DNA of 64,000 nt, from NCBI RefSeq assembly GCF_000418325.1, contig NC_021658.1, positions 1,860,001 to 1,924,000 on the forward strand. Direction: 5' to 3'. This DNA is from Sorangium cellulosum So0157-2. Its GTDB lineage: Bacteria; Myxococcota_A; Polyangia; Polyangiales; Polyangiaceae. The position numbers were made by a program, and so were the translations under genes. The notes under the pieces are model-generated. The model saw nothing but the letters and a program-made list of their open reading frames with translations. It was not told where the DNA came from and ran no database searches. This document shows, in pieces, positions 1-64,000 of this stretch (its first letter is position 1; each line of letters opens with the position of its first letter).

Positions 1-834
1 CTCGAAGCCGGGCAGCGGATCGTACGCCTGATCGGGGTCGTCCTCCTCGCCGGGCTCGGCGCAGGCCGGCGCGTCGTCGGCTCCGGCGCCGCCGCCGGTG
101 TCGCCGAGCAACCCGTCGAACTGCCCCGGGAGCGGCTCGTCCTCGTCCGCCTCGAGCAGCGCGTCCATCCCCTCCACCTCGCCGGTCGCGAGGTAGCGCT
201 CCCACGCCGCGGGGTGGTCCCGGGCACAGAGCGCCGAGAGGGCGGCGATGCCCAGGCGCACGATCGGCTTCCCGTCGGTGCTGCTGCGGGGGCGCGCCCT
301 CAGCTCGCGCGGGGCGTACACCGTGAGCTCGAGGGGCGCCACGTCCGCCACGTGATAGTGCACGTACTCCCGGAGCTCTCCGCCCTTCTGGATCGTCACG
401 CGCTCGCGCTCGAAGGTCCAGCCGAGCGCCCGCGCGTGCCGCTCCAGCGCCTCTTCGTCGGCGGGGAACACGTGCAGATCGACGTCGCTGCCGCGGCGGA
501 TATGGCCGGTGGAGACCGAGCCGATCAGCCGGGGCGAGAACGGCGCGAGCGCGCGCATGGCCTCCAGCGCCACGATGCGCAGCGCGAACAGCCGGCGCGT
601 GCGCTGGCTCCCCTCGGCGCGCTCGGCGAAGAGGAGCAGCGCCTCGCGGATCTCCCCGTTCGAGGGCAGGTCCGCGGGCCGGTACCGCGCCCGCCGCCCC
701 TCGACCTGGCCGAGGATCCGCTTCGCGGCCATGCGCTTGGCGGTGAAGTACTGGTCCACGCCTTCCTCGTACATGAGGCGCGCGGCCTCGGCGGCGATGC
801 GGGCCCGCAGCCCGCCGGATCGCTCGGCGCTCAT
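1..834 (-). CDS. Nucleotidyltransferase-domain protein (C-terminus beyond left edge)
   Basis: The ATG at 834-832 opens a frame that stays open to base 1, so at least 278 residues are present and the stop lies outside the window. About residues 100-120 read GSVSTGHIRRGSDVDLHV, the GS-x(n)-SDxD signature of the polymerase-beta/minimal nucleotidyltransferase fold, in which the two Asp bind metal. The N-terminal third is Arg-rich and helical; the visible C-terminal part is very acidic. The start overlaps the stop of the upstream HTH gene (ATGA at 831-834), which indicates translational coupling. The nucleotide substrate cannot be told from sequence; it could be a tRNA-nucleotidyltransferase-like, aminoglycoside-type or toxin-type (MNT-like) enzyme. 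Being in one operon with an HD protein suggests opposing nucleotide transfer and hydrolysis, which is inference. Confidence 0.75.
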   Translation of the reverse strand, partial: MSAERSGGLRARIAAEAARLMYEEGVDQYFTAKRMAAKRILGQVEGRRARYRPADLPSNGEIREALLLFAERAEGSQRTRRLFALRIVALEAMRALAPFSPRLIGSVSTGHIRRGSDVDLHVFPADEEALERHARALGWTFERERVTIQKGGELREYVHYHVADVAPLELTVYAPRELRARPRSSTDGKPIVRLGIAALSALCARDHPAAWERYLATGEVEGMDALLEADEDEPLPGQFDGLLGDTGGGAGADDAPACAEPGEEDDPDQAYDPLPGFE

Positions 835-1256
835 CGGCTCACCCGCGCCGCGCGCGCTGCCGGCGCTGCCGCCGCGCCGCGGCCTGCCGGCGTCGGCGGC
901 GCCGCGGCGAGCGCCGGCCCGAGGGCCTGCCGCAGCCGGAGCATCGCGCCGCCGACCAGGCGGCCGCCCCGCGGCGCCCCGAACAGGCGCTTCTGCACGA
1001 CCTGCTGCGCCACCCCGAGGCGGCGCGCGATCTCGCCCTGCGACAGCCCGTCGAAGAAATAGGCCTCGACGACCTCGCGCTGCTTCGCCGTCAGCGCGGT
1101 CTCGACCGCATCCCGCACCGCGGCGCAGAGCCGGTCTCGCGCCGGCGACCCGGCCTCGTCGCCCCAGAGCCGGCGATCGTCGCCCCAGCGATCCACGTCG
1201 CCGCAGAGGACCTCCCGGCGCGCCTTGCGCTCACGCGAGCTCCTTTCGCAGATCAT
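831..1256 (-). CDS. Sigma-70 region-4-like helix-turn-helix protein
   Basis: This 141-residue protein has a helix-turn-helix of the sigma-70 region 4 type at about residues 53-90 (LTAKQREVVEAYFFDGLSQG followed by EIARRLGVAQQVVQKRLFG), but no region 2. It therefore looks like a stand-alone DNA-binding protein, not a complete sigma factor. The C-terminal 40 residues are Ala/Pro-rich low complexity. It overlaps the upstream HD gene by 26 bases and the downstream nucleotidyltransferase by 4 bases, so the three are very likely co-transcribed. Role unknown; regulation of the operon itself is the simplest guess. Confidence 0.7.
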   Translation of the reverse strand: MICERSSRERKARREVLCGDVDRWGDDRRLWGDEAGSPARDRLCAAVRDAVETALTAKQREVVEAYFFDGLSQGEIARRLGVAQQVVQKRLFGAPRGGRLVGGAMLRLRQALGPALAAAPPTPAGRGAAAAPAARAARVSR

Positions 1257-1725
1257 GGGCGGGGGCGGGCTCGCCGCCGATCGAGAGCAGGGAGAGGTCC
1301 GCGCCGTCGAGCAGGAGCTCCACGGCGGCCTCGGGGCTCAGCACGGTCGCGGCCGGCGAGCGGCCGCCGAGGTCCCACCGCCGGAGCCGCGCGAGGTCGG
1401 CGAGGGCGCTCGTGCGCCGGAGGCGCCGCTTCGTCGGGCCGGGCGCGCGCAAGAGGTGCAGGTGGTGCCGCACGAGCCAGACCACCCGCGGGCAGACGAG
1501 CTCCGCGAGCGCGTCGGCCCCGTCCTCGGCGTGATCGGCGGCGGCGAACGCCTTGCCGACGTCGTGGAGCAGGGCCGCGGCCCAGAGCGCACGATCCGCG
1601 GTCTCGCGGCGGGCCAGGTCGAAGACCTGCAGGGAGTGGAAGAGCGCGTCGCCCTCGGGGTGCCAGCGCGGATCCTGCGGCACGCGGTCGAGGGCGAGGA
1701 GGAGATCGAGGAGGTCCTGGTGCAT
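1231..1725 (-). CDS. HD-domain phosphohydrolase-like protein
   Basis: The ATG at 1725 (MHQDLLDLLLALDRV) was chosen because the frame upstream of it is Pro/Arg-rich and reads as non-coding. The product has about 164 residues. It carries a His in HSLQVFDLARRE and the paired His-Asp in AALLHDVGKAFAAAD, the metal-binding pattern of the HD superfamily of phosphohydrolases, plus a further His run (VRHHLHLL). HD proteins hydrolyse phosphomonoesters or phosphodiesters of nucleotides and related substrates; the substrate here is unknown. First gene of a tight three-gene operon with an HTH protein and a nucleotidyltransferase. Confidence 0.7.
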   Translation of the reverse strand: MHQDLLDLLLALDRVPQDPRWHPEGDALFHSLQVFDLARRETADRALWAAALLHDVGKAFAAADHAEDGADALAELVCPRVVWLVRHHLHLLRAPGPTKRRLRRTSALADLARLRRWDLGGRSPAATVLSPEAAVELLLDGADLSLLSIGGEPAPAHDLRKELA

Positions 1726-2342
1726 CGGGGGAGGGCGGTTGGGCCGCCCGCGGGGCGCGGGCGAGCGGTGCCCTTCACCCTGGGGCGCGGCCACACCCAC
1801 CGGGAGGCCGCGCTGGCCGGGGCAGGGGAAGAATAGTAGCGCGTCGCCCAAGGACGAATTTGCGGTGGCGAACCGGGGCGATCCGTCGGATCCCCCTCGG
1901 TTTCAGGGGGGCGTGACGGCGGATCGCAGCCCCTCGGGAGGCGTGGGCCCAACGCGGGCCCAGCCGGCGAGCCTCAGGTTTCGGGAACTCGCGTCGGCCG
2001 ATCCGTCGGCTCGGGCGGTCCTGGTTGCCGAGCTTGCCAACACGCTGAGCCGCGCCATCGCCCTCGGGGATGAGGTGGTGGCCCGGGTCGTTCACGAGGC
2101 GATCGGTCGGGTGCTCGGCCTGCTGCCAGCACCGGAGAGGCGAGCAAGCTTGGGCTGATAGTCGAGCCCGCCGTTCACCTGGAGTCGCCGCCGGAGCCGT
2201 ACAGCTCGCCCGCGCCCGCAAGCTCTGCTGAGAGCGCGTACGGTTGCACGCCTGCGAGACGTCTGGTCACGCCGGCGGGAACTTCGCCGCGCGCGCGTTC
2301 CCCCTCCCGCACGCGCCCTCGGACGCGTGACGCCGAAGGTCC
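1726..2342. other. Intergenic stretch before the first Rhs gene
   Basis: No well-supported gene. A short plus-strand reading frame ending at 2158 (ELANTLSRAIALGDEVVARV...) has helical character and could be a remnant of a small protein, but no start or ribosome site stands out. The only conspicuous sequence is the 18-bp motif at 1946-1963 that recurs at 7.4 and 31.2 kb. Any promoter of the HD operon should lie just right of 1725. Confidence 0.4.
1944..1963 (+). repeat. Dispersed GGCCCAACGCGGGCCCAG motif, copy 1
   Basis: The 18-bp sequence GGCCCAACGCGGGCCCAG (1946-1963) is found again, inverted and identical, at 7446-7463. The two copies bracket the first Rhs toxin-immunity pair. A 17-bp version is at 31236-31252 inside the 3' end of the integrase gene and a diverged version at 49995-50012. 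In one frame of the reverse strand it reads Trp-Ala-Arg-Val-Gly-Pro. It may be a recombination footprint; this is inference. Confidence 0.6.
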
Positions 2343-5300
2343 ATGCCTGCCATGCGCCCCTTGATCCGCGACTCGCGCGCGGAGAAGATCCGCCCCGTGG
2401 CTCGAACAGCTCCGGTGCCGAACATCCCCGCCGTTCCCGGAATGAACCCGGGCGTTTTCGTGCTCGGAGGCGGCAGCGATGCCGGCGGAAAAGGCGGGCG
2501 GGGAGGCAACGGACGGGGCGACGGTCAAGGCGCGGGCGGGAAGAACGGCGGCCAGAACGCCGACGGGGGAGGGAAGGATGGGAACGCGTGCGGGCAGGGC
2601 ACGGGCGCCGCCGCCTGCACGAACCCTCGCCATGGCGGAAACGGCGGCACGGCTGCAGGCGATCCCGTGGACGTCGTGACCGGACGGGTCTTCACAGTAC
2701 CTGCCATCGATCTCGGCCTGCCAGGCCCGCTGCCCCTCGTGCTTCGTCGCCAGTACTCCTCGAGCGCGCGAGAGCGCGACCTGGGGCTCGGCTTCGGCTG
2801 GTCGCACTCCCTCGTGTGGAGCATCGCGCGATCCCGCCGGCACGTCGATATCCTCCAGGAGGATGGCACCGTCCTCAAAGCGCCTCTCCCGGCCGCCGGC
2901 GAGTCGCGGCGGCTGTTCGGCGGGATGTCACTGCGCGCGGCGCGCTCGGGGTTCGCTCTGTCCCTCGAGAGCGGCGTGACGCTTCTGTTCCACGAACAGG
3001 ACGCCATCGACGACGTGTACCGACTGAGCTCCCTCGTGGACCGCAATGGTAACACGATCCGTCTCGCGTACGATGGCTCGGAGCTCCGAGCTGTCACGGA
3101 CTCCGCTGGCCGCGTCGTTCGCTGCGTGCGCGACCCATCAAGGCGTATCGCGCGGTTCGAGGTGAAGACCACCACGTCCCCAACCGGATGGCACGCGTTC
3201 CACAGGTACCAGTACGATGCGGCGGGCGACCTCGTCGCTGTCGTCGACGCCGAGGGTGCCGCGACGCGGTTCGTCTACAGCGAGCACCTGCTCGTTGAGC
3301 AGCACCTGCCCGACGGGCTGATCATCCATTACCGCTACGATCGACAACGGCGCTGCGTGGAGACATGGGCAGCGCCAGGCGAGGGGTGCGACGTGAGCCT
3401 CGCTGCCAGCGTCCCCGATGTGCTGGCAGATGGCAAGACGCTGGCGAAAGGCCTCTTCCACACCAGACTGGAGTACCTCGGCGACGGCTATACCGAGGTC
3501 ATCGACTCATCGCAGCTCAAGCGCGTCATCGGCAACGCCAACGGACAGGCGGAGAAGGTGGCTTGGGGACCGGGTGTTCTGTCGCACGAATACGACGATC
3601 TGGGGAACTGGCTCTCGTACACAGATCCTATGGGCGCGGTCACGCGCGTCGAACGCGACGAGGCGGGCAGGGCCAAGGCCGTGATTGATCCGATCGGCCG
3701 GCGCACCGAGTACGACTACGACGCGCGTGGCGCCGTGACGGCGCTGGTCCGGCCGGATGGCCAGGAGATCCGGTTCGAGCGTGACGCGCGAGGCAACGTG
3801 ACGCTCATCGCCGATCGCGCGGGTCTCGTCGTCGGGTACGAGGTTGACGAACGAGGGCTCGTGCGGCGCGCCGTCCTTCCGAATGGCGGCGTGACTGTGT
3901 TCGACTACGACGCGCATGGCAACTGCACCGCGCTCACCGAGCCCAGCGGTGCCACGAAGCGGATCGCCTACGACGATCTCGGCCGCCCCGTCGCCATGAC
4001 CAACGCGGTCGGCGGGACGACCCGGTATGCCTACGACACTCGTGGATTGCTCCGGTTCCTGGAGGACCCCACCGGCGCCACGACCAGCTACGATTACGAT
4101 GGCCGGAGACGGCTCGTCCGGGTGACGGACGCGGCGGGGCGGACAGGGCGGCTGATCTGGGGAGGCCTCAACGCGCTCTGCGAGGTCCAGCGGCCGGACG
4201 GAACACGGATCGCCTACAGGTATGACAGGGATGGACGCTTCCTTGAGCTCCATAACGAGGAGGGGCGTGTCCACCGCTACCGGCGGAATGGCGCTGGCCA
4301 CGTTGTGCAGGAGGAGACGCTCGATGGGCGCGTGCATTCGCTGCGACGAGACCTGTGCGGCCGGCTGATCTCGTGGCGGAGCTCAAGCAGCGACAGCGTG
4401 GACTATGAATACGACGCCGCAGGCCAGCTGCTGCGCCGCGTGTATGCCGATGATACCGCCGATGAATTCGAGTACGACGAGGTGGGTAGGCTGACGTTCG
4501 CTCGCAACGGTTCCGGTGAGTGCACGCGCACCTACGACGCGCGGGGCTGCCTCGTTCGCGAGGTCCTCTTCATCAAGGGCGACAGGTTCGAGATCAACAG
4601 CAAGCACGACGCGATGGGTCAGCGCATCGAGCGGTCGACGTCGCTCGGGTATGTCGAGCGGCTGACCCGGGACGCGATGGGCGACGTCGTGCGCGTCGAC
4701 TGGGGTGTCGAGGCGCTCGACATCTTCCGGGATGCGCTGCGACGCGAGCAGCAGGTCGTGCTCCCGCGTGGCGGGCGCGTCGCCTACGCATACGACGGCC
4801 TTGGCCGTCTAGCGCGGCGCACGGTGATGGAGGCCGACCGAGCCGTCGCGGCGCACGGAGAGCCACAGTGGGTGGGGCGCCTTCCGCGCGGAGTCGTCTC
4901 CGATGTGTCCTATGGCTGGTCGCCCGTGGGGCTGCTCGAGCAGGAGATGGATGCCCTGCTCGGCCTCACGCAGTACCGGTACGATCCGGTCGGTCAGCTC
5001 GTGGCGCGGCTGCCTGCGGAAGGTGCTGGCGAGTTGTTCCGGTACGACGCGGCAGGCAATCTCCGGCTAGGGAACGAGACGCATGAGCACGGCCCCGGCG
5101 GGAGGACGCTCCGGCTTGGCGGCCAGGAGTACCGCTACGATCAGGGCGGCCGGCTCGTCGCCAAGGAAACGCCGGGAGGCGCTCGGTGGACGTATGCATA
5201 CGACGCCCGTGGTCTCCTGAAGTCGGTGCGCGATCCCGAGGGCCGAATCACCGAGTTCGAGTACGATGCGCTTCACAGGCGCGTGGAGAAGCGCGTGCGC

Positions 5301-6389
5301 GCCGGCGGCGAGGTCACGCGGCGAGTGCAGTTCGTGTGGGACGGCGAACAGATCCTCCACGAACTGGTGCGCGGAGCGCCGGAGGGGGCAGCACCCAGCG
5401 TGGAGACGCGCACGTACTGCTTTCTCGACGGGAGTCCTGTTCCCCTGGCCGAGAGCGACGCGTCAGGCAATCGGCGGTTCTATGTCCACGCTCCAAACGG
5501 CTTCCCCGAGCTCGTGATCTCCGCCTCAGGCTCGATCGAGGCTGTGCAGTTGCACCGCGCGTTCGGCGCCGTCCTTGGCGAGGGCGCGACGCCATTCCGC
5601 TTCCCCGGCCAGTACGCCGATCGCGAGACCGGGCTCCACTACAACCGCTTCCGCTACTACGATCCGGAGATCGGCGCGTACATCAGCGCGGATCCCATCG
5701 AGATCGCGCGCAGTCCGCGGCTGTTCGGGTATGCGGAGAACTCGCCGTCGAACGTCGTCGATCTGGACGGGCTCCAGCCAATGACGACGACGATCCGGCC
5801 GTCAGGCGCCACGGGCCGGAGTGCGGCTGGGCGCGACCGGAACAACCCGTCGGAGATCCATCCGACGGTCTGGAACAACATGGCAAACCAGGTCCAGGTG
5901 CAATCGCCGAACGGGACGACCAACTGGGAGTTCCCGCAGGCGACGCGGCACCCGGCCAACTGCTCCGAGCCCGACGCGCTGAGCCAGCACTTGTTCGACT
6001 ACGAGCGGCGGAACGAGCTTCCCAGAGGTACGTGCGGGTCGGCGAACGATCCCAACAACAACCACCTGCGTGCCGCCCTGCGGGAGATCGAATCCGTCGA
6101 ATCGACCCAAGACGAAGGCGGTCAGCGCAATGCATGTCCGAACTGCGGTGTACTGATGCGCAATCTGCAGAACCAGGCCAACCAGGGGCGTCCCGAAGGC
6201 GAGCCGCCGGTCGACCTCGTGAACCGGGTCGTTCCGGGGATCGATGCGCCCAGCCAGCGATACCAGGACGCCGTGGCGGCCGGGAACCCACAGCGCACCG
6301 CCGTTGCGGCGATGCAGAACCCGAACGCGCCCGGCAACATGGCCGTCCGGCCGCCGCCGAACTGGCAGCCCCGGGGGACGCGACGATGA
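2343..6389 (+). CDS. Rhs polymorphic toxin with C-terminal deaminase-type domain
   Basis: 1348 residues, no signal peptide. The N-terminus has a Pro-rich strip (VPNIPAVPGMNPGVFVLGGG) and a Gly/Asn/Lys linker (about 42-105), then a DUF6531-like module starting GDPVDVVTGRV at 106, then many YD repeats (RYxYDxxGR types, about 220-1080), and the Rhs core (RETGLHYNRFRYYDPEIGAY...DPIEIARS...FGYAENSP, about 1085-1146). The variable tail after residue 1147 carries NCSEPDAL (Cys1207, Glu1209) and ACPNCGVL (Cys1265, Cys1268), the CxE plus CxxC zinc and catalytic pattern of YwqJ-like deaminase toxins. The expected activity is nucleic acid or nucleotide deamination. The absent signal peptide and Gly-rich head suggest a contact-dependent export route such as T6SS, which is inference. 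The stop overlaps the next ATG. Confidence 0.88.
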   Translation: MPAMRPLIRDSRAEKIRPVARTAPVPNIPAVPGMNPGVFVLGGGSDAGGKGGRGGNGRGDGQGAGGKNGGQNADGGGKDGNACGQGTGAAACTNPRHGGNGGTAAGDPVDVVTGRVFTVPAIDLGLPGPLPLVLRRQYSSSARERDLGLGFGWSHSLVWSIARSRRHVDILQEDGTVLKAPLPAAGESRRLFGGMSLRAARSGFALSLESGVTLLFHEQDAIDDVYRLSSLVDRNGNTIRLAYDGSELRAVTDSAGRVVRCVRDPSRRIARFEVKTTTSPTGWHAFHRYQYDAAGDLVAVVDAEGAATRFVYSEHLLVEQHLPDGLIIHYRYDRQRRCVETWAAPGEGCDVSLAASVPDVLADGKTLAKGLFHTRLEYLGDGYTEVIDSSQLKRVIGNANGQAEKVAWGPGVLSHEYDDLGNWLSYTDPMGAVTRVERDEAGRAKAVIDPIGRRTEYDYDARGAVTALVRPDGQEIRFERDARGNVTLIADRAGLVVGYEVDERGLVRRAVLPNGGVTVFDYDAHGNCTALTEPSGATKRIAYDDLGRPVAMTNAVGGTTRYAYDTRGLLRFLEDPTGATTSYDYDGRRRLVRVTDAAGRTGRLIWGGLNALCEVQRPDGTRIAYRYDRDGRFLELHNEEGRVHRYRRNGAGHVVQEETLDGRVHSLRRDLCGRLISWRSSSSDSVDYEYDAAGQLLRRVYADDTADEFEYDEVGRLTFARNGSGECTRTYDARGCLVREVLFIKGDRFEINSKHDAMGQRIERSTSLGYVERLTRDAMGDVVRVDWGVEALDIFRDALRREQQVVLPRGGRVAYAYDGLGRLARRTVMEADRAVAAHGEPQWVGRLPRGVVSDVSYGWSPVGLLEQEMDALLGLTQYRYDPVGQLVARLPAEGAGELFRYDAAGNLRLGNETHEHGPGGRTLRLGGQEYRYDQGGRLVAKETPGGARWTYAYDARGLLKSVRDPEGRITEFEYDALHRRVEKRVRAGGEVTRRVQFVWDGEQILHELVRGAPEGAAPSVETRTYCFLDGSPVPLAESDASGNRRFYVHAPNGFPELVISASGSIEAVQLHRAFGAVLGEGATPFRFPGQYADRETGLHYNRFRYYDPEIGAYISADPIEIARSPRLFGYAENSPSNVVDLDGLQPMTTTIRPSGATGRSAAGRDRNNPSEIHPTVWNNMANQVQVQSPNGTTNWEFPQATRHPANCSEPDALSQHLFDYERRNELPRGTCGSANDPNNNHLRAALREIESVESTQDEGGQRNACPNCGVLMRNLQNQANQGRPEGEPPVDLVNRVVPGIDAPSQRYQDAVAAGNPQRTAVAAMQNPNAPGNMAVRPPPNWQPRGTRR

Positions 6390-7333
6390 CGGACGGCGGG
6401 CTCGAACGACCGGGTGACCATGGCGTGACGGAGTTCCTTACGAGCACGCTCTCACCCCGGGCGATTGCGTGGCTGAGGCAGCGCGGAGCTGTGCGCGATC
6501 CCGATCGCGTCATGGCGCCGGAAGCCCTCCGCGAGCAGCTCGAGCACTGGGGATTGACCGAGGTGAGCGCGATGCTGCGGTTCGAGGAGGTCTTCGGCGG
6601 TACCTGCGTGCCATCGGCGGAGGGAGAGGCGTTTTGGTTTGGGATCGGGTTGGAGCTCACCCGAGGCGTGCGCCCACGGGGGGGCCGAGTGCCGATGGGC
6701 GCCTTCCCGCACGGGACCTATTGGATGGACTCGTGCGGTCAGGTCGTGGTCGACGACGGGGTGGTCGAGCCTTTCGTCATCGCGGAAGACGCGCGGCGCC
6801 TCTTCGAACGATTCGCGATCGGGCAGGAGTATCCGGTGGCCGCCTTCACCTGGCCCGGTCGCATGGCGGTCGAGATGACGGTCGACATCGCAGCCGAGCT
6901 CGCCGTAGTGATGGGCGCTGAACGCATTGACGAGCTCAGCGATGCCTGCCAGGCGGTGTTCCAGAAGGACGATCTCGCACTCTGGTCTCCGCCGACGTTC
7001 GCGGAGATGAGCGTGGCGCCGTGCACCGCGGTAGCGAGCGAGATAGCGAGCGTGCGGGCGCTCCTCGCGGCGGTGAGAGAGGGCTTCCCCGACGTTGGCG
7101 TAAGCGTGCGTGTCGCGGGCGAGAAGGCCGAGGAGCGCAGCAGCGAGCCGCCACCCGAGACACCCGTCGGAGTGCGGTACGAGCGATGGGATGACGGCGA
7201 TCCGACAGGAGCCGTCGCGCTGTTGAATGACGGGGGTATTGTGCAATGGGTCGCCACGGGCGACGAGGTCGTGGTCGAGTGGATCTCCCGCGACGGGTTC
7301 CGCAGGGTCCGCTTCCGGCGCGCCGAGGCTTGA
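6386..7333 (+). CDS. Candidate immunity protein for the Rhs deaminase toxin
   Basis: The ATG at 6386 overlaps the toxin stop (ATGA), the normal layout of a toxin-immunity pair; the longer frame open upstream is only a shadow of the toxin gene. The product has 315 residues, is acidic, lacks a signal peptide and is predicted cytosolic, as expected for protection against a cytosolic deaminase. The segment LREQLEHWGLTEVSAMLRFEEVFGG followed by a short beta-rich part loosely resembles the SMI1/KNR4 (SUKH) immunity fold; this is weak. No catalytic motif is visible. Function is assigned from position, not from a recognised family. Confidence 0.6.
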   Translation: MTDGGLERPGDHGVTEFLTSTLSPRAIAWLRQRGAVRDPDRVMAPEALREQLEHWGLTEVSAMLRFEEVFGGTCVPSAEGEAFWFGIGLELTRGVRPRGGRVPMGAFPHGTYWMDSCGQVVVDDGVVEPFVIAEDARRLFERFAIGQEYPVAAFTWPGRMAVEMTVDIAAELAVVMGAERIDELSDACQAVFQKDDLALWSPPTFAEMSVAPCTAVASEIASVRALLAAVREGFPDVGVSVRVAGEKAEERSSEPPPETPVGVRYERWDDGDPTGAVALLNDGGIVQWVATGDEVVVEWISRDGFRRVRFRRAEA

Positions 7334-7445
7334 TCGGCGCGTCGATCGCCCAGCTGGCCGTGCACGGCCATACGTCCGCGAGCGCCGGGCCGGGGCGGCT
7401 TCGCTGCCCGTCGCGGCGGAAGCCGACGCTCCCGAAGGCGTCTGA

Positions 7446-7464
7446 CTGGGCCCGCGTTGGGCCA
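7446..7464 (-). repeat. Dispersed GGCCCAACGCGGGCCCAG motif, copy 2 (inverted)
   Basis: CTGGGCCCGCGTTGGGCC at 7446-7463 is the exact reverse complement of 1946-1963. It lies about 110 bp after the immunity gene. Read on the plus strand it gives SDWARVGPRTE followed by a stop at the end of a short open frame, which would fit a remnant of an integrase C-terminus. Confidence 0.6.
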
Positions 7465-7560
7465 CGCACGGAATGAGACTCGGCCGAACCGCAACTGGAA
7501 ACTACTGAAATCATTACTCTTCCCTTCGCCCATCCCTCCGCACCAGCGGACGAGGCCCAA

Positions 7561-7657
7561 GTTCGTCCCTGGTTCGTCGCGGAGGGGCCGGAGCGAAGGC
7601 GGGCCACAACGGGGCCCGCTGGAGCGCAGGACCCGGAGCGGCGAACCAGGGACGAGC
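7561..7657. repeat. Long nested hairpin (20-bp outer stem)
   Basis: The arm 7561-7580 (GTTCGTCCCTGGTTCGTCGC) pairs with 7638-7657 at 18 of 20 positions, the other two being G:U in one RNA orientation. Inside the loop GCGGGCC pairs with GGCCCGC. It sits in the 383-bp gap between the candidate immunity gene and a lipoprotein gene. No poly-T follows, so it is not a standard terminator; a structured RNA or a small non-autonomous mobile element is possible. Confidence 0.55.
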
Positions 7658-7716
7658 TCAGGCGACAACGTAACAGTGCGGGCGCGCGGGGCGAGGTGGC
7701 GCGGTAGACTGATCCC

Positions 7717-8319
7717 ATGACCAACTCGCCCTGTCCCGCTCGCACAAGGCCGCGATCTCCTCGGCACGGCCGACGGCGCTCCCTCGGCGCAGCGCTCGCG
7801 CGCGCGGCCGGCGTCCTCGGCCTGTGCGCGCTTCCCATGTGCGATTCGCTCGACAACATCGACGTGGAGGTCGGCGCCAGGGCGGTCGTCCCGGCGGGCA
7901 CGATCATCGACGACACCCTCGGCTTGCTGGAATTCGACGCCTTCCAGCGGATCGATCTCTCGGCGGAGTTCGAGAACCAGGGTGTCACCAAGGACGACGT
8001 CGACGCGGTGCATCTCGTCCACTTCACGCTGCGGGTCGAGAGCCCGGCCGACGGGAGCCTCGATTTCCTGCGCTCCGCGTCGTTCTTCGCCGAGACCGAG
8101 GGGCAGCCGCGGGTGCTCATCGCGAAGCTGGACGAGGTCCCTCGCGGGGCGCGCGAGCTGTCGATGGACGTGATCGAGGGCGTGGATCTCAAGCCCTATG
8201 TCGTGGCGCCGAGCATGAGGATCACGACCGAGGCCCGCGTGGGCGGCCGTCCCGACGAGGAGACGACCGTCGCCGCGGACGTGCTGCTCGACGTCGATAT
8301 CGCCGTGCCTGGCTGCTAA
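7717..8319 (+). CDS. Putative lipoprotein of unknown function
   Basis: 200 residues. An Arg-rich start (about 1-22) is followed by a hydrophobic stretch ALARAAGVLGLCALPMC, which can be read as a signal peptide with a lipoprotein cysteine at about residue 42. The mature part is acidic with alternating hydrophobic residues typical of a beta-sandwich. It has repeated ExP/VDxV patterns and ends in a Cys (AVPGC), which could pair with an earlier Cys if processed differently. I do not recognise the family. It appears to be a monocistronic envelope protein with no informative neighbour. Confidence 0.6.
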   Translation: MTNSPCPARTRPRSPRHGRRRSLGAALARAAGVLGLCALPMCDSLDNIDVEVGARAVVPAGTIIDDTLGLLEFDAFQRIDLSAEFENQGVTKDDVDAVHLVHFTLRVESPADGSLDFLRSASFFAETEGQPRVLIAKLDEVPRGARELSMDVIEGVDLKPYVVAPSMRITTEARVGGRPDEETTVAADVLLDVDIAVPGC

Positions 8320-8389
8320 CGCCGCGCCGCCGAGGTGCGTTGCTGGTCCGTGAGGGGTTTCCCGTCCGCGCCGCCGCACCGTCCCGCGC

Positions 8390-8797
8390 TCAGTCGAGGA
8401 CCGCGGTGACCTCGACTTCGACCAGGTGATCGGGGTCGGAGAGCGCGCTGATGCCCAGCAGCGTGCCCGGCGGGACCGGGACCACGCCCAGCTTCGCGGC
8501 CGCCCGAGCGAGCCCCTCGAGCAACAAGGGCATCTTGTCGGGAGTCCAGCCGACGGCGTAGATGGTCAGCTTCGCCACGTCGTTGAAGGTGCCGCCGACC
8601 GCCGCCAGGGCGGTGGCGACGTTGAGATAACACTGCTCGACCTGAGCGGCGAAGTCGCCCACGCCGACCGTGCGCCCTTCGGCGTCCCAGGCGACCTGGC
8701 CCGCGATGAACACCAGTCTCGACCCGGTGGCGATCGACACCTGTCGGTACGCCTCGATCTTCGGCAACCCGCTGGGGTTCACCAGGGTGATGGCCAT
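8390..8797 (-). CDS. RidA-family protein (YjgF/YER057c/UK114)
   Basis: Starting at the ATG at 8797 (MAITLVNPSGLP), preceded by GGAGAGG, the product has 135 residues, typical of the family. It shows the N-terminal YRQVSIATGSRLVFIAGQV strand, the middle block DFAAQVEQCYLNVATALAAV, and the C-terminal LVEVEVTAVLD strand; family members form trimers with active sites at the interfaces. RidA proper deaminates reactive enamine/imine intermediates from PLP enzymes. The catalytic Arg of RidA (usually in a G-x-R-P near the end) is not evident: the corresponding stretch reads GISALSDPDHLVEVE, so it is more likely a paralogous Rid subfamily. Divergent from a LysR regulator 168 bp away, which may control it. 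Confidence 0.85.
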   Translation of the reverse strand: MAITLVNPSGLPKIEAYRQVSIATGSRLVFIAGQVAWDAEGRTVGVGDFAAQVEQCYLNVATALAAVGGTFNDVAKLTIYAVGWTPDKMPLLLEGLARAAAKLGVVPVPPGTLLGISALSDPDHLVEVEVTAVLD

Positions 8798-8965
8798 GCC
8801 GCCTCTCCTCATCGTAGGAGCCCGTGGGCTCGTGTTCTCCAAATCATCCGACCGTCGAGCAGGGCGGCATGCCCCGCCGCGCACAGGCTAGATGCGCCCG
8901 CCCCGCCGCGACCGGTAGGCCCGCCGCGCGAAACGGACCGATGAGCGCTGCTATACAATCGAGCG

Positions 8966-9877
8966 ATGAACCGCGCGGCGGACCGCTTCGAGGGGCTGAC
9001 CGTCTTCCTCACCGTGGCGAGGCACCGGAGCTTCCGCGCCGCCGCCGCGGAGCTCGGCGTGACCACGGGCGCCGTGAGCCAGGCGATCCGCGCGCTCGAA
9101 CGCCGCGTCGGCCTGCCGCTCTTCTCGCGCACGACGCGCCACGTGGGGCTCACCGAGGCCGGCGAGCGGCTCCACGAGCGCCTCGCGCCCGCGGCCGGTG
9201 AGATCGGCGCCGCGCTCGAGGCGCTCGACGAGCTCCGGAGCCGGCCTGCGGGGCTGCTCCGCCTCACAGTCCCTCGGACGGCCGTGCCCGTCGTGGTCGA
9301 GCCGGTGCTCCCGCGCTTCCGCCGCGCCTACCCCGACGTGGCCGTCGAGATCTCGGTGAACGACGCCTTCGTCGATCTCGCCGACGCCGGCTTCGACGCC
9401 GGCGTGCGGCTCGGCGACGGCCTCGCCCAGGACATGACCGCCGTGCGCCTCACGCGCGATCTCCGCTGGCTCGTGGTCGGCGCGCCGGCGTACTTCGCGG
9501 CCCACGGCCGCCCCGAGGAGCCCGAGGATCTGCTCGCGCACACGTGCATCCGGTACCGGTTCCAGAGCGCCGCGCTCTATCGCTGGGAGTTCGTGCGCGA
9601 TCACCGCGAGGTCGCCGTGCACGCTCCCGGCGCGCTCACGGTCAACGACGCCCATCTGGCGGTGTCCCTGGCGCGCGAGGGGCTCGGGCTCGCGTATGTG
9701 TTCGATCTCGCCGTCGCGGAGGACCTGGCGAGCGGGGCGCTCGCGACGGCGCTCGAGCGCCGCGCGCCGACGGGGCCTGGGTTCTACCTCTATTTTCCCG
9801 CCCGCGCGCAGACGCAGGCGAAGCTGCGAGCGTTCATCGATACGGCGCTCGCGGTGCTCATGCCGGAGGGCGGCTGA
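8966..9877 (+). CDS. LysR-family transcriptional regulator
   Basis: 303 residues. The N-terminal winged HTH (about 8-65) reads FEGLTVFLTVARHRSFRAAA, AAELGVTTGAVSQAIRALE, GLPLFSRTTRHVGLTEAG, as in LysR regulators of the CrgA/DsdC-like group. The rest is the two-lobed periplasmic-binding-like effector domain (about 95-295). It is divergent from the RidA-family gene, so that gene is the obvious candidate target. A TATACAAT box at 8952-8959 ends only 6 bp before the ATG, so transcription from it would be nearly leaderless. The effector is unknown. Confidence 0.9.
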   Translation: MNRAADRFEGLTVFLTVARHRSFRAAAAELGVTTGAVSQAIRALERRVGLPLFSRTTRHVGLTEAGERLHERLAPAAGEIGAALEALDELRSRPAGLLRLTVPRTAVPVVVEPVLPRFRRAYPDVAVEISVNDAFVDLADAGFDAGVRLGDGLAQDMTAVRLTRDLRWLVVGAPAYFAAHGRPEEPEDLLAHTCIRYRFQSAALYRWEFVRDHREVAVHAPGALTVNDAHLAVSLAREGLGLAYVFDLAVAEDLASGALATALERRAPTGPGFYLYFPARAQTQAKLRAFIDTALAVLMPEGG

Positions 9878-9914
9878 CGCGGTCGCGAGGCAGGCCGCCG
9901 ATGTCGCGCGTCGG

Positions 9915-11078
9915 TCACCGCGCGCGCTGCCAGGCGACGATCCGCGTCACCGCCTCGTCGACCTGCTCGACCGGGGCCGCGAAGGACAGCCGGACATACC
10001 GCGCGCCACCTTCGCCGTCGAAGTCCGTGCCCGGCGTGAGCGCCACGCCCGTGTCGGCGAGCAGCCGCTCGCACCACGCGACCGAGTCGTCCGTGCCGAC
10101 GTCGGCGTACAGGTAGAAGGCGCCGTCGGGCGGCGCGACCTCCCAGCCGAGCTCGGGCAGCCGCCGCAGCAGCAGGTCGCGCGCGGCCGCGTAGCCCTCC
10201 ACCAGCCGGTCCGCCTCGGCGTACGCTTCGGGGGTCAGGGCCGCGAGCGCCGCGTGCTGCGCCAGGGCGGGCGGGCACAGCGCGAGGTTCCCCGCCAGCG
10301 CGTCGACCGGCGCCACGAGCTTCGGCGGGAGCACGAGCCACCCCAGGCGCCACCCCGTCATGGCCCAGTACTTCGAGAAGCTCGAGACGACGACGGCGCC
10401 CGCGTCGCCGTAGCGCGCCGCCGTCGCCTGGCGCCCGGCCCACGGGCCGTACGTGAGCCCGTGATAGATCTCGTCGCTCACCAGCCGGACGTCATGCTCC
10501 GCGCACCAGCGCGCGATCGCGTCGAGCTCCGCGGCGTCGATCATCGTGCCCGTCGGGTTCGCCGGGCTCGCCAGGATCAGGCCGTCGAGCTCCCCGCCGT
10601 CGTGCGCGGCCGCGAGCTGCGACGGGGTCGGCTGGAAGCGGCTCTCCGGGCCGCAGGGCAGCTCGACCGCCTCCACCCCGAGGGAGCGGAGGATGTTCCG
10701 GTACGCCGGGTAGCCCGGGCGCGCGAGCGCCACGCGGTCGCCCGGCTCGAACGCCGCGAGGAACGCGAGCAGGAACCCGCCCGACGACCCGGTGGTGAGG
10801 GCGACGCGCGACGGGTCGAGGTCCACGCCGTACCAGCGGCCGTAGTGCTCCGCGAGCGCGAGGCGCAGCGCCGGGATGCCGAGCGCCTCGGTGTACCCGA
10901 GGTCGCCGTCCGCGAGGAGCGCGGCCGCCCGCGCGCGCACGACGGCGGGCGCCCCGGAGCCCGGCTGGCCCGCGCACAGGCTGATCACCGGCTCGCCCGC
11001 CGCGCGCCGCGCGTTGGCGGCGGCGAGCACCTCCATGACCGCGAACGGCGGCACCTGCGAACGGCGGCTGATCCTCAT
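9915..11078 (-). CDS. Class I/II PLP-dependent aminotransferase
   Basis: 387 residues, the usual size for fold-type I aminotransferases. It has the aspartate-aminotransferase family landmarks in order: PVISLCAGQPGSGAP near the start, DGDLGYTEALGIPALRLALA, a Gly-rich TTGSSGGF, SPANPTGT, VSDEIYHGLTYG (Asp and Tyr contacting PLP) and SSFSKYWAMTGWRLGW with the Schiff-base Lys. The C-terminal small domain ends with the substrate-binding Arg in RYVRLSFAAP. Substrate cannot be fixed; aspartate, aromatic or branched amino acids are all possible. It lies upstream of no partner gene in the same direction, so it is probably monocistronic. Confidence 0.92.
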   Translation of the reverse strand: MRISRRSQVPPFAVMEVLAAANARRAAGEPVISLCAGQPGSGAPAVVRARAAALLADGDLGYTEALGIPALRLALAEHYGRWYGVDLDPSRVALTTGSSGGFLLAFLAAFEPGDRVALARPGYPAYRNILRSLGVEAVELPCGPESRFQPTPSQLAAAHDGGELDGLILASPANPTGTMIDAAELDAIARWCAEHDVRLVSDEIYHGLTYGPWAGRQATAARYGDAGAVVVSSFSKYWAMTGWRLGWLVLPPKLVAPVDALAGNLALCPPALAQHAALAALTPEAYAEADRLVEGYAAARDLLLRRLPELGWEVAPPDGAFYLYADVGTDDSVAWCERLLADTGVALTPGTDFDGEGGARYVRLSFAAPVEQVDEAVTRIVAWQRAR

Positions 11079-11234
11079 GAGACCTGTCGAGTCGGGGTGA
11101 TGAGCTTTACGCCATCACCCCGAACGGCTCAACGGCCATCTGCAGCGCTGAAGTGATGTCGTCGGCCGAGGAGATTCGGCCCGTGAGGCGGGGCGAGAGC
11201 GACGCGGATCGGCGCGTCGCGGCGGCGCGTCCGC

Positions 11235-13289
11235 TCAGGCGATGAGCGGGGCGATGAGGAGCGACACGACGCCCATCACCTTGATGAGGATCGAGATGCC
11301 GGGGCCGGACGTGTCCTTGAAGGGATCGCCGACGGTGTCGCCGACGACGGCGGCCTTGTGGGCGTCGGAGCCCTTCGCGTGGCCGTCGAGGCCGCCCTTC
11401 TCGATGTGCTTCTTCGCGTTGTCCCAGGCGCCGCCGCCGTTCGCCATCATCAGCGAGAGCACCGCGCCGACGACGAGCGCGCCGGCCAGCGTGCCCGCGA
11501 GCACCTCGGGGCCGGCCACGAAGCCGACGACGACCGGCGCGAGCACCGCGATGGCGCCGGGCGCGATCATCTCGCGGATGGCGGCCGTCGTGGCGATGTC
11601 GACGATGACCTTCGGCTGCGGGTCGACGCCCGGCTTGCCCTCGAGCAGGCCGGGGATCTCGCGGAACTGACGGCGGATCTCCTCGACGATCGAGCCGGCC
11701 GCGCGGCCGACGGCGGTCATCGTCAGCGAGCCGACGAGGCAGGGGAGGAGGGCGCCGAAGAGGAGCCCCATGAGGACCTTCGCGTCCGTCAGGTAGAGCA
11801 CGAGCTCCGGGAGCCCCTTCGCGCGGCGGACCGCGTCGACCTCCATGTTGAACGCGGCGAACAGCGCGACGACGGTGAGCACCGCCGAGCCGATCGCGAA
11901 GCCCTTGCCGACGGCCGCGGTGGTGTTGCCGACCGCGTCGAGCTCGTCGGTGATCGCGCGGACCTCCTTGCCGAGGCCGGCCATCTCGGAGATGCCGCCG
12001 CCGTTGTCGGCGATCGGGCCGTACGCGTCGACGGTCATGACGATCGCGGTGCCCGCGAGCATGCCGACCGCGGCGAGCGCGATGCCGTAGAGGCCGAGGT
12101 AGTGGTTCGAGATCCAGCCCACGGCGACGAGGGTCATGAGCGGGATCGCGACGCTCTCGAGGCCGACCGCGATGCCGCGGATGACGTTGGTGCCGGGGCC
12201 GGTGAGCGAGCTCTGGGCCACCTTGTGGATGGGGCCCATCGACGTGTAGTAGTCGGTCACGAGGCCGACGATGGCGCCGCCCGCCGCGCCGGCCGCGAGG
12301 GTGATGACGGCGCCGAAGCTGAAGCCGAGCTCCGGGAGGATGACGGCCGCCGCGAGCACGACCAGGAACGGCGGGACGATGAGCGCGAGGCGCAGCACCC
12401 GGGCCGGGGGCAGGTTCTTGAGCGCGCGCGTGATGAAGATGCCGACGACCGAGACCGCGAGGCCGATCGTCGCGAGGAGCAGCGGCAGCGACACGGCCAT
12501 GGCGCGGAGCTCCACCTCGCCCGCCGACGGCGCGAGCTGCTGCAGCTTGGCGATCGGCATCGTGAGGCCGAGCGCGATCGCGGCGACGACCGCGGCCACG
12601 TAGCTCTCGTAGATGTCGGCGCCCATGCCCGCGATGTCGCCGACGTTGTCGCCCACGTTGTCGGCGATGACGCCCGGGTTGCGCGGGTCGTCCTCGGGGA
12701 TGTTCGCCTCGACCTTGCCGACGATGTCGGCGCCGACGTCGGCGGCCTTCGTGTAGATGCCGCCGCCGATGCGGGCGAAGAGCGCGATCGAGCTCGCCCC
12801 GACCGCGAACGAGTGGACGACGGTCGCGAGGTGCTCGTGGTTGCGGAACAGGGCGTAGATGCCGCCCAGGCCGATGAGGCCGAGCCCCGCGACGCAGAGG
12901 CCCATGACGGCGCCGCCGTCGAGCGCGGTGACGAGCGCGGTGGGCTTGCCGTGCGCGCGGGCGGCCTCGGCCGTGCGGACGTTGGCGTACGTCGCGGCCT
13001 TCATGCCGAAGAAGCCGGCGATGAGCGACAGGAACGCGCCGGAGGCGAAGGCGCCCGCGGCGAGGAGCCCGAGCGTCGCGGCCAGGAGCGCGAAGACGAC
13101 GGCGGCGTAGACGGCGAGCACCTTGTACTCGCGCGCGAGGAAGGCCATCGCCCCCTCGCGGACGTAGCGCGCGATGCGCGCCATCGTCTCGTTGCCTTCG
13201 GGGGCCTTCTTGACACGCACGTAGAAGGTGCGTGCGACCACGAGCGCGACGGCGCCCGTCACGAGCGACTGATACGACAATGCATCCAC
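11235..13289 (-). CDS. hppA: Membrane-bound proton/sodium-translocating pyrophosphatase
   Basis: 684 residues from a GTG start (MDALSYQSLVTGAVALVVAR), about 16 transmembrane helices. It couples PPi hydrolysis to ion pumping across the inner membrane. Family motifs are intact: KAADVGADIVGKVE, DNVGDNVGDIAGMGADIYE, DAYGPIADNGGGI, and GDTVGDPFKDTSGP near the end. The segment GNTTAAVGKGFAIGSA has Ala at the position that is Lys in the potassium-independent class, so it should belong to the K+-dependent class (established for the family); whether H+ or Na+ is pumped is not decided here. It stands alone; GAGAGGAC lies shortly before the GTG. No accessory gene is adjacent. Confidence 0.96.
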   Translation of the reverse strand: MDALSYQSLVTGAVALVVARTFYVRVKKAPEGNETMARIARYVREGAMAFLAREYKVLAVYAAVVFALLAATLGLLAAGAFASGAFLSLIAGFFGMKAATYANVRTAEAARAHGKPTALVTALDGGAVMGLCVAGLGLIGLGGIYALFRNHEHLATVVHSFAVGASSIALFARIGGGIYTKAADVGADIVGKVEANIPEDDPRNPGVIADNVGDNVGDIAGMGADIYESYVAAVVAAIALGLTMPIAKLQQLAPSAGEVELRAMAVSLPLLLATIGLAVSVVGIFITRALKNLPPARVLRLALIVPPFLVVLAAAVILPELGFSFGAVITLAAGAAGGAIVGLVTDYYTSMGPIHKVAQSSLTGPGTNVIRGIAVGLESVAIPLMTLVAVGWISNHYLGLYGIALAAVGMLAGTAIVMTVDAYGPIADNGGGISEMAGLGKEVRAITDELDAVGNTTAAVGKGFAIGSAVLTVVALFAAFNMEVDAVRRAKGLPELVLYLTDAKVLMGLLFGALLPCLVGSLTMTAVGRAAGSIVEEIRRQFREIPGLLEGKPGVDPQPKVIVDIATTAAIREMIAPGAIAVLAPVVVGFVAGPEVLAGTLAGALVVGAVLSLMMANGGGAWDNAKKHIEKGGLDGHAKGSDAHKAAVVGDTVGDPFKDTSGPGISILIKVMGVVSLLIAPLIA

Positions 13290-13582
13290 GGGTGATGGTC
13301 CTCTCGCTCGCTCCCGGCCGGAGCGAGCGCCGGCTCCCTCTTCCGTCCATGACGGCGGATCAAGTGGGAAATGGCGGTGCCGCGGTTCCCCGGGCCGCTC
13401 TGGGCGAAATCGGGGATGACGTCAGCGGAACGTGGCGTCCGCGCCGTCGTCCTGTTGGGGCCCGCGCCTGCCGATGGTGACAGTGATATTGGAATATTAC
13501 AGGCAGGGGTGATGCGCGAGGCGCGTACGTCGGGGTCGCCGAGGCGGGCGCGCGCCCGCGGTCGCCGTCCGGGCGGGGGCGA

Positions 13583-15037
13583 TCAAGGGGCGTGATAGGA
13601 CACGACTTGACCCTGGTAGCGATAGTCGCCGGCGTTGGACCAGAACACGCCCTGGCCCTCCGGGGCGAGGACGCGCCAGGCGACGGGCTGTCCGAGCGCG
13701 AGCACGACGGTCCTGTGGGTCTCGAGGTCGTGCGCGTTGACGCTGCGGTTCCCGCCGGTGTCCGTCGAGAACAGCGTCGAGCCCCGGAGGGCGAGCCCCG
13801 CCATCGAGACCCCCTGATAGACGAGGGTCTTCTGCCCACCGGCGATGGGCGCCTTGAACACGCCGCCGTCGCCGACATTCGCCCAGTAGACGAACGCCGC
13901 GTCCACCGCGATCCCGGTCGGCTCGGCCTCGTTCTCGGCGATGACGGTCACCTCCCCGCCCGACTTCGCCACCTTGTAGACCTTGTGGGTCGCGGAGCCG
14001 CCGGTCCAGTAGATGTTCTCTGCGTCCTGCGCGAGGTGCTCGGGATTTCCGGCGCCTTCCGCGAGGACGACGGGCTCGCCGCCGTCGAGCGGCATCGTGT
14101 AGATCTTCTCGCCGAACCCGTCGCCGAAGTAGAGGGCCGACGCGTCGCCGATGACGCTCACGACATAGCCGACCTCGACGAGGGTCTCCACCTCCTGGCT
14201 CGCCTTGTCGACGCGCCGGAGCGCGGAGGGGATCACCGGATCATCGTCGCCGCCGCTCGCCCAGTACACGTGCGAGTCGTTGACCCACAGCGACTTGGGA
14301 TCCGGATCGGCGGGGATCATCGCCTGGGCCGCGTCGGCGCCCGGCTTCACGCGGTAGATGAAGCCGTCGTTGTTGTCCCCGGTGGCGGCGTCCTCGGTGC
14401 CGCCGCTCGCGAAGTAGAGGAAGGACCCGTCGGCGGCGAGCGCGCTCGGGTAGCGGTGCTGGCTCGCCATCGCGGCCGGCAGGGGCATCCCGGGGTAAAC
14501 GCTGGAGAGGCGGTCGGTCTCCGTGATGACGCTGTCCTTGGAGACGTCGTGTCGCGCGAGCGGCGCGAAATCGTCCGAGCCCTCCTGCGCGGTGAAGCCA
14601 TAGGCGCCGAGGACCGTGTCTTCGCCCAGCTCCGCCTTGAGCGCGACGGTGATCGGCAGCGTGAGCGTGATCGGCTTGTCGAACGTCTGGCCCTCCGGGC
14701 CGAGGACGTACATGGGCCCCACGGCGCCCTCGGGGGCGTCGTCGACGCGCTCGACGGTGATCACCGTCTCCTCGCTCACCGCGCCCGCCGGCACCTCGAT
14801 CGTGAAGCCGTCCTCCGCGGTGAAGGTCCCGCCCTGCGCGTCGACGGAGAACTGGCCGGACGCCGGCTGGGCGCCGGTCCCCGACGTGTCGCCGCCGCCG
14901 GCATCGCCGCCGCCGGTCTCGCCGCCGCCCGTATCGCTTTTGTCGGTACCCTCGTTGCCCTTGTCCGTCCCACCGCACGACGCGCTGCTCAGCGCGGCAG
15001 CCGCGCACGCCAACACCAACACCAGGTTCCTTGTCAT
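13583..15037 (-). CDS. Lipoprotein with ZU5-like and beta-propeller regions
   Basis: 484 residues, ATG after GGAGGAGCGAAGCG. A lipoprotein signal ends at LSSASC (Cys about 22), followed by a Gly/Asp/Thr linker (23-60), then a ZU5-like beta domain (VDAQGGTFTAEDGFTIEVPAGAV, about 62-150). The rest is a repeated propeller unit: blades read SLWVNDSHVYWASGG, IGDASALYFGDGF, LAQDAENIYWTGG, IAVDAAFVYWANVGDG. Such proteins are common surface lipoproteins in myxobacteria and probably bind a protein or glycan; no enzyme motif is visible. Monocistronic, back to back with the pyrophosphatase. Confidence 0.8.
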   Translation of the reverse strand: MTRNLVLVLACAAAALSSASCGGTDKGNEGTDKSDTGGGETGGGDAGGGDTSGTGAQPASGQFSVDAQGGTFTAEDGFTIEVPAGAVSEETVITVERVDDAPEGAVGPMYVLGPEGQTFDKPITLTLPITVALKAELGEDTVLGAYGFTAQEGSDDFAPLARHDVSKDSVITETDRLSSVYPGMPLPAAMASQHRYPSALAADGSFLYFASGGTEDAATGDNNDGFIYRVKPGADAAQAMIPADPDPKSLWVNDSHVYWASGGDDDPVIPSALRRVDKASQEVETLVEVGYVVSVIGDASALYFGDGFGEKIYTMPLDGGEPVVLAEGAGNPEHLAQDAENIYWTGGSATHKVYKVAKSGGEVTVIAENEAEPTGIAVDAAFVYWANVGDGGVFKAPIAGGQKTLVYQGVSMAGLALRGSTLFSTDTGGNRSVNAHDLETHRTVVLALGQPVAWRVLAPEGQGVFWSNAGDYRYQGQVVSYHAP

Positions 15038-15202
15038 CGCTTCGCTCCTCCGCGGGCGGCCGTCGCCGCCATGTCATGGAAGGCCATGGTTCTGCCGAGC
15101 CCGCCATCGGCGCGGCTGCGGCATCACCATTGATCCAAGCAACAGCGTAGCGCCTGAGTCGCGGCTGGCGAGCTGAGCCGGATCGCGAGACAACGTACGG
15201 TG

Positions 15203-15325
15203 TTTACCCGTCAGGGTTTCCCCATGCGTGCAGTCGCTGCAGTCTTTGCCTGTCAGGGCTAACCCCGTATGTGCAGTTGCGATGGTCTTTGCGCGTCAGG
15301 GGTTTTCCATGTGTGCAGCCGCACC
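15203..15325. repeat. Three degenerate tandem repeats of 42-43 bp
   Basis: Units begin at 15203, 15245 and 15288. Each reads TTT-G/A-C-x-CGTCAGGG or TGTCAGGG, then a pyrimidine/CCCC stretch, then TGxGTGCAG about 20 bp later. They lie between two lipoprotein genes, right of the short lipoprotein gene's stop. The period matches the 43-bp repeats at 35.1 kb, and both share GTTTAC, but overall identity between the two sets is low. A mobile-element end or a protein-binding array is possible. Confidence 0.65.
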
Positions 15326-15408
15326 GCGTGCCGCCGGCCGCTCGTGGTTCGTCGGGGCGGGGCGGCGGCGTCCTGCTCGGGCCCGGCCGGAGCGGCCGCG
15401 CCGCAGGG

Positions 15409-16089
15409 CTACAGGGAGGTGTGCGTCCCCGTGATCCAGACGCTCGCGTGGGAGCCGTCGGACTGCTTGGCCCAGGTGCGGACGCGGTACTTGCTCGTGG
15501 CCACCTGCTGCGCAGTCCCGTAGTTCTCGTGGAAGTAGGTGAACGTCGGCGTCGAGCAGTGCCCGCGGCCGGTCAGCGGGTTGTCCCAGACCCACGCGCC
15601 CGCCTGCTCCTTGTACGTGAGCTGCACGAACTGGTTCGTGGCCCAGTCCCAGCGCTGCATGCGCGTCGCCATCGTGGTGTTCGCGCAGTCGCTCATCGCC
15701 TGCGCAGCGTTGCTCCACGAGGTGGAAGAGGAGCCCCAGAAGGTCGGCTCCACGTCGAAGCGGTACGTCTCCGGGGACTGGTGCTGGTAGTAGTTGGGCA
15801 CGGGAAAATCCACGATCGTCGTCGCTCGATCCAGCCCGCCGGCCGGACAGATGCTGTCGATCCACTGGAAGGCGCGGACGTAATCCTCGCTTGCTCCGAC
15901 CGCGGTGAGCTGCGGGCTGGTGAAGTTCGGGTCGAGCCCCATCGCGCAGGGGTCAGGGTTTCCTCCGAGCGCCTCGGCGCTCTCCGCCGTGTCTTCCTCG
16001 CCGAAGCTGCCGTCATCCGCCGCCACGCAGCCCGTGACGCTCGAGAAGATGATGAGACCGAGACCGACATGATACGCAGCAATCTTCAT
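15409..16089 (-). CDS. Putative secreted lipoprotein of unknown function
   Basis: The ATG at 16089 (MKIAAYHVGLGLIIFSSVTGC) was chosen because it gives a clean lipoprotein signal with Cys at residue 21 and is preceded by AAGGGGAG. The product has 226 residues. After an acidic strip (DDGSFGEEDTAESAEALGG) comes a Trp/Tyr-rich domain with four or so Cys (NPDPCAMG, DSICPAGG, MSDCANTT, GRGHCSTP) that could form two disulfides, consistent with an extracellular beta-rich domain. I recognise no family. Strongly aromatic patches (WDWATNQFVQL, AGAWVWDNP) suggest ligand binding. Confidence 0.65.
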   Translation of the reverse strand: MKIAAYHVGLGLIIFSSVTGCVAADDGSFGEEDTAESAEALGGNPDPCAMGLDPNFTSPQLTAVGASEDYVRAFQWIDSICPAGGLDRATTIVDFPVPNYYQHQSPETYRFDVEPTFWGSSSTSWSNAAQAMSDCANTTMATRMQRWDWATNQFVQLTYKEQAGAWVWDNPLTGRGHCSTPTFTYFHENYGTAQQVATSKYRVRTWAKQSDGSHASVWITGTHTSL

Positions 16090-16599
16090 GGTGCGACTCC
16101 CCTTGGTATGCCTGCCTGCCAGACCGCGCCCGACCAAGGAGCAGGGAGCATGCCTACGACGATCCCGCCGGGCGCTCCTGTGCGTTCAACGCTCTCGGAG
16201 CGCAAGTTCGCGACGCGGGCCCTGCGCTGACCGCCGCTCGCCAGGCGATGGAGGCGGCAGCCTCCTCCATCGGCAGGGCGATGGAGGCTCGGGCCTCCAC
16301 CTCGGCGAGGTCCCTGCTCCCGTGCACGTGGGCGGGCGCGGCCTGCCGGGCCCGCGAAGCGGCGGGTCGATCGCGAAGGGGCGGAGGCGCTGACCGGAGC
16401 GGCGCGCTGGCAGCGCTGCCACGCGGCGCACGACTCGGTGAAAGCTCGTTGCAATCTTGCGCCCCGAGCGCCATGCCCTCTCTGCAGAAGGCGCTTTTCG
16501 AGTGCAAAGACGCTGCCCGTTCGACGAGACTCGCTCATGAGAAGCTCCTGAGGCCGTGGGGATCCCGCCCGCGCCTCGCTGAAGTGGCATCACGCCGTC
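16090..16599. other. Intergenic stretch with inverted repeats
   Basis: 510 bp between divergent lipoprotein and GH30 genes. The segment 16242-16310 holds repeated GCGATGGAGGC and complementary GCCTCC blocks that can fold into several hairpins. No coding frame with signals or family similarity is seen. It should contain both promoters. Confidence 0.4.
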
Positions 16600-18228
16600 A
16601 TGCGCAAGACAGCGCTCACCGCAACCGCACGCACCTCCATGAAAATTCGAGCTATCGTCGCGTCGTTCGCCGCGCTCACCGTGGCCGTGTCGTGCTCCCC
16701 GAGCGATCCGGGCCCTCCCGTGGACGCCGCCGCGGCGGGGAGCGGCGGCCAGGGGGGAGGCGGGCAGGGGGGAGGCGGAGGCAGCGCGACCGCGGGCTCG
16801 GGGGGCGGATCGTCGAGCAGCACCGGCGGCACCGGGGCCGTGGGCGGGAGCGGGGGCTCACCGAGCGAGCCACGCCCCACGGTGACCGCCGCTCCGGGCA
16901 CGGAGCTCGTCAGGATCGACACGGACGTGCTCCACCAGTCGTTCGAGGGCTGGGGCACGAGCCTGTGCTGGTGGGCCCATCACGTGGGCGGATGGGCGGA
17001 GGCCAAGCGCAATGCGGTCGTCGACGCGGTCGTCGATCCGGTGAGCGGCCTCGGCTACAACATCTTCCGCTACAACATCGGTGGAGGGGAGAACCCGTCC
17101 CACGAGCACATGAAGGAGCACCGCGAGATGCCGGGGTTCCAGGACGCCGACGGGACCTTCACGTGGGAGAACGACGAGAACCAGCGCGCCATCCTCCTGC
17201 GCATCGCGGAGCGCGGAGCGGACCTGATCTTCGAGGCGTTCTCCAACTCTCCCCCGTACTGGATGACGAGCAGCGGCTGCGCCTCGGGCAGCAGGAGCGG
17301 CGGAGACAACCTCAAAGCCGACCACTACGACGACTTCGCCCACTACCTCACCGAGGTCGTGCGCCATTACAGGGACGAGCACGGGATCACCTTTCGCACG
17401 CTGGAGCCGCTGAACGAGCCTTACGCCAACTGGTGGAAATCGGACGGCTCCCAGGAAGGTTGTCACTTCGACCGGGCGAGCCAGGAGAAGATCATCCGAG
17501 AGGTGGCCGCGCAGCTGGCCAGCAAGGGCCTCGACGAGACGGTGGTCAGCGCATCGGACGAGAACAGCATGGATGACGCCGTGCGGAACATCGGCGCGTT
17601 CGGCGCGGAGACGCTCGCCGCTCTCCAGCAGATCAACGTCCACTCCTACGCGGGCAGCCAGCGCAAGGAGCTCCGGCAGCTGGCGACCCGGCTCGGCAAG
17701 CGTCTGTGGCAATCGGAGTCGGGGCCCCTCGGGCAGGACCTGAGCGACGACACGGACGCGGCGCTGTTCATGGCGGAGCGCATCATCCGGGATCTGCGCG
17801 AGCTGCAGCCGGAGGCCTGGGTGGATTGGCAGTCGGGCGATCCGTCGCGCAGCTGGGCGAGCTTCACGCTGAACGACCGCGAGCAGTCCTACGCGCCCAT
17901 CAAGCGCTTTTACATGCATGCCGGCTTCAGCCGGTACATCCGGCCCGGCGCGACCTTCGTCGAGGTCGACAGCGAGGACATGGTGGCCGCGGTCAGCGCC
18001 GACGGGCGCGCTCTCACGCTCGTGGTCCGCAACGGCGATCGCGGCGCGAGCCGCGGCTACACGCTCGATCTCACGCGGCTCCCCACGGTCGGCCTCGCGG
18101 CGGAAGCGCACCGCACCTCGCGCACGGAGGACCTCGCGCGGCTCCCCGACATGGCGATCGAAGACTATCGCTTGGTGGTCACGGTCCCGGCCTTCTCCGT
18201 CACCACCTTGGTCATCCCGATGCCTTGA
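16600..18228 (+). CDS. Secreted glycoside hydrolase of family GH30 (lipoprotein)
   Basis: 542 residues from 16600; an in-frame ATG at 16639 (MKIRAIVASFAALTVAVSC) would also give a lipoprotein signal, with the Cys at residue 19 of that form. A Gly/Ser-rich linker (about 45-88) precedes an (beta/alpha)8 barrel: FEGWGTSLCWWAH, YNIFRYNIGGGENP, AFSNSPPYWMTSSG. TLEPLNEPYANWW carries the acid/base Glu and RLWQSESG the nucleophile Glu. The C-terminus (about 430-542) is the small beta domain typical of the family. The pattern is closest to GH30 endo-beta-1,6-galactanase-like enzymes; the substrate is inference. Its last 64 bases overlap the tail of the convergent AraC gene. Confidence 0.88.
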   Translation: MRKTALTATARTSMKIRAIVASFAALTVAVSCSPSDPGPPVDAAAAGSGGQGGGGQGGGGGSATAGSGGGSSSSTGGTGAVGGSGGSPSEPRPTVTAAPGTELVRIDTDVLHQSFEGWGTSLCWWAHHVGGWAEAKRNAVVDAVVDPVSGLGYNIFRYNIGGGENPSHEHMKEHREMPGFQDADGTFTWENDENQRAILLRIAERGADLIFEAFSNSPPYWMTSSGCASGSRSGGDNLKADHYDDFAHYLTEVVRHYRDEHGITFRTLEPLNEPYANWWKSDGSQEGCHFDRASQEKIIREVAAQLASKGLDETVVSASDENSMDDAVRNIGAFGAETLAALQQINVHSYAGSQRKELRQLATRLGKRLWQSESGPLGQDLSDDTDAALFMAERIIRDLRELQPEAWVDWQSGDPSRSWASFTLNDREQSYAPIKRFYMHAGFSRYIRPGATFVEVDSEDMVAAVSADGRALTLVVRNGDRGASRGYTLDLTRLPTVGLAAEAHRTSRTEDLARLPDMAIEDYRLVVTVPAFSVTTLVIPMP

Positions 18229-19085
18229 TGGGGCCGCATCGCCCCCGGCCGCGCGTCGCCCGGCCGCGCCTGCGCCGCGCGCCGGTAGGCCGCGGGCGTC
18301 GTGGCGAAGTGCCCCCGGAACAGGCGCGTGAAGTGGCTCGTGTCGCGGAAGCCCCAGCGCGCGGCGATCTCGAACACCGCGTCGTCCTGGCGGGTCGCGA
18401 GCTCGCTCGCCGCCCGCTCGAGGCGGCGCCGCCGGATGTGCGCGGCCAGCGAGCTGCCGAGCTGCTCGGCCATCGCGCCGTCGAGATAGCGGCGGCTCAC
18501 GCCCTGCGCCCGCGCGATGTCCGCCGGCTGGAGCGCCGGGTCGCCGAGGCGCAGCTCGATCTCCGCCAGCGCCCGCTCGACCCGGGTCCGCGAGAGCTCG
18601 GGCGCGCGGCCGCACATTCCGATCGCCTCGAGCACGACGCCGACGGCCGCTGCGCAATCGCGCTCCGACAGCGACGAGCCCTCGCGCAGGATCTGGCGCA
18701 GGAGCCCCGCCACGACCCGCTCGCCTGCGTGCTCCTCGCCGCGCGCGACGGCCGTCCGGAGGTCGACCCCGGGGTGCCGCTGCTGCACCACCGAGACCGG
18801 CAGCCGCAACAGCAGCCGCCGCCCGCGGCTCATCGAGAGCTCGAAGGGGGCGTCCGACTGGACCCAGGCGAACATCCCCTCGCGCAGGAGGGTCCGGCGG
18901 CCCCCCTGCGCGATGACCCCCTCGCCCTCGGCCACGGCGACGATCTTGAGCAGCCCCGTGGCCCGCGCGGGCTCGCAGCGGACCTCGAACGGCTCGGCGC
19001 CGAGCCAGAGCAGCTCGCCCGGGCCGGTCCGCACCGCGCGCTCGAGCATCGCGTCCGGAGGCGCCGCCAGGTGGGTCAGTTCCAT
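18165..19085 (-). CDS. AraC-family transcriptional regulator
   Basis: 306 residues. The first 150 form a cupin-like ligand domain (VRCEPARATGLLKIVAVAEG...EGMFAWVQSDAPFELSM). The C-terminus holds the paired AraC HTHs: LQPADIARAQGVSRRYLDGAMAEQLG (about 203-230) and FEIAARWGFRDTSHFTRLFRGHFATTPAAYR (about 250-280), the latter matching the family signature well. The protein runs on about 25 residues past the signature, overlapping the 3' end of the GH30 gene on the other strand. It is divergent from a metallo-hydrolase gene 90 bp away, its likely target. Confidence 0.9.
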   Translation of the reverse strand: MELTHLAAPPDAMLERAVRTGPGELLWLGAEPFEVRCEPARATGLLKIVAVAEGEGVIAQGGRRTLLREGMFAWVQSDAPFELSMSRGRRLLLRLPVSVVQQRHPGVDLRTAVARGEEHAGERVVAGLLRQILREGSSLSERDCAAAVGVVLEAIGMCGRAPELSRTRVERALAEIELRLGDPALQPADIARAQGVSRRYLDGAMAEQLGSSLAAHIRRRRLERAASELATRQDDAVFEIAARWGFRDTSHFTRLFRGHFATTPAAYRRAAQARPGDARPGAMRPHQGIGMTKVVTEKAGTVTTKR

Positions 19086-19175
19086 CGTGGACCACCCGCC
19101 GCGTCGAATCCGGCCAGGCGCCGCCCGCCGCGGCGCCGCACGCTGAGGCCAGACGTTCGGCCCCGGAGGAACATC

Positions 19176-19934
19176 ATGTCTGCCGTCCAGATCATTCGCG
19201 TGCCCATTTTACCCTTTCGCATGGTCAACGCGCACCTGCTCGTCGGCGCTGCAGGCTGCGTGCTGGTCGACGCCGGCGTGCCGGAAGCGGCGCCCAAGGT
19301 GGGCGAGGCGCTGGCCCGCGCGGGCCGCGGCTGGTCCGACCTGAAGTTGATCGTGGTCACGCACGCCCACATCGACCACGCCGGGAGCGCCGCCGCCCTG
19401 CGCGAGCGATCCGGAGCGCTCGTCGTCGCCCACGAGGCCGAGGTCGAGCACCTCGACGGGCGTGCCCCGATGACCTTCTGCCCGACCGGCTGGTTCGGTC
19501 GCGTGTTCGTCCGTGCCCCGCTCGTGCACGAGCGCTACGCCCCCGTCGCGCCCGACCTCGTGCTGTCCGGCAACGAGACGCTCGACCTGGCTCCCTACGG
19601 GGTCAAAGGTCGCGTGCGTCACACGCCCGGGCACACCCGGGGCTCGCTCTCGGTCGTCCTCGAGTCGCGCGAGGCGCTGGTCGGGGATCTTGTCGCCTCG
19701 GGGCTGATGCTGGGCGGGCTGGCGCGGCTGGGCCATGCGATCCGGCCCCCGTTCGAGCTGGACCCGCGCGCCGTCGGCGTCGCGCTGGAGCGGCTGGTCG
19801 ACGAGGGGGTGCAGACCTTCCACCTGGGTCACGGAGGGCCGCTCGGCGCCGGCGAGGTGCGGCGGCACGCCCGCGTGCTGGCTGGCTCCGTCGCGGGCGC
19901 GCCCCACCTGCAGCGGATGGTCCAGCCGCGGTGA
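19176..19934 (+). CDS. Metallo-beta-lactamase-fold hydrolase
   Basis: 252 residues from the ATG at 19176, preceded by GGAGGA; the long frame open upstream is not used. It has the zinc-binding signature VVTHAHIDHAGSAA (HxHxDH, about 61-75), then RHTPGHTRGSLSVVL (third His) and VGDLVASGL (bridging Asp) and a terminal LGHGGP His. This is the pattern of glyoxalase-II-like/quorum-lactonase-like MBL enzymes; the natural substrate is unknown. No signal peptide, so cytosolic. Divergent from an AraC regulator that probably controls it. Confidence 0.9.
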   Translation: MSAVQIIRVPILPFRMVNAHLLVGAAGCVLVDAGVPEAAPKVGEALARAGRGWSDLKLIVVTHAHIDHAGSAAALRERSGALVVAHEAEVEHLDGRAPMTFCPTGWFGRVFVRAPLVHERYAPVAPDLVLSGNETLDLAPYGVKGRVRHTPGHTRGSLSVVLESREALVGDLVASGLMLGGLARLGHAIRPPFELDPRAVGVALERLVDEGVQTFHLGHGGPLGAGEVRRHARVLAGSVAGAPHLQRMVQPR

Positions 19935-20064
19935 GCGCGGTCCTGCGGCGCGCGCACGGTCCTGCGCTGGTCTCCTTGACAAGGCGGGGCAGCCGTCGAC
20001 CACGCTATCTTTCCACGATACGTGGGGGGGCGCCGAGGGTGTTCTCGGCGCGGGCGTGCCGGGG

Positions 20065-22593
<2,529 letters not shown>

Positions 22594-22714
22594 GAGATGG
22601 CCTCCTGGGGGGACCGGGGCTTCAGCAAGGAGCGCACCAACGGTCGAGAGGCGTGCGGGCGACCGAGGCGCGGCGGAGCCGGTTGCAGCGCTCCGGCTGG
22701 CTCGCTGCGAACTC

Positions 22715-22863
22715 GCCCGTCTTCGGTCGCCCGTCTTCCGTCTTCCGTCTTCGGTCGCCCGTCTTCCGTCCTCCGTCTTCCGTGCTCGTCCTTCGTGCGC
22801 GTGCGCGATTCCCCGGAGTTCTCGCGCACGAGCACGAGAGACGAGCACGAGAGACGAGCACCC
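22715..22863. repeat. Low-complexity CGTCTTCC and ACGAGCACGAGAG tandem repeats
   Basis: From 22715 to about 22796 a 7-8 bp unit (CGTCTTCC, CGTCTTCGGTCGCC) is iterated with small variations. From 22827 to about 22863 a 13-14 bp unit (ACGAGCACGAGAG) repeats. Both lie in the 383-bp gap between the divergent catalase and P450 genes, and would be read as artefactual Arg/Lys/Asp-rich peptides if genes were called through them. Likely slippage-prone DNA sitting among the promoters. Confidence 0.75.
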
Positions 22864-22976
22864 TCCGCATCAAACCCGAGCGAAAACCACATTATGTGTC
22901 TCTTCCTCGATCTACCCCCCTCGCTCCCGGCGCCCGGTCCGCCCCGCGATTCCGGCGCCCGGTCCGCCCCACCGCG

Positions 22977-24383
22977 ATGATACAAGTCGCCCCCACCCCC
23001 GCCATGACCACCCCCCGCCTCCTCTCCTCCACCGCCCTCCCGCTCCTGCGGGGCCGCAACCCCGTCGCCCGCCGCGTCCAGACCCGGCATGGCTTCCCCG
23101 TCCTCCCCGGCGGCTTCCCGGTCGTGGGCCACATGCCGGCGATCGCCGTCGACGAGCTCGGCCTGCTCCGCGAGGGCCAGCGCCGCTTCGGCTCCCTCTT
23201 CTTCTGGACCCACGGCTTCCAGGCCTGGCAGCTCATCTACGCCTCGAACGAGGCCTTCTCGCTCTTCAAGAGCAAGACCGTCGACTCCTCGTACCTGACC
23301 GAAGGCGGGGTCGGCCACCTCTTCGGCCAGTCGCTGATGGCCCACGACGGCGCCTCGCACCGCCACATCCGCACCGCCATGAATGGGCCCTTCTCGCCGA
23401 AGGGGCTCGACGCCGCCGAGGTCGGCGCGATCGTCGCGACCAGCGTCGAGCGCAAGGTCCGCTCCTGGGTCGGCCAGCGCGACGTCCTGGTGCTGCGCGA
23501 GACCCGCGAGCTGGCCCTGGAGGTGATGTTCAAGATCACCGGCGTCGAGGACGACGAGCTCCCCGAGTGGCGCCGCCACTACGAAGATCTGATGCTCCTC
23601 ATCCTCAACCTGCCCTTCGACGTGCCGGGCTCGCCGAGGCGCCGCGGCCTCCGCGCCCGCGCCTGGCTCGACGCGCGCATCCGCCGGATCCTCGCCGACG
23701 TGCGCGCCCGCGGCGAGGCGAAGGGGCTCTTGCCCGCGCTGCTGGCGGCGCGCGACGAGGACGGCGAGCCGCTCTCGGAGCACGACCTGGTGGGCAACCT
23801 CCGCCTGCTCCTCCTCGCCGGCCACGAGACCTCGGCCTCGACCATGGCCTGGTGCGTCGCCCACCTCGCCGAGAGCCCCGCGACCTGGCGCGCGCTCCGC
23901 GAGGAGGCGTCGAGCGCGCCGGATCTCCCCCGCTCGCCCGCGGAGCTCCGCCGCTTCCCCTTCGCAGAGGCCGTGTTCCGCGAGGCGCTCCGCCTCCACC
24001 CGCCGGTGCCCCACGACGCCCGCCGCGCCGTCGCCGATTTCGAGATCGAAGGCCGCACCGTCCCCCGAGGGACCAACGTGGCGATCCCGCTGGTCCTGCT
24101 CTCGCGCGATCCTGAGCTCTACCCGGATCCGGACAGCTACCGCCCCGAGCGCTGGCTCGGCCGCAAGGAGGCGATCTCGCCGCTCGAGATCGCCCAGTTC
24201 GGCGGCGGCGCGCACTTCTGCCTCGGCTATCACCTCGCCTGGATGGAGATCGTCCAGTTCCTCGTCGCGCTCGGGCGGGCGCTCCCGGCCTCGGGCCCGA
24301 GGCTCCAGGGCGGATTCCCGGCCTCGCGCTACCTCCCGGTGCTCCGGCCCGCGGCGGGCACGCGCGTCCGCTTCGACGGCTGA
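22977..24383 (+). CDS. Cytochrome P450
   Basis: 468 residues from the ATG at 22977; an ATG at 23004 is an alternative. All key P450 landmarks are present: the I-helix LLLLAGHETSASTMAWC (oxygen activation Thr), the K-helix EALR, PRGTNVAIP, the PERW motif (DSYRPERWLG) and the heme loop FGGGAHFCLGYHLAW with the axial Cys. The N-terminal LPGGFPVVGHMPAI is like bacterial class I P450s such as CYP110-type fatty-acid or terpenoid hydroxylases. It is soluble and needs external redox partners, none of which is adjacent. Divergent from the catalase. Confidence 0.94.
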   Translation: MIQVAPTPAMTTPRLLSSTALPLLRGRNPVARRVQTRHGFPVLPGGFPVVGHMPAIAVDELGLLREGQRRFGSLFFWTHGFQAWQLIYASNEAFSLFKSKTVDSSYLTEGGVGHLFGQSLMAHDGASHRHIRTAMNGPFSPKGLDAAEVGAIVATSVERKVRSWVGQRDVLVLRETRELALEVMFKITGVEDDELPEWRRHYEDLMLLILNLPFDVPGSPRRRGLRARAWLDARIRRILADVRARGEAKGLLPALLAARDEDGEPLSEHDLVGNLRLLLLAGHETSASTMAWCVAHLAESPATWRALREEASSAPDLPRSPAELRRFPFAEAVFREALRLHPPVPHDARRAVADFEIEGRTVPRGTNVAIPLVLLSRDPELYPDPDSYRPERWLGRKEAISPLEIAQFGGGAHFCLGYHLAWMEIVQFLVALGRALPASGPRLQGGFPASRYLPVLRPAAGTRVRFDG

Positions 24384-24461
24384 AGCGGCGTGGGCCGGTC
24401 GTAGCGGAGCGGGCGCCCGGCGAGCGAGCGCGACGAGCACGTCGAAACCGCCGGCGCGCGC

Positions 24462-25082
24462 TCAGGCGGGCGCGGGGCGCGCGAACGCGCCGAGGAAGCG
24501 CGTCGCGAGGGCGGCGTCGCCGGCGATCTCGACCCCGCGCGGCTCGTGTCCAGCGAAGACGACGGCGCGGAGTGTGCGCGCGGTCGTGGTGATCGTCGCG
24601 TCGGGCGCCTCCGGCTCGCCGCGCGCCACCGACAGGGCGCCGCGCGCGATCTCGACCGAGAACGGCTCGCCGTCGAGGACGACCGCGAGCCTCCCGCGCG
24701 AGAGCGCGCCGGGGTCGAACGTGGTGCGGAGCGCGATCATCAGCGCGCTCGGGCTGAGCTCGCCCCGCGGCAGCGGGACCGCCCGACTTCCCCAGCGGGC
24801 CAGCGCCACGATCACCGGCTCGAGATCGCGCCCCCGGGGCGTGAGCTCGTAGACCGTCGCCGCGACGGGCGGCGCGAGCGCGCGCCGCTGCACCACGCCG
24901 GCGTCCTCGAGCTCCCGCAGCCGCTGCGACAGCACGTTGGGGCTGGCGGAAGGGAGCCCGGCGCGCAGATCGGTGAAGCGCCGCGGGCCGAGGAGGAGCT
25001 CGCGCACGACGAGGAGCGCCCACCGCTCCCCCACGCGGTCGAGGGCGCGCGCGATCCCGCACGGGTCCTGGTAGCTACGCAT
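24462..25082 (-). CDS. HxlR-family regulator with SCP2-like C-terminal domain
   Basis: 206 residues from the ATG at 25082 (MRSYQDPCGIARALDRVGER). The HxlR winged helix occupies about 8-95: WALLVVRELLLGPRRFTDL, SASPNVLSQRLRELEDAGVV, YELTPRGRDLEPVI. The C-terminal half (FDPGALSRGRLAVVLDGEPF...EIAGDAALATRFLGAF) resembles the sterol-carrier/SCP2 fold, a known fusion that may bind a hydrophobic effector. It is divergent from a dihydrofolate-reductase-like gene with a 17-bp perfect dyad in between. Confidence 0.85.
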   Translation of the reverse strand: MRSYQDPCGIARALDRVGERWALLVVRELLLGPRRFTDLRAGLPSASPNVLSQRLRELEDAGVVQRRALAPPVAATVYELTPRGRDLEPVIVALARWGSRAVPLPRGELSPSALMIALRTTFDPGALSRGRLAVVLDGEPFSVEIARGALSVARGEPEAPDATITTTARTLRAVVFAGHEPRGVEIAGDAALATRFLGAFARPAPA

Positions 25083-25116
25083 GGGTCCACGATGGAGTTT
25101 GACTTCAGGACCGTCC

Positions 25117-25133
25117 AGTCCTAATTTAGGACT
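25117..25133. promoter_or_regulatory. Palindromic operator between HxlR and reductase genes
   Basis: AGTCCTAATTTAGGACT is a perfect inverted repeat with 8-bp arms around a central T. It is centred in the 86-bp divergent gap and abuts a TAATAT box at 25133-25138 that could be the -10 of the rightward promoter. Such A/T-rich dyads are typical of HxlR/MarR-type operators; binding by the adjacent HxlR protein is inference. Confidence 0.7.
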
Positions 25134-25168
25134 AATATCTTTCAACGAGGTCGCGCGAGGAGGTTGCG

Positions 25169-25738
25169 ATGAGAAGGCTGACGGTGTTCGAGAACGTCTC
25201 GCTGGACGGCTACTTCGTCGATGCGCGAGGCGACATGAGCTGGGCTCACGCGTCCTCCGCGGGGGATCCCGAGTGGGCGCGCTTCTCCGCCGAGAACGCG
25301 AAGGGCGGCCGGGGCACGCTGCTCTTTGGCCGCAAGACCTACGAGCTCATGGCGGGCTTCTGGACGACCGAGGCCGCGCGCCAGCAGATGCCCGAGGTCG
25401 CCGAGGGCATGTCCCGGCTGGAGAAGCTCGTCGTCTCGCGCACGCTCGAGCAAGTCGGCTGGACGAACGCCTCCCTCCTCCGCGGCGACCTGGTGGAGCG
25501 GATCGCCGCGATGAAGCAGGGCAGCGGCGAGCCGATCCTGGTGATGGGGAGCGGCACGATCGTGGCGCAGCTCGCCCGGGCCGGGCTCATCGACGGCTAC
25601 ACGTTCGTCCTCGTGCCGATCCTGCTCGGCGGCGGCCGCACCCTCTTCGAGGGCCTCGACCGCCCCATCGCGCTCCGCCGCGTCTCCGAGCGCACCTTCC
25701 AGAACGGCAACATCGTCGCGACGTACGAGCCGAGGTGA
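25169..25738 (+). CDS. Dihydrofolate-reductase-like (RibD C-terminal type) protein
   Basis: 189 residues with AGGAGG before the ATG. It begins MRRLTVFENVSLDGYFVD, has the NADPH-binding-like LLFGRKTYELMAGFW, KLVVSRTLEQVGW, ILVMGSGTIVAQLARAGLID, and ends near PILLGGGRTLFEG. This order matches the RibD C-terminal/dihydrofolate-reductase superfamily seen in many stand-alone cytosolic oxidoreductases of unknown substrate. Probably controlled by the divergent HxlR protein. Confidence 0.9.
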   Translation: MRRLTVFENVSLDGYFVDARGDMSWAHASSAGDPEWARFSAENAKGGRGTLLFGRKTYELMAGFWTTEAARQQMPEVAEGMSRLEKLVVSRTLEQVGWTNASLLRGDLVERIAAMKQGSGEPILVMGSGTIVAQLARAGLIDGYTFVLVPILLGGGRTLFEGLDRPIALRRVSERTFQNGNIVATYEPR

Positions 25739-25852
25739 CGCGCGCGCCGGACGATCGCGCGCGCCGCGGCGCGGCGACTCGGCATTTCGACCGCCATCGG
25801 AGCCGCGCTCGGGGCGCCGGTCCCCTTCGCGCTGCGCTCGACGAGCGCGCGG

Positions 25853-26776
25853 TCAGCCGGCCGCTTCGCGCACCGCATCGCGGAACCACTGCTGCGCCGG
25901 ATCGCGGTGGTGGCGCTCGTGCCAGTACATGCGCACCTCGAAGCCGGGGAGCTTCACCGGCGGATCGACCACGCGCACGGGGAGGATCTCCGCGAAGGCC
26001 TCGGCCACGCGCGCGCCGACGGTGACGACCAGGTCGGAGCCGGCGACCACGTGCGGCGCGAGGAGGAAGTGCGGCACCGCCAGCGCCACGCGGCGGCGCT
26101 TCCCGAGCTGCGCCAGCGCCTCGTCGACGACGCCGCCGGGCGCGCCGCGCGGGGCGATGAGGACGTGGCGCATCGACGTCCAGGAGGCGAGGTCGATGCC
26201 CTTCTTCACCAGCGGGTGCCCCTTGCGCACGAGGCAGACGAAGCGCTCGCGGTAGAGCGGGCGTGAGCGGATGCCAGCGGGGAGCTCGTCGCTGCGCGCC
26301 GGGGCCACCGCCACGTCGGCGTCGCCGCGGGCGAGCTGCTCCGCGAAGGAGGCGTCGACCGGGCGGAGCCAGAGATCGACGTTCGGCGCCTCGCGCTCGA
26401 GGCGCTCGAGGAGCTTCGGCGCGAGGACGAAGGAGCCGTAGTCGGCGGCGGCGACGCTGAAGCTGCGGGCGGCGCTCGCGGCGACGAACGGCTCCTCGGC
26501 GCGGAAGCAGCGATCGAGGGCGCGCATCGCCTCGCGCACCGGCTCCGCCAGCTCCTGGGCGCGCGCCGTCGGGTCGAGGCCGCGCGAGGTGCGGACGAAG
26601 AGCGGATCGCCGAAGAGGCGCCGGAGCCGGCCGAGCGCGTGGCTCGTCGCCGACTGGGTGAGGCCGAGCCGCTTGCCCGCGCGCGTGAGGTGCCGCTCGT
26701 CGAGGAGCGCGCCGAGCACCCGCACGAGGTTGAGATCGACCGTGGCCACATCATGAACCGCAGGCATGATGGGCAT
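25853..26776 (-). CDS. LysR-family transcriptional regulator
   Basis: About 307 residues if the ATG at 26776 is used; 26767 (ATG) and 26749 (GTG, giving MATVDLNLVRV) are alternatives and the last gives the most canonical LysR N-terminus. HTH at DLNLVRVLGALLDERHLTRAG, KRLGLTQSATSHALGRLR, DPLFVRTSRGLDPTARA, typical of the NodD/SyrM/LinR-like subgroup. The effector domain follows from about residue 95. Divergent from a quinone-oxidoreductase-like gene, the likely target. Confidence 0.9.
   Translation of the reverse strand: MPIMPAVHDVATVDLNLVRVLGALLDERHLTRAGKRLGLTQSATSHALGRLRRLFGDPLFVRTSRGLDPTARAQELAEPVREAMRALDRCFRAEEPFVAASAARSFSVAAADYGSFVLAPKLLERLEREAPNVDLWLRPVDASFAEQLARGDADVAVAPARSDELPAGIRSRPLYRERFVCLVRKGHPLVKKGIDLASWTSMRHVLIAPRGAPGGVVDEALAQLGKRRRVALAVPHFLLAPHVVAGSDLVVTVGARVAEAFAEILPVRVVDPPVKLPGFEVRMYWHERHHRDPAQQWFRDAVREAAG
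26750..26770. promoter_or_regulatory. Inverted repeat ATCATG-N9-CATGAT (candidate LysR site)
   Basis: Six-bp perfect arms with T-N(x)-A spacing lie at the 5' end of the LysR gene, facing the divergent dehydrogenase gene. If the GTG at 26749 is the true start, the site would lie just outside the coding region, as expected for autoregulation. The site overlaps the coding region if translation starts at 26767 or 26776. Confidence 0.4.
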
Positions 26777-26961
26777 GTCTAGCATGCAGTAGACCGATGC
26801 GCCGAGCGGGCGCATCTTCTCCGCGTCGACGGCGCGTTCGCCGTGAAGCCGTGAAGGACGAGGAGCACGCGCGCGGACGACGTCATCGCGGGGCTCCGGA
26901 GGACACGGGCTCGGTCGTCGCCGACGCGGCGCGGCCGCGATCACCGCTTGGAGGATTCAGG

Positions 26962-27915
26962 ATGAAGGCTGCAGTCGTCGATGCGCTTGGTGCCCCGCCG
27001 TCCTATGGCGACTTCCGTGAGCCGGAGCCCGGCGACGGTGAGACCGTGGTGACGGTGCATGCCGCTCCGCTCAGCCCCATCGTCAAAGCCCTGGCCTCGG
27101 GCAGGCACTATGCGAGCGGAAAGAGCGGCGGCTTCGTCCCAGGCGTCGATGGCGTCGGCACGGACGCCGCGGGGAGGCGTGTCTACTTCCTGTTCCCAAA
27201 GGCGCCCTTCGGCTCGATGGCCGAGAGGGCGCTCGCCATGGACAGCATGATCGTGCCGGTGCCCGACATGCTCTCCGATGAGCAGGCCGCAGCGATCGCG
27301 ACCGCGGGGCTCGCCTCCTGGATCGCGCTGTCGCGCCGGGCGCTCCTCCGCAAGGGCGACACGGTGCTCGTGAACGGCGCGACGGGCGCGGCAGGGGGCA
27401 TGGCGATCCAGACGGCCCGTCACTTCGGAGCGAGCAAGGTGATCGCTGTCGGTCGTAACAAGGTGAAGCTCGACCGGCTCGACGCCGACGTGAACATCGC
27501 CCTTGACGATGACGCGGATCGATCTTTGCGGGAGCAATTCGATCGAGGCGTCGACGTCGTGCTCGACTTCGTGTGGGGCGAGCCGGCCGTCCGCGTTCTC
27601 CGCGCAGCGACGAAGGACCGTGGGTCCAGGGCTGGCGAGCCACGCCTGCGCTTCGTTCAGCTGGGTACCGTGGCTGGCGACGAGGTTCCGATCCGAGGTG
27701 ACATGCTGCGCAGCACGGGGCTCGAGCTGATCGGCAGCGGTATCGGAAGCGTCCCCGTGAAGCAGCTTGTGGCCGGGGCCGGCGAGCTGTTGGCGGCGGC
27801 CCCGGCGGCCGGCTTCCGTGTGCCGTTCAGAGGTCTGCCGCTCAGCGCTGTGACCGATGCCTGGAGCGAAGAGCCGGACGTGCGGTGCCTTCTCCTGCCG
27901 AACGCGAAGGCCTGA
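26962..27915 (+). CDS. Zinc-type alcohol dehydrogenase/quinone oxidoreductase (MDR family)
   Basis: 317 residues from the ATG at 26962, preceded by GAGGATTCAGG. N-terminal GroES-like part (MKAAVVDALGAPPSYGDF...GFVPGVDGVGTDAAG), then the Rossmann NAD(P)H-binding motif VLVNGATGAAGGMAIQTARHFGA and the conserved VIAVGRNKVKLDRL. It lacks the Cys/His cluster for zinc, so it belongs with zinc-free quinone-oxidoreductase-like enzymes. Substrate unknown. Divergent LysR regulator 5'. Confidence 0.87.
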   Translation: MKAAVVDALGAPPSYGDFREPEPGDGETVVTVHAAPLSPIVKALASGRHYASGKSGGFVPGVDGVGTDAAGRRVYFLFPKAPFGSMAERALAMDSMIVPVPDMLSDEQAAAIATAGLASWIALSRRALLRKGDTVLVNGATGAAGGMAIQTARHFGASKVIAVGRNKVKLDRLDADVNIALDDDADRSLREQFDRGVDVVLDFVWGEPAVRVLRAATKDRGSRAGEPRLRFVQLGTVAGDEVPIRGDMLRSTGLELIGSGIGSVPVKQLVAGAGELLAAAPAAGFRVPFRGLPLSAVTDAWSEEPDVRCLLLPNAKA

Positions 27916-28059
27916 GGTCGACCATCCGCTTGCATGGCGCTCGCGGAGCTCCGGGCCCGCGTCCGGCAGCGGAATGCCGCCGCGGACCGCGCTCGCCGCA
28001 AGATCAGCTGGGAAATCGTCGGGTCCGACGGGTTCAATAGAATCGAGTCAGAGCCCTAG

Positions 28060-29788
28060 AGGACCGATCAGGTTGATTTTGTGATAATCTCGGGCGTTTC
28101 GATGGAAGGCTCGACCGTCTCGCCCGGGTCATGATCTCGTCCGCGTCCGGAGGTTCACGGATGGAACGATGGTCGCCGCCGGTGGAGCTGTCGCGGCAGG
28201 AGCAGGCGCTGATGAAGCGGCTGACACGCGTGAGAGCACTGTTCGGCTTTCTCAGGCTGCACCGGCACGAGCTGTTCGACGAGACGTTCCAGGAACAGCT
28301 GGAGGGCATGTACCGGACGACGGGGGCAGGTGAGCCGCCGCATCCGCCGGCGCTGATGTGCATGGTCACGCTGCTCCAAGGCTACGTCGGCGCATCGGAT
28401 GCCGAGGCGGTGGAACTGGCCGTCGTTGACCTGCGCTGGCAGATGGTGCTCGGCTGCCTGGGTGCGGACACACCTCCGTTCTCGCAGGGCGCGCTGCAGG
28501 CGTTCCGAGAGCGGATGGTCGCGCACGAGATGGACCGGGTGCTGCTGGAGCGGACCGTGGCGCTGGTTCGGTCCGGCGCGATGACGGAGGGCGAAAGGCG
28601 TGCGGTGTCGAAAGCGCTGCGGGTGGCCATCGATAGCCGCCCTTTAGCGGGGGCCGGGCGGGTTGAGGACACGATCAACCTGCTCGGCCATGCTGCACGC
28701 AGCATCGTCCGCGTCGTGTCAAAGATCACGGAGCGTCCGCCCGAGGAGATCTGCCGCAAGGCGGGCATCCCGCTGCTTCTGGCGCCCAGCATCAAGGCCG
28801 GGCTCGACCTCGACTGGAGCGACCCGAAGCAGAAGGCGGCGGCGATTCAGATCCTGGAGCGGCAGGTCTCGTCGTTGCAGCAGTGGGTCGACCGCCATCT
28901 TGACGACGTCGTCGAGCAGCCGCTTCGCACCTATCTGGATGCGGTCACCCAGGTTCGAGACCAGGACCTGGAGACAGCCGAGGACGGGACGGTTCGCATC
29001 CGGCAGGGCGTTGCACCTGACCGCCGTGTCTCCATCGAAGACGCCGAGATGCGCCACGGCCGCAAGAGCCGCTCGAAGCGGTTCGACGGCTACAAGGAGC
29101 ACATCGCACGCGATCTTGACCTTCCCGTCATTGTCGCCTGCGCGGTCACGCCTGCAAATCGGCCCGAAGAAGAGGGTGCCGCACCGATCGCCGAGGACGT
29201 CCAGCGTCAGCGGCTGCGCCTCGTCGAGCTCCACATTGATCGCGCCTACGTAAACAGTCCCGTCGTTGACGACGTGATCCGCGCGGGTGGCCAGGTGTTC
29301 TCGAAGCCTTGGGGCCAGCGGGCTCGAAGCCCCGATTTGTTCAGCAAGCGCGATTTCAAGATCGACCTGCGCGCCAAGACGATCACGTGTCCAGCGGGAC
29401 AGGTCGAGGTGTTCGAGCCGGGCGACACGGTCGAGTTCGATCCCGAGGAGTGCGGCGCGTGCCCGCTTCGAGCCAAGTGCACGCAAGCTGCCTCGGGGCG
29501 AGGGCGGACTGTGTCCATCGCCGAGGACGAAGCTCTGCAGGGCAAGTTCCGGAAGTTGCAGCAGACCGGGCCAGGACGCGCCGTGCTCCGGCAGCGGACA
29601 GCTGTGGAGCATGCGCTTGCCCACATCGCGGCACGCAAAGGACACAGCGCACGCTACATCGGCGCCAGGAGAAACCTGTTCGACCTCCGGCGCGCCGCAG
29701 CGATCCAGAATCTTGAGGCGGCCCAGCGGCTGATCCAGGAGGCTGCGTAACTGATTGAAATTAGATAATTTTCAAACCGTTCGGCGTT
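28060..29788 (+). mobile_element. IS1182-family insertion sequence, complete
   Basis: 1729 bp containing one transposase gene. It is flanked by CTAG on both sides (28056-28059 and 29789-29792), a probable palindromic 4-bp target duplication. Imperfect terminal inverted repeats start AGGACCGATCAGGTTGA at the left and AACGCCGAACGGTTTGA at the right (11 of 17 matching). Removing the element and one CTAG restores the palindrome GCCCTAGGGC. The right-hand CTAG also supplies the TAG stop of the DUF3500 gene on the other strand, so insertion was exactly at that stop codon. Single copy in the window. Confidence 0.85.
28131..29750 (+). CDS. IS1182-family transposase
   Basis: 539 residues from 28131; the ATG at 28161 (MERWSPPVELSRQEQ) may be the real start since homologues begin there. 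N-terminal DUF772 region (HELFDETFQEQLEGMYRTTG...PPALMCMVTLLQGYVG), then the DDE catalytic domain with RRVSIEDAEMRHGRKSRSKRFDGYKEH, VELHIDRAYVNSP and the C-terminal RTAVEHALAHIAARKG (Glu). A Cys cluster (CGACPLRAKC) lies between, as usual for this family. It is full length with no visible frameshift, so it may be active. Confidence 0.93.
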   Translation: MISSASGGSRMERWSPPVELSRQEQALMKRLTRVRALFGFLRLHRHELFDETFQEQLEGMYRTTGAGEPPHPPALMCMVTLLQGYVGASDAEAVELAVVDLRWQMVLGCLGADTPPFSQGALQAFRERMVAHEMDRVLLERTVALVRSGAMTEGERRAVSKALRVAIDSRPLAGAGRVEDTINLLGHAARSIVRVVSKITERPPEEICRKAGIPLLLAPSIKAGLDLDWSDPKQKAAAIQILERQVSSLQQWVDRHLDDVVEQPLRTYLDAVTQVRDQDLETAEDGTVRIRQGVAPDRRVSIEDAEMRHGRKSRSKRFDGYKEHIARDLDLPVIVACAVTPANRPEEEGAAPIAEDVQRQRLRLVELHIDRAYVNSPVVDDVIRAGGQVFSKPWGQRARSPDLFSKRDFKIDLRAKTITCPAGQVEVFEPGDTVEFDPEECGACPLRAKCTQAASGRGRTVSIAEDEALQGKFRKLQQTGPGRAVLRQRTAVEHALAHIAARKGHSARYIGARRNLFDLRRAAAIQNLEAAQRLIQEAA

Positions 29789-31114
29789 CTAGGGCCGACC
29801 GCGGGCGGGGACGCCGTGGCCCTCCTGGAGGTGCCGCGCGAGCAGGCTGTCGCCGAAGTCGTCCTGCAGGTCGCGGAACACGGTGTGGATGTGATCGCCG
29901 CCGCGGTTGTCGTACTCGATGAGGTGGGTCGGGCCGTGGATCCGGTAATAATGCGACTGCTTCGGCGAGGCGCTGCCCGCCCAGGCGAAGTGCAGGCGCT
30001 CCACGCCGGCGCGCGCGATGCGGTCGAGGTGCCCGTCGGCGACGTCGGCCGGGAAGTTGCGGGCGTAGGCCTCCAGCAGGCGCAGCAGCGCGGCGCGCTG
30101 GGCCGGGGTCATCTCGGCCGCGGGCAGGCCCTCGACGCTCGCCAGCGCGGCCCGGCGGGAGGCCTCGGTCACGAGGTCGGGCGGCGCCGTGGCGGCGATC
30201 ACGGCGCGCTGGCGCTGCGCGGGGGTGAGGGAGGCCAGGAAGGCGCGGCCGAGATCCTCCTCGGCCGCGAGCACGCGCAGGCCCTTGCGGGGGCCCGAGG
30301 GCACCTCGGCCGGGTTGGCGCCCAGGAACGCCGGGGTGGTGGCCACGCCGCCTCCCGCGGAGGTGAAGTTGAGCGAGACGTGGTGTCCCTCGAAGCGGAA
30401 GCCCCACGGGGCCTCGGGCCCGGGCTGGCCGAAGAGGGCGAGGTGGTAGCGGCCCGGGTCGCGGAACGCCGGGTTGCCCTCGATGCCCCCGAGGATGCCC
30501 TCGAGCAGCAGGACGCCCTCCACTTTGCGGTACCCCTCCGGGCTGAGGCCGGCCCGGAGCAGCGCGTGCGCCGCGCTGCGCTCGCCGCCGTCCATGTCGC
30601 CGAGCGCGAGGCCGGCGCGGCGGCGCGGGACGTAATGCCAGTCCTCGCGCTCGCGGCTCTGGAACGCGAGCAGCGCCCGGCCGCGCGCCTCGCCGTCGAG
30701 GCCGTCCACGAAGGCGCGCGCGGAGGCCGCGATCGCCTCGGCCGTGGCGCGCCCCGCGGCGCCGCCCGGCGGAGGCGCGGCGCCGGGAGGCCCCGCGGGC
30801 GGCGGCGAGGCGGGCGGCGCGGGCAGGGGGCCCTGCTCGGCGGTCTGCAGGGCTGGAGCGGACGGGCTGCCCGGCGCGGCCGCGGGCTCGCCGGGCGGGG
30901 CTTCCTGGGGTCGCATGCTGTTGCAGGAGGTCGTCATCGCCAGCACGAGGGTAGCCGCGATCCGCGAGCTCGGCCCGGACAGGCGGGGGCAGCGCGACCG
31001 GAGCGCGCGCGGAGCCGCGCCGGCCCGCGCGGTCGTGCCGTCGCCCGGGCTGGCGAGGCGATGTCCCGCTGCGTCCGCGCCCGCGGCGCGCCCGGCGATG
31101 CTCCGCATGCGCAT
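29789..31114 (-). CDS. DUF3500-family lipoprotein
   Basis: 441 residues. After an Arg-rich head comes a hydrophobic stretch ending LAMTTSC (lipobox-like), a long Pro/Ala/Gly linker (about 65-120) and the DUF3500 domain with GFRFEGHHVSLNFTSAGG, NPAEVPSGPRKGLRVLAAEE and the family hallmark HYYRIHGPTHLIEYDNRGGDHIHTVFRDLQDDFG. The start is uncertain; the first 45 residues may not be translated. Function of the family is unknown; it is exported. Its promoter region is now occupied by the integrase gene 16 bp upstream, and an IS1182 element sits at its stop. Confidence 0.85.
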   Translation of the reverse strand: MRMRSIAGRAAGADAAGHRLASPGDGTTARAGAAPRALRSRCPRLSGPSSRIAATLVLAMTTSCNSMRPQEAPPGEPAAAPGSPSAPALQTAEQGPLPAPPASPPPAGPPGAAPPPGGAAGRATAEAIAASARAFVDGLDGEARGRALLAFQSREREDWHYVPRRRAGLALGDMDGGERSAAHALLRAGLSPEGYRKVEGVLLLEGILGGIEGNPAFRDPGRYHLALFGQPGPEAPWGFRFEGHHVSLNFTSAGGGVATTPAFLGANPAEVPSGPRKGLRVLAAEEDLGRAFLASLTPAQRQRAVIAATAPPDLVTEASRRAALASVEGLPAAEMTPAQRAALLRLLEAYARNFPADVADGHLDRIARAGVERLHFAWAGSASPKQSHYYRIHGPTHLIEYDNRGGDHIHTVFRDLQDDFGDSLLARHLQEGHGVPARGRP

Positions 31115-31130
31115 AGCCTAGCTCGGCGTG

Positions 31131-31155
31131 TCAGGAATCCCGCCAGGATTCCTGA
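31131..31155. terminator. Perfect palindrome at the integrase stop codon
   Basis: TCAGGAATCC-CGCCA-GGATTCCTGA, 10-bp arms and a 5-bp loop, covers the last codons and stop of the integrase gene. No T run follows. It may be a factor-independent-like terminator or part of a recombination site. Confidence 0.5.
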
Positions 31156-32882
31156 GGCGACGCGGCAGGGTCGGACGAAACTTCAATGATTTCAGACGCT
31201 TTTAGCCGATCCGCAGCCGGGCGAGTCGCCGGCTTGGCCCAACGCGGGCCCAACGCGGCGCCGGTAGCCGTCGCGTTGCCCCCTGTGGGCTGGCCGGCGT
31301 CGTCATCCACCGCGCTGGGCGCTCGGTCGGGCAGCGCGCGGACAAGGGACGCGTCGTAGCTCGGCGACGGCGAGCGCTCCTCCAGTCCTGCGGACGTGGA
31401 AGCACTTCCACCTACGGGTCCGCTCTTGCCGTTCAGCTCGGGGATCGCCTCGTCCAAAGGTGCGAAGTCCCCCAAGCCGAGCTCAGCGACCTTGCGCGCT
31501 GCGCGCTTGTAGTTGTGAATCTGACGGCTCGACTTGTGTCCGGTCCGATCGGAGATCCACGTCTCCGTGCGGCCGTTCGCGAGCTTGATCGTGATGAAGG
31601 TCGCGCGGGTGTCGTGCAATCGTATGTTCAGCCTCGACTGCGTGGTCTCGAACAGCTCAGGCCGATCGATACCAGCGCGGCGCAGGTGATTCCGAAAGTT
31701 CTTCGCGCCACTGCGGCCTGGCAGGGGGCCGTTCGGCCCGATGAAGACACGCTCCTTCGGCGGACATATCGCGAAATAGGCCCGAAGCGCGCGCACAACA
31801 TCTGGTGAGAGTGCCCAGGCGCGTGGGTCATCCGTCTTGTTCTCGTCGAGCACCACGGCGCCGCGATCGAGATCGAGATCGGACGGCTCCAGCCTTCCCG
31901 CCTCGTCTGCCCGCATTCCCTCGCGGATCAGGAAGCCATAGTAGATCCGATAGGACAGTGGAATGTCCACCGCCGCCATGAGACGCCTATCCTCGTCGGG
32001 ATAGAGGGAGCCCTTGGCCTTGTTGTCGTCTGCTTTGGGGATCCAGCCACGCGGCAGCGGATTGTTCGCGATGATCCGCGCCGGATAGGTCGCGAGCGCG
32101 AGTATCCTGTGGATGAACTTTGCGATGCCTTGACGCGACGAAGCCTCAAGGTGCGCCGGCAACATGGAGATCGCCCGATCCGCGTGGTCGAGTGTCAAAC
32201 GAGGGAGAGGAATGGGACCGAGCACTTCCAGAACATGATTCAGCTTGTGCCGGTATGGTTCGGGACGACGGAGCGCTTTCACATGAAGCGGGTACTGCTC
32301 GGCGAGCCTTCCAGAGACAACCAACTCGGCGAACTCCGCGAAGGTGATTTCCCCGGACGGGCGAGCACGCGCTTCGCCCTTGCAGAGTTGCTCGATGGCA
32401 AGCCGGACGTCATGGAGTGCGCGTCCCTCGCGCGCGGCCGCCTGCTCCAGCAACGGCAGGCCGAGCACGATCTGGCCGGCTGCGAGCAGGCGGCCGGCGA
32501 GGTCGGCCAGCACCTCCAGGCGCGCGTTGGCTTCCTGCTCGGTCCGGCACGTCGGCAAGCTGAACGTCGGTCGACCGGCCTCGCCGAGGCTAAGGCGTGC
32601 GGTCCACGTCTTCCCGCGCAGCCGGACGGACCCGGAGCCGTTGGCCCGCTTGTCTCCTGCCGGCCTGCTGGGAGCACGGGCTCCCAGCTTCGGGTGCTCC
32701 GTCGTGCTCGCAGCGCCCGGCGAGGTGGCGACGGGTGCAACCACCGGCGCCGCCGGAGCGGGGCGTCCGCCGGAGCGGCTCGAACGCGAACGCCGGTCGG
32801 TCGATGCGGGGGCAGGAAGGGATGAGGTGGGGAACGAAGCCGAGCGCTTGGCGCGCGCCCGTCGCTGGGGTACGTCGGTCAT
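31131..32882 (-). CDS. Tyrosine recombinase (phage-type integrase)
   Basis: 583 residues from the ATG at 32882 (MTDVPQRRARAKRSASF). A basic Pro/Ser-rich head (about 1-85) leads to an AP2-like arm-binding stretch (ANGSGSVRLRGKTWTARLSLG), a core-binding domain and the catalytic domain: GMRADEAGRLEPSDL (Arg), VLDENKTDDP (Lys), IRLHDTRATFIT (His-x-x-Arg), SDRTGHKSSRQIHNYKRAAR (His and Tyr nucleophile). All catalytic residues are present. The C-terminal 120 residues are Ser/Asp/Pro-rich and include the dispersed WAR-V-GP-type motif region. The two small paralogous genes upstream on the same strand probably act with it. Confidence 0.9.
   Translation of the reverse strand: MTDVPQRRARAKRSASFPTSSLPAPASTDRRSRSSRSGGRPAPAAPVVAPVATSPGAASTTEHPKLGARAPSRPAGDKRANGSGSVRLRGKTWTARLSLGEAGRPTFSLPTCRTEQEANARLEVLADLAGRLLAAGQIVLGLPLLEQAAAREGRALHDVRLAIEQLCKGEARARPSGEITFAEFAELVVSGRLAEQYPLHVKALRRPEPYRHKLNHVLEVLGPIPLPRLTLDHADRAISMLPAHLEASSRQGIAKFIHRILALATYPARIIANNPLPRGWIPKADDNKAKGSLYPDEDRRLMAAVDIPLSYRIYYGFLIREGMRADEAGRLEPSDLDLDRGAVVLDENKTDDPRAWALSPDVVRALRAYFAICPPKERVFIGPNGPLPGRSGAKNFRNHLRRAGIDRPELFETTQSRLNIRLHDTRATFITIKLANGRTETWISDRTGHKSSRQIHNYKRAARKVAELGLGDFAPLDEAIPELNGKSGPVGGSASTSAGLEERSPSPSYDASLVRALPDRAPSAVDDDAGQPTGGNATATGAALGPRWAKPATRPAADRLKASEIIEVSSDPAASPQESWRDS
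31234..31252 (-). repeat. Dispersed GGCCCAACGCGGGCCCA motif, copy 3 in the integrase 3' end
   Basis: TTGGCCCAACGCGGGCCCA lies inside the C-terminal coding part of the integrase and is followed by a second CAACGCGG. It matches copies 1 and 2 over 17 bp. Confidence 0.55.
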
Positions 32883-32953
32883 GGATCGGTCTCCGGTGAT
32901 TCGGGGGTCGATCAAGGGCCCGTCCGGCGTTCGCAGCGCCGGGCGGGCCCGCT

Positions 32954-33481
32954 CTACTTCGGCGGCAGCCTAGCACGGCTTGTCGCTGCGGGAGGAGCGC
33001 TCGCCCGGCCGGTGCGGGGACACGGGACCGGTTCGAGGCCGGCGGAGGCCAGCACGGCGGCAACCCGCGTGCGCTCATCGGCCTCTGTCGTGCGACGCGA
33101 GGCCGGCTCACTGGCCAGCGATCGCAGGTAGGCAACGAATGCCTCGCGCTGGACCAAGCGCAACTTGCCGAGTTTTGTGATCAGCAGGGGAAAGCCTGGC
33201 GCGCGGATCGTGTCGAGGAAGACGCGCGCCGGGATGCCGGTGACCGCCTCGACGTTCTTCTGCGAGAGCATCTCCGGCTGCGGCGCCGTGATCGTGAGCC
33301 CGTCCAGCGGGATCGCGAGCGTCGCGGTTGCCGTCGCGGTCGCTGGTCGGTCGATCACCTTCGGGCTGGACCACCCACCTGCGGGCGTTTCCAGGCTTTC
33401 TCCGTCGATGGCGCGCACGCCGTTGTCAGCAAGACGAAGAGCAAGCGGTGCCGACACACGCGCGAGAGCCGCTCGTGTCAT
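32954..33481 (-). CDS. Small DNA-binding-like protein, paralogue A (excisionase-like candidate)
   Basis: 175 residues, strong ribosome site GGAGG 9 bp before the ATG. The middle part (about 68-115: MLSQKNVEAVTGIPARVFLD, then PGFPLLITKLGKLRLVQREAFVAYL) looks like an excisionase/MerR-like HTH: a recognition helix followed by a wing reading KLGKLRLV. The first 60 residues and the Arg/Ala-rich tail are low complexity. Paralogue B downstream in sequence order (33904-34419) shares nearly all of this middle part. Position next to an integrase suggests a recombination directionality factor or element regulator; this is inference. Confidence 0.6.
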   Translation of the reverse strand: MTRAALARVSAPLALRLADNGVRAIDGESLETPAGGWSSPKVIDRPATATATATLAIPLDGLTITAPQPEMLSQKNVEAVTGIPARVFLDTIRAPGFPLLITKLGKLRLVQREAFVAYLRSLASEPASRRTTEADERTRVAAVLASAGLEPVPCPRTGRASAPPAATSRARLPPK

Positions 33482-33548
33482 GCCATACCTCCATCCGTGT
33501 TGGGTTCGTGCGCAACCGTGACCGACGCGGCTGCAAGGTGCCCGAAAA

Positions 33549-33695
33549 GGTATCTCTGAGCCGAAGGTATCTCTTCACGAGATACCTTCGGTACGCGCCT
33601 GGGGAAAATCACGTCGTGTCGCGGGGTTAGGTGTTCTGGGAGGCCCCCAAGAGGGGCCGAAAACGGGGGGAGCGAAGGGGTCGATTTTGTATCTC
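33549..33695 (-). promoter_or_regulatory. Operator-like array A with half-site GGTATCTC
   Basis: Upstream of paralogue A. Half-sites are GGTATCTC at 33549-33556 and 33566-33573, its inverse GAGATACC at 33579-33586 (palindrome with a 5-bp spacer), and GTATCTC at 33689-33695. The same four positions in array B carry GGTAATTC. The first two half-sites are 17 bp apart, on the same helix face within about half a turn. Confidence 0.7.
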
Positions 33696-33903
33696 TGCGC
33701 GACCCGTCGGCACCGCCCGGCGAAGCGCCGCCGAGACGTGCCGGGACCGGCTGCGATCGCGGGCGTGGCCGGCCGTGGCGGTGGTGATCATCGGCGGCAT
33801 CGCATCTTCACCGTCGCACATCGGCACACGCTGCCAACGGAACTGCGTCGCGTGGGGGTCGATCAAGGGCTCGTCCGGCGAGCCACCGCCGAGCAAGCCC
33901 GTT

Positions 33904-34419
33904 CTACTTCGACGGAAGCCGACCACGGCTCGCACCTCCGGGAGGAGCGCAGGGGCGGCGTGAACATGCACGCGGAACCGCCTCGAGGCCGGCAGCCGCC
34001 AGCACGGCAGCAACCCGCGTGCGCTCATCCCCCTCTGCGTCACGGCGCGAAGCAGGGGCAGTGGCCAGCGCCTGGAGGTGGGAGACGAACGCCTCCCGCT
34101 GAACCAGGCGCAGCTTGCCGAGCTTCGTGACCGGCAAGGGGAAGCCCGGCGCGCGTATCGTGTCGAGGAAGACGCGCGCCGGGATGCCGGTGACCGCCTC
34201 GACGTTCTTCTGCGAAAGCATCTCCGGCTGCGGCGCCGTGATCGTGAGCCCGTCCAGCGGGATCGCGAGCGTCGCAGTGGCGGTGCGATTGATCGTGCTG
34301 GAGAGCTGCGATCCGCCGACGGGCCGCTCCAGGACCATTCGCTCGATCGCTCGCATGCCGCTGTCCGCCTGAAAAAGAGCAAGCGGTGCCGATACACGCG
34401 CGAGAGCCGCTTGTGCCAT
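33904..34419 (-). CDS. Small DNA-binding-like protein, paralogue B (excisionase-like candidate)
   Basis: 171 residues. Residues about 54-115 are almost identical to paralogue A (LAIPLDGLTITAPQPEMLSQ, then KNVEAVTGIPARVFLDTIRA), and the start MAQAALARVSAPLAL is close to MTRAALARVSAPLAL. Differences concentrate in residues 16-50 and in the C-terminal 50 residues. The same ribosome site GGAGG is present. If the HTH region were the only DNA-reading part, both proteins should bind alike, yet their upstream half-sites differ, so the variable N-terminal part or another protein may set specificity. Confidence 0.6.
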   Translation of the reverse strand: MAQAALARVSAPLALFQADSGMRAIERMVLERPVGGSQLSSTINRTATATLAIPLDGLTITAPQPEMLSQKNVEAVTGIPARVFLDTIRAPGFPLPVTKLGKLRLVQREAFVSHLQALATAPASRRDAEGDERTRVAAVLAAAGLEAVPRACSRRPCAPPGGASRGRLPSK

Positions 34420-34486
34420 GCCATACCTCCATCCGTATTGGGTTCGCGAGCAACCGTGACCGATACCGCCGGAAGGAGCCCGAAAA

Positions 34487-34635
34487 GGTAATTCTGCGCC
34501 TGAGGTAATTCGCCTCGAATTACCCGGAGACGCGCCTAAGAAAAATGCTATGTCGCATCGCGGATTTCGGTGTTCTGGACAGCGCCGCTGAGGGGCCGGA
34601 AAAGGGGGAGAGCGAAGGGGTCAATTTGGTAATTC
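34487..34635 (-). promoter_or_regulatory. Operator-like array B with half-site GGTAATTC
   Basis: Half-sites GGTAATTC at 34487-34494, 34504-34511 and 34628-34635, and inverse GAATTACC at 34517-34524 (5-bp spacer to the second). Geometry is the same as in array A: 17-bp direct spacing, the same palindrome, and a distant fourth site about 105 bp further upstream. All four sites changed together relative to array A. Confidence 0.7.
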
Positions 34636-34798
34636 TGCGCGCTACGTCGGCACCGCGCATGGACGCGACACAGACGGGTGCGCCACGGTAGGCACGTCGC
34701 CCAGAACGCGACCAGCGCCCGCGCGCGTCGAGCAGCGCCCGCGCGCGTCGAGGCGCGCCACGAGCAGCAGGATTTCGTCGTGACGGGCCCGTGACGCT

Positions 34799-35010
34799 CG
34801 CGTAGGACGCCTGGCCGCCCCTCGAGCATGTGCTGGTCCGCGTCGAGGTAGGCGATGCCGATCAAGTCGCCGCCCGGCCCATGACGACTGTAGCCGTCGG
34901 CGTCGCCTCGGCCGCCGTCGCGCCTTCCAGGACCCAAAGCTGTCCCGTCCCCCAAGGCGCCACCCGGTGCGCCTCGGCCGCCTTCCTCGGGGGGGGCCCG
35001 CCGTCGCAAG
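34799..35010 (-). pseudogene. Fragment of the Gly-rich lipoprotein gene found intact at 43.3 kb
   Basis: On the minus strand this segment encodes GDLIGIAYLDADQHMLEG and APGGALGDGTAL, matching GDSIGIAYLDEDQLTLEG and APGGAVGDGTWS near the C-terminus of the lipoprotein gene at 43307-44851. The bases align from about 34799 to 35010 with about 43395 to 43625 with several indels, in the same orientation. No start and a disrupted frame; a decayed partial copy. Confidence 0.75.
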
Positions 35011-35124
35011 GGCTCACCGCCGCAGCTACGCCAGGTCGCCCGGGGCATTGGACCCACGGAACCAGGGCGACCAGGAGGCCGGGGACACCTGGCCATGGCC
35101 GAACCGTCCCGCCAGCCCGCTGAG

Positions 35125-35253
35125 TGACACTACATGTGCCCAAACGTTTACAGGAGGGCATCCGAAATGACACTACGTGTGCCCGGATGTTTACAGCAGG
35201 GCGTCCGAAATGACACTGCATGTGCCCGAGCGTTCACAGTGCGGCGTGCCGAT
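35125..35253. repeat. Three tandem 43-bp direct repeats
   Basis: Units start at 35125, 35168 and 35211, exactly 43 bp apart: TGACACTACATGTGCCCAAA... then CGTTTACAG and GGGC-TCCGAAA. The third is slightly diverged. Tandem terminal repeats beginning TGACA/TGTCA are known at ends of IS21-like elements, so this may be a solo IS end next to the IS66 remnant; that is inference. No transposase gene of IS21 type is seen beside it. Confidence 0.85.
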
Positions 35254-35439
35254 GAACCTGCACGCCTGGCCTGAGAGGCGCGCGCCCATGCCGCCAAGGA
35301 AGCATGCGTCTCTCTCTTGCTCCCGGCGGCAGCCAGCCCACGCCGAGGCTCACGGCCGCGGAGGTGGCGTGCGCCGATCTGCTGCCCAGGGACGCCGTCG
35401 CGGAGGTCCGTGCCGGCAGCGGCCACCACGACATCCCTG

Positions 35440-35540
35440 CGACCGCGGAAGAGCACGTCCACCCGGCCTCGCCGCCAGGCGAGGAACACGAACAGCGCGC
35501 CGCGCTTCGGATCGCGGCCGAGCTGGTCACGCACAACCGG
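35440..35540 (-). pseudogene. Remnant of an IS66-family accessory gene (tnpB/Orf2)
   Basis: The minus-strand frame reads VVRDQLGRDPKRGALFVFLAWRRGRVDVLF, which matches the conserved core of IS66 Orf2 proteins (LVRxQLxxDPxSGHLFVFxNRRxxRLKxL). Upstream and downstream parts of the family are missing. About 45 residues survive. Confidence 0.6.
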
Positions 35541-35891
35541 AGTGCGGAAGTCGGCAACGCGCAGGAGAAAGCTCGTCGAGCAGGGCATAGGGCATCATGG
35601 CCCCGGCGATTGCACGGCCGACCCCGCCGAGCGCCGCAAGGGTCACAACCAGGACGATGGCGGGCGATGGTGTGGATGCACCGTCCGATCGAGCTCGCCT
35701 TGCTGCGCCTCCAGCGCGGACGGTCGAAGGCGTTTTCGACACAGCGCCATCCCTGTTGCTGCATGGACGCCAGCCGGGCACAGACACCCTGATGAATGCC
35801 TTGAGCTCAGCATCGGGAAGGGTATCGACTCCAGAACAACGCTTGACTCGGGCCGCCGCGCCGTGGCCTCCTCGGTGCGAGGGAGGCTGCA

Positions 35892-38800
35892 ATGCCGCTC
35901 GTTCCGAGATGTGCGCTCCGGGCGATCATCCCGCTCTTGATGTTTCTCGCTTGCGTGCTCGCGCAGGGGGGATGCCAGTGTATCTTCGGCGACCCGCCCC
36001 TGGAGCCGCCTCCTGGCCTCATCGCCTGCCGGACCCAGCGCGCACACAGCCCTGCCGCGGATCGCCCCGTGCCGGAGGTCGAGACCGTCGCGGCCGGTAC
36101 GATCCCGGGGACGTTCTACATTTCGAGCACCGGGGAGGCCGTATACACCATGGAACTGGCCTCCCCGCCGTCGCGCGCGGGCGTGGGTCCTCGGATCGAG
36201 CTCGTCTATCGCAGCGACAGCGACAGCGGCGACGGGGTGCTCGGCGCCGGCTTCTCCATCGCCGGGCTGTCCGCGATCGCGCGGTGTCCGAAGAGCCTCG
36301 CGCAAGACGGGGAGATCCGCGGCGTGAGGTACGACGGGGACGACGCGCTCTGCCTCGACGGCCAGCGCCTCGTCCCCGTGGGACAGGCGCCGGGGACCAT
36401 CGAGTACCGCACGTTCCCGGATACCCTCGTCAAGGTGGTCGGGCACTACCCTCATAAAGACGGTGCACCTGCCGAGGCGCTCTTTTTCGAGGCGTTTCTG
36501 CCTTCCGGCCGCGTCGTCGAGTACGGGCGCACCGAGGGCAGCAAGCCGCTCGCGCGGGGCGGCGTCCCGCGCGCCTGGCTCGCGAACAAGGCCCGCGACG
36601 GCCGCGGCAACGCCATGACGTACGCATATTGCGTCGCCGAGGCGGAGGACGGCCATGCCGCCGAGTACGCGGTGGACGAGATCCGCTACACGGCTTTTGA
36701 GGGAACGCCGTCGCTCGAGCCTTCGCGGGCGGTACGCTTCGTGTACGCGACGAAGGATCCGGCTGCCATTCGCACCGGGTACTCGGGCGGCATGGCGCTC
36801 CAGCACTCGCTTCGCCTCGAAGAGATCCAGATGCTCGGTCCTGGCGACGCGCTGGTCCGGAGCTACGGGTTCCGCTACGAGCTCAGCCCGACGACGAGCC
36901 GCACGCTCCTGACCGAGGTCGAGGAGTGCGCAAGCGATGGTGTGTGCAAGCCTCCAACACGATTTCAGTACAGCCGCGGAGAGCCCGGGTTCAAGCGGCT
37001 CACGACGGACATCGACAAACCGGTCTCCGAGAGGGCGAGCCCGATGGTGTTCGACGTCGACGGCAATGGGCGCGACGACCTCGTGATTCCGGACATGGTC
37101 GCGGCGCTCAGCACACCGAGCAATCCGATCACGGCGTGGCAGGTGGCGCGGAACCTCGGGCCACCTGCCTCGCCGTCCTTTCTCGCACCGGCCGAACTCG
37201 CCTTCCTAGAGGATTGGCTGTTCGTCGCCGATCCGGTTGGAACCTCCGATCCGGCGATGCTTCAGCCGGAGCTCGGGACGGTCCTGGACTACGACGACGA
37301 TGGGCGAACGGACGTGCTGGTCCATGACGTCTACGGTGCCGAGGTCACGTGGCATGTGCTCCTGTCTCGGCCGGACTGGACATTCGCGCTCCACGACACG
37401 GGCATCCGCCGGCCGTTCCCGCTCGGGGGCACGCCCCCGCCGCCAGGCCTGAGCAGCCCCGGCGCCTCGATGCACCTCGCCGACCTGGACGGCGACGGCG
37501 TGCCGGATCTGATCCAGTGCGAGGACCACGACCGCCTGGGACAGTCGCCGATCCCGGCCTCTTCCGTGTGGACCGTCCACCTGTGGCGGCCGGCAAGCGG
37601 CGCGACGCCTGCGGGATTCGACCCCACGGGCGAATCGATCGAGCTGCTCATCGGCTATCCCTGCGGTACGGAGCTCCACACGCTCGACGTCGATGCCGAC
37701 AGCAAGATCGATCTCATCGTGCCGTCCCTGCGACGGTTCGGTGACGGGACGGTCCTCCTCGGAGATAGCTACGACGCGATCATGCGCCGCGGCGAGGGGC
37801 GCTGGGAGGTGATCGACACCGAGCTCCCTGTCGTGTGGCCCGGGGGCCGCGTCGTCTTTCTCGACGCGAACGGCGACGGCTTGCCCGATGCCGTCGAATC
37901 TGGCCCGGGCGACCACCAGCTCTATACCTACTTCAACACGGGCCCGACCTTCGTGGCCTCGCCGTTCCGGACCGTCGATGCGTTCAGCTTCGGCGATCTG
38001 TTCGGTCTTCCCGATCAGGACGTGTTCTTCCCGCTCGCCGTACCGCTCGACTTTAACGGCGATGGGCGGCAGGATCTGGTCATGCCGGTTCCTCCAGGCA
38101 TGCTGCTGGGCGGCTCCGATGCGCTCCCGTCGTGGGCCGTCCTGCTCGCGACGGGCGATCGCGCAGGGCCGCCCTTCCGGCTCGTCGACCCGGGGCTGCC
38201 GTTCGAGGCCAGCCTCGGCGATGCGGCGGTCACCCTCGCCGATCCGCGCGGGCCGCGCACCGGCGACGTCGATGGGGATGGCGCGCGGGACGTGATCCTG
38301 TCGCTCGGCGGCGTGTTCAGCGTCTTCCAGAACCTCTCGGCCGATCAGGATCTGCTGATCGCGGTCTCCGACGGGATGAACGCGCACGACCCGACCGAGC
38401 CGGACTTCGTGCCCAACGTGAGCATCTCGTACGGCCACATGACCGATGCCTCGGTCACGAACGAAGGCGTTGCGGAGGATCCGGCGCGGCGGAGCGCGCT
38501 CTACCTCGCGCGTTCCGGCACGCCGGACGACTGCGGCTATCCGCGCCGCTGCGTGGTGGGGCCTCGGCGGGTGGTCAGCGCGTATGCCCTCAATAACGGC
38601 GCCGATCGACCGCGGCGTTTCGAGGTCGGCTACCGTGACGGGCGCTACCACCGGCTGGGCCGCGGATTTCTCGGGTTCGGCGAGCGGATCGTGACCGACC
38701 TGGACACGGGCGCTGTGACGATCGACGCCTACGACCACGTCACCTTCGACGACGATCTCCAGGTCTTTCCCTTCGCGGGGCGCGTCCAGCGGACGTGGCG

Positions 38801-41800
38801 CGGGGCTCCGGGACTGCCGAGCCAGCCCAGGCCGGAGCAGATAGAGCTCTCGTTCGCCGACGTAAGGCGGACGCTCGTACCGACGAACGACGGCGCGACG
38901 TACTTCACGCTGCCGACCGAGCGCCGGATGAGGCAAGCGCAGGGCATCTATCCGCCACCGAACGGATCCACGCCTGCCATCGAGGCATACATGCGGGAGG
39001 TCGAGCGCGGCGGCGGCGGCGCGACGTTGCTGCGCGATTCGGTGTCGAAGGTGACGGACTTCGATACGTTCGGCAACGTGCGCGCCGAGGAGGTCTCGAC
39101 CCGCGGCGTCGACCTGACGTTCAACGTCACGCGGACGTTCAAGAACGACGCCGAGCGCTGGGTCCTCGGCCAGCTCGAGACGCAAAAGGAGTGCAGCGCG
39201 GCGGCGGGGATGTCGCAGTGCCGGACCCTCACGCGAACGACCACGATCTACGGCGAGGTGGAGACCGAGTCCACCGAGAGCGACGACGGCCTTCCCGACA
39301 CGAAGCTGAAGCTCACCTACACGCGCGACGACTTCGGGAACATCACCGGCGTCACGGCAGAGGACGCCTTCGGGCACCATCGGACATTCAGCACGCCCTA
39401 CGACGCGGAGGGCATGTTCCCCGAGAAGTACGTGAACGCGGCCGGGCACACCACGCTCGTGGAGTTCGACGGGGCGCTCGGCGTGCTGCTCAAGCGGGTC
39501 GATCCGAATCAGCTCGTGACGACGTGGGCGTACGACGGCTTCGGGCGCGTCGGTGTCGAAACGCGCCCAGACGGCACCACGACGGTCACGGTCTCGCGTA
39601 CCAAGGATGGCGGCCCGGGGCGGGATGCGTGGCGGGTGAGACAGCGGAGCACCACCACCGGCGGGGCCGACGACACGGTCGAATTCGACACCCTTGGCCG
39701 CGCGATCCGGTGGCTGTGGTACGGGCCCGACCCGTCGCAAGGGTCGCGCGATGCGCCGCGTTTGATGCAGGAAATCGTGTATGACGCGCTCGGTGAGCAC
39801 GTCGCGCGGCGCTCGGTGCCGGTCAGCGAGGATACGCCCGAGCGCGAGATGCTCTACGACCGCTATGAACACGATGCTGTAGGCCGCGAGGTGCGGCATA
39901 CAACGCCGTGGAACGCGGTCACGACCACCGAATACGACGGCCTGCTCGTGCGCGCCACCGACCCGCTCGATCACGTGACGGTGACCGAGCAGGATCCGCT
40001 GGGGCGCATCAGAACCATCACCGACGCGGCCGGCGGGGAGACCCGCTACGCCTATGGCCCATTCGGCCTGCTGCACACGGTCACCGATCCGGGCGACGCC
40101 GTGACGCGCACGACGCGCGACGCATTCGGCCGCGTCCGGCAGCTCGACGACCCCGATCGGGGCACGACCGTCTCGATCCACGACGGCTTCGGCGAGCTGA
40201 TGTCAGAGGCCGATGCGCTCGGGCGCGAGATCTCGTGGGACTATGACGCGCTCGGTCGACCCCGCACGCGCATGGACCAGCACGGCGCCGAGCGTCTGAC
40301 GACCACGTGGACCTGGGACACCGCGGCGCATGGCATCGGCAAGCTCCACACGCTCACGAGCCCCGATGGCGAGAAGACGTACGGCTACACCCGCTTCAGC
40401 CAGCTCGAGACGACCTCGCTCCGCATCGACGGAGAGCGCGCGTCGCTGGAGGCCAGGCTCGGCTACGACGATCTCGGTCGCGTCGAGACGGTCACCTATC
40501 CGGCGCCGGCCGGCGCAGCGCCGTTTGTCGTGGCACAGGAGCACGACGCGCATGGCCATGTGCTCGCCGTGCGCGACAGCAGCACGCGCTTCGCCTACTG
40601 GCGTTTGACGGACGTGGACAACGCGGGGCGCTTCCGGGAGGAGGTGTTTGGCAACGGCGCCGTCACGGAGCGGAGCTACTTCGCCGACAAGCAGCGCCTC
40701 AGGCACATGGTGACGCAGAGCGGCGCGGGCGAGGTGCAAGACCTGGACTATGGGTTCGACGATCTGCTGAATCTCACGCGCCGCACCGATGCGCTTCAGC
40801 CCCGGAACACGACGGAGCGCTTCAGGTACGACGCGCTCCACCGGCTGACCTGCGCGTACTTCAGCGAAGTTGAGAGAGCGTCGGCGCCTTGCGCGCTCCG
40901 CTACGACTACCACCCAAACGGCAACCTCATCTTCAAGTCCGACGTCGGCACGCTCTCCTACGACGATCCATTGCACCCGCATGCCGTTACCGATGCGGGC
41001 ACAGGCAGCAGCTTTGGTTATGACGCTGTCGGTAACCAGAACGCGCGCCCCGGCGGCACGACCGTGCGCTATACGCCGTTCGACCTGCCGGCGCGCATCA
41101 CGCAAGGCACGAGCACCATGACGTTCGCCTACGACGGCGACCAGCAGCGGATCCGCAAGACCACGCCGGAGAAGGAGACGCTCTACCTCGGCGACCTGTA
41201 CGAGCGCGCTACCGGCGCGGCGTCGGGCACCGTAGAGCATCGATACCACGTCCACTCGCCGGAGCGGGTCGTGGCGATCGTGACCCGGGGCGGCGCGGAT
41301 GACGGCACGCGGTACGTTCATGTCGACCACCTCGGCTCCGTCGACGCGCTCACCGACGAGGACGGCGACGTGATCGAACGGCGGAGCTACGACCCATTCG
41401 GGCAGCGGAGAAACCCCGTGTGGGGAGAGCCCGCACCGGCGTCGTTTGCCAGCAAGACGACGCAAGGGTTCACGGGGCACGAGAGCGACGACGAACTCGG
41501 GCTCGTGAACCTGAAGGGCAGGATGTACGATTCCAAGATCGGGCGGTTCTTGACCACGGACCCGATCGTGTCCTTTCCGTTCTTCGGACAGAGCTGGAAT
41601 CCATACAGCTACGTGCTCAACAGCCCGCTTAACTTCGTCGATCCGACCGGATTTCAGCCAGCAGACCAGAAGCTCTTCATCGATCCGGAGTACGCCAAGG
41701 ACCCCGAGGTGCAGCGACTCCAGGAATTGAGTTGCGCCGGCTTCGGCGATTTCGAATGCTCCAAGTCCAAGCCGCCTTCCAACGAGGTAGAAGGTTCGCG

Positions 41801-42617
41801 CGAGGCCGCGGAGGTCGGCGCGGCGGCGCCGCCGGTCGACGTCAGCACGACCGGGAGCGCGTCCGGGTATGTGCCGCAGCCGGTGACCACGGCGCCCATC
41901 GACTGGTCGCAGAACCCCTATGTCCAGGTTGAGGGCGGGTTCGTCGCCGGGTTGTTGCTCGGTCTGGTTCCGTTCGCCGGCGTGGGTCATGAGCTGCTGG
42001 ACGCCGCGAGCGTGCTGGCCCATGGGACGCCGGAAGCCAGGATGGGGCTGGCCATCGGACAGATCGTGGGTGGGCTCACCGTCACGATCGGGGGCTTGAC
42101 GGGGGAGGTCTTCGGGGGCATCACGAGCGCCACCGGAATCGGCGCGGCGATCGGTGTGCCTGCGATCGCGGTGTCGACCGGGCTCGTCGTCGGTGGGGTC
42201 GGTAACATCGCGGCGGGGCTCCAGGGACTGTCGCAGGCACTGATGTCGAGCGGGTCAGGCAGTGCGGGCTCGCAGGGCGCGGCGCCTGCCGCAGGGGGGG
42301 AACCCGAGCATCACATAATGACGAACAAGAATCGCGTGTCGACGACCCAAGGAGGACCGTGGACGCCGCGATTTGAGGACATGGCCAAGCGAGCTGGTAT
42401 GACGCTGGACGATGCGGCTAATCGAGTTCGAATCCCCGGTCACCGAGGGCCGCATCCGGAGGCGTATCACCAGGAGGTGTTCAACCGACTACGCAGGGCT
42501 ACACGTGGATTGCAGGGCGACGCCTATTCGAACGCGTTCCGAGCGGAGCTCGACGCGATTCGGATCGAGGCAGCTACAACCGGATCCGGACTCAACCGGC
42601 TCCTCACGGGGCAGTGA
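35892..42617 (+). CDS. SpvB/FG-GAP/Rhs giant toxin with AHH nuclease tail
   Basis: 2241 residues, start preceded by GAGGGAGGCTGC. An N-terminal export signal (AIIPLLMFLACVLAQGGC) is followed by an SpvB-like domain (about 70-350: GTFYISSTGEAVYTMELASP, GVLGAGFSIAGLSAIARC) and seven FG-GAP/VCBS-type motifs between about 390 and 810 (VFDVDGNGRDDLVIPD, TLDVDADSKIDLIVP, TGDVDGDGARDVILS). Next come a TcdB-middle-like part (about 830-960), YD repeats (about 1190-1830) and the Rhs core ending DPTGFQP at about 1920. The tail has a hydrophobic Gly-rich segment (about 2015-2110) and an AHH-type HNH nuclease: HHIMTNKN (2140-) and PGHRGPHPEAYH (about 2182-2193). Expected action: delivery of a nuclease into competitor cells. 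An immunity gene overlaps its stop. Confidence 0.9.
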   Translation: MPLVPRCALRAIIPLLMFLACVLAQGGCQCIFGDPPLEPPPGLIACRTQRAHSPAADRPVPEVETVAAGTIPGTFYISSTGEAVYTMELASPPSRAGVGPRIELVYRSDSDSGDGVLGAGFSIAGLSAIARCPKSLAQDGEIRGVRYDGDDALCLDGQRLVPVGQAPGTIEYRTFPDTLVKVVGHYPHKDGAPAEALFFEAFLPSGRVVEYGRTEGSKPLARGGVPRAWLANKARDGRGNAMTYAYCVAEAEDGHAAEYAVDEIRYTAFEGTPSLEPSRAVRFVYATKDPAAIRTGYSGGMALQHSLRLEEIQMLGPGDALVRSYGFRYELSPTTSRTLLTEVEECASDGVCKPPTRFQYSRGEPGFKRLTTDIDKPVSERASPMVFDVDGNGRDDLVIPDMVAALSTPSNPITAWQVARNLGPPASPSFLAPAELAFLEDWLFVADPVGTSDPAMLQPELGTVLDYDDDGRTDVLVHDVYGAEVTWHVLLSRPDWTFALHDTGIRRPFPLGGTPPPPGLSSPGASMHLADLDGDGVPDLIQCEDHDRLGQSPIPASSVWTVHLWRPASGATPAGFDPTGESIELLIGYPCGTELHTLDVDADSKIDLIVPSLRRFGDGTVLLGDSYDAIMRRGEGRWEVIDTELPVVWPGGRVVFLDANGDGLPDAVESGPGDHQLYTYFNTGPTFVASPFRTVDAFSFGDLFGLPDQDVFFPLAVPLDFNGDGRQDLVMPVPPGMLLGGSDALPSWAVLLATGDRAGPPFRLVDPGLPFEASLGDAAVTLADPRGPRTGDVDGDGARDVILSLGGVFSVFQNLSADQDLLIAVSDGMNAHDPTEPDFVPNVSISYGHMTDASVTNEGVAEDPARRSALYLARSGTPDDCGYPRRCVVGPRRVVSAYALNNGADRPRRFEVGYRDGRYHRLGRGFLGFGERIVTDLDTGAVTIDAYDHVTFDDDLQVFPFAGRVQRTWRGAPGLPSQPRPEQIELSFADVRRTLVPTNDGATYFTLPTERRMRQAQGIYPPPNGSTPAIEAYMREVERGGGGATLLRDSVSKVTDFDTFGNVRAEEVSTRGVDLTFNVTRTFKNDAERWVLGQLETQKECSAAAGMSQCRTLTRTTTIYGEVETESTESDDGLPDTKLKLTYTRDDFGNITGVTAEDAFGHHRTFSTPYDAEGMFPEKYVNAAGHTTLVEFDGALGVLLKRVDPNQLVTTWAYDGFGRVGVETRPDGTTTVTVSRTKDGGPGRDAWRVRQRSTTTGGADDTVEFDTLGRAIRWLWYGPDPSQGSRDAPRLMQEIVYDALGEHVARRSVPVSEDTPEREMLYDRYEHDAVGREVRHTTPWNAVTTTEYDGLLVRATDPLDHVTVTEQDPLGRIRTITDAAGGETRYAYGPFGLLHTVTDPGDAVTRTTRDAFGRVRQLDDPDRGTTVSIHDGFGELMSEADALGREISWDYDALGRPRTRMDQHGAERLTTTWTWDTAAHGIGKLHTLTSPDGEKTYGYTRFSQLETTSLRIDGERASLEARLGYDDLGRVETVTYPAPAGAAPFVVAQEHDAHGHVLAVRDSSTRFAYWRLTDVDNAGRFREEVFGNGAVTERSYFADKQRLRHMVTQSGAGEVQDLDYGFDDLLNLTRRTDALQPRNTTERFRYDALHRLTCAYFSEVERASAPCALRYDYHPNGNLIFKSDVGTLSYDDPLHPHAVTDAGTGSSFGYDAVGNQNARPGGTTVRYTPFDLPARITQGTSTMTFAYDGDQQRIRKTTPEKETLYLGDLYERATGAASGTVEHRYHVHSPERVVAIVTRGGADDGTRYVHVDHLGSVDALTDEDGDVIERRSYDPFGQRRNPVWGEPAPASFASKTTQGFTGHESDDELGLVNLKGRMYDSKIGRFLTTDPIVSFPFFGQSWNPYSYVLNSPLNFVDPTGFQPADQKLFIDPEYAKDPEVQRLQELSCAGFGDFECSKSKPPSNEVEGSREAAEVGAAAPPVDVSTTGSASGYVPQPVTTAPIDWSQNPYVQVEGGFVAGLLLGLVPFAGVGHELLDAASVLAHGTPEARMGLAIGQIVGGLTVTIGGLTGEVFGGITSATGIGAAIGVPAIAVSTGLVVGGVGNIAAGLQGLSQALMSSGSGSAGSQGAAPAAGGEPEHHIMTNKNRVSTTQGGPWTPRFEDMAKRAGMTLDDAANRVRIPGHRGPHPEAYHQEVFNRLRRATRGLQGDAYSNAFRAELDAIRIEAATTGSGLNRLLTGQ

Positions 42618-43195
42618 TGCGACGGTTCTTTCTGCTTCGAGATGAGATGACAATTAAAGGGCGATGGCACCTGGGCGAGATCCGGCTCCGCAGTGGCTTG
42701 GAGCCACTGCTCGATGCGGGGCATCCGCTGGATGCTACTGAACCATTGCGAGGCGAAGTAACCCACGCGGGTCGCGTCCTGGACTTCAGTCTCACCAGCT
42801 TCAATGTTCCCGTCGCGACGACGGCGCTCGCGAATGCGGTGAGTTCCGTGGCGGGAAGTGACGTTCAGTGCATTCGCCTGGAGATTGCGGGTCAGACGGG
42901 CATGCTCGTCCTGAACTCGGTTCGCGTCATTCGATGCCTCGACGAGGAACGATCCGAGTTTATCAAATGGACCAAGCAGGACCACCGTTCGGAGCTTGCC
43001 GGGCAGTATCGACAGATCACGAAGCACGTGCTGAACGAAAAGGCGCTTCCGAATGATGCCCATTTCTTCCGTATCGAGGGCTCGCTTGTGGAGCTGATTG
43101 TCTCGGATGCTGTGAAGGCTGGTATGGAATCAGTTGGATGCCTTGGAGCGAAGTTTGTTGAGGTGCCGCTCTCGAGCTCGCGTCCGGGGGCGTGA
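42617..43195 (+). CDS. Imm11-like immunity protein for the AHH nuclease toxin
   Basis: 192 residues from the ATG at 42617, which overlaps the toxin stop (TGATG); a GTG at 42614 would add one residue. The layout fits the Imm11 (DUF1629) family known in myxobacterial toxin loci: VQCIRLEIAGQTGMLVLNSVRVIRCLDEERSEF in the middle and HFFRIEGSLVELIVSDAVKAGMESVGCLGAKFVEV at the end. No signal peptide, so it acts in the cytosol of the producer. G+C is somewhat lower than that of the toxin gene, common for toxin-tail/immunity cassettes exchanged by recombination. Family call is by recalled pattern. Confidence 0.75.
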   Translation: MRRFFLLRDEMTIKGRWHLGEIRLRSGLEPLLDAGHPLDATEPLRGEVTHAGRVLDFSLTSFNVPVATTALANAVSSVAGSDVQCIRLEIAGQTGMLVLNSVRVIRCLDEERSEFIKWTKQDHRSELAGQYRQITKHVLNEKALPNDAHFFRIEGSLVELIVSDAVKAGMESVGCLGAKFVEVPLSSSRPGA

Positions 43196-43306
43196 GCGTA
43201 CTGACGGTCCGCGTCCGCTGGGCACCGCGTCCGCGGGCTTCCGGCGCCGCTGCCCAGCAGCCAGCTCAGCGCGCCAAGCCAATGCCTCACCGCGGGCTGA
43301 TTCCGG

Positions 43307-44851
43307 CTATTCGGGAAACCGAAGCGTCTTGACGGCGTTGCCGTCCTTCCCTCGGATCTCGACGCCAGACCAATCCCAGCTCACGCCGCCCTTGCCCGGC
43401 GGTCCCAGCTGGTAGGTGACGCCCTCCAGCGTGAGCTGGTCCTCGTCGAGGTAGGCGATGCCGATCGAGTCGCCACCGCGCCCCGGGCCGCCGTAGCCTC
43501 CGTCGCCGCCGTAGCCGCCGTTGCCCCCGCCACAGGACCACGTGCCGTCCCCCACGGCGCCGCCCGGTGCGCCTCGGCCACCCTCGCCGCCCTCCTCGGG
43601 CGGCCCGCCGTCGCCGCCCGGGCCCGCGCGGAGGGTGGTGATCACGCTATCGCGCACCGTCACCTTGGCGTGAAGCGCCAAGACGCCGATCGTCGGGTAC
43701 CCGTTTTCGCCCCCTTGGCCCCCTCGACCACCGCAGCCGCCAGCGCCTCCAGAGCCGCCGCCAGCGCCTCCCTTGGTGGTCACGCCGCACACCGCGAGCC
43801 CGCCTCGACGGCCGCCCCCGCCGCCGCCGCCTTGGCCCGGCATGCCCCTGCTTCCGTCGCCTGCCCTGTCGGCTACCCATCCTGTTTCGGTGATATGCCC
43901 GATGCCCACCCCCGAACGGCCAATCGTGCCCAGCGCGCCAGGCGCCCCGGGGCCCCCGTTGTGGCAGTGCACGCCCGTCACGTCCCCGTCTCCCCCGCGT
44001 CCTTCACTCGGGTGGGAAGTCGAGCTCGGCTGCCCGTCGTCGCCGTCGCCAGCGCCATCGGAAAGGCCGTCGCCTCCTTTGCCGCCGGTGCTCGGGAGTC
44101 CACCCTCGCACGGGTTCACCACCGCCGGGCCGCCGGGGACGGTGGTCGTCGAGCATGCGTCTCCCCCATACAGCCCATCGGGTCCTGCCGCCGCCTGATT
44201 CAGCCCGGACCATTGCTTGCCAGCGCGACCTGCCCATCCGTCGCCAGCCCTCAATTGGCTTCGGAGGATCTCCACCTCCGTGTTAGAATGGGCGAGCACC
44301 GCGACCGGACCCCTCGCCCGCAAATCAAGATCGGCGAGGATCGAAACCCCGTCCGCGGTCCCCCTATCCTCGGAACCCGAGGGCTCGATGGTCACCAAGG
44401 GGTCGGTATCCATCGTGTGAACAAACGTAGACATCGTGTCTTCGGGGTCGCGCACCCATCGCCGACAGTCGTAGCCCCCGAGGAGATCCACGCCGGAGGG
44501 CAGCGTGATGTGCGTTTTCACCTCGAATCCGTCGTTGCAGATGAACACGCGCCCTCGTCCAGCGCGCGCGAGCTCGACGGCGCGATGGACCGTGAACACC
44601 GGCTTCGCTTTCGTGCCGGGGTTCCTGTCGTCGCCGCCACCCAAGGCTCCGGCAACGAACACGCCGCAGCCATCGTCGAGGATATGGGCGGCTACATGCT
44701 CGATGCAGACCGACTCCGGGGGCGGTTCGTCCTGGCACGAGAGGCCATCGCAGGGCGCTCCGCCAGCACCGTTGACGCCGGGTGCTGTCCCACACCCGGT
44801 CGCCCACGGTGACAACAAGAGGTAGAAAACAGCGGCCGTGGTCTTTCCCAT
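43307..44851 (-). CDS. Gly-rich repetitive lipoprotein
   Basis: 514 residues from the ATG at 44851 (MGKTTAAVFYLLLSPWATGC), a lipoprotein signal with Cys at 20. The next part (about 50-190) has the pattern of a parallel beta-helix start, with GCGVFVAG, DRNPGTKAKPVFTVHRAVEL, VFICNDGFEVKTHITLPSGVDLLGGYD. It is followed by long Gly-rich segments (GGPGAPGALGTIGRSG, GQGGGGGGGRRGGL, GGNGGYGGDGGYGG) separated by short hydrophobic strips (IGVLALHAKVTVRD, IGIAYLDEDQLTLEG). Such 'PE-PGRS-like' lipoproteins are frequent in Sorangium-type genomes; role unknown, probably surface. Last gene of a three-gene operon; paralogous to the one before. A broken copy of its 3' part is at 34.8-35.0 kb. Confidence 0.8.
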   Translation of the reverse strand: MGKTTAAVFYLLLSPWATGCGTAPGVNGAGGAPCDGLSCQDEPPPESVCIEHVAAHILDDGCGVFVAGALGGGDDRNPGTKAKPVFTVHRAVELARAGRGRVFICNDGFEVKTHITLPSGVDLLGGYDCRRWVRDPEDTMSTFVHTMDTDPLVTIEPSGSEDRGTADGVSILADLDLRARGPVAVLAHSNTEVEILRSQLRAGDGWAGRAGKQWSGLNQAAAGPDGLYGGDACSTTTVPGGPAVVNPCEGGLPSTGGKGGDGLSDGAGDGDDGQPSSTSHPSEGRGGDGDVTGVHCHNGGPGAPGALGTIGRSGVGIGHITETGWVADRAGDGSRGMPGQGGGGGGGRRGGLAVCGVTTKGGAGGGSGGAGGCGGRGGQGGENGYPTIGVLALHAKVTVRDSVITTLRAGPGGDGGPPEEGGEGGRGAPGGAVGDGTWSCGGGNGGYGGDGGYGGPGRGGDSIGIAYLDEDQLTLEGVTYQLGPPGKGGVSWDWSGVEIRGKDGNAVKTLRFPE

Positions 44852-44888
44852 GAGCGTCTCCTGACGGTTGCCGCCCGTGCAGGGCGGT

Positions 44889-46556
44889 TCAACGAGGCGG
44901 TTCCGCGTCGGGTGCATCGAACCTGTACCAGAACGTCGGAATTCCATCGTTGCCTTTACCGACGTCGTCGCCGGGAGCTGCATTGCCCGCGAGCCCGCCC
45001 GTGCCGGCCTTTCCCTGATTGAAGATCGCGCTCGGCGCAAGGGACACGAACGCGCCCACCGAGGCGACGCCCAACGAATGCCCCCCGAGGCCGCCGCCGG
45101 CATCACCGCCGCGGCCGCCGTTGCCGCCCGCGCCGCCACGACATGCGTGCCATGTGATGGCGGGGCCAGTGAAGCCCTGCCCGCCATAGCCCCCCGATCG
45201 ACCGTAGCCGCCCGGTTGGCCTGTTCCGCCAACCCCGCCGTTGCCGCCGTTGCCCGTGGTCACCCGAGTCGCCTCAAGGGTCAACGCGCTCCCCGACAAG
45301 GCCACGATGCCGATGCTCGACCCGCCGTACCCGCCGCCTTTCCCTCCAAGGCCACCGCACCCGCCACTGCCCCCTGAACCGCCAGCCGCACCCGCCTGCG
45401 GGCGGCCTGCTGGACACGCCGTCATCTCGCCTCGCGATTTGCTGCCCCCCCCACCCCCGCCGCCCTGACCGACGCCGCCTTTCTTCCCACCCTCACCGGG
45501 AAGGCCGCTCCAACCGTCTTCTGAAAGATGGCCTACGCCAACCGCACCGCGGGCGCGACCCCCGTCAGCACCCTTCGCGCCCTCGCTCCCTTCGCTGCAT
45601 CTCGTCATGTGCGCGCCGAGCCCAGCGCGGCCGTGGCCCGCCGGATTCTCCGCCGGCTCCGGCTGCCCCGGGGCACCGTCCCCCCCCGACTCGAGCCCGC
45701 CGTAACCGCCGTCTCCGCCCGTGGACTCGGTCCCGTCGTCGCACACCGTCACGACCGCGAGAGCGCCCGTCGCGAAGTCCGCGGAGCAGGCGGACACGCC
45801 GTCGTTTCCCTCCAGGCCATCGTTGGCCCGCTCCCTGCGCGCGTCTTCTCCCGGCTCCCCGCCCTTGCCATTACCCGCGACGATCGCGCTCGCCTGCACG
45901 ATCGCCCTGGCGCCAGGGCTCAAGATCATCGCGATCGACGATCGCCCATCGATTGCCGAGGCGTCCGCCGCCACGGCGCGCACGCCGAAGACCGTTGACG
46001 TCGCGTCCTCTTGTTCTCCCGCGATCACCCGCAGCGGGATTCCCACCGGTGGAGCGATGATCGTTGGGTGATCCGGTCCGCCGAACGACCCCTCATACGA
46101 CCAATCGCCGCCGTCATCACAGCGACGGCCGCCCCAAAGATCGATCCCCGAACGCAGCGTGATTGCCTCCTCGAACGACCCGCCACAAGCGTACACGCGC
46201 CGGGTCGGCGCCTCGCCGTTGTCTCGTCCGCTCGCGGCGAGCCCGATGGCGTGCTGCAACGTCTTCACCGGCGCGTCCTTCGTACCCGGGCTCCGGTCGT
46301 TGCCTGACGCACTCACGAAGACCCCGCATTGGTCGAGCGCCGGCGCCGTGCCGGGCTCTCCCGCGCAAGGTCCTGGCGGAGGCTCCGGCTCAGGCGCGCA
46401 CCCCGCCACCTCCGAGCAAAGGTCGGTGTAAGCGCACGCTGTCAGCGAGCTCATCGCGCTCGCCGCGCAGAGCGTAACAGCGACGACGGACGTTGCAGCG
46501 CTTCGGTCTTCCCGACCTGCTTGCGAACGCCTCCCGTCTGCTCCTCGGATCCTCAC
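44889..46556 (-). CDS. Gly-rich repetitive lipoprotein, paralogue
   Basis: 555 residues from a GTG at 46556 whose codon overlaps the stop of the upstream gene (GTGA), so translation is probably coupled. Signal peptide ends at MSSLTAC. It has the same order as its neighbour: CGVFVSASGNDRSPGTKDAPVKTLQHAIGLA, RVYACGGSFEEAITLRSGIDLWGG, then alternating Gly-rich segments and short strands (SIGIVALSGSALTLEATRV, LGVASVGAFVSLAP). It ends with an acidic/aromatic tail NDGIPTFWYRFDAPD. Identity to the neighbour is clear but not high. Function unknown. Confidence 0.78.
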   Translation of the reverse strand: MRIRGADGRRSQAGREDRSAATSVVAVTLCAASAMSSLTACAYTDLCSEVAGCAPEPEPPPGPCAGEPGTAPALDQCGVFVSASGNDRSPGTKDAPVKTLQHAIGLAASGRDNGEAPTRRVYACGGSFEEAITLRSGIDLWGGRRCDDGGDWSYEGSFGGPDHPTIIAPPVGIPLRVIAGEQEDATSTVFGVRAVAADASAIDGRSSIAMILSPGARAIVQASAIVAGNGKGGEPGEDARRERANDGLEGNDGVSACSADFATGALAVVTVCDDGTESTGGDGGYGGLESGGDGAPGQPEPAENPAGHGRAGLGAHMTRCSEGSEGAKGADGGRARGAVGVGHLSEDGWSGLPGEGGKKGGVGQGGGGGGGSKSRGEMTACPAGRPQAGAAGGSGGSGGCGGLGGKGGGYGGSSIGIVALSGSALTLEATRVTTGNGGNGGVGGTGQPGGYGRSGGYGGQGFTGPAITWHACRGGAGGNGGRGGDAGGGLGGHSLGVASVGAFVSLAPSAIFNQGKAGTGGLAGNAAPGDDVGKGNDGIPTFWYRFDAPDAEPPR

Positions 46557-47731
46557 CAGAGTCCCTCGATCCTCACACCGGTCTCACCCCCGGTCGCCAC
46601 GGGCGTGACGTGAACCCGCTCCTGAGTCGGCGTGCCCCCCAGGAAGGAAAAATCAGTGAAGAACGACGCGGCGGTCACTGCCCCGATCACACCACCCGTG
46701 ATGACCAGGGCAGTCCCCACGCCGGCGGACAAGTTGCGGGCGTCTCGCAGGCGGAGCAGGTCAGCGCATGGGGAGTCCTGCGGCGCTTGCCAGCACATCG
46801 TCGAGCTCGACGTGGAGCCGCGCGTGAGCCCGTCGCGCCGCTCGCTGAGGTCATCATCCAGCTTGCGGGCCCTGAGCATGAAGACGCCGCCCCCGAGCAC
46901 GGTGCCCGTCGTGACGGCGATACCCGCGACGCGCAGCGCTCCCGGCCAGGCAACCCACGGGCTGGGAGGCCGTACCTTCCGCATAGAACCGGACCAGGAC
47001 GAAAGGCTCAGGCCCCTCGGCGCTTCCGTCGGTGATGCCGGCGCTGTCTCCTTGACGCTGCTCACCGCCGCACGGGGCAGCTTCATCGTGATCTCGTGCT
47101 GCGCGCCCGCCGCGGCGAGAAACGAATGAAGCCCGTCCTCATGGCCCGGTGCACGGCCCCGCACCATGTGTTTGCCCGGCTCGAAGAAGAGCGTGTAGGT
47201 CCGCGCGGTCCGCCCGATGCGCTCGCCGTCGATGAGCACCTCGGCGTCGGGCGGGTCGACCGAGAGCACAAGCGTAGCGACGCGCTTCGCTGCCTCGCGC
47301 TGTGCTGCCTCGAATCGCCGCTGGAGCGCATCGGGCAGCACTTCGCGCTGTTCGAGGCTCTTGGCAAGGTGCTCGGCAGCATCGCGGTATCGGTGCAGCG
47401 CGACCTCGCAAAGGCCGAGCTCCCCGGCGAGCTCCGCGCGCTCGCGCTCGGTGCTGGTTGCCGGGTCTACGGCATCGAAAGCAGCCTTATAGGCAGCGTG
47501 TGCCTCGATCCACCGCCCGGCATTGCGCGCTCTCTGACCACGGCGAACATGGTCCTTCACCAATGAGCTGTCGCTCGGTCTCGCCGCCGGGGGCGATATC
47601 GCCAGCGCTGGCAGACTTGGCGATGTCTGTTGCGCCTTCGGGGGGACATCATCGGCGCTGGCAGACTTCGTGAAGCCTGTTGCGACCCCGAGCGTGAGAA
47701 AAATCGAGAGCGAATGCGCAATGTAACGCAT
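46553..47731 (-). CDS. Exported PEGA/TPR-like protein
   Basis: 392 residues from the ATG at 47731 (MRYIAHSLSIFLTLGVATGF, signal peptide). After a Pro/Ser linker comes a short TPR-like helical part (KDHVRRGQRARNAGRWIEAHAAYKAAFD...GELGLCEVALHRYRDAAEHLAKSLE, about 60-130), then a PEGA motif (LVLSVDPPDAEVLIDGERIG...YTLFFEPGKHMVRGRAPGHED, about 155-205). Two transmembrane helices follow towards the C-terminus (VAGIAVTTGTVLGGGVFML and ALVITGGVIGAVTAAS). PEGA domains usually mediate surface-layer or peptidoglycan contacts. First gene of an operon with two Gly-rich lipoproteins; divergent from a sigma factor. Confidence 0.8.
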   Translation of the reverse strand: MRYIAHSLSIFLTLGVATGFTKSASADDVPPKAQQTSPSLPALAISPPAARPSDSSLVKDHVRRGQRARNAGRWIEAHAAYKAAFDAVDPATSTERERAELAGELGLCEVALHRYRDAAEHLAKSLEQREVLPDALQRRFEAAQREAAKRVATLVLSVDPPDAEVLIDGERIGRTARTYTLFFEPGKHMVRGRAPGHEDGLHSFLAAAGAQHEITMKLPRAAVSSVKETAPASPTEAPRGLSLSSWSGSMRKVRPPSPWVAWPGALRVAGIAVTTGTVLGGGVFMLRARKLDDDLSERRDGLTRGSTSSSTMCWQAPQDSPCADLLRLRDARNLSAGVGTALVITGGVIGAVTAASFFTDFSFLGGTPTQERVHVTPVATGGETGVRIEGLW

Positions 47732-47931
47732 CCAGTGACGGTACTTACACCGGCCGCTCGGCGTCAACCGGCAGAAACCGCAACGTCTCGGCCGCTTGGA
47801 CGAGAATTGGCGGTCGGATGACGGAATGTGCTCAGCCGTCCTTTAGGGTCCGTTTTTGTGTGGTTTAATGTGCTACCTTGGTGCACATTGTCCGACCAAA
47901 GTTGCTCCTCGACTATTTTTTGTGAAGCGTT

Positions 47932-49077
47932 TTGACCGGCTCAAGTGTGCTGCGTACCGTGGACAGGCCAGCGACCGTCTCCCCCGGCTTCGAGCTCTTC
48001 CGGCGCCTCGCCCGGCGCCACGGTGTGCCGGCGCGAAATGCCGAGGATGTCGCCCAGGAAGCGCTGCTGCGGGGGCTAGAGGCCGACAAGCGGCTCGATC
48101 CAGGTGGAGACCCAGCCCCGTACCGCGTCACGATCGCCGTCAACCAGGCGCGCAATCACGTCCGTGACGCACGCTGCCGCGGCGAGGTGCTGACGTCGTT
48201 CGATGAGTGCGAGATCCGAGATGAGTGTCTCACGCCGGAAGAGCTGCTCCGGAGACGGCAGCGGGAAAAGCTCGCGCGGCAGCTGCTAGACCAACTCGAT
48301 CCCAAGTACCGGGATCTCTTGATCAAGCACGACCTCCAAGAGGTCCCGCTGGCCGAGATCGCCTCCGAGCAGGGACTTCCGCTGGACACCGTGAGGACGC
48401 GACACTGGCGGGCGCACAAGGCGCTCCGGCTGCAGCTGGAGCAGTGGCAGGCGCAGCAGCGCTCTCGAGGATGGGACGACAGCGCCTGCGTGCCGCTTGC
48501 ACTGGGCTTCGGCCGTCGCGCGTCGTGGGTGGCCTGGCTGCGCCGTCTGGGCGTGAGGATCCTCGTTCAGGGCGCGCTCGTCCTGCTGACCGGCGCGCTC
48601 GTCTCCTCGGTGCCATCCCTGCCCGACCTGAAATCGAGGGTCGGGGCGGCGGCGGTCCGCGCCCCTGCCACCGCGCCCGCAGCGCGGGCCCCCGTGACGT
48701 TCCCCGTGCGAGACGGCGCGCTCAGCGCGCCCTCCAGAGGAGGAGGCGCGCACGGCGCCGCGGCGCCCGCCACGCCGATCGCGCACGAGAGCTCGTCGCC
48801 GAGGGAACAACGAAACGCGCGCGCCGAGGCGATGATGAGCAGCACGCCCGCTCGCTCCGAGACGACAGCTCGCCGGCCCGCGTCTCCGGCGAGCGCCGCT
48901 CGACCAACGGTCAGCGAGCGTGAGAGGAGCTTGGTCAACCAGGCCCGAAGAGCCATCGAGGCCCACGACGCCATGGCCGATGTCGAGGCTCTCCGGCTGC
49001 TGGAGGCCCACGCGCGGGAGTTCCCCCGTGGGCGGCTAGCCGCCGAGCGCGAAGCACTCCTCAAACTGCTTCGCTGA
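47932..49077 (+). CDS. ECF-type sigma factor fused to a transmembrane helix and exported C-terminal domain
   Basis: 381 residues from a TTG at 47932; a GTG at 47947 is an alternative. Sigma region 2 (about 20-85: ARNAEDVAQEALLRGLEADK, RVTIAVNQARNHVRD) and region 4 (about 118-168: LLDQLDPKYRDLLIKHDLQE, EIASEQGLPLDTVRTRHWRAHKAL) are intact. Next come a single hydrophobic segment (about 207-227, VRILVQGALVLLTGALVSSV), a long Ala/Pro/Ser linker, and a C-terminal TPR-like helical pair (NQARRAIEAHDAMADVEALRLLEAHAREF). This would put the DNA-binding sigma part at the inner membrane with a periplasmic sensor, an arrangement that replaces a separate anti-sigma factor. Divergent from the PEGA/lipoprotein operon (200 bp), its likely target. 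Confidence 0.78.
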   Translation: MTGSSVLRTVDRPATVSPGFELFRRLARRHGVPARNAEDVAQEALLRGLEADKRLDPGGDPAPYRVTIAVNQARNHVRDARCRGEVLTSFDECEIRDECLTPEELLRRRQREKLARQLLDQLDPKYRDLLIKHDLQEVPLAEIASEQGLPLDTVRTRHWRAHKALRLQLEQWQAQQRSRGWDDSACVPLALGFGRRASWVAWLRRLGVRILVQGALVLLTGALVSSVPSLPDLKSRVGAAAVRAPATAPAARAPVTFPVRDGALSAPSRGGGAHGAAAPATPIAHESSSPREQRNARAEAMMSSTPARSETTARRPASPASAARPTVSERERSLVNQARRAIEAHDAMADVEALRLLEAHAREFPRGRLAAEREALLKLLR

Positions 49078-49197
49078 ATCGTCGGTCGGCCATCAGCAGC
49101 TGAGCAGGCGGCGGCGCCGGTGATGTCTTCCGGCAGCACAAGGCCGAGATCCGCCCTGCGTCGGACAGGAATGCGCACGTCCAGGAGGCGAAATATC

Positions 49198-50094
49198 ATG
49201 GAAGACATGCTGGGTGCGATGTGGCTCGTCTCGCCGATCGTTCTCGCAATGATGGCCTGCGTCGCGATCGGTTTCGCGGTCACGGCGCGCGAGGCGATGG
49301 GACGCGAACGCGGGCTTCGCGAGGCGCGCGAGCAGGCGCATGAGGACGAGCAGTCAGCCCTCACCGAGGCGAAGGAGAAGGCCGAGCAGGAGCTGGGGCG
49401 ATATCAGCGCCTGCTGGACTGCCATGTCGATGCGCTGATCGCTGCGATGGCCGACGTCGGAGCGCGCCCTATCCCGTGGCCGGGCAGGGTCCTCGAAGCG
49501 TTCTGCGCGACGATCCCTGCGTGGCAGCGAAGACTGGCCGAGAGCACGGGGCTCACGCCGAGGGACGTGGAGCGGCTGCTGAACAGCGACCTCCCGATCT
49601 CGCCCGGCCTCGCGCGGCAGTTGGAGGCCTTCACGGGCACGCCCGCTCGGTACTGGGAGCGCCTGTGGCGGCTGCACGATGACTACCGCACCGACGCGGA
49701 CGAAACGGTCGTGATCAAGCTCGATGAACCGACCACCAGGCGCGAGAGCGCGACGCGTACGGCGGCCTCGCCCGCGTCGATCTCGGTGCCACCGAACCCG
49801 CCCTCGATACCCCCTCGCGCGCCTGATGTTCCGCCGCCCGTGGTGCCGGCTCCTGACCCGGCTGCCAGGAGCCCACGCGCCAAGCTCCCGCCGCCTCCAC
49901 AGCCGCAGCTGAGATCGCCGCTGCCGGCTCGCGCCGAGGCGGGGACCGAGTTCGCGCGCCGCGCTGCGACGCTGACGAGCTTCCCGCTGCAGCGTGACCA
50001 ACGCGGGTCCAGTCCTGCACGCGGATCGGATTCGGAGGACGTTGAGCGCTCCGCGCTGAACACGACACTTCCAGGAGTAGGGAGCCATGGGTGA
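49198..50094 (+). CDS. Membrane-anchored HigA-like HTH protein
   Basis: 298 residues from the ATG at 49198, preceded by CCAGGAGGCG. An N-terminal membrane helix (MEDMLGAMWLVSPIVLAMMACVAIGF) is followed by a charged coiled-coil (REAREQAHEDEQSALTEAKEKAEQELGRYQ). Then comes an XRE/HigA-type HTH: WQRRLAESTGLTPRDVERLLNSDLPISPGLARQLEAFTGTPARYWERL (about 105-150). The last 120 residues are Pro/Arg/Ser-rich and disordered. HigA-like proteins are usually soluble antitoxins; no toxin gene is adjacent and the membrane anchor is unusual, so an antitoxin role is not supported. It follows the membrane sigma factor in the same direction by 120 bp. Confidence 0.65.
   Translation: MEDMLGAMWLVSPIVLAMMACVAIGFAVTAREAMGRERGLREAREQAHEDEQSALTEAKEKAEQELGRYQRLLDCHVDALIAAMADVGARPIPWPGRVLEAFCATIPAWQRRLAESTGLTPRDVERLLNSDLPISPGLARQLEAFTGTPARYWERLWRLHDDYRTDADETVVIKLDEPTTRRESATRTAASPASISVPPNPPSIPPRAPDVPPPVVPAPDPAARSPRAKLPPPPQPQLRSPLPARAEAGTEFARRAATLTSFPLQRDQRGSSPARGSDSEDVERSALNTTLPGVGSHG
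49995..50012 (-). repeat. Diverged copy of the CCAACGCGGG(C/T)CCAG motif
   Basis: TGACCAACGCGGGTCCAG lies inside the Pro/Arg-rich 3' end of the HigA-like gene. It matches the dispersed motif with a few changes. On the reverse strand it reads QDWTRVGH in one frame, comparable to DWARVGP at 7.4 kb. It may be chance in a repetitive coding tail. Confidence 0.3.
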
Positions 50095-50166
50095 CCGCGG
50101 CCGCGCCTCGCGTTCTGTGGAAACCGGCGTGCGACCGGCGGTACACACTTCCTTCGGAGTGATGCG

Positions 50167-50862
50167 ATGCTCGCCGAACACGGCTCGACAACGCTGTTGC
50201 TCGCGCTCGCGGCGGCTATTCTGGCGATTGCTCGAAGCTCCACCTCCGGCGATCCCGCTACGCTTGCTGCTCTGCTCGCCGCGCTCCGGAGCACCGCGGG
50301 CGAGCGGGGGCTCGCGGTTGTAGCGGCATGGATCGCAGGCATGGGCGTTCCACGGAACGACCGGGCCGACGTTACGCAGCGCGCGCTGGAGACGGCGGCC
50401 GCTGCCTGGCCCCGATTCAATCCTGATTTCAATCGGCCAGGACAAGAAAGCAGCGCCGCGACATCAGAGAGGCGCCGAAAGCTCTTCTCACGCTGGCTAC
50501 ACCGCATTGTCGCACGGAGCGTGTCTAGGTACTTCAGGCAGCACTTCCGCTCCGTTGAGATCCTGATGGAGGAGCCGCTCGATCCTGAGACGCCTGACCC
50601 TCGGCGGAACGCTGAGGCGGAGCTGCTCGCGGAACAGAGCAGGCTCCATCTGCTCGACGCGCTCCTTCGCGCCGACCCCGAAGCCGCGGGGATCCTGGTA
50701 GCCCGGAATTTGGACGAAAGACCGATGAGAGAGATCGTGGAGATGGCGGGGATCCCACTGTCGACGGCTTATAAGATGCGTGCTCGCGCTCGTGCCGCTC
50801 TCCGCGCGGAGCTTGAGCGCCTCAAGGAGCTCGGATGCACGCTAGACGACAAGGAGGACTAG
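50167..50862 (+). CDS. Sigma-70-family (ECF-like) RNA polymerase sigma factor
   Basis: 231 residues. The C-terminal region 4 is clear (LLDALLRADPEAAGILVARNLDERPMREIVEMAGIPLSTAYKMRARARAAL, about 155-215). A region-2-like segment lies at about 60-135 (VPRNDRADVTQRALETAAAAW...FSRWLHRIVARSVSRYFRQHF), matching the DVTQ(E/R)xF and W(L/I)xxIxxxxxxxxxR patterns weakly. The N-terminal 50 residues are an extra helical part. Two bases separate it from the next gene, so the two are co-transcribed, and that gene may encode its partner. Confidence 0.7.
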   Translation: MLAEHGSTTLLLALAAAILAIARSSTSGDPATLAALLAALRSTAGERGLAVVAAWIAGMGVPRNDRADVTQRALETAAAAWPRFNPDFNRPGQESSAATSERRRKLFSRWLHRIVARSVSRYFRQHFRSVEILMEEPLDPETPDPRRNAEAELLAEQSRLHLLDALLRADPEAAGILVARNLDERPMREIVEMAGIPLSTAYKMRARARAALRAELERLKELGCTLDDKED

Positions 50863-50864
50863 AT

Positions 50865-51554
50865 ATGAGCGATCTTTCGTGGATCGATCGGGCGGATCAG
50901 CAGGTGGCGGAGTATCGGCGCCTGATGAAGGTTTCCGCCGAGGATGAGGCGCGGCGAGAGAGCGCGCAGCGGGCCATGGCGGACATCCGGGCGGCGCTCG
51001 CCGAGATCCGATACCCGTTGGAAGAGCTCGATAGCCCGCTCCGCTCACGCAGTGTTGACGCGCTTGATGAGTGGAGAGAATTTGGAATCCGCCAGTTCTG
51101 GTGGGCCGGGGAGATGCTCCGGCGCATGCGAGCGCGCGTGTCGCAAGCCAGTGCGCCGAAACCGTCCCGCGCGGAGCAGATCGAGCGAGCGGGTAAGGTG
51201 CTCGAAACCATCCGGCATCTTCGCCGCGCAGCCGAACTCGTACCCGATGCAGAGCAGTGCGTGCGCAGACCGATCCAGCGGTTCGCGGCGGAGCTCATCG
51301 AGATCGACGCGCCCCTCGACACGTGCGAGACATGCTGGCTGGAATGGGACGGATGCCAGGAGCCCCCCAGAGACGGGCCGGAGTGCAATCATGCAGATAT
51401 GTGGGGAATGTACGGCGAGGCGAAGGATGCAGGCCTAATCCGCCTCCCTGGCGAACCGCTGCTAGCGTATCTTGATCGCTTCTATCTATCGACCGAGGGC
51501 CGCTTCTGGGGCTGCACCAAGCGAGTAGCCGAGCGAGACCATGACTGCCGGTAA
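50865..51554 (+). CDS. Unknown protein with C-terminal Cys cluster
   Basis: 229 residues from the ATG at 50865, with AGGAGG just upstream (GACAAGGAGGACTAGATATG). The first 170 residues are helical and charged, consistent with a coiled-coil (SAEDEARRESAQRAMADIRAALAEI). The end holds CETCWLEWDGCQEPPRDGPECNH, with Cys and His spacing that could bind a metal, and a later FWGCTKRVAERDHDC. No export signal. It directly follows a sigma factor gene; a zinc-binding anti-sigma-like function is conceivable but the canonical HxxxCxxC motif is absent. Family not recognised. Confidence 0.6.
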   Translation: MSDLSWIDRADQQVAEYRRLMKVSAEDEARRESAQRAMADIRAALAEIRYPLEELDSPLRSRSVDALDEWREFGIRQFWWAGEMLRRMRARVSQASAPKPSRAEQIERAGKVLETIRHLRRAAELVPDAEQCVRRPIQRFAAELIEIDAPLDTCETCWLEWDGCQEPPRDGPECNHADMWGMYGEAKDAGLIRLPGEPLLAYLDRFYLSTEGRFWGCTKRVAERDHDCR

Positions 51555-52773
51555 GACTCGTCGCGCGAGCACCGCGCCCGGCAGCGGTGGCCGACCGAAG
51601 CTGAGCAAGCGCAGCAAGGGGCGGATCTGGGCTTCTCTAACAGCGGAGATTGGGAAAGGTCGCAGGAGGAAGCCACGCGACCGAGCACGGTCATGCTGCC
51701 CGGAGAGCGGGCGCTGCCCGCGGCCGCCGCGGAGCTTGACGCCGCCGCGGTGCCGCTCGCGGCCGCCGCCGAGGCGCTCGCCGCCGTGGCAAGGGTGCTC
51801 CGTGGTGAGCTCTCGCCGCCGAGGATAGGAGCGGCGCCAGGGCGGCACCGCGCAGCCGGTAGCGGGGCGGGCCGCCGAGGACCGGCGCGAAGTCTTGGCG
51901 GTCCTCCTCGGCGCACTACTTGGCGGTCCTCCTCGGCGCACTAGCGGGGCGGTGGCGGGAGCTTGTACAGCGCTAGGACGGGGTCGAGGCGGGCGTGGAC
52001 GGCGCGAGCGGCGGCGAGCTGGCCGGCCGCGAGGAGCCCGCGGAGCTCCTCGTAAGGGCCCCCCCATCGGCTGCCGAAACGGCGGCAGGGGCTGTCGAAA
52101 CGGCGGCAGGCGGCGCCGAAACGGCGGCGGTGGTCGCGAGCGGCGCCGGATTCCCTGGGTTTTGCAGCCTCCGCGACGCCTTACGCCCGCTCGCTACTAC
52201 TCCAGGTAGAAGCTTCCCCAACGCTGGTGGCCTGCGTGCAAACAGAGCTCGAGCGGGAGCACAGCCCAGGCGTTGAGGCTCTGGAGTGCGAGTTCGGCAA
52301 CGTGCGCCTTAACGTCGTAGCCACGCGCCCGGAAGGCGGTTTCCCGAGGCGCTCCGCCGATGGCGCGTGCTGAGACGCCTCAAGGAGTCCAAGTGCGGCC
52401 GCACGGGTTGCCCCCCATCTGCGCGGGGACACCCCGCTGTCAAGGCTGACCGAGGAGCGCGGCTATACGTCGCAGCACCCCGAGCCGACCGAACCGCGCC
52501 GCTTGGTGGTGGGCTCGTGTTTGCGCGGAAAATCGGTAAAGTCGGCCCACCACGCAGTCGGCCTCCGGGAGTGCTCGCGCAGAGAGCTCGCGCAGAGAGA
52601 GGGTGCGCTCGCTACGTGAGCCGGCTGCGCCGCCCTTGCCGTGCACGAGCACTCCCGGCGCGGGACTTCGGGCGATGGGCAAGCGGGCCTTCGGCGGGCG
52701 CTCCGAACCGCGGCCAGTGCTCGAAGTCCCGCGGTTCTGATGCACGTCGACAGTTGGCCAGGTACACGATTAG
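51555..52773. other. 1.2-kb stretch without a supported gene; repeats and strong hairpins
   Basis: An open frame from 51541 (MTAGKTRRASTAPGSGGRPK) overlaps the previous stop and could encode a short basic peptide but breaks down after about 50 codons. Two near-identical copies of TTGGCGGTCCTCCTCGGCGC start at 51895 and 51920. A 21-bp unit GAAACGGCGGCAGG... repeats three times at 52076-52138. The right part holds the hairpins at 52565-52737. Nothing else was recognised. Confidence 0.45.
52565..52737. terminator. Two adjoining perfect hairpins downstream of the DUF488 operon
   Basis: CCGGGAGTGCTCG (52565-52577) pairs with CGAGCACTCCCGG (52646-52658), 13 bp. Directly abutting, CGCGGGACTTCG (52659-52670) pairs with CGAAGTCCCGCG (52722-52733), 12 bp. 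GAACCGCGG (52705-52713) can instead pair with CCGCGGTTC (52729-52737), so the second structure has two exclusive forms. They lie 37 bp beyond the stop of the minus-strand DUF488 operon. Terminator, processing signal or folded recombination site are all possible. Confidence 0.6.
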
Positions 52774-53208
52774 CTAGAGATGCACAATCTCCACATCCTG
52801 CCAATGGCGGCGCAGGTACTCCGCAACTAGCCTTCTATGACAACGATGTGGCTTATCCTCGCTACACAAGAGACAGCCCATCTCAAGCTCAGCCGACTGA
52901 ATAGCGATCTCGATCTTTCGCTGAGCCATGAGATCAAGAAAGCGGCGCTCGTACTCCGCCCACTCTCCCCCTTGCTTCCTGTAGGCGTCCAGCATCTCGG
53001 CAGTGGGAGCCAAAAGGGGAATATGCTTGTAGTCAGCGTTATTGATTGCACGAAGAAAGTACTTGAGATCATCTCGCTTGGCAAACCCCGCCAGCTGAGA
53101 AATATTGTTAAGTCGCACATCGATCAGACGTTGAACCCCGGCGGACCTCAGGCGCTCAAAAAAGTGCTCCGCCGATGTCTTTGTGAAACCGATCGTAAAC
53201 AGCCTCAT
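52774..53208 (-). CDS. DUF488-family protein (short paralogue)
   Basis: 144 residues. It starts with the family hallmark MRLFTIGFTKTSAEHFFERLRSAGVQRLIDVRLNNISQ (strand, helix, then D-V-R) and ends with MGCLLCSEDKPHRCHRRLVAEYL, the C-x-E...C-H-R signature. The family is of unknown biochemical function; the invariant Cys and His suggest catalysis or metal binding. It follows a longer DUF488 gene with a gap of one base. G+C is clearly below that of the surrounding core genome, suggesting transfer. Confidence 0.88.
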   Translation of the reverse strand: MRLFTIGFTKTSAEHFFERLRSAGVQRLIDVRLNNISQLAGFAKRDDLKYFLRAINNADYKHIPLLAPTAEMLDAYRKQGGEWAEYERRFLDLMAQRKIEIAIQSAELEMGCLLCSEDKPHRCHRRLVAEYLRRHWQDVEIVHL

Positions 53209-53209
53209 A

Positions 53210-53839
53210 TTAGCGCCTTCCGTTTGCTCCGCCTACCGTACGGGCCGCGTCGTTCGAATTCGGGATCGTGTATGCAATGGCATCACTCTGCCTAGCATAT
53301 GCCTCGTCTACAAGCTCATCGTTGCTGCGGAAGAGTTCTGATGTGCGCATTCCGAAGCGGTTGAGGAGTCTTCGGACGGCAGCGGAGTGCGTCTCCAGTA
53401 TACCGTCCGCGAGTATGTGGGCGACAGCAACCTGCTTCCGAACCAGCTCTCGAGAAACCAGAATAGTTCTGTGACAGTCGAGGGGGTCCTTCTCGGCACA
53501 GAGCAGCGCAATTCGATAACGACTTGCACCGGAGATTACACGGCTGAGCCCCTCTCGGAAAATGGTAGACTGAGCAAGGCGCTCGTACTGAACCTTTCCG
53601 GCGACGTAGTGGCATGGATCTTCGCTGCGTGCGCCAAGTTCTTTACCCAGGAAAACGTACTTGATGCCTGCGGAGCTAAGCGCCTCTTTTAGCGGTTCTC
53701 GGTTAAACTGCGGGTTCATTCGGCTGTAAGGTGTTGAGCGAACGTCGGCAACCGCATTCACGCCATGCGTACGCAGGAGTTTTATGAGCACTGCCTGAGA
53801 ATGCGTGGAATGACCAATAGTGAACACAGGGTTGGTCAT
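53210..53839 (-). CDS. DUF488-family protein (long paralogue)
   Basis: 209 residues: MTNPVFTIGHSTHSQAVLIK, VNAVADVRSTPYSRMNPQFNRE, then ALLCAEKDPLDCHRTILVSREL. This is the classical DUF488 form with TIGHS, DVRSxPxSR and LLCAEKDPxxCHR. A C-terminal extension of about 50 residues is Asn/Arg-rich. Its start overlaps the stop of the dual-OB gene (ATGA), and the shorter DUF488 follows after one base, so the three are one translation-coupled operon. Having two different members of the family together suggests a heteromer. Confidence 0.92.
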   Translation of the reverse strand: MTNPVFTIGHSTHSQAVLIKLLRTHGVNAVADVRSTPYSRMNPQFNREPLKEALSSAGIKYVFLGKELGARSEDPCHYVAGKVQYERLAQSTIFREGLSRVISGASRYRIALLCAEKDPLDCHRTILVSRELVRKQVAVAHILADGILETHSAAVRRLLNRFGMRTSELFRSNDELVDEAYARQSDAIAYTIPNSNDAARTVGGANGRR

Positions 53840-54534
53840 AGCGGCCCACCGTTGGCCCTGCTCGCGGTGATGACGGCGGCCACGAGCTTGTAGGCATATC
53901 CGCCGAAAGGTTCAGCAAGGCTTACGCAGAGCACAGCGTCCGAAAACGGAAACTCGCCGTCCGTGTCGAGCTCGTCCGCAACTACTGGGTCAGTTACCTT
54001 GATCCGGTACTCCTCGCCACCAAAGGTAAAATGCGCACGAACTGCGATCTTTTGGCGGTCAGGAGGACCTTCGAGACCCCGATGCAGTACGAGGTCTGAC
54101 GTCCTCAGGAGGTAGAGAGAGCGAGTCGACAAACTTGCTCGCAGCGCGGGAACGCGGTCGTTGAGGCCGTTGTAGGAGCTATCGCCATTCCACCAAAGTG
54201 GACCTACTGGTCCGTCGACACAGCCGATTGCGTGGCTCCAATCGCCCTTGCCTTTATAAGCCCAGCGAACGGAACCGTCGATAATATGGTTTTCTTGCTG
54301 CCAACCGTGGGGATTAGGACGGATGAAAGAGATGTCGAGAACATCCAGGACATTCGGCTCTACGCCATCCGAACGCATACGCTCGACGTCGTTCACCTCT
54401 TCCGACGGTCGTGCGCTTACCGGCCTCAACCATCGCGGTCCGATGACATTCCGTTCAATTTCCCGACCAGCGACGCACCTGCCGCCGATCTTCCAGGAAT
54501 TCGCGAAGCAGATCATTGTCCTAGTGTAGGGCAC
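53836..54534 (-). CDS. Dual-OB-domain protein
   Basis: 232 residues; an ATG at 54516 (MICFANSWKIGGRCVAGREI) is the more usual family start. It shows the family pattern MxxxCxANSxKxGGRCxAG followed by WLRPVS, VEPNVLDVLDISFIRPNPHGWQQENHIID, and a C-terminal strand-rich half with KLVAAVI near the end. OB folds bind nucleic acids or nucleotides, so the operon probably acts on DNA or RNA. First gene of the cassette; about 400 bp of non-coding DNA separates it from the integrase remnant. Family identification is from recalled patterns. Confidence 0.75.
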   Translation of the reverse strand: MPYTRTMICFANSWKIGGRCVAGREIERNVIGPRWLRPVSARPSEEVNDVERMRSDGVEPNVLDVLDISFIRPNPHGWQQENHIIDGSVRWAYKGKGDWSHAIGCVDGPVGPLWWNGDSSYNGLNDRVPALRASLSTRSLYLLRTSDLVLHRGLEGPPDRQKIAVRAHFTFGGEEYRIKVTDPVVADELDTDGEFPFSDAVLCVSLAEPFGGYAYKLVAAVITASRANGGPL

Positions 54535-54944
54535 GGCCGTTACCTGGGGTGCAGCTTACCATGCGACCATGCTGAAATCCAGCGCCTGGAGAGGCAGGGA
54601 AGCCGCGCCTGACCTCTGATGGCGGCGGGCCGTTCGGACCCCGATGGCTCTGGCCAACCATCAGTCGATTAGTCAACCCAAGCCGCCGGACCAGGTCTGT
54701 CTAGAACGTCGCCTTTCGTGGCCTCCCCACGAAAAATCTCACGGATCGGCTCTGCGCCGCAAGCCCAAACGCTGTCCAACGCCATAGGAACCCATCTTAC
54801 ACCGGCGGCAGTCGCCGCCTTTCCGGAGGGCCGGCGGCTCCTGGAGGGGCGCGGCGGACGCGCCGCCGGAGGCGTCGCGCGGCGTCATACCGGTCCGTCC
54901 ACAACCTCGGACCGAATGGGCCGTGGAGGGGGCTGCTGCCAGGC
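54535..54944. other. Upstream region of the dual-OB/DUF488 operon
   Basis: About 410 bp with lower G+C near 54540-54800 and no supported gene. It should hold the operon promoter. No palindromic operator stood out by eye. Confidence 0.4.
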
Positions 54945-55340
54945 CTCTGCGGTTCAGCACGTGGGTGTAGATCATCGTCGTGCTCACGTCGCGGTGGTCG
55001 AGGGGATCCTGGATCCTGTGAATGTCGTAGCCAGCTTCCAGCACGTGCGTGGCGAAGGAGTGACGCAGCGTGTGGCAGGTCGCGCGCCTGGATAGACCGG
55101 CGGCGAAGGCGGCATCTCGCACCGCGCTGGAGCACCTTCTCGTGGAGATGATGCCTCCGGAGCTGACCTGTCTCCCGGTCGCGATAGGGCCGCGTCGCGG
55201 GAAACAGCCTTGGCCCAGGCCGTCCCCGGACGGCGTTCGGATACTTCCAATCCAGGCCGTCGGGCGAGGGCCACCCAGACGGCGCCGGCCTCGAGATCGG
55301 CGGCCTGCTGCGCGCGTACGGCGGTGAGGTGATGGCGGAG
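54945..55340 (-). pseudogene. Decayed integron-type tyrosine recombinase (intI-like)
   Basis: On the minus strand the C-terminal catalytic part of an integron integrase can be pieced together from several frames: [47 protein letters not shown], then [48 protein letters not shown]. The last block keeps the catalytic [10 protein letters not shown] and the Tyr of MIYTHVL, but LGHRDV has become LDHRDV. At least two frameshifts and a missing N-terminal half show it is not functional. Between the two low-GC cassettes. Confidence 0.85.
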
Positions 55341-56548
55341 CGGGGGGACCTCCAGATAGAACGCGGCCGGCCATGTCGGCGCGCTCCCGAGTTCGCCGCT
55401 GTCCGCCCTAAACGCCGACCGCGCCGAGTTCGGCGAGACGACCGACTGCGCCCCCAGCGGCAGCGTGGACGCGCTCGAGGGCGCCGCGGGGGAGCTCTGG
55501 CGCCCGTCCTCGCGAGCAGGCCGAAGCGCGGTCCAGCGGTGGCGTGGGCGCTCCGCCGGAGGAGTCCGGGGCGGCTCGGTTGCCCCGCGGAACCCCTGAT
55601 GCCCGAGAAGGCTCATTCTCGAACATCACGCATAGTATGTCTCACCTTGCACGACCCCGCAGCGCGCCCGCCGAGCTCCGTGCACCACACGGCGGCTCTG
55701 GCCCCCTCCGCGGCACCACGGCACGGCCGCGCCCCCGGCGGCACCGCTTGCGGAGGTAGCGGTGGGCACTTGGTCAGAGGTCGCCTTCACAGCGGCGTCG
55801 GTGTCTGAGGAAGGGGACCGGGTGGACGTCGAAGTTCGCCCCGATGCCGACCGCACCGACATTGTCGACGCCGCTCTTGCCAAGCCCGCTGTAGCCATCC
55901 GCCGACCCAGCGCCCTCGGCCTCGTGCTGGAACTCCCATGCCTCGCGTGCCTCGCGGCATGCGCATCTCAGGGGCCTACGTACGCCCGCAGCGGAACGTC
56001 CCGGGGATCGCTCGCCGGGAGCACGGCCGCCCAGGCGCCCCCCTGCCGGGGGCACAGGGTTCGGATGGCCTCGCAGAGACGGAACTCCACGGCGGCCACT
56101 CCGCCGGCCGGTGGTGCCCGGGTCCGAGTCTGCGTGCTGGCGCAGCCCGAGCCGGGCGGGCAGGCATGACTGCATGTGGGTGCAGGCGACGGTGGCGTCC
56201 CCATTTGCCGGGTCGGCCCCATCCCTGGCCGCGGCTCCAGGCCGGAGGCACGCACTCTTGACACGGGACGGCATCTCCGATGGTCTTGCAGACTCGGATG
56301 GGCATGGGACTGCGGGAAAGGGGGCGAGACGCGACTGGATGCCTCTGGGTTGCTGCACGAGGTCGCGCTGAGCCCGCCGGGCGCTCGATGCGTTCCGGCT
56401 CGGCAGGCTCCCTTGCCTCTGGTTCACTCTCGTCGCCCGTGGAGGAGTCTAAATATCTGAAATCACAAGATTTTTTTCTGAAGCCTGGAAGGTAAGAAAG
56501 TAGGTGACAACCTAGCGCCAACCTGCAACACTTGACATCGGTTCAGCT
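55341..56548. other. 1.2-kb gap before the DUF5131/TcmP cassette, no supported gene
   Basis: High G+C and many overlapping spurious frames. A minus-strand stretch near 55770-55900 reads GYSGLGKSGVDNVGAVGIGANFDVHPVPF, reminiscent of a beta-barrel outer-membrane protein remnant, but frames break quickly. The last 100 bp before 56549 turn A/T-rich and should hold the cassette promoter. Confidence 0.35.
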
Positions 56549-57331
56549 ATGAGCGACGGAAGCGCCATCGAGTGGACGGACGCCACCTGGAATCCCGTGC
56601 GAGGTTGCACGAAGGTGAGCCCCGGGTGTAAGCACTGTTACGCCGAAACCTTCGCGGAGCGCTTCCGCGGAGTGCCCGGACATGCATATGAGCGTGGCTT
56701 TGATGTTCGCTTGGTACCCGAGAAACTCAATGAACCTCTGCGCTGGGCACGCTCTCGGCGAATATTCGTTAATTCGATGAGCGATCTATTTCAAGACGAC
56801 GTTCCCGACGACTACATCGCAGCCACATTCGATGTGATGGGCCGAGCTGATTGGCACATCTACCAAGTGCTAACAAAACGCGCACGTCGCCTTCGCGAAG
56901 TTCTCTCAAGACCCCAGTTCAGACGCATACTTGAGAGTTCACACATCTGGGTCGGCGTCAGCGTCGAGGACAAGAAGTTTGGATTACCACGCATCTCCGA
57001 GCTGCGCAACACGCCTGCGGCAATTCGTTTTTTGTCGATCGAGCCACTTCTCGAGAACCTCGGCCCCATCGACTTGACTGGGATTCACTGGGTGATCGTT
57101 GGTGGAGAAAGTGGCCATCGAGCTCGTCCTATGAAGGAAGAATGGGTGCTTTCAATCCAGCGACAGTGCCAGGAGCAACGGATTCCGTTTTTCTTTAAGC
57201 AATGGGGAGGCGTCCAGAAGAGTCGCAATGGCCGCATGCTGCAAGGGCGCACATTTGACGAATTTCCCGACGTCCAGCTTGGTCGCGCCCCCAGAGCGTA
57301 CAGCCGCCGTCACCTAGAGGTAGTGTATTAA
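56549..57331 (+). CDS. DUF5131 (phage Gp37/Gp68) three-Cys-motif protein
   Basis: 260 residues. IEWTDATWNPVRGCTKVSPG followed by CKHCYAETFAERF gives Cys20-x6-Cys27-x2-Cys30, the three-Cys motif of the Gp37/Gp68 family, thought to hold an iron-sulfur cluster as in radical SAM proteins. Further family blocks are RIFVNSMSDLFQDDVPDDYI, WHIYQVLTKRARRL, SSHIWVGVSVED, FLSIEPLLENLG, WVIVGGESGHRARPM and FFFKQWGG. The next gene encodes the three-Cys-motif partner protein TcmP, the known neighbour of this family. G+C and codon use are unlike the flanks, indicating recent transfer. The reaction catalysed is unknown. Confidence 0.93.
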   Translation: MSDGSAIEWTDATWNPVRGCTKVSPGCKHCYAETFAERFRGVPGHAYERGFDVRLVPEKLNEPLRWARSRRIFVNSMSDLFQDDVPDDYIAATFDVMGRADWHIYQVLTKRARRLREVLSRPQFRRILESSHIWVGVSVEDKKFGLPRISELRNTPAAIRFLSIEPLLENLGPIDLTGIHWVIVGGESGHRARPMKEEWVLSIQRQCQEQRIPFFFKQWGGVQKSRNGRMLQGRTFDEFPDVQLGRAPRAYSRRHLEVVY

Positions 57332-57352
57332 GCCAGTTTGGGGGTCAGCTCG

Positions 57353-58462
57353 ATGTCCGACACTCTGCCGACAATTTGGGAACTAGAGCCACATACCGCA
57401 GCCAAGCACAGGATTCTTCGAAGCTACCTTGATGCGTGGTTTCCGATCCTTGCCAGGCATCCTAAGGCCAAACGAGTGTTATATGTCGATGCTTTCGCCG
57501 GACCGGGTGAGTATAAGAACGGTGAGGACGGAAGTCCAGTTATTGCATTGAAGGCGGTACTAGAGCACTCGCATAAGTTTGACACCCTCATTAGACTTGT
57601 ATTTGTGGAACAAAACCAGGCTAGGTGCGATCACCTCCGCGCGGTCATAGGCCGGTACGCTGACAAAATCAAAGCAGCGCACAAACGCGTCGAGGTCTCC
57701 GGCCCACACTGCGACGATTGCGAGAAACTACTTAGCAAAGCTCTAGCCGCTTATGAAGCTAAACGCCAACCATTTGGTCCGGCGCTCATATTCCTGGATC
57801 AGTTTGGCTACTCAGATGTTCCGCTCGCTCTTGTCGCGAACATAATGCGTTACGAGCAATGTGAAGTCTTCTCCTATCTCCATGGCGACGGAATAAGGCG
57901 GTTCCTGGAGGATCCTTCGAAGCATGAGGCCATCTCCCGCGCCTACGGAGGAGATTCGTGGAAAGCTGCCCTAAAACTTCCGCTCAAGCAACGAGTGACG
58001 TTTCTGGCGAATGAATACCAGTCGGTGCTCAAGAGCAAGGCTGGTGTCAAATTTGTTTGGCACTTTGCCATGCACGGAGAGGGTGACAAGTTGCTCTATT
58101 GGCTCTTCTTCTGCACTAACCATCGGCGTGGTCTTGAGGAGATGAAGCGAGCAATGGCCAAAGTCGACACGTCTGGTGGTAGCTTTAAATTCTCCGACGC
58201 TTTTGATCCCGGGCAGCTCGTTCTTTTTGATCGATTTTCGGACAAGTGGCTCGAAGAGCATCTCTCGCGGCACTTTGCTGGCAAAGAGATTACTGTTAAA
58301 GGCATTGCCGAACACGTGCTTGAGCACACCCCCGGCGTCTTGTACAAGACAGTTCTGAAGAAACTAGAGGACGACGGAGCGATTGAAGTTCTTCCGCCCT
58401 ACGGCAAGCGGAGACGCGGTTCCTTTCCCGACGAAAATCTCAAAATTCGATTTCGGTCGTAA
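57353..58462 (+). CDS. tcmP: Three-Cys-motif partner protein TcmP
   Basis: 369 residues from the ATG at 57353, 21 bases after the DUF5131 stop. The N-terminus has WELEPHTAAKHRILRSYLDAWF and RVLYVDAFAGPGEYKNGEDGSP (DAFAGPG at 46-52), which resembles motif I of class I methyltransferases. LIFLDQFGYSDVP (about 146-157) sits where a catalytic motif would be. A C-terminal winged-helix-like part (FAGKEITVKGIAEHVLEHTPGVLYKTVLKKLEDDGAIEV) follows. It is named for its genomic link to three-Cys-motif proteins; a nucleic-acid methyltransferase-like role is inference. Low G+C as for its partner. Confidence 0.9.
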   Translation: MSDTLPTIWELEPHTAAKHRILRSYLDAWFPILARHPKAKRVLYVDAFAGPGEYKNGEDGSPVIALKAVLEHSHKFDTLIRLVFVEQNQARCDHLRAVIGRYADKIKAAHKRVEVSGPHCDDCEKLLSKALAAYEAKRQPFGPALIFLDQFGYSDVPLALVANIMRYEQCEVFSYLHGDGIRRFLEDPSKHEAISRAYGGDSWKAALKLPLKQRVTFLANEYQSVLKSKAGVKFVWHFAMHGEGDKLLYWLFFCTNHRRGLEEMKRAMAKVDTSGGSFKFSDAFDPGQLVLFDRFSDKWLEEHLSRHFAGKEITVKGIAEHVLEHTPGVLYKTVLKKLEDDGAIEVLPPYGKRRRGSFPDENLKIRFRS

Positions 58463-59054
58463 GCTATCGCTTTGATGTGTCCGATGCATGCTGACTCGAT
58501 TTTGCCAATACGGAAAGGGCGTGGCGCTGCTATCGCTGAGGAACGATCTCAGAGAGGCGCCGCCGCTTGAGCACCGTGGCGACTCGTTCACGCCCTTGGG
58601 CGGGGCCCCCGAAGGCGCCGTCCCAATGTGCATGTCTAAACTCCGGGCGCCCGCGCTCATCAGCTAACCCTCGCCGTCCAGCAGGGCGCGCCTCGACCTT
58701 CCGCTGGGAGGACGGCCCCCGGTCGGTGACGTACGCCCGCGCATCGGCGACGGCGACCTCGTGCCGTCGGCACGATTTCTCGTGGTACTTCGCGGCCTGC
58801 CGGATGGCGATGCCCGTGAGCCAGCGCTGGAGGATCCGCCTCAGGTGAAGCCCAGGCTGTGGCCGGTAGCGACCCTCGCGGGCGGCCATGATGGTGCCGA
58901 TGACCGACGTCGCTCGCCGCGCGCTCTGCGGCCTTCTCCTCGGGTCTGTGCAGTCCGGTCTCGCCGCTGGTGCCGGCGCCCTGCCGTCGCTCTCGCATCG
59001 CACGGCAAGCCTATGTCCCGGGCCTGCTCGGCGTCAGGATGGGCTCTACCGAAC
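58463..59054. other. Right edge of the low-GC island, no supported gene
   Basis: G+C rises from low to high at about 58500. Overlapping frames on both strands show no recognisable family. The junction falls just before a truncated globin gene. Confidence 0.4.
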
Positions 59055-59408
59055 GGATTCGTCCTTTTCGAGCGGCACCCGCAGGCGCGGCCGCTCTTCA
59101 CCCGCAACAGCCCCGGGGCGCAGGGCACCATGTTCGAGCGGGCGCTCATGGCGGCGCTCGACCACATCGAGGACGACGCCTGGCTCTCCGAGAAGCTCGC
59201 GCGGCTCGGCGCCCAGCACGCGGCCTACGGCGTGACGCCGGAGATGTACGAGTGGTTCGGCGAGGCGCTCGTAGCCGCGCTCTCCGAGGTGAGCGCGGCG
59301 GACTGGACCGAGGCGCACCGGGACGCGTGGACCCGGGCTTACCGCGTCATCGCCGCCCGGATGCGCGCGGGCGAGCGCGCGCCGGCGCGGGTCGCACCCG
59401 TCGCGTGA
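59055..59408 (+). pseudogene. 5'-truncated globin gene
   Basis: From about 59055 the frame reads FERHPQARPLFTRNSPGAQG, then MFERALMAALDHIEDDAWLSEKLARLGAQHAAYGVTPEMYEWFGEALVAALSEV, which is helices B to H of a single-domain bacterial globin, with the proximal His in LGAQHAAYGV. The expected first helix (about 25-30 residues) is missing upstream, and the frame before it is unrelated. An in-frame ATG at 59013 exists but gives a non-globin start. Most likely broken by the event that brought in the low-GC island. Confidence 0.75.
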
Positions 59409-59433
59409 GGCGAGCGCCGCGGGCCGCGCCGGC

Positions 59434-61215
59434 TCAGCCCTCGTTCGCCTCCTCGTCCGGCCCGGCGATGCCGTGCCGCTTCATGAGCCGGTAGAGGGCG
59501 AAGCGGTTCTTGAGCCCGAGGAGGCGCGCCGCGGTCGTCACGCTGCCCTGCGCCGCCACGAGCGCGGCCTCGATCTCGGAGCGCCCGAGCGAGCCGGAGT
59601 CGGACGGCTGGGGCGGGATCGTCTTGCCTGGATCCGTCTTGGGGCCGACCCGGGGATCCGTCTTGACGTCGCCCGCGTCCGGGCGGAGCAGCGCGCTGAG
59701 ATCAGGCGTGAGGGAGAGGAAGTTGTCGTGGCTCGACCTGAGGGCGATCCACATGAGCCGCTCCAGCTCGCGCAGGTGATGCGTGTAGGGGTGCCGGAGG
59801 AGCGCCTCGATGAGCGCCGGCGCGATCCGCGGCTCGGCGAGCCGGTCGCCGCGGCGCTCGAAGAAGCGCTCGGTCAGCTCCGGGCTCTCCAGCGCCGCGG
59901 CGGCGAGCAGGTGCCGCAGCAAGAGCGGGATGTCCTCGCGGCGATCGGGCAGCCCGGGGACGCTGACGGTGATCATGAAGCGCGCCAGGAAGTCGTGCTT
60001 GAGCGACTCGACGGGGCGGTTCGTCGCCGCGATGACGCGCAGGTCCGAGCGGCGCACGCGCGACTCGCCGAGCCGCTGGTACTCGCCGTCGCGGTCGAGC
60101 ACGCGCAGCAGGTCGGCCTGGAGGTGCGGCGGGAGCCCCCCGATCTCGTCGAGGAAGAGGGTGCCGCCGTCCGCCTCGCCGATGAGCCCGGGGCGCTCGG
60201 GGCTGCCGACGTTGGGGTAGCCCCTGGCCGTCCCGAACAGCTCGGCGTCGACCAGCCCCTCGGGGAAGGTCGCGGCGTTGCGCGCGACGAACACGCCCGC
60301 GCGGCGGCGGGAGAGCGCGTGGATGGCGCGCGCGGCGAGCTCTTTCCCGGCGCCGCTCTCGCCGCGCACGAGCACGTGGTTGCCGGACTGCGCGGCGAAC
60401 GCGAGGGCGCTGCGCAGCGCCCACACGGCCGGGCTTTCGCCGACGATTCCGTGCGCGTCGGCGTCGCCGAACGAGAACCGCGGCGCCTCCTTGAGCGACT
60501 GGATCACCTCGAGGCTCCACCGCCGCCGCACCACGAACAGCACGAGGGCGTTGTGCAGGGTGAGCGTGTCGCCGGCCTTCACGAGGCCGTGGGTCGCGGG
60601 CGCGCCGTTGATGAGCAGGGGGCAGCGCCCGATCGAGCGGACCGCGAGGAGCCCGTCCGGGGTGGGCGCGAGCTCGAGCTCAAGGCGCGAGATCCGGGGC
60701 CCCTCCAGCAGCGGCATCGCGGCCCAGCCCACCGGGCGCTGCCGGTGGAAGGTGAGGCGCGGCGCGGCGTCCTGCGGCTGCGGCCCGCCGCGGCCGAGCA
60801 CGCAGCGCCCGTCGACGAGCGCCGCCTCTCCGACGCGGTGCGGCTCCTCGCGCGACCAGGCGATGATCAGGTGGAAGTGCTCCGGGGGCGGCTCCAGGTC
60901 GTTCCGGTAGGCGGTTACGTCGTGAGATTCCCCACGGAGTGGCTCCTCTCGCGCTTGCTTCAGTTCCCCTGCTTCTGAAGCCCGTTTCTTGAGGACGTGC
61001 TCGACGATTTCATCAATCTCGGCACCGCTCGCAGGGCGGAATGCTTCGTATGCCGCTGCCGCTGCCGGCGAGTGCTGTGCGAGTTCCCGAAGCGCCGCCT
61101 CATCCTCTGGAGACAGATGCCCCGCCACCAGCATATCCCACCGAGGATCCCGCGTGACGTCTTCCTCGCGCGCGGTTTGTGCCAGCGCTTCCAGCCATGC
61201 ATGGAAGTTCTTCAT
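59434..61215 (-). CDS. FHA-AAA+-Fis enhancer-binding-like protein without GAFTGA
   Basis: 593 residues from the ATG at 61215 (MKNFHAWLEALAQ). A helical N-terminal part (about 1-100) is followed by an FHA-like domain (about 115-232) and a sigma-54-activator AAA+ domain with HVLVRGESGAGKE (Walker A, 285-292), GGTLFLDEIG (Walker B, 351-358), RVIAATNR and HLRELERL. The C-terminus is a Fis-type HTH (EIEAALVAAQGSVTTAARLL). In place of the GAFTGA sigma-54 contact loop it has FGTARGYPNVGSPERPG (331-342), so it may not open sigma-54 promoters. It is translationally coupled to an ECF sigma factor gene. Confidence 0.88.
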   Translation of the reverse strand: MKNFHAWLEALAQTAREEDVTRDPRWDMLVAGHLSPEDEAALRELAQHSPAAAAAYEAFRPASGAEIDEIVEHVLKKRASEAGELKQAREEPLRGESHDVTAYRNDLEPPPEHFHLIIAWSREEPHRVGEAALVDGRCVLGRGGPQPQDAAPRLTFHRQRPVGWAAMPLLEGPRISRLELELAPTPDGLLAVRSIGRCPLLINGAPATHGLVKAGDTLTLHNALVLFVVRRRWSLEVIQSLKEAPRFSFGDADAHGIVGESPAVWALRSALAFAAQSGNHVLVRGESGAGKELAARAIHALSRRRAGVFVARNAATFPEGLVDAELFGTARGYPNVGSPERPGLIGEADGGTLFLDEIGGLPPHLQADLLRVLDRDGEYQRLGESRVRRSDLRVIAATNRPVESLKHDFLARFMITVSVPGLPDRREDIPLLLRHLLAAAALESPELTERFFERRGDRLAEPRIAPALIEALLRHPYTHHLRELERLMWIALRSSHDNFLSLTPDLSALLRPDAGDVKTDPRVGPKTDPGKTIPPQPSDSGSLGRSEIEAALVAAQGSVTTAARLLGLKNRFALYRLMKRHGIAGPDEEANEG

Positions 61216-61889
61216 CGGCGCTCCTCGTGCTCTGCCGGGTTCAGGCTTATCTCCTTGCCAACACGACGACAAGGCTTGTGGTCAGAAAGTATTTTCTTGG
61301 CGAGCTCTGAAGCACGTTCCACGACACGGCTACGCGCTTTATAGACGGCGTCTCTACTCTTGCCGGTAAGCGCGCACACCTCGTCCACAGGGCGTTCTTC
61401 GACTATGAGCAATTGAAATATCTCAAGTGCCTCCTGGTTGAAGTCCGCCCTTACCGCCGCGAGAAGTCGGACCACCATCTCCCGGGATGCGGAGACTTCT
61501 TCCGGGCCGTCTGCGTCCATAACCTCTTTGTCAAAGTCCTCGGGTACGGTCGGCTGCTCTACCTGCCATGGACTCCGACGCCTACTACGCAGTTGGGACA
61601 TGGCCTCGTTCTCAGCGATCTTTCCCACGAAGTTGTGCAGCGAGGCTCCTCCCGCAGGGCTCCATTCCCGAAGCGCATGACCCTCGTTCGCAAACAGGTG
61701 GGCAAATACATGCTGAACGAGGTCCCTCACCTCTTCCCTGAGATAGTGTACATGACCAGCACCACGCCAGAGCAACACACGCGCAACCCGGGCATGGATC
61801 ACGGGCTCCAAGTCTTTGACCAGGGTGCGCGCTGCATCTCGGTTCCCCTTCAGAGCTTGCGCCACCAGCGTCTGGTAGCTGTCCGTCAT
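61212..61889 (-). CDS. ECF-type RNA polymerase sigma factor
   Basis: 225 residues. Region 2: YLREEVRDLVQHVFAHLFAN, EWSPAGGASLHNFVGKIAENEAMSQLR (about 50-105). Region 4: DFNQEALEIFQLLIVEERPVDEVCALTGKSRDAVYKARSRVVE (about 148-190). The stop overlaps the start of the AAA+ gene (ATGA at 61212-61215), pointing to a joint regulatory unit. G+C is slightly lower than in the partner gene. No anti-sigma gene adjoins it; the N-terminal helical part of the AAA+ protein might play that role. Confidence 0.85.
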   Translation of the reverse strand: MTDSYQTLVAQALKGNRDAARTLVKDLEPVIHARVARVLLWRGAGHVHYLREEVRDLVQHVFAHLFANEGHALREWSPAGGASLHNFVGKIAENEAMSQLRSRRRSPWQVEQPTVPEDFDKEVMDADGPEEVSASREMVVRLLAAVRADFNQEALEIFQLLIVEERPVDEVCALTGKSRDAVYKARSRVVERASELAKKILSDHKPCRRVGKEISLNPAEHEERR

Positions 61890-63503
61890 CTGATGCCTCG
61901 ATCCGTTTCAGGAAGAGTCACAAGGGCACTTAGGCGCCCAGCAGCAGGCACCGTGCCTGATCGATTCGCGGCGCGCGCAGCTATAGCATGCTGCGGGAGC
62001 AAGGCCCGCGTATTCCCGAGCCGCTGAGCGCCGCGAGGCGGCACGCGCATCGGTTCTTCTGGATGGCGGCGGGAGATCATGCACATCGCTCCTTCTGTCG
62101 CATACAATGTAGCTGCACGAGCCGGGAGCCGTGACCGGACCTCGGCTTGCGGGTCGCGTTCATCGTCTCACCAAGCGGATGGACGGGCTCTTCTACCACG
62201 GGTTGCGCGTGCATCGAAAGCGCCTCGAGGGCCTCGCTGCGCTGGGACAGCAGCGGCAGCAGGGCAGCAGGAGCCGGCTCGCAATGCCCTGCCGTATCCT
62301 TCGGCCGTAGGCGGCGATCCTCCCAGAACGCGCGCTCCGGCGCTCCGGTCGTGGGCGCGCTCGACTCAGCGCGGCACGGCGAAGCCAGCGGATAGCTCGC
62401 GCGGAACGACCGTACGACGCGCGGCGGCGAGTGGCTGGGAGCTGCAACAGGTGCCCCGTCCGAGGCCAGTACACCCATTGCTCGGGTGTCGCGGCAGTCG
62501 GGGAAATCCGTAGTGCCCCGATATAAAACCCGTAGCGGCCAGGTAGTGGTGCGCTGGGGCTTGCAGGGTTCCAGAGCCGGTCACGGAGCAGGCATTCACG
62601 TCGAGTCCTTGCTGGGTGAGCCGGTGACGCGCGGCGTGGTTGGACTGGATCTCGGGCGTCCAGCCGTGGGCATGCCCGGCCCGTCGGGTACGTCATTTCG
62701 TGAGCGGTCGGGTAAGACGGCCTTGAATCATGGCTCGGGGGTGGGCAGCCGCCGTGGACGGACGCGCCAGCGGGAGCTAAGGCGCCCTTATCGGCGGTGC
62801 GGGTCATGAGCGGCGAGTTCAACGTTGCGTAGTCACCGCGCTCTATAAGGAGCGCCGTCGAAGCGAAGAGCGCGCTACTGGGACGTGTACAGCACGAACG
62901 GAATTTGCAACACGACACCGAACCTGCTCTCCGGCCCGGCCAGCTTGCACCCGAGGGCGTGGACCCTAGCGTCGCTTCGGCGACCTTCCTGGTCGTGGCG
63001 CACCGTCCTCCTTTCTTGATTTTTGTTGTCCGATCTTCGGGACGAGGCTCGTATGCCGGAACAACTCCGAACCAGCCGATCCTACGCGGCTGCTCTCCGG
63101 TCCGCCCAGGTTACGGGGCGAGGCGCGAGCCTGGCATGAGCGGGCGAGCTTTTCGGGTCTTTCTGCGCTGCGCTTCTTGCTCCATTTTTCATGTCGGATC
63201 CTCGCGGTGCGGATCGTAAGCCGGAGTAGCTCCAAGCCAGCTGGTGCCTTCGATGGTATGTGGCAACGCATGTCGCTGGCCTTCTGGCGGCGTTCTTCAC
63301 AATGCGTCCAGGCGCAGAAGCGTCCCTGGTACGGCTGACATTGCTCAGGAGACTCCCGTCACCGTCGACATCGTCGCCGGCAGCGATGTACGCCCCGTTT
63401 TCAAAACAAGCATATTACGATCTTTGTAGCACGGATCGATCCCGTGGCTTTTTAGCGAAGTCCAATATTCTGTTTCTTCTGTATAACACTGGAAGGTGCG
63501 ATA
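61890..63503. other. 1.6-kb stretch without a supported gene
   Basis: The left 150 bp should contain the promoter of the ECF operon. The middle (about 62460-62830) has frames on both strands with repeated similar-looking but unidentified content (for example KSVVPRYKTRSGQVVVRWGL on the plus strand), which could be a remnant or a structured non-coding element. The right part contains two imperfect 65-bp direct repeats and then A/T-rich DNA before the last gene. Confidence 0.4.
63013..63241. repeat. Two imperfect about 65-bp direct repeats
   Basis: Copy 1 at 63013-63075 and copy 2 at 63173-63241 share the order TTCTTG, a T-rich strip, TGTCNGATC, CGTA-GCCGGA and CTCC-A-CCAGC. Spacing is 160 bp. 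Function unknown; they lie 260-490 bp upstream of the secreted-protein gene. Confidence 0.55.
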
Positions 63504-64000
63504 ATGATATCTGGCAAAACAAACGTTATTCTGAGCTCCGCGGCGGCAATTGTTCTCGCGTCCGGCGCTGCGAGCGCCGCCCCCACGATGGATCTAACGA
63601 CGCTTCCGATGTCTCCGGCCCTCCGTGAGGCGCTGAAGGCCCAGCGTGGCATGACGGAGGAACAGGTCAACAACTTCACGGCGACTCTCGCGCAGATCGC
63701 CGTCTATAACGATCACGCGAACCCGACGGACACAGGGCGTAACGACACATCTGTCACCAAGGTGTACTGGGCGGCACCCTATTTCACGCCGAGCCCTGCG
63801 CGGGGCGCCGTCGGCGCCGAGCTGTTCGCTGATGACGCCCTCAGGATCCTGGACGCGGCCGACCAGCTCCTCACTTCGTTCGAGTTCCAGTCGCAGGAGT
63901 ACCTCCGGCTGACCCTCCGCCGGAAGGAGATGGTCGATAAGATCGACCAGGTCGATCAGGCTCTGACCAGGAGACCCGACGCTATCGCACGCCAGAGCCT
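63504..64000 (+). CDS. Secreted protein of unknown function (C-terminus beyond right edge)
   Basis: The ATG at 63504 is preceded by GGAAGG at a proper distance (63491-63496), and the frame is open to the window end, giving at least 165 residues. A Sec signal peptide is evident: MISGKTNVILSSAAAIVLAS then GAASAAP, with cleavage after ASA at about residue 25. The mature part begins helical (LPMSPALREALKAQRGMTEE) and includes YWAAPYFTPSPARGAVGAEL and a charged helix (QEYLRLTLRRKEMVDKIDQVDQALTRR). I recognise no family. The gene is preceded by A/T-rich DNA (63400-63500), unlike the surroundings. Confidence 0.7.
   Translation, partial: MISGKTNVILSSAAAIVLASGAASAAPTMDLTTLPMSPALREALKAQRGMTEEQVNNFTATLAQIAVYNDHANPTDTGRNDTSVTKVYWAAPYFTPSPARGAVGAELFADDALRILDAADQLLTSFEFQSQEYLRLTLRRKEMVDKIDQVDQALTRRPDAIARQS

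Follow-up and report, generated by a model that had tools for sequence, protein, structure and literature searches.

The attI1 site of class 1 integrons is described, in the passages of PMC8946536 that deal with it, as an inverted pair (L and R) accompanied by the direct repeats DR1 and DR2 and located near the integrase gene; the same passages propose a co-evolution of attI sites with their integrases, on the ground that recombination between non-cognate pairs is poor (PMC8946536). For the irs of Tn4430, the corresponding part of PMC7157771 gives four subsites, an inverted IR1/IR2 core and the direct repeats DR1/DR2, upstream of the TnpI gene (PMC7157771). The arrays from the genus Sorangium that are analysed here consist, like attI1 of IntI1, of an inverted pair and two extra sites of the same word, a likeness of plan only, and they share with irs the four subsites made up of an inverted core pair and two direct repeats. 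Judged by analogy, the plan of the array is thus already known from attI1 and from the Tn4430 irs. Unlike attI1, the Sorangium array has one accessory site on each side of the pair, one of them about 100 bp away, and an excisionase-like gene lies between array and integrase gene, whereas the substrates of integrons are cassettes with attC partners. The Sorangium integrase (Int), unlike IntI1, scored 17.6 bits against an integron integrase cut-off of 265 (TIGR02249) and 18 against 435 (PRK15417), so that the likeness to attI1 would be one of working and not of membership. Tn4430, by contrast, belongs to the Tn3 family of transposons and resolves cointegrates. Five ORFs were scanned here in addition to int and xis; they included no Tn3-type transposase but one DDE transposase of another kind. 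Tn4430 is not known to carry an excisionase-like gene.

Integrases of the lambda type (lambda, Tn916) resemble the one studied here in being three-part proteins adjoined by a winged-helix Xis-like protein, which in Sorangium is a candidate on a weak fold match. In lambda-type systems the arm-type and core-type sites differ in sequence; in contrast, all four Sorangium sites share one word, and the variable letters of this word follow the core-binding and catalytic parts of Int, not its arm-binding-like part. In cluster A mycobacteriophages the repressor and its sites co-diverge. The stoperators of these phages are many copies of a short asymmetric site, whose specificity groups define immunity according to the relevant parts of two reports (PMC6550527, PMC9283540). 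Sorangium arrays likewise repeat one short asymmetric site, but the cluster A repressors are transcription repressors with genome-wide sites, whereas in Sorangium there are four local sites beside an integrase. A limited search of the literature on Sorangium integrase/excisionase and on Sorangium cellulosum tyrosine recombinase yielded, in the portions of the sources covered, no description of these units.

Organization of units A and B

The window (the whole 64-kb stretch of DNA that was analysed) belongs to a genome of 14.78 Mb from the genus Sorangium and contains two units on the minus strand. Unit A carries a tyrosine recombinase gene (int) and a gene for a 175-aa protein. Unit B carries a gene for a 171-aa homologue of this protein, without int. 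The genes of the homologous proteins are termed xis-like or xis here. The features are as follows.

31122..33849, minus strand: extent of unit A, by homology (L053a matches 31122-33849; the DUF3500 flank is kept up to 31122)
31131..32882, minus strand: int of unit A, tyrosine recombinase of 583 aa (Pfam Phage_integrase, candidate catalytic residues, predicted three-part structure)
32954..33481, minus strand: xis-like gene of unit A, 175 aa, with a predicted winged helix at about residues 70-125
33854..33903, minus strand: end of the homology of unit B, matching the int start region of unit A; no int gene beyond
33904..34419, minus strand: xis-like gene of unit B, 171 aa, by homology to unit A

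An alternative TTG start at 32915 is possible for int and would give a longer protein. Int of unit A matched Phage_integrase (PF00589) with 53.1 bits against a cut-off of 27.1, and the candidate catalytic residues R320/R324, H423, R426, H449 and Y458 were invariant in all 34 aligned proteins, R320 and R324 both being candidates for the catalytic arginine. The predicted structure (mean pLDDT 72.7, both ends disordered) is three-part and resembles XerA, lambda Int (1z1b, E 5.9e-7), Tn1549 Int and an integron integrase. By profile match, candidate catalytic residues and predicted structure, Int looks like an intact tyrosine recombinase. Near the 3' end of int (31236-31255, minus strand) the sequence GTTGGGCCCGCGTTGGGCCA, which holds GTTGGGCC twice, is strikingly conserved at the DNA level across the aligned int genes.

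The xis-like proteins of units A and B are 73% identical and gave no excisionase or other sequence family match beyond chance; HTH_17 was matched by one of 47 homologues (E 0.16). By predicted fold the protein has a weak match to excisionases and MerR-like factors, the nearest folds being BldC and Xis proteins, and to this extent it fits the directionality regulator of the original prediction. The xis-like gene adjoins a tyrosine recombinase gene in unit A as well as in the other nine units of the 10-unit set used below (in L031 with an insertion).

On the int side of unit A lies a DUF3500 gene (29789-31114, minus strand, 299 bits), which is present in four of six Sorangium genomes; conservation on the upstream side of this gene ends at 31122, the start of unit A. 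A clean empty insertion site for unit A was not found at L058, where the DUF3500 flank is kept up to 31122, because the L058 sequence past the equivalent of 31122 lies elsewhere in this genome. The only repeat found at both ends of unit A was a single 10-bp direct match, regarded as chance. A search of this genome for a separate attachment site resembling the core of A with up to three mismatches returned only L027 (two mismatches), itself an array relic, so that neither this search nor that of the DUF3500 flank gave a second or empty site for the unit. No sigma-70 promoter or terminator was found in the region, which carries low weight because the genome is of high G+C content.

The half-site arrays

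The half-site word of arrays A and B is GGTAnnTC, present in four copies each in a fixed geometry, with nn being TC at all four sites of A and AT at all four sites of B. The sites, read directly from the sequence, are these.

33549..33556, plus strand: array A site 1, GGTATCTC
33566..33573, plus strand: array A site 2, GGTATCTC
33579..33586, minus strand: array A site 3, GGTATCTC, inverted to site 2, spacer TTCAC
33688..33695, plus strand: array A site 4, TGTATCTC
34487..34494, plus strand: array B site 1, GGTAATTC
34504..34511, plus strand: array B site 2, GGTAATTC
34517..34524, minus strand: array B site 3, GGTAATTC, inverted to site 2, spacer GCCTC
34628..34635, plus strand: array B site 4, GGTAATTC

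Sites 1 and 2 are spaced 17 bp start to start, the gap of the inverted pair is 5 bp, and the gap to the fourth site is 101 bp in A and 103 bp in B. Direct reading thus bore out the initial claim of four half-sites in the same geometry with a TC-to-AT change at all four places. Within the window the three-site pattern with up to three mismatches occurred only at arrays A and B (mean in shuffled sequences 0.01, n=100). In every unit having an xis gene, the array was found immediately upstream of it. The presumed crossover cores, comprising sites 2 and 3, are 33566-33586 in A and 34504-34524 in B.

Relatives of the units

The 175-aa protein of unit A had six matches in the same genome and the array DNA had ten (E up to 1; the weakest 0.14), one of the latter being the array's own reverse. 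The three-site pattern with at most one mismatch gave 17 matches in four of six Sorangium genomes, whereas the reversed control gave none. Other genera, represented by 57 genomes in a family sample of 60, had none either. No plasmid matched the A protein at E 1e-5. Viral contigs supplied one distant homologue, at L073, among whose ORFs no integrase was recognised by eye. A count of repeats upstream of distant homologues had no power, as array A itself was not outstanding in it.

Units A and B are homologous (79% over 821 bp), but a recent local duplication is not supported. The nearest fetched locus to A is L053a, from another species (87% over 2.7 kb), and the nearest to B is L028 (83% over 1 kb). 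Among the 120 protein matches listed, the best relative had 92% identity for A and 96% for B, in two different strains. Because each has closer relatives in other strains, A and B are, as judged by sequence similarity, separate lineages side by side and not sister copies. A second tandem pair was found at L053, where one unit has TC and its neighbour GT; both tandem pairs seen, that of the window and that of L053, have unlike sites. In strain So ce269 the locus tags 44880 and 44885 correspond to an A-like and a B-like protein, which are taken as neighbours solely on the strength of the tag numbers.

Concerted change of the two variable letters

A comparison was made of 21 arrays: A, B, six others in this genome and 13 from other Sorangium genomes. 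Array L032, whose site 4 was read by eye as GGCAACTC, was omitted from the array alignment and the tree, which therefore used 20 of the 21. Only five dinucleotides occurred in the 84 half-sites (AT 36, TC 23, AC 14, GT 9, AG 2), and the outer six letters of the half-site were conserved, with a mean majority of 0.956. In the 15 arrays other than those of a second type, array_b (see below), the dinucleotide columns had a mean majority of 0.575 versus 0.812 for the columns between sites. Random column sets were as variable as the dinucleotides in two of 20000 draws and random pairs of columns in 16 of 20000. The earlier statement that the surrounding bases drift freely is therefore not quite right, the dinucleotides being more variable than the bases between the sites.

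Seven arrays (A, B, L012a, L014, L027, L053a and L053b) were uniform in their dinucleotides, against 0.5 expected. Pairs of sites within an array were alike in 68 of 126 cases, with 34.8 expected, a value reached by none of 20000 permutations, and again no permutation matched the observed excess when related arrays were collapsed to 13 (53 of 78 pairs alike, 22.2 expected) or to 10 (35 of 60, 17.1 expected). A tree of the 20 arrays was built from the non-site columns, which are few, and a single parsimony reconstruction was used. In it, pairs of sites changing on the same branch, to whatever letters, were in moderate excess (19 versus 11.5 expected; 67 of 5000), and pairs changing on the same branch to the same letters numbered 17 versus 2.7 expected (none of 5000). 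On five or more branches of this reconstruction, several sites switched together to GT or TC. The clearest case is the partial change in L013 and L030, which have a common upstream flank and look like the same locus in two strains: sites 1 and 2 are both GT in the former and both AC in the latter, and sites 3 and 4 are the same.

The concerted change of letters is thus more general than the array pair A/B alone. Random, uncorrelated changes among homologues had been named as the outcome that would speak against it, and what was found lies between the two: uniformity is no rule, since 14 of the 21 arrays are mixed, yet the likeness of sites within an array is far above chance. Taken together, the permutation, variability and tree tests make selection by a DNA-reading protein, as originally suggested, the best reading of the concerted change. 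As to the working form of the array, a folded strand (attC-like or RNA) was rejected because in 11 of the 21 arrays the two inverted sites carry unlike dinucleotides; a search of Rfam gave two matches only, with E 0.075 and 0.076, neither of which attained the gathering score.

Candidate readers of the letters

The HTH regions of the A and B proteins are nearly the same despite the different letters of their arrays, and the original prediction had placed specificity either in the diverged N-terminal parts of these proteins or in another factor. Correlations were calculated for the 10 units having both int and xis; L014 and L051, with Int only 44-48% identical, were left out together with the units without int, and L031 was entered with an int piece of 549 aa. 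The array difference was not significantly related to the divergence of Xis (r 0.14, p 0.17), its N-terminus (r 0.21, p 0.11) or its HTH (r -0.06). The covariation of half-site and N-terminal region that was to be looked for in homologues was accordingly not seen, and neither the N-terminus nor the HTH of Xis is supported as the reader. In L013 and L030 the first 50 columns of Xis are 98% identical, yet the two sites differ (GT versus AC).

The divergence of Int, in contrast, was correlated with the array difference (r 0.58, p 0.0007), and the value was 0.58 given Xis and 0.46 (p 0.0025) given the DNA around the sites. This is notable since the array adjoins xis and not int. By parts of Int, the correlation was 0.60 for the core-binding part, 0.62 for the catalytic part and 0.56 for the C-terminal tail; it was weak for the N-terminal extension (0.34) and -0.07 for the arm-binding-like part. 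The DNA around the sites also correlated with the array difference (0.47, p 0.004). Since the tail, the N-terminal extension and the flanks of the arrays correlate as well, the relation could be due to shared ancestry. Much of it was carried by related pairs, and with six units, one per sister group, the value for Int was 0.36, reached by 88 of 720 permutations and so not significant, and that for Xis was -0.25. In single comparisons, A differed from L012a, L054a and L055a at all four sites, with Xis 85-89% and Int 69-70% identical, and L013 and L030 differed at two sites with Int 88% identical. On these comparisons, and with moderate confidence, the integrase is the most likely reader of the letters, and the other factor for which the original prediction left room would more likely be this integrase.

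The int gene is missing from unit B and reduced to an N-terminal piece in L053b; both arrays nevertheless keep 24 of 24 fixed letters. This would require a reader acting in trans or a recent loss of int. An integrase unit of the AT type (L012) is present in the same genome as B; an integrase of the GT type for L053b was not found among the loci fetched from its genome.

Proposed function of the arrays and alternatives

The reading that we favour, though we would put it at slightly less than an even chance, is that the array is the unit's own site-specific recombination site, with its variable letters read by the unit's tyrosine recombinase. Int would bind all four half-sites of its array and cross over within the 5 bp that separate the inverted sites 2 and 3, leaving sites 1 and 4 as accessory recombinase sites; the winged-helix protein would set the direction of the reaction and perhaps expression. 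The unlike half-sites, together with the unlike spacers (TTCAC in A, GCCTC in B), would stop neighbouring units from recombining. Two directly repeated sites of the same kind would cause loss of the unit that they enclose, and therefore surviving tandem pairs would be those with incompatible sites. The recombination site is favoured by the fixed geometry, the conserved outer letters, the hypervariable pair of letters changing together, the differences that follow Int, the intact-looking integrase, the unlike sites of both tandem pairs and the plan shared with attI1 and the Tn4430 irs. It is weakened by the two units that keep perfect arrays without a whole integrase, by the mixed arrays and by the L013/L030 pair, whose two sites differ despite similar integrases. 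The core half-sites of the inverted pair are 13 bp apart centre to centre, which is close together for a tyrosine recombinase and also counts against it, as does the failure of the searches described above to find a second or empty site. A wider proposal is held more tentatively still, as possible but doubtful: that Sorangium has several orthogonal integrase systems of one family, in which the same two letters have been rewritten in all four words, repeatedly, and which sit as neighbours without recombining. The family would then be a series of natural switches in the specificity of a tyrosine recombinase.

The array could instead be the operator of the winged-helix protein, which would repress xis-int and act as directionality factor, the letters being read by its variable part. 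The position of the array directly upstream of xis suits an operator, as does the retention of xis and perfect arrays in B and L053b without a whole int; proteins of the nearest folds, BldC and Xis, bind repeated sites. An operator is nevertheless unlikely in view of the nearly identical HTH cores in units with different letters, the array differences that track neither Xis nor its N-terminus or HTH, the two switched sites of L013/L030 behind almost identical N-termini, and the occurrence of array_b at five places without an intact xis behind it. It is less probable again that a protein encoded elsewhere reads the sites, or that short-tract copying between neighbouring sites makes them alike. 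The arrays L016 and L052, which are almost perfect without int or xis in cis, would be explained in this way, as would concerted changes that reach only some of the sites of an array, for example sites 1 and 2 of L013/L030. Copying would, however, have to act in tracts of about 8 bp, since L013 and L030 show no accompanying change in the bases between the sites, and neither version leaves room for the correlation with Int. The smallest chance is given to the view that the likeness within arrays reflects mostly the shared ancestry of a few clades at degenerate positions, without meaning for specificity. The TC-uniform arrays A, L053a, L014 and L027 fall into two clades on the array tree, mixed arrays are in the majority, and the sharing of branches regardless of letters is only moderately above chance; but the excess survives the collapse of clades to 13 and to 10 arrays, the same-letter tree test holds too, and several sites were replaced at once by GT or TC on at least five branches.

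The main interest of the recombination-site reading is that the family would be a natural data set on recombinase specificity. How a recombinase changes its DNA word when every site must change too is a question of practical weight, and the family offers many natural pairs, some within one genome, in which only two letters of each half-site are altered. Should the reading be true, the co-evolution of integrase and site and the rules of orthogonality would become directly testable, and the persistence of tandem integrase units without mutual deletion would be explained.

Composite loci and arrays in another genus

In three loci an inverted array of the second type, array_b, lies about 1.6 kb from the unit's own array.

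L012:6379-8022: composite locus, own array and inverted array_b
L054:4471-6109: composite locus, own array and inverted array_b
L055:5946-7578: composite locus, own array and inverted array_b

A conserved ORF of 150 to 170 aa lies between the two arrays of the composite loci, and array_b is also found alone at L016 and L052. At its five places array_b has at most one of 24 letters changed, versus two in each of the neighbouring own arrays (including L012a and L054a). Array_b may serve as a partner site for a reader acting in trans.

Elsewhere in the family, four of six genomes of one further genus contain homologues of the winged-helix gene, at 10 matched loci, eight of which had an Int match beside the homologue. 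Upstream of the xis homologue, L077, L096 and L101 carry three or four tandem 17-bp repeats of the TATACGTATGGTCGGGC type, quite different from GGTAnnTC and varying among relatives in both copy number and sequence; L097 and L098 have a diverged version, and none was seen by eye in L094, L095, L100, L082 and L099. The length of 17 bp is also the start spacing of sites 1 and 2 in the Sorangium arrays. This hints at a greater age for repeat arrays in front of xis-int than for the word GGTAnnTC itself.

Neighbouring genes

Beside unit B, the window contains a polymorphic-toxin-like gene (35892-42617, plus strand) for an RHS/SpvB-type protein of 2241 aa with a C-terminal AHH nuclease domain. The DDE transposase gene lies at 28131-29750 on the plus strand (its ORF is also given as 28131-29747). 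Copies 99.8% identical to it adjoin the L014 unit and lie near array L016, and near-copies are found beside xis fragments of So ce26. Relative to L029, L031 has an insert of about 3.1 kb near the start of int (L031:5641-8733).
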